From: a virus
Strand: one strand, 5' to 3'
Length of the DNA: 26,738 nt
IMG/VR virus record: IMGVR_UViG_3300031227_000346
Location: 1-26,738 of that record
Shown here: one piece after another, positions 1 to 26,738 of the stretch
Position numbering within the stretch: the stretch's first letter is position 1
Layout of the letters: each line of letters opens with the position of its first letter
Made by a program: the position numbers and the translations under genes
The notes under the pieces: generated by a model
What the model was told of the DNA's origin: nothing
The model's input: the letters and a program-made list of their open reading frames with translations, nothing else
The model's database searches: none

Positions 1-2
1 TT

Positions 3-620
3 GAAAATGATATAGAAATCACAGGTCATCTTAAAGCTGTAAGTGTTATCGCAAAACATTCAATAACTGTCGCAAAATCATATATTGTAGAAAATTTTGA
101 TCATGTCGTCGAGTTTCAGAAAGTTGGTGGGTATCAGAGAGTTGGTGGGTCTCAGGAAGTCGGTGGATTTCAGGAAGTTGGTGGATTTCAGAGAGTCGGC
201 AGGTATCAGAATGTTGGTGGGTATCAGAATGTTGGTGGGTATCAGAAAGTTAGTGAGTTTCAGAATGTTGGTGGGTATCAGAGAGTCAGCTGGTCTCAGA
301 AAGTCAGTGGGTATCAGGAAGTTGGTGGATATCAGAGAGTCGGCGAGTTTCATAACCAATCTATACTTATACTCGACTTAAAAAAGATAAAAACTAAACG
401 AATTTTATTTACTTCGTCTTACTACAACGAGCGTAATTTCTGGCTTGCAATGCTTGAAAATGTTAAAGGGCGAGGGATTATAATTTTGCGAGATGCAATA
501 CAGGACAAGTGTTGGGACGAAATCCTATTGTTAGCCAAAAAGTGCAAAACCACACTACTCAAAGCTCAGCTACCTGCTGCTGTTAAACAAGCTATCGAAG
601 TAATGACAGAAGCTGGTTAG
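3..620 (+). CDS. Hexapeptide-repeat protein, 5'-truncated
   Basis: This frame is open from the first bases of the window to TAG at 618-620 (205 codons), so the start lies upstream. Codons 39-116 are thirteen copies of a hexapeptide with consensus Q-[KREN]-V-G-G-[YFS]. Before them the hexads are degenerate but still place a V or A every sixth residue. This hydrophobic plus Gly-Gly periodicity resembles left-handed beta-helix or bactofilin-like solenoids; that is inference. After the repeats comes an unrelated C-terminal region of about 90 residues, with no recognised motif, rich in Lys, Leu and Ile. Open frames also exist over the repeats on both strands, but they begin and end near the repeat and are products of its 18-bp period. 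The frame chosen here runs on through non-repetitive flanks on both sides. Function unknown. Confidence 0.75.
   Translation, partial: ENDIEITGHLKAVSVIAKHSITVAKSYIVENFDHVVEFQKVGGYQRVGGSQEVGGFQEVGGFQRVGRYQNVGGYQNVGGYQKVSEFQNVGGYQRVSWSQKVSGYQEVGGYQRVGEFHNQSILILDLKKIKTKRILFTSSYYNERNFWLAMLENVKGRGIIILRDAIQDKCWDEILLLAKKCKTTLLKAQLPAAVKQAIEVMTEAG
117..350 (+). repeat. 18-bp in-frame tandem repeat, 13 copies
   Basis: Thirteen uninterrupted 18-bp units beginning with CAG, typical unit CAGAAAGTTGGTGGGTAT. Differences cluster in the second codon (AAA, AGA, GAA, AAT) and the sixth codon (TAT, TTT, TCT). The Gln and Val codons are constant, and the two Gly codons vary mainly in units 5, 8, 10, 11 and 13. 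Since 18 is divisible by three, gain or loss of units keeps the frame. Confidence 0.95.
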
Positions 621-643
621 AAAGGTTAGTTGTTGGATAGAAC

Positions 644-748
644 ATGGTAAAACCAAAACACCACAATGTAAGTATGGTTTTTACGCGACGTGGGCGTTGG
701 AAGAAAGCGACGGTGAATTATGAATTGGTTACGAATGCAATGGCATAA
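644..748 (+). CDS. Very small basic ORF (34 aa), doubtful
   Basis: ATG at 644 opens a 34-residue frame ending TAA at 746-748. The product is basic (motif TRRGRWKKA) with no known domain. No good Shine-Dalgarno sequence precedes it, and its end overlaps the next ORF by 29 bases. Its first 32 bases resemble the 3' end of the small gene at 1617-1781, so it may be a remnant or a duplicated tail rather than a working gene. Confidence 0.3.
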   Translation: MVKPKHHNVSMVFTRRGRWKKATVNYELVTNAMA

Positions 749-884
749 ATTTCGTGGGTTTAAGTCGTTTCAGGTGCGGTACAACGATGGGAGAATCAAC
801 CCTAAACAATTCGCACACAGAGATATTAAAGAAAATAAACGCAAAGGGTTTTTTACAATTTTATTTTCTCCAGAAAGAATGTGA
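720..884 (+). CDS. Small hypothetical protein (54 aa)
   Basis: ATG at 720 to TGA at 882-884. The product begins MNWLRMQWHKFRG and is basic and aromatic, with the tail FFTILFSPERM. No domain is recognised. It belongs to a run of plus-strand genes of about 50-65 codons packed with overlaps of a few bases, which argues that it is translated even though no strong ribosome site is visible. The next ORF begins six bases after its stop, in the repeated start cassette at 883-900. Confidence 0.45.
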   Translation: MNWLRMQWHKFRGFKSFQVRYNDGRINPKQFAHRDIKENKRKGFFTILFSPERM

Positions 885-900
885 ACCCCATGAGCGATAA
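883..900 (+). repeat. Start cassette, copy 1 (copy 2 at 1610-1627)
   Basis: GAACCCCATGAGCGATAA occurs identically at 883-900 and 1610-1627; the inner part CATGAGCGATAA occurs again at 1436-1447. Each copy sets the ATG of a small frame beginning MSDK or MSDN. Copy 1 opens only a 14-codon frame (890-934) with a CxxC (CLTC), which ends inside the next gene. This looks like re-use of a translation-start module across a family of tiny genes. Confidence 0.8.
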
Positions 901-926
901 ATGCCTAACGTGTGGAGAAAGGAAAA

Positions 927-1127
927 ATGAGTAGACCAAAATTAACAATCGACTGTCCGATTTGCGGTAAACGAGGCCGGAAGGGTACTGGTGTTCATTT
1001 CGATGACGGTAGATATTGCAAGCACTGCGACTTCAGCTGGTGTCCATTCAATTTAGAATCCAAATGGATTATGAGAATGATTAACAAATTGCACGACAGA
1101 ATAGAAGAGGTGTCAAATGAAAGGTGA
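927..1127 (+). CDS. Small zinc-ribbon-like protein (66 aa)
   Basis: The ATG at 927 is chosen because GGAGAAAGG stands just upstream; a GTG at 912 is in frame but lacks such a site. The product has CPICGKRGRKG near the N-terminus and, about 20 residues later, YCKHC, giving four cysteines in two CxxC knuckles as in a zinc ribbon. A predicted helical tail follows (IMRMINKLHDRIEEV). Small zinc-ribbon proteins of this kind are common in phage accessory regions and may bind nucleic acid or a host protein; the target here is unknown. Its end overlaps the next gene start by 11 bases. Confidence 0.65.
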   Translation: MSRPKLTIDCPICGKRGRKGTGVHFDDGRYCKHCDFSWCPFNLESKWIMRMINKLHDRIEEVSNER

Positions 1128-1281
1128 TATTCCAATTTATTTTTGGCTTCTATTGGCGATGGCTGTTGGGTTTTTTATTGGAGCCAAGATGCTGCCAAGG
1201 CAAAAGCCTTATGTCATTAACATTATTGCTCCAGCTGATACTGTAATTGACACACAGGCAGAAGGGAACCCCCATGAATAA
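1117..1281 (+). CDS. Small single-pass membrane protein (54 aa)
   Basis: ATG at 1117, inside the end of the preceding gene, to TAA at 1279-1281. Residues 6-22 (PIYFWLLLAMAVGFFIG) form one clear transmembrane segment close to the N-terminus. It is followed by a basic stop-transfer stretch (AKMLPRQK) and a short polar tail. The next gene starts at 1274, inside the last codons, so translation is probably coupled. Function unknown; a small membrane effector or a lysis/exclusion accessory are possible but unsupported. Confidence 0.55.
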   Translation: MKGDIPIYFWLLLAMAVGFFIGAKMLPRQKPYVINIIAPADTVIDTQAEGNPHE

Positions 1282-1435
1282 GCTAACCCAGGGCGGCTGT
1301 GCAGTTATGAATAAGCTTGGAGTAAAAGAGCTGGAGAAACATAAAAAAGTCTGCAAAACTTGTAGAGAAAATCCACTACTCTATTGCCCGATAGGTTGTT
1401 TGATAATTCAGAAATCGAAAGCAAAAGGAACTTAA
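1274..1435 (+). CDS. Small cysteine-containing protein (53 aa)
   Basis: ATG at 1274 overlaps the stop region of the upstream gene and follows AGAAGGG at a suitable distance. The product carries CKTCRENPLLYCPIGC, four cysteines in a short span that could bind zinc or a cluster. The first residues MNKLTQGG and an internal MNKLGVKE begin with the same ATGAATAAGCT bases, so the internal ATG at 1307 is a second possible start and a small duplication is likely. No family recognised. Confidence 0.5.
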   Translation: MNKLTQGGCAVMNKLGVKELEKHKKVCKTCRENPLLYCPIGCLIIQKSKAKGT

Positions 1436-1436
1436 C

Positions 1437-1607
1437 ATGAGCGATAATTATAGATATAGCGAAGAGGCTTTCGATCGTGAGTTAATGATTATTTGGCGGT
1501 GCGATATGTGTGGTAGGGAGCGTGAAGATAGACCGGGATATAATGAGGGCGGTGAATGTTATTGTGGCGGCGTGTTTCGAGAAGCAGGTGAATCTTATTC
1601 AAGTTAG
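1437..1607 (+). CDS. Small CxxC protein (56 aa)
   Basis: ATG at 1437, two bases after the previous stop, preceded by AAAAGGAA. The product starts MSDNYRYSEEAFDREL and contains CDMCG and, about 18 residues later, CYCGG. The pattern fits a short zinc-finger or rubredoxin-like knuckle pair. Its start bases match the repeated CATGAGCGATAA cassette. No family recognised. Confidence 0.55.
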   Translation: MSDNYRYSEEAFDRELMIIWRCDMCGREREDRPGYNEGGECYCGGVFREAGESYSS

Positions 1608-1616
1608 GAGAACCCC

Positions 1617-1781
1617 ATGAGCGATAAAGCGATTTACCCAGCACAATGTTCCTGTGGGCATTTGTTTCTTGAGAAATATGAGTTCTCACAAGTAACAACA
1701 GAAGGCAATATTGGCCTTTGCTGGTGCGGATTTTGTCGAACTAAGTACATGGTAAAACCGAAACCCCAAAGTGCAAGTTAG
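1617..1781 (+). CDS. Small cysteine-rich protein (54 aa)
   Basis: ATG at 1617 follows a good Shine-Dalgarno site (TTAGGAG, formed by the stop of the previous gene) and the second copy of the GAACCCC start cassette. The product has CSCGH near the start and CWCGFC near residue 35-40, again two cysteine knuckles. It ends with MVKPKPQSAS. The DNA for this tail resembles the start of the 644-748 ORF. No family recognised; likely a zinc-binding phage accessory protein. Confidence 0.55.
   Translation: MSDKAIYPAQCSCGHLFLEKYEFSQVTTEGNIGLCWCGFCRTKYMVKPKPQSAS
1747..1778 (+). repeat. Diverged 32-bp direct repeat (partner 642-673)
   Basis: The two segments both begin ACATGGTAAAACC and match at about 27 of 32 positions by eye. 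They lie about 1.1 kb apart, in opposite parts of small ORFs (the start of one, the end of the other), bracketing the small-gene cluster. Confidence 0.6.
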
Positions 1782-1965
1782 GAGGCCGAGCGTGGCTGAC
1801 CTACGGCTTTTGACTGTGTAAAGTAACCAGTTCACTTCATTACTGCGAAAAAAATCGCATCAATTCCCTAAGCTCTGAAAGCATCACCCCTATAAATCGT
1901 AAAACTTATAAAGGGATTTGTTAATGATATACATGATTGACTTTATTTGGTATTGAGATAATGAC
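1782..1965 (+). other. Intergenic stretch before the appendage module
   Basis: No convincing gene. GGAGG at 1781-1785 stands before a GTG at 1792 that opens only nine codons. A ten-codon frame starts at 1924 after AAAGGGA. Both could be leader peptides or remnants. No clear promoter or rho-independent terminator was found by eye. Confidence 0.4.
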
Positions 1966-3453
1966 ATGAACTTAACACAGCGACTAAAACGGAGTTTGAT
2001 GCCAACGGCTGGCGAAAAGGCTGCACTAACAGGAACGTCAGGAACGGCGTCGGCTGTCAATAAATACGTTACAGACACGGATTATAGATTAAATCCACCT
2101 GCCGTCCGTCGTATCGTGGTTGCTGATATGCAACCGCACGAAAGCTGGTCGGCTGATGGAACAGCTACAAATCAGGCAGATACTGTTCATTTCAAAACAG
2201 GTACTCAGGGGTTGGAGCTTGAAGTTCTGACTGGTTCTAATGATTTCCATAGTCTTGTTTTGGACAAGCCAGTAAAAGTCTACGGTGCGGTTGGTATATG
2301 GTTCTACGCTCCAGACCCGACAAAAATACTTTCTATTCAGTTGCGTATTTATCCTGCGAATGGCGAAGCGCCTTATTATTCCGAGTATATCACTTTAGCT
2401 GGAAATCACTATTACGGATTAAAAGCTGGCGATTGGTGGTTTGTAAACATCAATCCTCGGAAATTCACTCTTGGTGCAGGAGCGCCTGTTTGGGGAGCAA
2501 GCGGAACATGGATTGAAAAAATCAGAATTAGATGTCAGGCACAAACAGGCAACACTACTTTAACGGTTGGTGGCATTATTGCAGAGGACGGTCTTGACGT
2601 TGGCACAGGTACGCCTGTGGGTGCAATTTGCCTCGGTTTCGATGGGGCTTATGATACGCAGTATTCAGTTGCTTTTACTGACATGCAAGCTCGCGGCTGG
2701 CCGGGGACTGAATGGGTTGCTTTGGGTGGCGTTGACGTGACCAGTCCGGGTTCTGTAATTGGTGCTACACAAATGACGCTCACGCAACTCATCGAAATGT
2801 ATAACGCAGGCTGGGATGTTGCACATCAAGGGTCTTACACAGCCAATATTTTTTCAGTAGCTACGACCGAAGCTGATTTCCGGGCCTCAATGAGTAAGAA
2901 TCGGTTTTTGTTCTCAAGTCTTGGATTCCACAGAGGACTAAACATTGCATCTTGGGGTGGACATCATGGTATCTGTGATGATACCAATGTCCCGGTTATA
3001 TTGAAAGAGCTTGGGTATGTATCTTCTCGCGGTGTCGTTGCGTGGTCAGATGTTTATCCCAATATTGCATGGGGATATGGGCCTGAAGGATGGACAACCA
3101 ATAATGTCTGGAACCCCGGAGATTATTACCAGGTCGGCAGCGACGGGCCAAACAATAAGACGGTGGCTGATGCGGAAAGCATGATAACAGATGTTGTCAA
3201 TCGTCGAACTTTCGCCCATTTATATTCCCACCAAATCATGCCAGACGTTGATTGGGTTGCAGGAAATGTAAAACAATCGGTTTGGGATGCGATGATCGCC
3301 AAGATGGATGAATATGTCGCTTCCGGCCAATTGATCGTAATAAGTTATACACAATATCTGGCGATGACACTATTCCGTAACTCTAGTGTGCAATACGGTA
3401 CTGATGGCAGCTTGCAGATGAAGAGTCTACCTACAAACTTGGAGGTGTTCTAA
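1966..3453 (+). CDS. Virion-associated polysaccharide deacetylase-like protein
   Basis: A 495-residue protein. Residues about 50-205 look like a beta-sandwich, carbohydrate-binding type region. Residues about 218-470 look like a NodB/CE4 deacetylase fold: AICLGFDGAYD (219-229) occupies the place of the catalytic TFDDG motif, and GWDVAHQGSYT (282-292) that of the metal-binding HTxxH motif. HRGLN (322-326) and HLYSH (418-422) fit later motifs. Motif 1 keeps one of the usual two Asp residues and motif 2 has lost the second His spacing, so activity is uncertain. CE4 enzymes remove acetyl groups from polysaccharides; on a virion this would act on host capsule or wall glycan. The first 45 residues may anchor it to the particle. 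The next gene starts within its stop codon (TAATG). Confidence 0.65.
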   Translation: MNLTQRLKRSLMPTAGEKAALTGTSGTASAVNKYVTDTDYRLNPPAVRRIVVADMQPHESWSADGTATNQADTVHFKTGTQGLELEVLTGSNDFHSLVLDKPVKVYGAVGIWFYAPDPTKILSIQLRIYPANGEAPYYSEYITLAGNHYYGLKAGDWWFVNINPRKFTLGAGAPVWGASGTWIEKIRIRCQAQTGNTTLTVGGIIAEDGLDVGTGTPVGAICLGFDGAYDTQYSVAFTDMQARGWPGTEWVALGGVDVTSPGSVIGATQMTLTQLIEMYNAGWDVAHQGSYTANIFSVATTEADFRASMSKNRFLFSSLGFHRGLNIASWGGHHGICDDTNVPVILKELGYVSSRGVVAWSDVYPNIAWGYGPEGWTTNNVWNPGDYYQVGSDGPNNKTVADAESMITDVVNRRTFAHLYSHQIMPDVDWVAGNVKQSVWDAMIAKMDEYVASGQLIVISYTQYLAMTLFRNSSVQYGTDGSLQMKSLPTNLEVF

Positions 3454-4061
3454 TGGGTAATGCAAGTGGCAAAAATGGGTGGCAAGTAATTCCAAAGCCC
3501 TTATTGTTTGAGGAGGATGCTTTGGTATGGGATGATTATGTGACTCCTCTTGGCCCCAATAACTGGAACGGTGTTTCTAATAATCCCACGTTGACAAAGT
3601 TGTTTGATGATGGTTCAGGCAGCCAAGGTGTTTATAGTTATATTTTCTCTGATGGAGACGAGGCTATAATCACAGCACAATTGCCACATTCATGGAAGCA
3701 AGGGACTACTATTTACCCCCATATCCATTTTATGTGTACTTCAGATCTATACCCCGCCGACAATTTTGGAATCGAATTTGAATATACATGGGCAGACATA
3801 GACGAAGATTTCCCTGCCAACACCACTTTAGAAACGAACGACATATCTACAGGCGCGTCAACGGATTATAAGCACCAATACGAAGACGTTACCGCTGCTG
3901 GCATAGATGGGACAGGACACACAATATCTTCAATTCTGTTATGCCGGGTAAAAAGAGTTGCTGCCGCAGGAGATAATTATGCAGGCGGAATAGCGATTCT
4001 TGATTTTGATATTCATTATCAAAAAGATACAGTTGGTTCAAGGACGGTAGATATAAAATAG
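3453..4061 (+). CDS. Beta-rich virion/appendage protein (202 aa)
   Basis: Starts at the ATG overlapping the previous stop, with GGAGGTG upstream. The product contains LPHSWKQGTTIYPHIHF near its middle, a pattern I associate with a phage particle protein in which an EGT-(E/I)-x-H-x-H strand sits in a jelly-roll-like domain. No transmembrane or signal segment. It lies between the deacetylase-like and fibre-like genes, so an appendage, collar or adaptor role is likely. The family is recognised only by general resemblance; the exact role is unknown. Confidence 0.5.
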   Translation: MGNASGKNGWQVIPKPLLFEEDALVWDDYVTPLGPNNWNGVSNNPTLTKLFDDGSGSQGVYSYIFSDGDEAIITAQLPHSWKQGTTIYPHIHFMCTSDLYPADNFGIEFEYTWADIDEDFPANTTLETNDISTGASTDYKHQYEDVTAAGIDGTGHTISSILLCRVKRVAAAGDNYAGGIAILDFDIHYQKDTVGSRTVDIK

Positions 4062-4073
4062 GAAATATGAAAT

Positions 4074-5582
4074 ATGGCCAATGAAATTAAATACAGAGAC
4101 ACAGAAACAGGAGATACCCTGTATGCTGTTATTCGCAATGCTGTTAATCAGTATTGGGATGCTGCCAATACTACATGGGAAACGCTCGTACCCGCAAGTT
4201 GGGGCGATTATGATATCACATTAACAGAAACTCCAGCTGGTGGATATACTTACGTTGGCGACATTCCTGGCGGAGTTAATACGGCGGGAATATACATCGT
4301 CGATATTTATTCTCAGGTCGGTGGATCACCTGCGATTACAGATGATTTTCTGGCAAGCGGAACAATCGACTGGACTGGCTCAGCCGAAGTTTTACCCTCA
4401 GATATCGCGGCAGATACAAACGAACTTCAAACCGACTGGGCAAACGGAGGAAGACTGGATGTTATATTGGACGGAACAGCAACCCCTGCTCAGGTCAAGA
4501 CAAATGTGCAAAGCGGCATGACAGATCAGGGATATACTACTACCCGAGCACCGTACCTTGATGAACTTGCGGCCGCAAACATTCCTACCGACATTGACGC
4601 CCTACTTACCCGCCTAACAGCGACACGTGCGGGTTATCTTGACAATTTAACCAATCTCAATGCTACTGTTGGAAGCAGATCTGTCCATACGGCTGCCCAA
4701 GCCGGTACTGACGCCGCGGGTAAGATACTTACGACACCAGCGAATCTGTTGGCTACCGATGCAAGTGGAAAGGTAACCGTCGGCCAGAACGATGATAAGA
4801 CAGGGTACGAATTAGCCGCTGATCAGGAAGTAGACGTTACAAAAGTGGCTGGTGCTGCTGTTTCAGGTGTGGATGACTTCAAAGCCGATGTATCCGCTCT
4901 TGCTATCGAGAGTAATGTCGAAGGGCATGTGACATCAGGCATGACAACGCAGGGCTATACATCCGCACGTGGCCCATATCTTGACGAACTTGCTGCTGCT
5001 AATCTTCCCGCAGATATTGACAGCCTATTGACACGACTTACGGCTATCCGTGCCGGTTACATAGACGAACTCGGCCCGACAAACGTACCTGCTGATATCG
5101 ATACGCTTATCGGGCGATTAACAGCTGCACGGGCTACACTTATGGACAATCTCTCCGATCTTGACGTGGCTGTTTCTACACGGAACGCCACAGCCCCTGA
5201 TAATACAGGAATTACAGCTAATGGAGTCGCCATCGCAGCCTTGAACAATTTATCACAAGCACAATCGCAAGTTGCAGCGGCGGCGGCTCTTACAGCATAT
5301 GACCCGCCAACTAAGACCGAAATGGATACAGCTACCCAGGCGGCAAAACTGGCGTCAGATGGTCTCGATTCTATATCCATGACCGAACCTACCGGCGTAG
5401 CCTCGAATTTCAGGGAAGTGGTAATCCAACTATGGCGGCGGTTCTTCGGGAAAACTACCCTGACAAAAACCGCGGCTGGGACAGGGACATTGAAAACACT
5501 CAAAGAAGATGGTACAACTACAGCCACAACGCAAGCAGTTGCGGATGATGGAACTACGGAAACCCAAGGCGAGGCGAGCTAA
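4074..5582 (+). CDS. Fibre-like appendage protein with internal repeats (502 aa)
   Basis: ATG at 4074 after ATAGGAAA. Residues 1-105 form an immunoglobulin-like, Tyr/Trp-rich N-terminal domain (GGYTYVGDIPGGV, GIYIVDIYSQ), likely the part bound to the particle. The middle is Ala/Thr/Asp rich and repetitive: a unit built on GYTxxRxPYLDELAAAN and DIDxLLTRLTAxRAGY occurs at residues 147-192 and 287-333, with a partial third copy at 334-362. A C-terminal segment (REVVIQLWRRFFGK, 447-460) precedes a Thr/Gly-rich tail. Such alternating alpha-helical repeats are seen in phage fibres and whiskers. The next gene begins on its stop codon. Confidence 0.6.
   Translation: MANEIKYRDTETGDTLYAVIRNAVNQYWDAANTTWETLVPASWGDYDITLTETPAGGYTYVGDIPGGVNTAGIYIVDIYSQVGGSPAITDDFLASGTIDWTGSAEVLPSDIAADTNELQTDWANGGRLDVILDGTATPAQVKTNVQSGMTDQGYTTTRAPYLDELAAANIPTDIDALLTRLTATRAGYLDNLTNLNATVGSRSVHTAAQAGTDAAGKILTTPANLLATDASGKVTVGQNDDKTGYELAADQEVDVTKVAGAAVSGVDDFKADVSALAIESNVEGHVTSGMTTQGYTSARGPYLDELAAANLPADIDSLLTRLTAIRAGYIDELGPTNVPADIDTLIGRLTAARATLMDNLSDLDVAVSTRNATAPDNTGITANGVAIAALNNLSQAQSQVAAAAALTAYDPPTKTEMDTATQAAKLASDGLDSISMTEPTGVASNFREVVIQLWRRFFGKTTLTKTAAGTGTLKTLKEDGTTTATTQAVADDGTTETQGEAS
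4512..5159 (+). repeat. Diverged coding repeat inside the fibre-like gene
   Basis: Two protein repeats (DNA 4512-4649 and 4932-5072) and a shorter third copy (to about 5159) share PYLDELAAAN, DID, LLTRLTA and RAGY. Codons differ freely at silent positions, so the duplication is old and kept by protein-level selection. Confidence 0.75.
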
Positions 5583-5761
5583 TGCGACTTTTTAAGATAC
5601 CTGACGGATTATTAACGAACGCAGACAGAACGTTTTTACTGATGCCGCCGTTTGATATGAAGATCGAAGGCCTTGTCTGTGCGCGTGGCATTATAAGCAT
5701 AATTGCCAGAATTAGCGGATTGTTTAGTATGAAGCCTAGAATAGCTGGGAGGGTAACATGA
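5582..5761 (+). CDS. Small protein of unknown function (59 aa)
   Basis: ATG at 5582 shares its A with the stop of the upstream gene (TAATG), and its own TGA overlaps the next ATG (ATGA at 5758-5761). This double coupling is the main evidence that it is real. The product begins MRLFKIPDGLLTNADRTFLL and has a hydrophobic stretch near residues 35-48 (CARGIISIIARISGLF) that could be an amphipathic or membrane helix. No family recognised. It lies between two virion-type genes, so it may be a minor particle protein. Confidence 0.6.
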   Translation: MRLFKIPDGLLTNADRTFLLMPPFDMKIEGLVCARGIISIIARISGLFSMKPRIAGRVT

Positions 5762-6075
5762 GTATAGACAATGTATATCTAAGTACCGATAATTGCATTC
5801 GCATTCGAAGTCTCAAGGATCAAGTTGCTGACACGTACATCAATGATGCTGTTATTACCGCCACGCTTTATGATTCAAGTGATGTAGTGGTTCCCGGGGC
5901 AGAGGATATAAGCATCCCATATATTACAGGGACAGATGGTGATTATGCTGGTGAGATACCATACACAATCACGCTTACAGAACTAGCATATTATACCGTC
6001 AAAATCACTATTACCGGGTCAGGATATCAAACTGTGTATAAAGTCAAAACACGTGCTACTTACAAGGGGCCGTAA
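5758..6075 (+). CDS. Small Ig-like phage structural protein (105 aa)
   Basis: ATG at 5758 follows GGGAGG. The product is almost entirely beta-strand: CIRIRSLKDQ, DAVITATLYDSSD, GDYAGEIPYTITL and YYTVKITITGSGYQ. The arrangement of an N-terminal strand, a 'variable value' loop and a G-Y/D-Y-x-G-x-I-P strand resembles the N-terminal domain of the 502-residue fibre-like protein and of BppU-like baseplate proteins. It is probably a small appendage or adaptor subunit of the particle. No catalytic motif. Confidence 0.55.
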   Translation: MSIDNVYLSTDNCIRIRSLKDQVADTYINDAVITATLYDSSDVVVPGAEDISIPYITGTDGDYAGEIPYTITLTELAYYTVKITITGSGYQTVYKVKTRATYKGP

Positions 6076-6076
6076 A

Positions 6077-6334
6077 ATGGCAAATGAAAAAAACGGATTA
6101 GCGGCTAAAGTTATTGCAGGCGTTTGTGTTGCAGGAATAGGATTTCTCGCACTGGGCCAGATATCTAACTCCAGCGATGTTAAAGTACACGCTCAACTAT
6201 TGAGTAACCACAACATACGCATTGGGAAGAGCGAAGCCCGCGATGCGATTTTTTTTGAAGACCTCAGTCAAATTAAGGGCGATATTCGTGAAATACGCGT
6301 GATTATGGAGCATCAGGCTAAGAACAATAAATAA
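6077..6334 (+). CDS. Small membrane protein, holin-like in size (85 aa)
   Basis: ATG at 6077 is preferred over upstream in-frame starts because AAGGGG lies seven bases before it. Residues 10-28 (KVIAGVCVAGIGFLALGQI) make one transmembrane helix near the N-terminus. The rest is polar and ends in a helix (LSQIKGDIREIRVIMEHQ) with coiled-coil character. The layout suits a small type III-like holin or a membrane accessory protein, but no endolysin is nearby, so a lysis role is only a possibility. Confidence 0.5.
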   Translation: MANEKNGLAAKVIAGVCVAGIGFLALGQISNSSDVKVHAQLLSNHNIRIGKSEARDAIFFEDLSQIKGDIREIRVIMEHQAKNNK

Positions 6335-6335
6335 T

Positions 6336-6827
6336 ATGACAACGCAAAAAGACAATTCGATGGGTAGTAGCGAAAATACAACGAAGCGGAAAATGCACCC
6401 CAATAGTCTGAAAAACATCGAAAACCATAAGTTCAAGCCAGGCCAATCCGGAAATCCAAATGGTACGGCGAGAGGTACAGTCAACATCACCAATTTGTTT
6501 CACAAGCTATTGGCGAAGGAAACAGATAGCAAGACGAAAAAGACACTTGCCGAGGCACTTGCAACCAAAATGATCGCCCAGGCACTTAAAGGTGGTTTCT
6601 CGCAGCAGAATCTAATCGTTAATCGTACCGACGGCAATGTTCCATGGCGTATTGCCGGTGCTGGTGGTGATGATCTATTCTCCGGTACGCAAGAATCTAT
6701 CGAAAAGATATTTACAAACCCGAAAGCAATGGAATTGGCAATCAAACTATCCAACTGCCTTAACGAGACAAAAAACAAACCTGACGGTAAGAATAATGGT
6801 CATGGAAACACTGCAACCAACGAATGA
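6336..6827 (+). CDS. Small terminase-like protein, DUF5681 type (163 aa)
   Basis: Starts just after the previous stop. The signature FKPGQSGNPNGTARG (residues about 33-47) is that of DUF5681 proteins, which very often sit directly upstream of large terminases and are thought to be the DNA-recognition (small) subunit. A basic N-terminus (TKRKMHPNS) and a helical middle (LAEALATKMIAQALKGG) follow. The 3' end overlaps the large terminase start by about 30 bases. The role is inferred from family and position. Confidence 0.7.
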   Translation: MTTQKDNSMGSSENTTKRKMHPNSLKNIENHKFKPGQSGNPNGTARGTVNITNLFHKLLAKETDSKTKKTLAEALATKMIAQALKGGFSQQNLIVNRTDGNVPWRIAGAGGDDLFSGTQESIEKIFTNPKAMELAIKLSNCLNETKNKPDGKNNGHGNTATNE

Positions 6828-9237
6828 TGCTACAGCGTTGATCTGCGGTCAGCCGTGGCGGTGGACTCCACATACTTACGCCCAACACGTAACAAGTGAT
6901 AAGTGGATACCATTCAAGGCGCAGGTGTTTGCGGGGAACGCGATAGCACGTGCGATAGCAAGTGGGCGGGGGAGAGTGATAATCAACTGGCCGCCGAGAA
7001 ATGGGAAAAGTTTCCTTGTCAGTAAATGGACACCGCTTTGGTTTTTGGATAACATGCCTAATCGCAATGTAATACTTACCGCGTATGAAGCGGGGCTTGC
7101 TGCAGAGTGGGGTCGCAAATGTCGAAATGAGATTGAGCGGAACCAGCGAATACGCATAACACTTAGTAGGGACAGTTCTGCAGCACATCGATGGAATACG
7201 CCCCAAGGCGGTGGTATGATAACTGCAGGTGTCGGCGGGCCGGTAACAGGGCATGGCGGGGATCTGATAATCGTAGACGACCCGTTGAAAAACTGGCAGG
7301 ATGCGTATAGTTTCATAGTTCGTAACCGGACAATCGAGTGGTTCAATTCAACGCTGTATAGCCGCTGCGAACCCAACGCTACTATCATCATAGTCATGCA
7401 ACGCTGGCACGAAGAAGATCTAACCGGCTATCTAATCAACGAGCATCCTGACGATTGGCAGGTGATACGTTTCCCCGCACTTGCTGAAGAAAACGATGCA
7501 CTTGGCCGGGTGGAAGGCGATCCGCTTTGTCCACGGCGGTATACACGGGAAGCCATGCTTGCTATACGAAGCGCATGCCCGCAAGAGGTATGGGAGAGCA
7601 TGTACCAGCAATGTCCGGGTTCAGTAGGTATTGGCCGGGTTTATGGTAATTTTACCGATGCAAACATAGATATAAATGCTACATTGCGAGATGATTTACC
7701 ATTGCAGATAGCATTGGATTTCAACGTTAGGCCCGGTATGCACTTGGAAATCGGGCAGTATGATAATAAAAAAGATGAATTTGTTATTGCAGACGAGATA
7801 CACGAGCCGCGTATGCACGCGCGTGCTGCTGCCGAAGCGTTTGTCGAATGGGTAAAAGCACAGGGTGGTTATCGCTGGCCTGACGAATTGCATATATTCG
7901 GTGACGCATCAGGGCAAAGTGAATGGACTGGTACTGGTGAGACAGACTATCAGATCGTCAAACAAGTATTGAAACGCGAGGGCATTAAGTATAGAATCCG
8001 TGTACCGAAGGCTAACCCTGGCATCAAGGATAGTATGAATGCTTTCAACGACGCTTTGTGCGATATTGACGGACATAGGCATTATCGTGTGCATCCAAGA
8101 TGCAAGAGGTTGCTCGCAGATTTTAAGAACCTTAAGACGGACGAGAATGGCTTAATAGATAAGCATGTCAATGCCTTGAGCCATGCCTGTCTTATTGCAG
8201 AGACAATGATCGCTACTGATAAGGGCGATATTCCTATTGAAAAGATTAAATCTGGCATGAAGGTATTGACGCGCAAGGGATATAAAAAAGTTTTATGGAG
8301 CGGAATAGCTTTTGAAAATGCCGATATTATTACAGTAAATTTATCTAATGGGAAAAAAATTAGTGGTACAAAAAATCATCCAATTTGGGTAAAAGATATT
8401 GGATTTGTACCCTTGGAATTGTTAAAATCCGGTAACGTTCTGTATCCAATAGAAAGGATTTTAACATGCAAAAAGAAACAATCGTCTACAAAAACCACAG
8501 ATATTCACGGTATCCGCAAGCAAAGCAATTTTCAGACAGGTCTTATTTCAAAGCAGGATCATATGGTTACTTACACAGACATATATGGTTCGACCATTTT
8601 GGGCCAATTCCCGATGGGTATTATATCCACCACAAAGACAAGAACCCTGCTAACAATACTATTGAAAATCTGGAATGTCTTACTGCTGCAGGACACGCCG
8701 CCAAACATCCGCTCTCTCCTGCTCGCCTTGTGCAATTGCGGAAACAATTACATTCCACTCGACACCTTGCGGCAATATGGCACAGATCGCCCGAAGGAAG
8801 AAAATGGCATCGGGAACACGCTAAAAAGACTTCTTTCGGCAAAGGTATATCAATCGACAAAAAGTGTATCTATTGCGGAAAAACATTCCCCAGCATACAA
8901 GGCCGCAAAGCCAATGTGTATTGTTCACTCAACTGTCGATGTGCTGCCCGACGCAAATCAGGAATTGATAACGAGACAAGAACATGTGAATACTGTGGTA
9001 AGAAATTCGTTATCAATCGTTACCGAAAACCAACATGCTGTTCCCGTTCATGTGGAAAGCGTCTCTCGTGGAAACGAAAGAAAACAGCCAGTATATGATA
9101 TTACTGTAGAGGGATCGCATGAGTTTTTTGCAAATGGAATTCTGGCGCATAATTCAGACGCTTGTCGGTATCACGTTTTTTATCTTCGTCCGATGAAATT
9201 GATAACAAGTGAACCAGCAGGTGAATTTAACATATAG
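6796..9237 (+). CDS. terL: Large terminase with in-frame intein
   Basis: The ATG at 6796 (MVMETLQP) is chosen because upstream in-frame codons lie deep inside the small-terminase gene; 6802 is an alternative start. The precursor has 813 residues and is 491 after removal of the intein. ATPase: Walker A PPRNGKS (66-72) and Walker B LIIVDD (157-162). The RNase H-like nuclease has acidic residues in IALDFNV (D308) and FGDASG (D370) and the final Asp in SDACRYH just after the intein. The intein interrupts LSHA/SDAC, a conserved nuclease-domain position, so splicing is needed for an active enzyme. The enzyme cuts concatemeric DNA and pumps it into the prohead through the portal encoded next. Its frame remains open through the whole overlapping HNH gene. 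Confidence 0.93.
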   Translation: MVMETLQPTNDATALICGQPWRWTPHTYAQHVTSDKWIPFKAQVFAGNAIARAIASGRGRVIINWPPRNGKSFLVSKWTPLWFLDNMPNRNVILTAYEAGLAAEWGRKCRNEIERNQRIRITLSRDSSAAHRWNTPQGGGMITAGVGGPVTGHGGDLIIVDDPLKNWQDAYSFIVRNRTIEWFNSTLYSRCEPNATIIIVMQRWHEEDLTGYLINEHPDDWQVIRFPALAEENDALGRVEGDPLCPRRYTREAMLAIRSACPQEVWESMYQQCPGSVGIGRVYGNFTDANIDINATLRDDLPLQIALDFNVRPGMHLEIGQYDNKKDEFVIADEIHEPRMHARAAAEAFVEWVKAQGGYRWPDELHIFGDASGQSEWTGTGETDYQIVKQVLKREGIKYRIRVPKANPGIKDSMNAFNDALCDIDGHRHYRVHPRCKRLLADFKNLKTDENGLIDKHVNALSHACLIAETMIATDKGDIPIEKIKSGMKVLTRKGYKKVLWSGIAFENADIITVNLSNGKKISGTKNHPIWVKDIGFVPLELLKSGNVLYPIERILTCKKKQSSTKTTDIHGIRKQSNFQTGLISKQDHMVTYTDIYGSTILGQFPMGIISTTKTRTLLTILLKIWNVLLLQDTPPNIRSLLLALCNCGNNYIPLDTLRQYGTDRPKEENGIGNTLKRLLSAKVYQSTKSVSIAEKHSPAYKAAKPMCIVHSTVDVLPDANQELITRQEHVNTVVRNSLSIVTENQHAVPVHVESVSRGNERKQPVYDITVEGSHEFFANGILAHNSDACRYHVFYLRPMKLITSEPAGEFNI
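8453..8458 (+). promoter_or_regulatory. Ribosome binding site for the nested HNH gene
   Basis: AAAGGA, seven bases before the ATG at 8466, lies inside the intein coding sequence. It marks independent translation of the out-of-frame HNH gene. Confidence 0.65.
8466..9098 (+). CDS. HNH homing endonuclease nested out of frame in the intein
   Basis: A 210-residue protein read in the -1 frame relative to terminase/intein. The HNH core is at residues about 34-72: YLHRHIWFDHFGPIPDG, then the His pair and Asp of IHHKDKN, then N-T-I-E-N-L. Two zinc-knuckle regions follow (CIYCG with YCSLNC at 134-157; CEYCG with CCSRSCG at 174-197). This layout is typical of phage HNH homing enzymes that cut intein- or intron-free alleles and drive spread of their host element. 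It has its own ATG and AAAGGA site. It stops (TGA 9096-9098) two codons into the DNA for intein block F. A C-AAA-AAG stretch at 8469-8475 could also allow -1 slippage into this frame. Confidence 0.88.
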   Translation: MQKETIVYKNHRYSRYPQAKQFSDRSYFKAGSYGYLHRHIWFDHFGPIPDGYYIHHKDKNPANNTIENLECLTAAGHAAKHPLSPARLVQLRKQLHSTRHLAAIWHRSPEGRKWHREHAKKTSFGKGISIDKKCIYCGKTFPSIQGRKANVYCSLNCRCAARRKSGIDNETRTCEYCGKKFVINRYRKPTCCSRSCGKRLSWKRKKTASI

Positions 9238-9246
9238 GAGTTTGTA

Positions 9247-10623
9247 ATGCCGATATTTAGGAAAAAGCCAAAGGTGGGCGAAGAGACTCGCATCCAAAGC
9301 ACAGATGACGGGATAGCCGGGGTAGCTACTGCTCTTACTGGAATGGATGGCTACGGCCCTGCATCACCGGGAACTTACAGCACGTACAGGAAGATGCGAG
9401 AACAGCCCACTATCGCACTTGCCAGAACTATCGCTACCGTACCGATCCGCGTCGCTACATGGTCGATAGAGGCTAATGACGGCGTTCCTGAAGAACGTGT
9501 AGAATTCATTAGGCAACAAGTTGAAAGTTTCTGGCCTGGTATCATTTATAACATCCCGTTTTCACTTGACTACGGGTTCCAATCGTTTGAAAAGGTTTGG
9601 GTTGTTGACAACGGTCGATATGTATACTCAAAGATTAAGCCGCTACTCCCCGATTATACTAAGGTTATGATCGACAAGGCAACTGGTACGTTTGCTGGCC
9701 TGAAACAACACGATGTGGAGATAGGTGCGGAGAAGGCCTTTTGGTTTACTTATGATGGTGAGGCAGGAAATTTCTATGGCCGGTCACGACATGAGAATAT
9801 ACGGGCAAACGCATGGCAGCCTTGGCTGGATACAGCGAAACAAATGGCCCAGTACGGGGCAAAGACCGCCGGTGTTATTCCGATAATCGAATATCCTACT
9901 GGTGAGAGTAAAGATGCTACTGGCGCTGTCAGGAGCAATTTCGAGCTTGCCAAGAAGGTTATCGAAAACCTTAGCCAAGCCAAAGGCATCGCTATGCCTA
10001 ACCAGTTCAAGAGATTCGCCGAGGATTTAATGGCTAAGGGCATAAGCCTGAAAGATATGGAGGCGTGGGTAATCTCATTCCTTGAACCCAAGGGTCAGCA
10101 TGGCGGTGATTTCGTAAACATGCTGAAGTATTATGATTCGCAATTAATGAGGGGCTGGCTTGTCCCCGAGCGGGCTGCGATTGAGGGTACGTTCGGCACG
10201 AAGGCTGAGGCGGAGACACACGGGGACTTAGCAATGGCAGTCGCGATGCTGCTGTATGAAGATATCCTCCGAAACGTCAACTGGTATTTGATTAACCCTT
10301 TACTCAAGTATAATTTTGGGTACGATGCGGAAAATACCATATATCTGTCCCGTGCGGGCATGGCTCCAGAACAGCAGGCGTTCTTCCGTGATCTGCTTGG
10401 CAAGACGCTATCTAATCCTGCGAACATAGATCTGTTGGTCAAGTGGCTTGATATCGATACTATGCTTGATTCAGCCGGGTTACCTAAGGCTTCCGAGACA
10501 GTCGATATTGACGAGATAGGCCCACGGCCTGATGATAAAAAAGAAGAAGTTCCCGCGTCAATGACCAAGATCGTGCGCAACATATATAGGAAAACAAATG
10601 CCAGCATCGCAAAAAGCACGTAA
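9247..10623 (+). CDS. Portal protein, DUF935 (Mu gp29-like)
   Basis: ATG at 9247, with AGGAG nine bases upstream. The 458-residue product has the DUF935 layout: N-terminal REQPTIALARTIATVPI, then SLDYGFQSFEKVW, a middle segment ending FYGRSR, AMPNQFKRF and GGDFVNMLKYYDSQ, and a late SRAGMAPEQQAFFRD. DUF935 proteins are the dodecameric portals of Mu-like phages: they nucleate head assembly, form the DNA channel and bind the terminase encoded just upstream. The C-terminus (DDKKEEVP) is charged and flexible. The 3' end overlaps the next gene by 26 bases. Confidence 0.88.
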   Translation: MPIFRKKPKVGEETRIQSTDDGIAGVATALTGMDGYGPASPGTYSTYRKMREQPTIALARTIATVPIRVATWSIEANDGVPEERVEFIRQQVESFWPGIIYNIPFSLDYGFQSFEKVWVVDNGRYVYSKIKPLLPDYTKVMIDKATGTFAGLKQHDVEIGAEKAFWFTYDGEAGNFYGRSRHENIRANAWQPWLDTAKQMAQYGAKTAGVIPIIEYPTGESKDATGAVRSNFELAKKVIENLSQAKGIAMPNQFKRFAEDLMAKGISLKDMEAWVISFLEPKGQHGGDFVNMLKYYDSQLMRGWLVPERAAIEGTFGTKAEAETHGDLAMAVAMLLYEDILRNVNWYLINPLLKYNFGYDAENTIYLSRAGMAPEQQAFFRDLLGKTLSNPANIDLLVKWLDIDTMLDSAGLPKASETVDIDEIGPRPDDKKEEVPASMTKIVRNIYRKTNASIAKST

Positions 10624-11521
10624 GGCCGCACTTATCCACAACCGCGACAGGCGGAAGCTGGATGTCATAGCAATGCGCAGCCTCCCGGCAATCGCCCGCA
10701 AGATTAAATTGGCTGCCATGCGAGCGTTTGAGCGTGGACATGATATAAACACTGCAATCGACACGGCTTTCGAGAATCTAGCACCATTACTCACAGATGC
10801 AGCAGTCGCGGCCCACCTGACAGGCAGGCTTCGTACAATCAGGGGTACAACCTCACACATGGCTGAAATGAGGAAAGCTGCAGGCCCTTATGACGAGGCC
10901 GTAGGATTCCTTCAGAAGCGAATGGTCTTAACAGACGAGGAAATAGCCGTTATCGCAGAGAAGTACGCTCCTGAAGCCGTACAGGTAACCAGAACCGCTT
11001 CTGCAGCGGTAGAAGCAAAGGCATCTAAGGCTATCGGGAAGATAATCGAAGAGGGTCAGCATGGGCCTGAGGCAGTACAAACCCTTCGGGCATCGCTTGA
11101 TTCTGCTGGAATAGCTACGGATAAGCCGTATTTGCTGGAAACGCTTGTCAGGACACAGATACAGGTAGCGTATTCAGCCGGGCAGTGGAATGCCAATCAA
11201 GACCCGGTAATTGATGATATGCTGTGGGGATATGAGTATGTTACCGCTGGTGATGACCGGGTGAGGCCGAACCATGATGCTTTGGATGGTGTACGATTGC
11301 CGAAAGACGATCCGATGTGGTCTGAGATATTCCCGCCGAATGGAACGAGTTGCAGGTGCGATGCACTTGAGATTTACAAAGACGAGACTGAACTTGCAAC
11401 CTCAAATGCGCCACTAGCTGAGGTTGAAGTTGATGGCGTGATGGTTAAGCCCGGCCCTGACGTGGGTTGGAATTTCAATCCCGGCATGATAAATCAGGAC
11501 ACGATTGGGCCGATAGGTTAA
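10598..11521 (+). CDS. Minor head protein, Mu F-like
   Basis: ATG at 10598 within the portal gene end, with TAGGAAAA upstream. The 307-residue product carries the Mu F-like C-terminal motif at residues about 218-254: GDDRVRPNHDALDGV, then DPMW, then PPNGTSCRC. The N-terminal half is helical and Ala/Lys rich. In Mu, gpF is a minor head protein needed for head morphogenesis and thought to help DNA entry or portal function. Its stop codon overlaps, tail to tail, the stop of the minus-strand regulator gene (TTAA at 11518-11521). Confidence 0.88.
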   Translation: MPASQKARKAALIHNRDRRKLDVIAMRSLPAIARKIKLAAMRAFERGHDINTAIDTAFENLAPLLTDAAVAAHLTGRLRTIRGTTSHMAEMRKAAGPYDEAVGFLQKRMVLTDEEIAVIAEKYAPEAVQVTRTASAAVEAKASKAIGKIIEEGQHGPEAVQTLRASLDSAGIATDKPYLLETLVRTQIQVAYSAGQWNANQDPVIDDMLWGYEYVTAGDDRVRPNHDALDGVRLPKDDPMWSEIFPPNGTSCRCDALEIYKDETELATSNAPLAEVEVDGVMVKPGPDVGWNFNPGMINQDTIGPIG

Positions 11522-11709
11522 AGCAGATCGGCTTCCTTACATTTCATCGCTTTGGCTATTTTCTTTAATGTCCCACCAGCGGTAGGCAGTCTTTTCCCTG
11601 ACTCATAACTTTGCCATACAGGTTGTGTCCAGCCTATTCGCTCTGCTGCTTGTGCTTGGGTAAGGGCGAGCGCAGAACGGCGGGCTTTAATTTTTCCAGG
11701 CACGCTCAT
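11518..11709 (-). CDS. XRE-family helix-turn-helix regulator (63 aa)
   Basis: ATG at 11709 (minus strand), preceded by GGAAGGGGGGG. The product is one XRE/Cro-type HTH domain: TQAQAAERIGWTQPVWQSYE matches the helix 2-turn-helix 3 core, followed by SGKRLPTAGGTLKKIAKAM. With 63 residues it has no sensor or dimerisation domain, like small Cro-type or antitoxin-type repressors. It is the last gene of a three-gene minus-strand operon and may repress that operon's promoter or the divergent head promoter. Targets are not shown by the sequence. Confidence 0.85.
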   Translation of the reverse strand: MSVPGKIKARRSALALTQAQAAERIGWTQPVWQSYESGKRLPTAGGTLKKIAKAMKCKEADLL

Positions 11710-11744
11710 TTTTTATCCCCCCCTTCCAAAACGGAGCTGTTGAA

Positions 11745-12113
11745 TTAGTTTAGCGTTCTCTTCTTTTGCCTGCTCAAGCTGGTTGCGGCCAGTACACCTA
11801 CAAGTTTGTCAATAATAACTTTACCATCAATACCTATTCCATTCATGATTTTTACAACCGTTTTTACTGCGTCTACCGGGCATAGTTGTCCTACTGCGGC
11901 AAGATTGAGCGTACAAGGCATCGCACCCATTATTTTATTGGCATTAAACCCAGCTAACGCAAAGAAAACCATCGCCTCGGCAACCTCAGCAGCAGAAAAT
12001 ATAGGTGTACGGCCAAGGCCTATCGCCATTTTCCGTAATTGCGACAACTCCTTTTTCGTGGCACAAGTAAACGCCCTTAGACGAGCCATCTCATATTTTA
12101 GGCTCTTTTCCAT
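11745..12113 (-). CDS. Detached tape-measure-protein domain (122 aa), possibly frameshifted
   Basis: ATG at 12113 (minus strand), preceded by GGGAG. Residues about 22-112 closely resemble the conserved core of phage tail tape measure proteins (TIGR01760 type): ELSQLRKMAIGLGRTPIFSA, AAEVAEAMVFFALAGFNANK, and TLNLAAVG with the final KLVGVLAAT. A complete tape measure is many hundreds of residues; here the domain stands alone, in the opposite orientation to the tail genes. The annotated frame ends in a basic tail (SRQKKRTLN). The -1 frame has no start codon but is open from 11808 to a TAA at 11713-11715 and encodes a coiled-coil-like tail (NQLEQAKEENAKLIQQLRF, then GRGG). A -1 frameshift would extend the gene to three bases before the regulator's ATG. 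It may be a pseudogene, a decoy of tail assembly, or a moron of another phage. Confidence 0.7.
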   Translation of the reverse strand: MEKSLKYEMARLRAFTCATKKELSQLRKMAIGLGRTPIFSAAEVAEAMVFFALAGFNANKIMGAMPCTLNLAAVGQLCPVDAVKTVVKIMNGIGIDGKVIIDKLVGVLAATSLSRQKKRTLN

Positions 12114-12114
12114 T

Positions 12115-12345
12115 TCATTTTCTCCCTGCTGGCATTAGCTCCCAATCTGTTTCTTCGATATAGAAACCATGCATAGTACCACATCGGCTACATTTCCTCA
12201 TTATCAGAGTCGCCTCGCTGCCGAAAATATCGCTATGTGTCATATAAATATAATGCCAATAATCAGGATCATCAATAGCTTTTGCAATACAAACAGCGTG
12301 TGGTGAAATTTGAACTGTTCTCACTTTTTTTTCCATTTTCATTTT
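12115..12345 (-). CDS. Small zinc-knuckle-containing protein (76 aa)
   Basis: The start at 12345 (MKMEKKVRTV) is chosen for the CAGGAAAA just upstream; an ATG six bases further in and an in-frame ATG at 12363 are alternatives. The product has HAVCIAKAIDDPDYWHYIYM and later MRKCSRCGTMHGF, a CxxC that with nearby His or Cys could bind one zinc. No family recognised. It is the first gene of the minus-strand operon: its TGA is one base from the ATG of the tape-measure-domain gene, so the two are probably translated together. Confidence 0.65.
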   Translation of the reverse strand, partial: KMKMEKKVRTVQISPHAVCIAKAIDDPDYWHYIYMTHSDIFGSEATLIMRKCSRCGTMHGFYIEETDWELMPAGRK

Positions 12346-12374
12346 TCCTGTAAAAAGTTTCAATCCACACCATC

Positions 12375-12402
12375 ATTATAACCTATCGTCTATATGAGTC
12401 AA
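12375..12402 (-). promoter_or_regulatory. Sigma-70-type promoter for the minus-strand cassette
   Basis: Read on the minus strand: -35 TTGACT (12402-12397), a 16-base spacer, and -10 TATAAT (12380-12375). The -10 is a perfect consensus and the -35 is one mismatch from TTGACA. Transcription would start near 12368 and give a leader of about 23 bases to the ATG at 12345. Confidence 0.8.
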
Positions 12403-12418
12403 GCATATTTACCATTTC

Positions 12419-12447
12419 TTGAAAATTTTTTGTAAGTGGTGAATAAA
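12419..12447 (+). promoter_or_regulatory. Possible promoter for the protease/capsid genes
   Basis: TTGAAA (12419-12424), a 17-base spacer and AATAAA (12442-12447) lie just ahead of the protease gene, back-to-back with the strong minus-strand promoter. The -10 match is modest. A pair of TATCG words 11 bases apart (12448, 12459) and another at 12384 might be operator half-sites for the nearby XRE protein. Confidence 0.35.
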
Positions 12448-12488
12448 TATCGGAGAAGTATCGTAAGAACAATAGAACAGGAGCAAAG

Positions 12489-13778
12489 ATGCCATTACCA
12501 ACAAAACGAGCCAATGAGAAACAAAGCAAATTCATTACCCGTTGTATGGGCGATGCGACAATGGTCAAGGAATATCCCGATTCCAAGCAACGTCGGGCGG
12601 TATGTCAAACCCAGTGGGGAAAAGCTGCATCATTAAAATCACGTGGCGCTCGTGTAGCCGCCGCGTTCTCTGGTGCTGTGTTTGAACCTGCTGGTAGCAT
12701 GGCGATGAACGAACAGGGCCAGCCTGTCCAGCGGTTCCGTAAGGACATGATCCACACGGGGTTATATCGGCATCCATTCCATGAATGGTCGATGGATGTA
12801 ACAAGAGATCGGATGGACAGATGGATAGCTACCTTTGCAGCGATGCGTGGAAACGGTGTCGATGTCGAAGTTGTTGTCGATCACAGCATGGAGGCCGAGG
12901 CTGTCCGTGGTTACCTCGTAGATATGTTCCGTGAAGATGATACGCTTTATGGAATCCACGAACTTATCGGGGAGGACTCGATTAAACTTGCCCAAACGGT
13001 TAAGAATGTATCTGTTCTGATCGAACGTGAATATACAGACGGGAAGGGCAACTCTTACGGTGAGGCTATAACGCATTCCAGCATAGTCCAACAGCCCGTT
13101 GTTCCGGGGCAGGAGGGATTTATTCCAATAGCCGCGTCAAGGGGCGTGAATAGTCCCACCGCGATATTCGTATACTCTATAGATGGTGACAAACAAATGC
13201 AGGAGAAAATTATGGATGCTGAAATGCTAACAAAAATACGCGACATTCTTGGTGCTGGTGATGACATGACTGACGAAAACATGCTGACTCGTCTTGAAGA
13301 GCGGATCAAAGCCGATACTGACAACAAACTAAGCCTTACCGAGGAGCTTACCAAACTCAAGGGCGAAGTTGAAGCACTCAAAGCAAAGGGCAATGCTGCG
13401 AGTAAGATAGACCCCGACATGCTTGACGAACGAGCGGAAACTGCGGAGGAGAAGATTGACGGCCTTGTTGAAAAGGCAAAGATAACCCCCAAGGTCGCCG
13501 CAAGCTTGAAAGATGTCCTTATCGGCAAGCCCGGCGCACGTAGCGCGTATATGCTTAGCCGTAAGGTTTCCGGCACGGACGAATCTATTGCCCGCAAGGT
13601 CGTTAAGGCTTTGGAAGATAACGATTCTGTTGAGTTGGGCGAAAAAACCAAGTCTCAATCAATGGCAATGAGTCGGATAGTGCCTGGAGACGAATTCAAG
13701 CCTGACGAAAAAGAAGTCGAACGCACAGGCAATATCGCAATGGAAGCGTCCGGTCAAATTGAACAAAAGACAAGATAA
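12489..13778 (+). CDS. Prohead protease-scaffold, Mu I-like (429 aa)
   Basis: ATG at 12489 follows ACAGGAG. A short N-terminal domain (KRANEKQSKFITRCMGDATM, then YPDSKQRRAVCQTQW) is of a type found ahead of some phage prohead proteases. The protease region follows, with the likely catalytic His in VVVDHSMEAE (H132), and the candidate nucleophile in ITHSSIVQQPVVPG (S197 or S198). Residues 242-429 are charged, helical and scaffold-like (LTEELTKLKGEVEALKAKG). In Mu, protein I is the maturation protease and its C-terminal part is also made separately as the scaffold. The same arrangement is supported here by a strong internal start (13212). The product would cleave scaffold and head proteins inside the prohead. 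Confidence 0.85.
   Translation: MPLPTKRANEKQSKFITRCMGDATMVKEYPDSKQRRAVCQTQWGKAASLKSRGARVAAAFSGAVFEPAGSMAMNEQGQPVQRFRKDMIHTGLYRHPFHEWSMDVTRDRMDRWIATFAAMRGNGVDVEVVVDHSMEAEAVRGYLVDMFREDDTLYGIHELIGEDSIKLAQTVKNVSVLIEREYTDGKGNSYGEAITHSSIVQQPVVPGQEGFIPIAASRGVNSPTAIFVYSIDGDKQMQEKIMDAEMLTKIRDILGAGDDMTDENMLTRLEERIKADTDNKLSLTEELTKLKGEVEALKAKGNAASKIDPDMLDERAETAEEKIDGLVEKAKITPKVAASLKDVLIGKPGARSAYMLSRKVSGTDESIARKVVKALEDNDSVELGEKTKSQSMAMSRIVPGDEFKPDEKEVERTGNIAMEASGQIEQKTR
13201..13205 (+). promoter_or_regulatory. Internal ribosome binding site for the scaffold
   Basis: AGGAG, six bases before the in-frame ATG at 13212, within the protease gene at the junction between the protease and scaffold regions. Confidence 0.75.
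13212..13778 (+). CDS. Scaffold protein, internal in-frame start (Mu Z-like)
   Basis: This frame is the 3' part of the protease gene, started independently at 13212 by AGGAG with ideal spacing. The 188-residue product (MDAEMLTKIRDILGAGDDM onward) has a coiled-coil segment and a charged C-terminus, as expected of a scaffold that is expelled or degraded after the shell has formed. Nested protease/scaffold genes are established for Mu (I/Z) and lambda (C/Nu3). I infer it here from the ribosome site and the domain boundary. Confidence 0.72.
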   Translation: MDAEMLTKIRDILGAGDDMTDENMLTRLEERIKADTDNKLSLTEELTKLKGEVEALKAKGNAASKIDPDMLDERAETAEEKIDGLVEKAKITPKVAASLKDVLIGKPGARSAYMLSRKVSGTDESIARKVVKALEDNDSVELGEKTKSQSMAMSRIVPGDEFKPDEKEVERTGNIAMEASGQIEQKTR

Positions 13779-13790
13779 GGAGCTATCGAA

Positions 13791-14501
13791 ATGGCTAATC
13801 CTCAAAGTGTATCAACGTTAAGAGTGGGCAATACCGCAACGCCTCGGCTTATTAGTCTAAGTAATGAGAGATACCGTGAAGGCGGAGCGATCATTAGTGG
13901 CACGTACTCTCGTGATCCCCTCAACACCAGCGACATTGACTACCTTCGCGCTGGCCTTGTCATGGGTAAGCGTACAACCGGGAGTAAGTTTGCACCATCG
14001 ATTATCGGTGTACTTGCATCCGCTTATGACAAAGACGGGTCGTATGATGAAGTGATGACTGTTTCAGTGGCAACTGCTACGGAAATTGTTCGCAGAATCG
14101 GTGCTACTGGTTCGTTCAATGTTACTGGCCCGCCAAGTGCTGCCGGTACCGTTGTAACGGAAGAGGTTACATATTCTGCTGTGAATGTTACTACTGGAGC
14201 AATCACCGTCACTGCTGCTGCCGCTGATTATATCTCCGGCAGTTTCATACAGGATACAGACGGTAGCGAAACCCCGCTGTGTTTGATTGCGAATGGTTAC
14301 CCTCTGAAAGTAACCAACGACAACGACGCAAGTATCGATATTGACTTTGCGAAGATGCTTATCGGCGGTCGTCTTGATGCGAGCCAGATAATCAATTATC
14401 CTTCCGATACAAGCCTCATAACTTGGATCAAAGGCAATCTAAACGGAACAGGTAACACGGTTAAAGGCCGTTCGCCGTTCTCATTTGACGATGATGTATA
14501 A
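13791..14501 (+). CDS. Head decoration protein (236 aa)
   Basis: ATG at 13791 after AAGGAG. The product is beta-rich, with SNERYREGGAIISG near the start, LIANGYPLKV near the end and a Thr/Val/Ala-rich middle. Position directly between the scaffold/protease and the major capsid gene is the usual place for a decoration (cement) protein, which binds the expanded shell and stabilises it. Longer than lambda gpD (about 110 residues), closer to the longer decoration proteins of Mu-headed phages. The assignment rests mostly on position. Confidence 0.6.
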   Translation: MANPQSVSTLRVGNTATPRLISLSNERYREGGAIISGTYSRDPLNTSDIDYLRAGLVMGKRTTGSKFAPSIIGVLASAYDKDGSYDEVMTVSVATATEIVRRIGATGSFNVTGPPSAAGTVVTEEVTYSAVNVTTGAITVTAAAADYISGSFIQDTDGSETPLCLIANGYPLKVTNDNDASIDIDFAKMLIGGRLDASQIINYPSDTSLITWIKGNLNGTGNTVKGRSPFSFDDDV

Positions 14502-14512
14502 GGAGTCACAAC

Positions 14513-15613
14513 ATGCCTGTTAACTTAAATGAACTTATTGGTTTCACCCCGGTAATTGGCCCGTTGGTTGAGCGAATCAAAACGGGCTTACCAACAGATT
14601 GGCTACCACCTGCTTTTACCCGCGTCACGAAACGAATCGCCGGTGCCACTGGTGAGTACAAGCGTGTAGACGGTACCCGCGAGACAGCCTTGCGCGTAGC
14701 GCGCGGCGCTCCAGCGGTAAGACTGGCTCAAAAAGGAATTACCAAGGTCGCTATTACTGCAATAAGCACATTCCATGATATCATGCACGAGGAAGATACT
14801 CTGGAAATGCTGTTTAGTGATAGTCCCGAAGTGCGTAGGGAAGGCAAAGACGAAGTTGTACGTCAGACCGGTACTTTTTATCAGCAGATCAGGAACCTCC
14901 GGCTGTCAGCGGTTGCGTCAGCGCTTTCGCAGGGAACGATCAATTTCGATATCAATGGCAACCTCTTGCCAAACACTACAAGTGCTGCGGTAAGTATTGA
15001 CTTTGGTATTCCCGCGAGCAATCGTACACAGCTTGATATTCTCGGCGATGGTTCAATCATCGATGCTTCTTGGGCAACTGCTACAACTGATATTGTGAGT
15101 CAACTGACTGCGATTAGGCAGCAGATAGCCAAGAAGTGCGGATACATCGTCACAGATGTATTCTATGGAGCAAATGTTCCCGGTTATATTGCGAAGAACA
15201 ACAACTTTGCGAACATCATCAAGGGCAACGCCAATGTCGCAAACGAAATCAAACAGGGAATAATTCCCGCCGGGACGGGTGGATTTAATTGGCATCCCGC
15301 CACTGACGCGTTCTACGAAGATAGCGACGGCGATCTCAATACATGGTTCGGTGATGACACTGTGGTATTTACACCGCGAGTTGAAAGTAGCTGGTACCAA
15401 TACATAGAGGGCAGCAGGCTTATCCCGACGTCGCTTGGTCAGGTTTCCGCCGATGCTACTGCTGCGGCAAGGAACCTCAAGAAGATATTCGGGTTCTTCA
15501 GCTACGCGACGATGACACAGAACCCAATCGGTATCCAGCATTTTGCAGGTGATACGTTCCTTCCGATCATATCCGCACCTTACGCGGTTGCGATTGGTGA
15601 CGTCACCCCATAA
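14513..15613 (+). CDS. Major capsid protein, lambda E / HK97 fold
   Basis: ATG at 14513 after AAGGAG, 366 residues. Features of the E family: a central STFHDIMHEEDTLEMLF segment, REGKDEVVRQTGTFYQQIRN, KKCGYIVTDVFYGANVPGYI (P-domain-like), and a late VVFTPRVESSWYQY with a C-terminal beta region. Length and position (after protease, scaffold and decoration genes) are right. It forms the icosahedral shell around the DNA. There is no N-terminal delta domain beyond a few residues, consistent with a separate scaffold. Confidence 0.88.
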   Translation: MPVNLNELIGFTPVIGPLVERIKTGLPTDWLPPAFTRVTKRIAGATGEYKRVDGTRETALRVARGAPAVRLAQKGITKVAITAISTFHDIMHEEDTLEMLFSDSPEVRREGKDEVVRQTGTFYQQIRNLRLSAVASALSQGTINFDINGNLLPNTTSAAVSIDFGIPASNRTQLDILGDGSIIDASWATATTDIVSQLTAIRQQIAKKCGYIVTDVFYGANVPGYIAKNNNFANIIKGNANVANEIKQGIIPAGTGGFNWHPATDAFYEDSDGDLNTWFGDDTVVFTPRVESSWYQYIEGSRLIPTSLGQVSADATAAARNLKKIFGFFSYATMTQNPIGIQHFAGDTFLPIISAPYAVAIGDVTP

Positions 15614-15652
15614 TAAAAATTTGAGTTTCGTTTTCATTTCTCCTTTCGATTT

Positions 15653-15680
15653 TGGCGGGCTGGGTAATTCTAGCCCGCCA
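15653..15680 (+). terminator. Hairpin after the capsid gene, possible attenuator
   Basis: TGGCGGGCT (15653-15661) pairs perfectly with AGCCCGCCA (15672-15680) around a ten-base loop. There is no run of T after the stem, so it is not a standard rho-independent terminator. It may reduce readthrough, protect the 3' end of the abundant capsid mRNA, or act as a processing site. Confidence 0.55.
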
Positions 15681-15690
15681 TTGGTTAAAT

Positions 15691-16101
15691 ATGGCAAACT
15701 ATATTGTACAAGCTGACATCGAATCTGTTTTTGGGGCTGATAATATAGCAACATGGTCGAATCTTGATAACATCTCTGCCTCTGCTAATACAGATCGAAT
15801 AACATCAGCTATAAATTATGCAGAGTCTATTATTGATGATCGATTCCGCAACACCCGTTACGCAGTACCATTACAGGGTGATGGTGTTGTATTATACGTT
15901 GTCAAAGACTGGGCAGCTAAGCTCGCTGGTATCTGGTTATACCAAAGTCGCGGAACGCATGATGATACTGAGGAAGGCGATAAATTATCCGATGTAAAAG
16001 AATCGGTCTATGGTGAAATGGATACGTACCTGTCCTGCCAGAGGGAGTTAAACGCTATTTACGGTTACAATGATATACCCACCGCTCCGACGATTGTGTA
16101 G
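15691..16101 (+). CDS. Head-tail connector, DUF1320 (Mu gp36-like), 136 aa
   Basis: The ATG at 15691 is chosen; a TTG at 15652 is in frame but lies in the hairpin. The product starts YIVQADIESVFGADNIATWS, the usual opening of DUF1320 proteins, which Mu-like phages place after the capsid gene. The middle has AINYAESIIDDRFRNTRYAV and the C-terminal half is helical. Family members are thought to be head-completion or connector proteins that join the portal to the tail. The glycan island begins ten bases downstream. Confidence 0.8.
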   Translation: MANYIVQADIESVFGADNIATWSNLDNISASANTDRITSAINYAESIIDDRFRNTRYAVPLQGDGVVLYVVKDWAAKLAGIWLYQSRGTHDDTEEGDKLSDVKESVYGEMDTYLSCQRELNAIYGYNDIPTAPTIV

Positions 16102-16110
16102 GTTTTTATA

Positions 16111-16695
16111 ATGCCGAAAAATCCATTGATCGTAGCTTTTTACACACCCGGCCCCTATGAGACTGAGGCTGCAAGATTTAAGGCATCTCTTGATAAGTTT
16201 GCACTCCCCTATGAGCTTGATTGTATTCCATGCCGTGGATCATGGTTTGCAAACTCACATTATAGGCCGGAATATCTGCTCAAAAAACTTGATGAACATC
16301 CGAGGGTTCCGTTATTGAGCTTGGACGTGGATTGCGTATTGCATAGTAATCCACTACCTCACGTTACCGGCATAAAATCAGATATCGCAGTACATTTTTT
16401 CCGCGATATAGAACCATGTCCCGGTACATTGCTGGTAGGCATCACTGAAAATACCAGACAATTCCTTTACAGTTGGCGTGAGATAAATAATCATCGCCCG
16501 GAGCGGTCTGACAGGGCAAATTTTGCTGAGGCTATGAAAAGATTTGATCGCTTGAAGATAAAAAAACTATCGCCAGAATTGTGCTATATTTTCGATACAT
16601 CACGCGAGGTCTATCCTGATGTTACTCCGGTGATTGAACATTTACAGGCATCACGTGGGCTTAAAAATTTGATTGGAGCGAAAGACCAAAAATGA
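16111..16695 (+). CDS. GT-A-type glycosyltransferase-like protein (194 aa)
   Basis: First gene of the glycan island. The 194-residue product begins LIVAFYTPGPYETEAARF. At residues 67-76 it has PLLSLDVDCVLHSNP, the DxD motif in a hydrophobic strand by which GT-A glycosyltransferases hold a metal and a nucleotide sugar. A second segment, FFRDIEPCPGTLLVG, fits the acceptor-side sheet of this fold. It is short for a GT-A enzyme but complete in layout. Its TGA overlaps the next ATG. Sugar and acceptor are unknown. Confidence 0.6.
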   Translation: MPKNPLIVAFYTPGPYETEAARFKASLDKFALPYELDCIPCRGSWFANSHYRPEYLLKKLDEHPRVPLLSLDVDCVLHSNPLPHVTGIKSDIAVHFFRDIEPCPGTLLVGITENTRQFLYSWREINNHRPERSDRANFAEAMKRFDRLKIKKLSPELCYIFDTSREVYPDVTPVIEHLQASRGLKNLIGAKDQK

Positions 16696-17708
16696 GAATC
16701 GCAGTCCTATCTTATCTAGCTACCTACGGAAACGCTCCTGCTTTGACAAAAGCGTTTTGCGATCTTGGACACGATGCACGGCTGATCTTGCGATATCGAA
16801 ACCATAGTGATGCTACTGACTTCGGATTCTCCGAAGAAATGCCGTGCTTACAGATCGAAAACGAGGCTGACAGGGAAGAAGCTCATAAATGGGTAGCTGA
16901 TGCCGATCATATCGTAGTTATTGGCATACCGAGTCTCCTATGGCTCATGCCGCGTGTTTTGGACGACCCTAAGGGCTTTATCAGCGAGCGTGGCGGTTCA
17001 GTTATACTCAGCAGTTCACATTTAATGCTTGGCATGAAAAGTTGGCACCGGGAAATTGATAAATCCGGGCTATCACCTGCAGAGTGGAATCAGGGAAAGA
17101 TTCGTGAAAGCGGATTGAGTGTTTTTGTTCAACCCCATAAAAAGACATATATTGGTGACATTAAAGCCCGGTCATGGTATCCACCGATTTCAATGATGGG
17201 GCCGAACATTGCTCCTGCTGATAAAATTATTATCGGCCATTCCCCTGGGAAAAGACATCGCTGGCATTGGAAGGGTACTAAGCAGATACAAAAGACCCTA
17301 ACTGCCCTTCACCGCAAACATGCCGGGATTGGCTATCATATTCTTGACGAAACAACACACAACGAATGCTGTGAAGCCCGGCGGGGCTGGCATATATGTA
17401 TAGACCAGATATGCCTTGCGCATGATATCCCCGGCCAGAAGCATTATAGTGGCGGTCTGGATAAATCGGGCCTTGAGGGTATGGCAACGGGTTGTGTTGT
17501 GATTACAAGCGGCGGCCCCCTTACTTTCGGCAATGAATTCCCCCGGCCCCCAGTAATAGTTACAGGTCATTCACAATTACCCATTGTGTTGGATTCGCTG
17601 GTACAAGATCGTTTGCGGGTGGAAGAGCTTAGCAAAGCCGGGCGAGAATGGGTAACTCGATATTGCGAGCCTAAATTTGTGGCAAATCGTCTATTGGAGA
17701 AGAGATGA
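16692..17708 (+). CDS. GT-B (GT4-like) glycosyltransferase (338 aa)
   Basis: ATG in the ATGA overlap at 16692. N-terminal Rossmann start MRIAVLSYLATYGNAPALTKAF; the second half has IGHSPGKRHRWHWKGT (181-196) and GLDKSGLEGMATGCVVITSG (255-274). The latter is the conserved nucleotide-sugar binding signature (an acidic residue before a G-x-x-x-x-A-x-G turn) of GT4 retaining enzymes. Transfers a sugar from an activated donor to an unknown acceptor. Confidence 0.72.
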   Translation: MRIAVLSYLATYGNAPALTKAFCDLGHDARLILRYRNHSDATDFGFSEEMPCLQIENEADREEAHKWVADADHIVVIGIPSLLWLMPRVLDDPKGFISERGGSVILSSSHLMLGMKSWHREIDKSGLSPAEWNQGKIRESGLSVFVQPHKKTYIGDIKARSWYPPISMMGPNIAPADKIIIGHSPGKRHRWHWKGTKQIQKTLTALHRKHAGIGYHILDETTHNECCEARRGWHICIDQICLAHDIPGQKHYSGGLDKSGLEGMATGCVVITSGGPLTFGNEFPRPPVIVTGHSQLPIVLDSLVQDRLRVEELSKAGREWVTRYCEPKFVANRLLEKR

Positions 17709-18592
17709 AACGCGTACTTATGGTAATCGGGCAAGTCAGGCGATGGGCTATTGGCAATCGTGCCAGAGGATTAGCAGAGGTTTTGAGTGCTGATTATGAC
17801 GTAGAGATTGTTGGTAAATCACAGCTTCCGCCTGACCCGAGCGTCTATCATATAATTCATTTGCACACACCATGTGTATTACCTGACATTGTAAGAGCGC
17901 CGGGTTATATGGAACACCCTTGTTGGGGCTTCGAGCTTATTTCCGTCCGCTCAAATCAGCACCTTATAAAATGTGCTGACACTGTCAGGAACGCCTCATT
18001 TTGTATCGCCAAGAATCCACGATTGTTGGATATCGCAAGGCCACATATTAGTGATAATTGTGTTCTGAAATATATTCCCAACGGCGTTGATGAACGAACA
18101 TTCTTTCCCCCGCCAATCTATGTCGGGTGGTGCGGGAATAAGCGTCCTGCCAGCAAAGAATACAAAGGCGTTGCACTTATCGAACAGGCGGTTATAAAAC
18201 TTCAAAAAGAATGGGCTAAATATCTTCGTCTTGAATTCGTAACAGACCCCGGCGATTCACCTCAACGAATTTTGAAACAGCAGGAGATCGCCCCGTGGTA
18301 TCGCACGTTATCCGTTTATGTAAACGCATCTGAGGGCGAAGGTTGTAGTAACACTACTCTTGAGGCACTTGCATCTGGCGTTCCGGTGATTAGCACAGAC
18401 ACAGGAATAGTACCGGAGTTGGCGGACAAATGCGATTTGCGAATTATAGATCGTTCTGTTGATGGAATTGCGGATGGCTTACGAGACGTGCTAGGGCCGC
18501 TGGTTCTCCGCAGAAAAATTGCGCTGGATGATTACCGCTGGAGATTGATATCACAACAATACGGAAAAGTTTATGAGGAGGCACTTTTATGA
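17705..18592 (+). CDS. GT4 family glycosyltransferase (295 aa)
   Basis: ATG in the ATGA overlap at 17705, with GGAGAAG upstream. The clearest GT of the set: YIPNGVDERTFFPP (124-137), the usual mid-protein GT4 segment, and NASEGEGCSNTTLEALASG (207-225) with the E-x7-E pair (E212, E220), then PVISTDTGIVPEL. The N-terminal domain is compact. Likely a retaining enzyme using a nucleotide sugar; donor unknown. Confidence 0.85.
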   Translation: MKRVLMVIGQVRRWAIGNRARGLAEVLSADYDVEIVGKSQLPPDPSVYHIIHLHTPCVLPDIVRAPGYMEHPCWGFELISVRSNQHLIKCADTVRNASFCIAKNPRLLDIARPHISDNCVLKYIPNGVDERTFFPPPIYVGWCGNKRPASKEYKGVALIEQAVIKLQKEWAKYLRLEFVTDPGDSPQRILKQQEIAPWYRTLSVYVNASEGEGCSNTTLEALASGVPVISTDTGIVPELADKCDLRIIDRSVDGIADGLRDVLGPLVLRRKIALDDYRWRLISQQYGKVYEEALL

Positions 18593-19536
18593 GATGGCTC
18601 TTCCTCAGATCAGCACACGCGGGAGAATGTGATACTCCTGCCCCAGACCCAATTCTTGATATTGATAATGATATGTGGTGCGGGCTGTTCGCCGAGATAG
18701 TTAAGCAGAATAACGGAACTGGATTGATTGCCAAATACGGTAGCAGTATAAATTTTTCATGCAGAGACGGCATTAAAACAGTACGCTCTGTTGATCTCAA
18801 ATCGGTCGCGATGGAGTTTAAGCCATGCGTTGTTTTTGATCGCGGCGGCTACCCTGAATATATTGAAGCATTAAATAGTTGTCGAGACGCAATTAAGATT
18901 TATTACGGTGCCGGTACGAGATGGCTTCCCCTAAATGGCGTTGTTTACGATTTGATTCTTGTCGATACATTGCAGCAAAAAGACATTGTTTCAGAAACCT
19001 ACCCGAATGCCAGAGTTTTTGTAATACATAAATCAGCAGCAAACTGTTTCGTGCCTGTATTGATTCCCAGAAAATACGATCTTGTATATATTTGTAATAG
19101 ACCGAGCGAATCAAAGGGATGCAAGTGGCTTGCCGACAGGCTGCCTAAATGGGCGAAGATTTTATGTATCGGGCCTGAAAATAAATGGTTCCCAGATGCT
19201 GATTCTACTGGTAGACTTGACAGAAAAGATATTCCGAAATTCGCATGTCAGGCAAGAACTGGCATTGTCTGTGATGATGGTAAATATGACAGCGGCCCGA
19301 GGGTAATACCTGAATTGATGGCTATGAATATCCCTGTTTTGATACGAGATACCGTAAGAACAGATAAGGCATTTATCATAAATCCATGCACAGGTAATAT
19401 CTGTTGTGATGATAATTTTGAAATGAAACTCGGAGAAATGCTCGTAAATTTAGGCAGTTATTCTCCACGTCGCTGGTATGAGCAAAACATATCTATGGAA
19501 AAGATTGCTTTACAAATTTTGGAGATGATAAAATGA
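18589..19536 (+). CDS. GT-B-like glycosyltransferase (315 aa)
   Basis: ATG at 18589 after AGGAGG. N-terminal domain from MRWLFLRSAHAGECDT; the C-terminal half has YDLVYICNRPSESKGCKWL (163-181), then CIGPENKWF and KYDSGPRVIPELMAMNIPV (232-250), the degenerate equivalent of the GT4 donor-binding loop. No exact family is recognised, and the acidic pair is less clear than in the previous gene, so specificity may differ. TGA overlaps the next ATG. Confidence 0.6.
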   Translation: MRWLFLRSAHAGECDTPAPDPILDIDNDMWCGLFAEIVKQNNGTGLIAKYGSSINFSCRDGIKTVRSVDLKSVAMEFKPCVVFDRGGYPEYIEALNSCRDAIKIYYGAGTRWLPLNGVVYDLILVDTLQQKDIVSETYPNARVFVIHKSAANCFVPVLIPRKYDLVYICNRPSESKGCKWLADRLPKWAKILCIGPENKWFPDADSTGRLDRKDIPKFACQARTGIVCDDGKYDSGPRVIPELMAMNIPVLIRDTVRTDKAFIINPCTGNICCDDNFEMKLGEMLVNLGSYSPRRWYEQNISMEKIALQILEMIK

Positions 19537-20888
19537 TGACAAACGGTGTCGTATACGTAGCGTTCGGACATGAATATGCTAAGGTCGCAGTAGCATCGGC
19601 AAGGGCATTTGTAAAACATTGTGATTTGCCAGTACATGTTATTTGTAATATTGATTACTCGGCATACGAATGGCCGGAAAATACTACTTTTGAACAACTT
19701 GATTTGCCTGATGAATCTAATAGGCATATCAGGGTTACGATGTACGACCGCACTCCATTCGACCGGACACTTATGCTTGATGCAGATTGTCTTGTAATGA
19801 GCGATAAAGTGATACTTCCGCTTGATTATCTTGATAGATTTGATATGTGTACGATGGCCTATCGGCCATTAAGTGATTATAAAGATGCTCCGCAATGGCA
19901 AGCGGTGAGGGACGTGCTGCAATGCAACAATAGTTATGTAATGGCAGGTGGTGTCATATATTTCAAAAAATCATATCGTGTACAGCGAATGTTCAGGTTG
20001 TGGGAAAAAATTTGGGTGGAGAATGGTAGTGGGCGCGACATGCCCGCTTTATTGGAAGCAATCTGGAAATCTGATATACGATTCTGGCCGCTATCTGCTC
20101 ACGATGGTTGGATGGGTATACGCGATGGTTTTATCCGCCATGAAGTAGGCAAGACTGTAGATGGATTGCCCGATATGGAGTATAAAATAAAACCAAGCGA
20201 TAATAAAAAAGAGCCGTGGAAAAAAGTCCCGACACGTACATATAAGCCGATTGCCCAAAAGCACTATTTTGATAAATCTACACCTGTTCAATCAATGTCA
20301 AAAATAGTTGACGCAAGACCATCAATAAAATACGTTGCAGAAAAGTTTAAGAATCTTCGCGATGGTGAAATTGTAGGTGCTGAAATAGGTGTATGGAAAG
20401 GCGAACACGCACAGCAAATTCTTGAATATCTTAATCCTCGCAGATTATATTTAGTCGATCCGTGGAATTGCTATGAGGTCGATGGGAAATATGGGAAATG
20501 GATGTTAGAGACCAGGGGTTATGATAAATGGTTGCAATGGCAAAATAGAAACTGGGATAAAGTATTTCTCGGAGTTTGTAAACGATTTGAGGGACATCCA
20601 CAAGTTAGAATAAATCGGATACAATCACATAAAGGCACAACTCCAGTCCCGCTAAATTCATTGCATTTTGCATATATTGACGGTCGGCATGACTATTGGG
20701 GCGCTCTTGAAGATTTACGGATATGGTATAAACTTGTGCGGCCCGGCGGGGTGTTGTGCGGGCATGACTATAATGCCGACACACAAAGCGAGGTAATCGA
20801 TGCAGTAAAAGCCTTTGGTGAAGAAATGGGATTAGGTTATCGACACGCAGAACAGGATTTTTGGTTTGATAAACCGGAGACAAAATAA
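19533..20888 (+). CDS. Fusion: GT-A/GT8-like glycosyltransferase plus SAM methyltransferase
   Basis: 451 residues in two domains. Residues 1-255: GT-A fold like GT8, with TMLDADCLVMS (DAD 83-85) as the metal site and YVMAGGVIYFKKS (135-147) and WPLSAHDGW (185-193) as later conserved segments. Residues about 262-451: class I SAM methyltransferase, motif I VGAEIGVWKGEHAQQIL (281-297), YIDGRHDYWGALEDL (381-395) and LVRPGGVLCGHDYN (401-414), as in the Methyltransf_24 group. A single protein that adds a sugar and a methyl group suggests a capped or methylated glycan. The stop is shared with the next start (TAATG). Confidence 0.82.
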   Translation: MMTNGVVYVAFGHEYAKVAVASARAFVKHCDLPVHVICNIDYSAYEWPENTTFEQLDLPDESNRHIRVTMYDRTPFDRTLMLDADCLVMSDKVILPLDYLDRFDMCTMAYRPLSDYKDAPQWQAVRDVLQCNNSYVMAGGVIYFKKSYRVQRMFRLWEKIWVENGSGRDMPALLEAIWKSDIRFWPLSAHDGWMGIRDGFIRHEVGKTVDGLPDMEYKIKPSDNKKEPWKKVPTRTYKPIAQKHYFDKSTPVQSMSKIVDARPSIKYVAEKFKNLRDGEIVGAEIGVWKGEHAQQILEYLNPRRLYLVDPWNCYEVDGKYGKWMLETRGYDKWLQWQNRNWDKVFLGVCKRFEGHPQVRINRIQSHKGTTPVPLNSLHFAYIDGRHDYWGALEDLRIWYKLVRPGGVLCGHDYNADTQSEVIDAVKAFGEEMGLGYRHAEQDFWFDKPETK

Positions 20889-22027
20889 TGATAGAAGCAA
20901 ACCATCCAATTAGAGTTATAATCAGAGTGGCCAGACGTGATTTTGTACGTGAGGCCAATGCAGGTAATATCGGCGAATTAAAAGAAATGTCTGTGATGAG
21001 CATCCTCTCAAACATCCCTTATGCGGCGAGAGATCAGTTTCTTACATTCTGCGATGAATGTCCCGAAGAAAACTTTGACAGAGATGTTTCGCAAACGCAG
21101 TATTTTCTTAATCAGAGAAGCAAACTTGGCACACCTACTACTCGCGAGAAATGCCATAAATATAAACTGCTATTGAATGCCATGCGGACAAACTATCTTA
21201 ATGACGTCGGCCATGCCCCGGTACTTGTTATGGATGGAGAAAGATTTGCACGACGGCTTGACGGTACGCATCGTATATCTATTTTGAGATATCTTGGATA
21301 CAAAACCATGCCGTGCGTTTGTGCAACCGAACAGCAGTATTCAGATTATATCAAAGGCAGCCTAGACAAAAACACAGTCGCACATGAAATAAATGAGTTC
21401 CCTAAATGGTACCAGTCGATTGAACTCTTACCAGGTTTATGGACACACCCGTACCGCAAAGTTAAAGAGGGGGAGATTATTCCAGTCATACAGAATATCG
21501 TTAAAGGGAAATCTGTTATCGATCTTGGCTGCAATAATGGCCTGTATAGCTTTGAGTCTGCTATTGCGGGCGCACGCGAGGTAACCGGTATCGACAGACG
21601 TGCCAGGTCGATCAGGCAGGCAGAATTCGTTCAGATTGTATGGGAACTCACTCGACCGCCAAGCGGAAAAGTCGAGTTTATTTCCGGCGATATTACCGAC
21701 TGTCTGGACGTCCTCAATGGCAAAGATGTCTTAATAGCCGCGTGTGTGTTGTATCATCTTAGTGGTACACTACACCGGTTCATGGAGGCCGTCATGGAGT
21801 CTGGTATATCAACGTTAATTATCCAGGGCAATCATGGTAGGGCAAAAAAATCTACACAAGAAGAAATCCGGGCAGTGGCAATTGAAGGCGTGACGAAGGA
21901 TACCCCATCCCGCCTGATTTATGATATTCCACAGTTCACACAATTGTTTGATATGTACGGGTTTGAGCTTGTCAGCGAACGAAAAAATAGTAGCTATCCT
22001 GTAGGCACATACAAAAGAAAAAAATAA
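20888..22027 (+). CDS. Two-domain protein: ParB-like N-terminus plus CmoB-like methyltransferase
   Basis: 379 residues. Residues about 110-145 (PVLVMDGERFARRLDGTHRI then LGYKTMPC) resemble the ParB/sulfiredoxin-like fold, with the DG-x-HR signature, here joined to a helical lead-in. Residues about 170-379: KWYQSIELLPGLWTHPYR precedes motif I VIDLGCNNGLYSFES (210-224), GIDRRARSIRQA and LYHLSG; these match the CmoB/Methyltransf_9 group more than ordinary glycan methyltransferases. CmoB relatives transfer a carboxymethyl or methyl group to tRNA; here, inside a glycan operon, another acceptor is more likely. Start and stop overlap the neighbouring genes. Confidence 0.72.
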   Translation: MIEANHPIRVIIRVARRDFVREANAGNIGELKEMSVMSILSNIPYAARDQFLTFCDECPEENFDRDVSQTQYFLNQRSKLGTPTTREKCHKYKLLLNAMRTNYLNDVGHAPVLVMDGERFARRLDGTHRISILRYLGYKTMPCVCATEQQYSDYIKGSLDKNTVAHEINEFPKWYQSIELLPGLWTHPYRKVKEGEIIPVIQNIVKGKSVIDLGCNNGLYSFESAIAGAREVTGIDRRARSIRQAEFVQIVWELTRPPSGKVEFISGDITDCLDVLNGKDVLIAACVLYHLSGTLHRFMEAVMESGISTLIIQGNHGRAKKSTQEEIRAVAIEGVTKDTPSRLIYDIPQFTQLFDMYGFELVSERKNSSYPVGTYKRKK

Positions 22028-22602
22028 TGCAGCAACGACAATATAACAACTACGAAGATTACACAAAACATCAGGCTGAAAAAACAATGAATTCTAAATT
22101 GCGTGATAAACTGGCTATAAGGTTCGATGCTGATATTACCAGGTTCAGGAAGCATTTCAGTATATTGCATGATTATGCTCCTGTTGGAATTAGAATTCTC
22201 TGTATGGGGGCTAGAACAGGCTCAGAGGTAGTAGCAGCCCGTCAGGAGGGGTTTGAGGCCACAGGGATAGACCTCGTGCCTTGTATGCCGCTTGTGGCAA
22301 AGGGCGACTTCCACAATATCCCCCATGAAGATGAAAGTTTCGATTGTGTATATTGTAACTGCGTGGATCATGTTTTGGACTTTCAGAAATTCGCTTCTGA
22401 AATTAAACGGGTATTGAAACATCCTGGCTGGTTGTTGGTATGTCTTACAATGCACACGATGGGAAATTATGAAGCAACCAAGATCGAGACAGTAGAAGAG
22501 TTTTTGGAGTTTTTCCCTGAGTTTGAAGTTCTTTATCGGCAATCAAACGACAAAGAGGGTTCTTCTGAAAGAATCACGCTCGTCATGCGTATTAACTTAT
22601 GA
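22027..22602 (+). CDS. SAM-dependent methyltransferase (191 aa)
   Basis: ATG overlaps the previous stop. Class I SAM fold of the Methyltransf_11 type: RILCMGARTGSEVVAAR (56-72) as motif I, GIDLVP (80-85) with the ribose-binding Asp, and GDFHNIPHEDESFDCVYC (93-110) for the motif II-III region. The N-terminal 40 residues are helical and charged. Probably methylates a sugar or lipid-linked intermediate of the same pathway, inferred from context only. Confidence 0.8.
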   Translation: MQQRQYNNYEDYTKHQAEKTMNSKLRDKLAIRFDADITRFRKHFSILHDYAPVGIRILCMGARTGSEVVAARQEGFEATGIDLVPCMPLVAKGDFHNIPHEDESFDCVYCNCVDHVLDFQKFASEIKRVLKHPGWLLVCLTMHTMGNYEATKIETVEEFLEFFPEFEVLYRQSNDKEGSSERITLVMRINL

Positions 22603-22603
22603 T

Positions 22604-23137
22604 ATGAAACGTATTGCTATAATCTCAAACGGCCCCTCGGCGTGGATGTTCTCAGAAGCTAATCGCGATGATTATGATGTCATTATTGGCGTCAATGGCC
22701 GCGTTGCGTGTTTCCAGTGCGACTGGTGGTGCTTTGTAGACTTTTCAACATTCATAAACGTGAAGCCGATAAACCATCCCAGGTTATTCCTGGCCCAAAA
22801 TGCAATCGATAAATTGCACAGCTTCGTCCCCGAGCGTGCGAATGAACTTGATGACTACGAGTTGCTCATACAGGATCAGATTGCACTGCCTCTGTTTCCT
22901 GACGATATGCCGAAATGGAATTCGTTTAGCGGCTTACCAGCACCTGTGCTAGCGTGGCATTTAGGCGCTGAAGAAATTCATGTTTTCGGGGCTGACATGG
23001 ACGGGGTGTTAGACCATGATGGATTACCCAGTGCTTCACGGCACAATAAAAGATGGGGCCGTGAGCGTTATATCTGGATTCAGATTACACAGACCTTGCT
23101 TAAATTAGGTGTAAGAATCTGGAGAATCCTACCGTGA
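22604..23137 (+). CDS. GNGPS-motif protein, DUF115/GT42-like (177 aa)
   Basis: ATG at 22604, two bases after the previous stop. Start MKRIAIISNGPSAWMFSE contains the N-G-P-S motif of DUF115-type and sialyltransferase GT42-like proteins; IIGVNGRVACFQCDWWCFVD and HVFGADMDG are typical of the same fold. Such proteins transfer activated sugars or act on glycosylation substrates. It is the last gene of the glycan island. The GTG of the tail gene overlaps its TGA. Confidence 0.6.
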   Translation: MKRIAIISNGPSAWMFSEANRDDYDVIIGVNGRVACFQCDWWCFVDFSTFINVKPINHPRLFLAQNAIDKLHSFVPERANELDDYELLIQDQIALPLFPDDMPKWNSFSGLPAPVLAWHLGAEEIHVFGADMDGVLDHDGLPSASRHNKRWGRERYIWIQITQTLLKLGVRIWRILP

Positions 23138-23706
23138 GCACTCGCATGAATCTTAGTGGTTTTAAGAAGTTCCGCGCTAAGGTAAAACAAGGTTTGCGTG
23201 GTGGTGGAACAGGGCCAATAGATAATATGCTTAAGGCTTGGGGCGCAAGATATCTTACGTTTGTTCGTAGGCGATATTCAAAATTCAGCCGGGGCGGGGG
23301 CGATTGGAAGCCACTGGCTGAAAGTACGAAAAAGGCCCGTCGCGGTGGTGGAAAGCGGAGAAAAACCCGCAGTGCCAGAGCGACAACAAAAACTACTTCA
23401 AGGGGTTCTGGTAAGAAATTCGCTATTCTCAGGAATACTGGTGTATTGCTCAAAGCATTAACGATTGGAGCATCTGGTAATCTTTTCAAGCGGAGGGCTG
23501 GTGGTATTCAGGTTGGCTTCGGTGGCCCGGCCAAACATCGGGGTGGAAAGGCAAAAATAGCAGACATCGCGGCATATCATAATACGGGTGGGAAAAACCT
23601 GCCAAAGCGTGAAATTTTGGTTAAACCTGACGCGAGAACAATTCGTGCTATGAAAGCAGCAGCCGTTAAATACGTAGGTAAGGTAGGAAGAGATAGTATG
23701 ATATGA
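23134..23706 (+). CDS. Phage virion morphogenesis protein, Mu G-like (190 aa)
   Basis: GTG at 23134 in the GTGA overlap; an ATG at 23146 is an alternative. Early WGARYLTFVRRRYSKFSRGG then WKPLAESTKK is the signature of phage virion morphogenesis (gpG/gpS-like) proteins, which complete the tail or join it to the head. The rest is very rich in Arg, Lys and Gly and ends IQVGFGG, AAYHNTGGKNLPKREIL, also typical. Translation from a GTG that overlaps the glycan island suggests that the island is transcribed with the tail genes. Confidence 0.8.
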   Translation: MSTRMNLSGFKKFRAKVKQGLRGGGTGPIDNMLKAWGARYLTFVRRRYSKFSRGGGDWKPLAESTKKARRGGGKRRKTRSARATTKTTSRGSGKKFAILRNTGVLLKALTIGASGNLFKRRAGGIQVGFGGPAKHRGGKAKIADIAAYHNTGGKNLPKREILVKPDARTIRAMKAAAVKYVGKVGRDSMI

Positions 23707-24194
23707 CTGCATTGATAACAGACCCGTTTACACAGATTTACAATGCTATATGGACTGTGCTTGAGAATCACAGTGGCATAACGGGTAAAGTGCGTCTGAA
23801 GAATCGCATTAAATTATCGGGAACTGACAAGAACCCTTATAAATCGACTGTTCTCGGTGCTGATTTGCCCGAACTTTTACTTGAACCAACCGGCGGCGGC
23901 GGGTTTTTGTGGACATCCACAGGCTTGCAGATGACAACGAACTTTCAACTTCGCCTTGCCGCTGGTGATTTGAGGGTACAAAAACAACTATTTCCAATCA
24001 AGTGGGAACTCATTCGTGCCTTGAAACAAACGCGAACTAATCTTGATCTTTCGTTTGTGAAAAATACCGAAATAACAGATATAGGCGAGAGTACAGAAGG
24101 CGCAGAGGCGACGCGCGGAACACCGCAATGGGTTGGGCTTTTTGAAATCGCAGTGCAGATATATTTTACAGATACAGAATTGCAGACAGATTAG
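23703..24194 (+). CDS. Tail-terminator/Mu gp37-like protein (163 aa)
   Basis: ATG overlaps the previous stop. The product starts with an amphipathic helix (FTQIYNAIWTVLENHSGI), then beta strands (MTTNFQLRLAAGDLRVQ, WVGLFEIAVQIYFTD). This layout and position between the gpG-like gene and the tube genes resemble DUF1834/gp37-type proteins that close the tail tube at the head end. No catalytic motif; identity is by position and general layout. Confidence 0.55.
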   Translation: MTALITDPFTQIYNAIWTVLENHSGITGKVRLKNRIKLSGTDKNPYKSTVLGADLPELLLEPTGGGGFLWTSTGLQMTTNFQLRLAAGDLRVQKQLFPIKWELIRALKQTRTNLDLSFVKNTEITDIGESTEGAEATRGTPQWVGLFEIAVQIYFTDTELQTD

Positions 24195-24203
24195 GAGAAA
24201 ATT

Positions 24204-24743
24204 ATGGCATCTTTAATGGACTTGGTAACAACAATCAAGGTTAGCATCAATTCAACAGCCAGTAAGACTGTTGGACTCGTTGCCGCGTCTGGCCCGCTTA
24301 ACAATACGTTTAAGGAAACAATGGCTGACGGTAGCAGTAGCGGTCAGGCCGATTTGGTTTACACAGCTAGTGATACATTAGTATCTGGAGCTGATACAAC
24401 TATCGATTTGCTTGGTGCGTTGGAAACGGTTTTTGGGGACGAGTTAAACTTTGCAAAAATCAAAGCGATTTTCATTCGTAACAATATCGCTGTAACTGGT
24501 TCTACATTGATAGTCGGCGGTGCTGCTTCCAATGCTTTTGATGGGCCGTGGGCAGACAGTACAGACAAATCTAATGTCGAACCGACGGGTACTGCTACTG
24601 ATGCAATGTGGGGATTTGTACAAATGAATCCCGGTACCGGTTGGACAGTAGACGCAACACATCAGAATTTGAAATTAGAACACGATGCCGGCGATTCAAA
24701 TGATATCGACTACGACATCGTTATTATCGGAACATCAACATAG
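24204..24743 (+). CDS. Phage tail structural protein (179 aa)
   Basis: ATG after TAGGAGAAAATT. The product starts MASLMDLVTTIKVSINSTAS and is Thr/Ala/Asp rich and beta-strand rich (KIKAIFIRNNIAVTGSTLIV). The features suit a virion protein of the tail. It is followed by a shorter tube-like gene; the two may be paired as a tail structural protein and tube, but the roles cannot be separated from sequence alone. No known motif. Confidence 0.5.
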   Translation: MASLMDLVTTIKVSINSTASKTVGLVAASGPLNNTFKETMADGSSSGQADLVYTASDTLVSGADTTIDLLGALETVFGDELNFAKIKAIFIRNNIAVTGSTLIVGGAASNAFDGPWADSTDKSNVEPTGTATDAMWGFVQMNPGTGWTVDATHQNLKLEHDAGDSNDIDYDIVIIGTST

Positions 24744-24768
24744 ATAGATAGAACAAGGAGCTTTTCAA

Positions 24769-25119
24769 ATGGCAGTTAAATCAGCAAAATCAGGAACAGT
24801 ATCATGGGACGGTGCTCTCAGTGATGTAACGAATATCGACGTCACCAATGTTAATGATGTCAAGGAATATGCGTCCAGTTCGACAAGTGGCGAGAAATCC
24901 CGCAGGGCAGGACACAGCGATACGACTGGTTCGTTCACCCTGAAGTCAGACACCTTTACGTTTGACGAGGGCGATAGTGGAACATTGGTTGTCACCAGCG
25001 ACGGGTCGGAAGAGCTTTTCAACGGCACCGCCATGATAATTGACGTCGCTTACAGCGTACCTGTCGAGGGTGGTGATATCATCGAATGTGCAGTTTCATG
25101 GGGTCAGATGCCGACATAG
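24769..25119 (+). CDS. Tail tube protein (116 aa)
   Basis: ATG at 24769 after AAGGAG. Short all-beta product: GTVSWDGALSDVTNIDVTN, EYASSSTSGEKSRRAGHS, GSFTLKSDTFTFDEG, NGTAMIIDVAYSVPVEGGDI, ending AVSWGQMPT. This is the plan of short phage tube proteins (a two-sheet barrel in which the EYASS-type loop and the Gly-Thr-Ala-x-Ile strand are conserved). It would polymerise into the tail tube around the tape measure encoded two genes later. Confidence 0.68.
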   Translation: MAVKSAKSGTVSWDGALSDVTNIDVTNVNDVKEYASSSTSGEKSRRAGHSDTTGSFTLKSDTFTFDEGDSGTLVVTSDGSEELFNGTAMIIDVAYSVPVEGGDIIECAVSWGQMPT

Positions 25120-25131
25120 TTTGGAGTTACC

Positions 25132-25656
25132 ATGTCAAGCCTGCCTGATCTTGTAGCTGCTCCAGTGCAATTGCGTCTCGGACGCAAGCAACTCCTTTTG
25201 TCACCTTTAACAATTGGTGATCTTGGAATGTACGAGCGGATGGGTGGTCAATACGACTCGCTTATTGATGGCGAAAACTGCAAATTACTTTTCTGGTTAT
25301 CTTTGCGCAAAGAACATCCGTCCATAACTTACAAGCAGGCATCAAAAATGCTCCGTCGTTCGCGAGGCATAAACAATGTTATCGCAGCGTTGGTTTCTCT
25401 TAACGAGTCGGCGTTCAAGACAGAAGAAAAGCAAAACCCTACAGAGCAAAAAGAACCTACCGGCTACGCTCCGATATTCCGGCTATTGTCTCGCGTTTAC
25501 GGGTGGACGGTTCCTGTGATTTCTGCACTCACAATCGAGCAGGTTAATGTTTATTTGCGTGATATTGAGGCTGGCGGAAGTGATAGAATAAAATTCAACA
25601 GCTACGAAGAGGCTCGGCGTTACGTAGACGATAGGCAGAAAGCGAAGGCAGGATAA
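25132..25656 (+). CDS. Tail assembly chaperone-like protein (174 aa)
   Basis: ATG at 25132 after TTGGAG. Product: LLLSPLTIGDLGMYERMGG, an Arg/Lys-rich helical middle, and a late helix; the opening is of the type seen in phage proteins placed between tube and tape measure genes. By position it would be the assembly chaperone (like lambda G) that guides tape and tube assembly. Chaperones often use a programmed frameshift to make a longer form; I see no clear slippery site or second ORF here. Its stop overlaps the tape-measure start (TAATG). Confidence 0.55.
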   Translation: MSSLPDLVAAPVQLRLGRKQLLLSPLTIGDLGMYERMGGQYDSLIDGENCKLLFWLSLRKEHPSITYKQASKMLRRSRGINNVIAALVSLNESAFKTEEKQNPTEQKEPTGYAPIFRLLSRVYGWTVPVISALTIEQVNVYLRDIEAGGSDRIKFNSYEEARRYVDDRQKAKAG

Positions 25657-26738
25657 TGGCATGGAAACTTGGACAAGCATTTGTTGAGTTCTTTGTCAAG
25701 GATGGGAAATTCCGTTCGGGACTTTCACGCGTTGACGCATCGCTTAAAAAGATTCAGGTGGGGATGCGAAGGACTTCTGCTATTGCTCGCAATATGCTAT
25801 TGGCTATGGGGGCCGCAGCCATAGGGGGAATTAAAGCATACGCTGATTTTGAAAAACAGATGGCAATGGTGTCAACCATGCTGTCTGGTAAAGATGTCAA
25901 ATGGATGAAGGTTTTCACCAAAGGCATTAAATCATTGTCGAAAGAGTTTGGGGAAGGCACTGCAGTCCTAGCCAAGGGGATGTATGATATTTTGTCGGCA
26001 TCAATACCTCCGGCAAAAGCCCTTGGGGTTTTAAGGATTGCTACAGAAGCGGCAAAGGGCGGATTCACGGATACTGCAGTTGCGGTTGACGGTATCACAT
26101 CATTGCTTAATGCTTATGGTTTGTCTGCTGCTTATGCTGGAGAAGTCAGCGACAAAATGTTTGCCACTGTAAACAAAGGCAAAATAACATTTGCAGAATT
26201 AGCCGGAAATATCGGCAAGGTTGCGCCATTAGCAAAAGCCGCAGGCGTGAGTATGAATACCCTGCTTGGGTCTCTTGCGAATTTGACAAGAAAAGGTGTT
26301 AAGACAGAGCAGGCCATGACCCAACTAAGGGCGACATTGACTTATGCCGCAAAAGAAGGGAAAACTTTTAGTCAGGTAATAAATGAATTCTCCGGGAAAT
26401 CTCTCGAAGATATTATAGCCAAGGGTGTGCCGCAGGAAAGCGCCGCTGGCATTGCAGCCCTAAGCGCAAATATCAAAGAGCTAGAAGGTGATATTGATAG
26501 TTTGGCAAGTTCAGGTGGCGCTAGACTTGAAGCATTTGCTAAATATCAGAAAACATTCGCATTTCAATGGGGCCAGGCAAAGCAACAAATCATTGCGGTA
26601 GCCAGAGAATTGGGATTGGCATTGATACCAGCGGTTTCAAAGGCTTTGAAATCATTAACCAAGTTTGCAGATAAAATTTCTTCGTTGTCCGAAGCTGAGT
26701 TTAAGAATCTTATCGAGAATGCCAAATTGCTCGGCAAG
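25656..26738 (+). CDS. Tail tape measure protein, 3'-truncated
   Basis: ATG at 25656 overlapping the chaperone stop; the frame runs to the window edge without a stop (361 codons seen). After a short N-terminus (KLGQAFVEFFVKDGKFRSGL) there is a hydrophobic helix and KAYADFEKQMAMVSTMLSG, the standard opening of tape measure proteins. The core GTAVLAKGMYDILSAS, AATEAAKGG, LLNAYGLSAAYAGEVSD, AELAGNIGKVAPLAKAAGV follows. The protein sets tail length and is ejected with the DNA. Compared with the isolated domain at 11745-12113, the same fold is recognisable but the sequences are clearly different subtypes. Confidence 0.88.
   Translation, partial: MAWKLGQAFVEFFVKDGKFRSGLSRVDASLKKIQVGMRRTSAIARNMLLAMGAAAIGGIKAYADFEKQMAMVSTMLSGKDVKWMKVFTKGIKSLSKEFGEGTAVLAKGMYDILSASIPPAKALGVLRIATEAAKGGFTDTAVAVDGITSLLNAYGLSAAYAGEVSDKMFATVNKGKITFAELAGNIGKVAPLAKAAGVSMNTLLGSLANLTRKGVKTEQAMTQLRATLTYAAKEGKTFSQVINEFSGKSLEDIIAKGVPQESAAGIAALSANIKELEGDIDSLASSGGARLEAFAKYQKTFAFQWGQAKQQIIAVARELGLALIPAVSKALKSLTKFADKISSLSEAEFKNLIENAKLLGK

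Follow-up and report, generated by a model that had tools for sequence, protein, structure and literature searches.

An HNH endonuclease gene overprinted on the linker of a continuous intein in a viral terminase gene

Inteins are usually described with their endonuclease as an in-frame domain. In the case presented here the endonuclease is a separate gene, read in another frame of the same DNA. Several known systems come close to this arrangement. Split inteins in fractured genes reportedly have a free-standing endonuclease between their halves (Dassa et al., 2009). Collaborative homing, known from the cyanophage psbA intron, has a free-standing endonuclease teaming with a splicing element. 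The ShiLan domain, an insertion in a mycobacteriophage methylase, contains a hidden out-of-frame HNH ORF (PMC11855218). An overprinted nuclease in a canonical intein is not described in the literature we searched; preprints and most subscription journals were outside the search, so a description may exist.

The window, by which we mean the whole stretch of DNA analysed, is a 26.7-kb viral contig (26,738 nt; IMGVR_UViG_3300031227_000346). Its terL gene spans about 6796-9237, intein included, starts at ATG 6796 or ATG 6802, and overlaps the preceding ORF (6336-6827). That ORF occupies the usual position of terS and is probably terS. A portal gene follows terL. Upstream of the packaging genes, at 1966-5758, three long ORFs (495, 202 and 502 aa) are without a PHROG match. 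The features of terL and of its insertion are as follows.

6796..8187, plus strand: terL N-extein, comprising the ATPase domain and the greater part of the nuclease domain (Terminase_6N and Terminase_6C; phrog_4758, 2e-49)
8188..9153, plus strand: intein of 322 aa with class-1 motifs, inserted between ALSHA and SDACRY of the TerL motif
8188..8466, plus strand: N-terminal splicing domain, intein residues 1-93 (AlphaFold pLDDT ~97 over residues 1-90)
8453..8458, plus strand: AAAGGA ribosome-binding site, 7 nt upstream of the HNH ATG
8466..9098, plus strand: HNH endonuclease gene, 210 aa, in the -1 frame relative to the intein, with an HNH_3 core and two C-terminal CxxC...CxxxC zinc modules
8467..9087, plus strand: linker in the intein frame, residues 94-300, on which the HNH gene is overprinted (pLDDT mostly <50)
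9088..9153, plus strand: C-terminal splicing blocks F and G, residues 301-322, assigned by sequence
9154..9237, plus strand: terL C-extein, SDACRY... through to the stop

By its motifs, its Hint fold and its precise insertion, the element is a complete class-1 intein; that it splices is inferred. The insertion site is a conserved motif of the TerL nuclease domain, and all the class-1 residues are present: C1, T61 and H64 (the TxxH of block B), H311 (block F), H321, N322 and Ser+1. In the TerL frame, the intein matches Intein_splicing (8e-12) and Hint_2 (3e-7) in Pfam. The AlphaFold model has a confident Hint fold made of residues 1-90 plus 287-322 (~290-322). The closest solved match to the model in Foldseek is the gp41-1 intein (E 2e-6), and DnaB and RecA inteins are matched as well. 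Residues ~100-285 are modelled as low-confidence coil and helix, and the linker is predicted to be disordered, open but without a fixed sequence. The intein frame has no stop over its 322 codons (8188-9153), and hence no split-intein interruption between the N and C parts. No in-frame endonuclease domain is present in the window intein; the HNH sits in the -1 frame.

The register of the HNH ORF relative to the intein is +2 (= -1), and the ORF (8466-9098) matches HNH_3 (3e-17, Pfam) and phrog_15471 (5e-32, PHROG). Its product is modelled with a mean pLDDT of 95.6 (AlphaFold), whereas the linker encoded by the same DNA is disordered. The catalytic core is kept, with H37, H55, H56, N64 and H77 conserved. 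The stop codon TGA (9096-9098) is made from the intein codons Tyr303-Asp304, TAT GAT. The best solved sequence match is 1u3e (7e-5), which is also the top fold match, though all Foldseek matches of the HNH model are weak. We regard the gene as one of free-standing type and, by its core, a probable homing endonuclease; that it cuts the empty site specifically is inferred.

The initial annotation, made from sequence alone, had placed all the splicing motifs in residues 1-93 and 301-322, a complete 210-residue HNH enzyme with its own ATG and AAAGGA in the -1 frame, and an intein frame open over about 207 codons. These three claims held. The lack of the usual in-frame endonuclease, which it had also pointed out, held too, but is a rule for this intein family and not peculiar to the window. 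Its estimate that such openness would arise by chance about once in 20,000 is arithmetically right for random sequence but rests on the wrong null. We replaced it by synonymous shuffles, in which the HNH protein is fixed and its synonymous codons are reshuffled with codon usage either kept or uniform. For the window alone, the probability of an open intein frame given the HNH protein is then ~0.010 (codon usage kept) or 0.003 (uniform). What decides the matter is the comparison among relatives, the intein frame being open in 60/60 cases.

For this comparison, viral loci were gathered in two scans, one seeded with inteins (69 loci) and the other only with splicing domains (56 loci), and were classified together with phage records. 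This gave 60 distinct inteins with the HNH family, locus L089, which was listed twice, being counted once. The HNH is in the -1 frame in all 60 and in frame with the intein in none. Intein-frame stops are also absent from all 60, against a mean of 15 in the unused third frame and an expectation under the synonymous shuffle of 2.1 per intein frame (mean; codon usage kept) or 4.5 (uniform). Eight free-standing HNH relatives have 1-12 stops in the frame equivalent to the intein frame. Openness of the intein frame is non-random by these computations. Because the 60 nested cases are phylogenetically non-independent, pooled probabilities overstate the evidence, and our argument rests on the qualitative contrast, 0 stops vs. 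15 and vs. the free-standing controls. The +1 register of the eight free-standing relatives has 2-37 stops (at least 13 in five of the eight). A possible reason for the constancy of the -1 frame is that this register can be made stop-free with few codon changes; common descent is likewise possible.

The nested inteins occupy different genes and sites, as their extein flanks indicate, and two such HNH-carrying inteins are found in one gene of locus L044. Cultured members of the family include Tetrasphaera phage TJE1 and Acinetobacter phage Highwayman, whose records annotate terL only. No nested HNH of this family turned up in the genome_contigs scan, which returned mainly Hint or bacterial-intein-like domains, and scans with single proteins of L041, L091 and L101 gave few new loci. 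The single +1 match in the HNH-family classification, L101, was rejected as a member; it is a DUF559 nuclease with similar zinc modules. In L034 and L036 the nested ORFs are shortened, the zinc modules being kept and the HNH core gone; these could be decaying endonucleases in still-open inteins. Locus L026 has two inteins four residues apart in one gene (3001-3993 and 4006-4386), the second of which is a mini-intein.

A Shine-Dalgarno (SD) sequence precedes the first start codon in 19/48 nested ORFs, vs. a background of 14% (p = 1e-5). The start codons lie mostly near +200 to +290. About 60% of the relatives are without an SD site and a few (e.g., L050) are without an obvious start.

The two frames appear to be constrained differently. 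Across eight independent pairs, we counted 301/235/559 differences at HNH codon positions 1/2/3 (p = 1e-33), a pattern resembling that of the free-standing HNH relatives. Since substitutions are concentrated at HNH third positions, the HNH frame is under purifying selection, which is shown by computation. Identity of the HNH exceeds that of the intein-frame linker in every one of the eight pairs, which argues that the linker is constrained mainly to be open. Its openness is conserved while its amino-acid sequence evolves faster than the HNH, and the constraint is likely to be little more than the absence of stops. Vibrio phage 1.238.A (L076, 2100-3450) serves as a natural control. Its terL and intein are broken into two genes, the HNH lying between them, and stops abound in what used to be the linker. 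From its sequence this is likely to be a natural split intein, and it indicates that openness tracks the need for read-through.

The empty site is seen in an intein-free relative, locus L178. Its TerL matches at 86% identity along the full length and runs without a gap across the precise insertion point, and neither HNH nor intein is present in the 7 kb of its sequence examined. Its DNA is 77% identical, so recent homing is not directly shown. Free-standing HNH relatives adjoin terL or terS in Acinetobacter phage BP10, Pseudomonas phage PAE1, an Exiguobacterium phage, Lactobacillus phage CL2 and Salmonella phage PhiSTP1, and those beside terL are a likely origin of the nested gene. In the HNH tree, which is star-like and poorly supported at its deep branches, the free-standing members take more than one position; the tree cannot separate a single origin from repeated nesting or repeated escape. 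The remaining proposals of the initial annotation can now be judged. Selection keeping both frames open over an overprinted linker is supported, the linker being conserved in openness only. An HNH gene that stays free-standing in kind is also supported, given its relatives beside terL in other phages. The annotation knew of no described case, and the nearest precedent found is ShiLan. The locus does not stand alone, however, but belongs to a widespread architecture. In-frame HNH homologues, which would have refuted the proposal, were not found among the relatives (0/60).

Inteins without this HNH family often carry other nucleases out of frame. Overprinting thus recurs across many unrelated phages and several nuclease families, as a design and not an accident. 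Phage genes for helicases and head proteins show the nested layout with nucleases of the LAGLIDADG and DUF559 families. DUF559/Vsr-like nucleases lie at +1 in L085, L101 and Corynebacterium glutamicum phage phi673. In the helicase intein of phi673 (L214, 2501-3406), 8-14 intein-frame stops are expected and 0 seen; for the +1 cases together, 8-17 are expected and none seen. DUF559 ORFs are antisense in L038, L091 and the Vibrio phages 1.265.O (L215, 2492-3511) and 1.266.O (L218, 2501-3520), those of the two Vibrio phages being in exact codon register with the intein. Two inteins in one gene of L060 (2458-3102 and 3700-4440) are each nearly covered by an antisense HNH_3 ORF (Pfam 8e-13 and 2e-8). 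The antisense cases have one common register, and are free of TTA, CTA and TCA, the three stop-giving codons. The helicase intein of Xanthomonas phage FoX3 (L212, 1501-2442) has a LAGLIDADG_2 nuclease (1e-21) at -1. An antisense ORF in Gordonia phage Nordenberg (L213, 2483-3307) shows by eye an intron-type LAGLIDADG-like motif, AAFIDGEGTV, and has no Pfam match. In-frame nucleases also occur in inteins, as judged by eye in L118 and ET08.

We consider it likely that the element is a mobile terL intein with a separately translated homing endonuclease overprinted on its linker. TerL-intein-TerL would be translated as one chain, from which the Hint domain (residues 1-93 plus ~290-322) would cut itself out together with the disordered linker. 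A second initiation, at ATG 8466, would produce the 210-aa HNH enzyme. The enzyme would cut intein-free terL, and repair would copy the whole unit in. Homing would keep the HNH frame functional, and the need to read through terL would keep the intein frame clear of stops. The openness of both frames and its non-randomness, the purifying selection on the HNH, the empty site and the recurrence of the architecture are shown by computation, whereas splicing, translation of the HNH, cleavage and its target are inferred.

Of the alternatives, the one that survives best, although we think it unlikely, is that the nested HNH is a packaging partner of the terminase and not a homing enzyme, its location inside terL keeping the two together. 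An HNH protein encoded next to terL may act in packaging and not in homing, as gp74 of HK97 does. The free-standing relatives beside terL or terS in five phages favor this view. Against it, the close relative L178 does without intein and HNH in the sequence examined, and the LAGLIDADG and DUF559 nucleases nested in phage helicase and head-protein genes have the same layout.

A second alternative is programmed -1 frameshifting, which would yield an intein-N-HNH fusion without a second start; it appears very unlikely. In its favor, the HNH is at -1 throughout the family, and in 16/53 relatives a slippery heptamer stands in frame near the start of the overlap. In the window, however, the sole slippery heptamer in the stretch scanned (~8338-8525), at 8370, precedes a stop in the HNH frame and so cannot feed the HNH ORF. 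The SD and ATG of the HNH ORF are also good, SDs are enriched across the family, and other nucleases lie at +1 or antisense.

The last two alternatives are all but excluded. Under the first, the natural alternative raised in the initial annotation, two sequencing frameshifts would disguise a usual in-frame HNH intein. It is contradicted by 60 distinct inteins from independent contigs and isolates, with the same frame in all and none in frame, and could stand only if one error were common to all 60. An RNA-level intron with an HNH ORF comes to mind since phage HNH ORFs are often in group I introns, but the read-through protein has the complete Hint motifs and Ser+1, and no Rfam match to an intron family, group I core included, was found over 7900-9400, up to E = 5.

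Returning to the overprinted homing endonuclease, a bolder reading takes overprinting as a general means by which inteins carry homing endonucleases, one that has evolved repeatedly. Three folds or more (HNH, DUF559/Vsr-like and LAGLIDADG_2) would have been nested independently at -1, +1 and antisense in continuous inteins, with the splicing frame purged of stops, and split inteins with a free-standing nuclease would arise upon release of the constraint. We lean toward this reading without holding it firmly. Overprinting decouples the evolution of nuclease and splicing, and yields long overlapping-gene pairs with clear functions. It also offers a route to split inteins with a free-standing nuclease, openness of the linker being no longer needed after the intein splits. 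Surveys and gene callers that read the host frame only would score such inteins as endonuclease-free. Examples in the cultured phages phi673 (Corynebacterium glutamicum) and TJE1 (Tetrasphaera), whose hosts are harmless, make the idea testable.

In closing, we compare the locus with the systems it most resembles. With classical large inteins, which have an in-frame LAGLIDADG or HNH endonuclease, it shares the Hint domain, insertion at a conserved active-site motif, and an endonuclease between blocks B and F; here, however, the endonuclease has an overprinted gene of its own, and the linker in the intein frame is disordered filler. The HNH core is common to I-HmuI (PDB 1u3e), of the phage intron-encoded or free-standing HNH type, but the window HNH is nested in an intein coding frame and has extra C-terminal zinc modules. 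Unlike in collaborative homing, the endonuclease gene lies inside the coding sequence of the splicing element. ShiLan is similar in its hidden out-of-frame HNH, its patchy distribution, and an insertion that leaves the host gene free of added stops; it differs in having no splicing motifs, in being thought to be retained, and in its GTG start without a ribosome site (PMC11855218). The window has instead a canonical intein, complete with a Hint domain, in an essential gene, and its HNH has an SD. Fractured-gene split inteins likewise have an independently translated endonuclease gene between the N and C parts, and the locus of Vibrio phage 1.238.A resembles them. The window intein and its 60 relatives are, in contrast, continuous and by inference cis-splicing, and in such an intein two frames of the endonuclease DNA have to be kept open.
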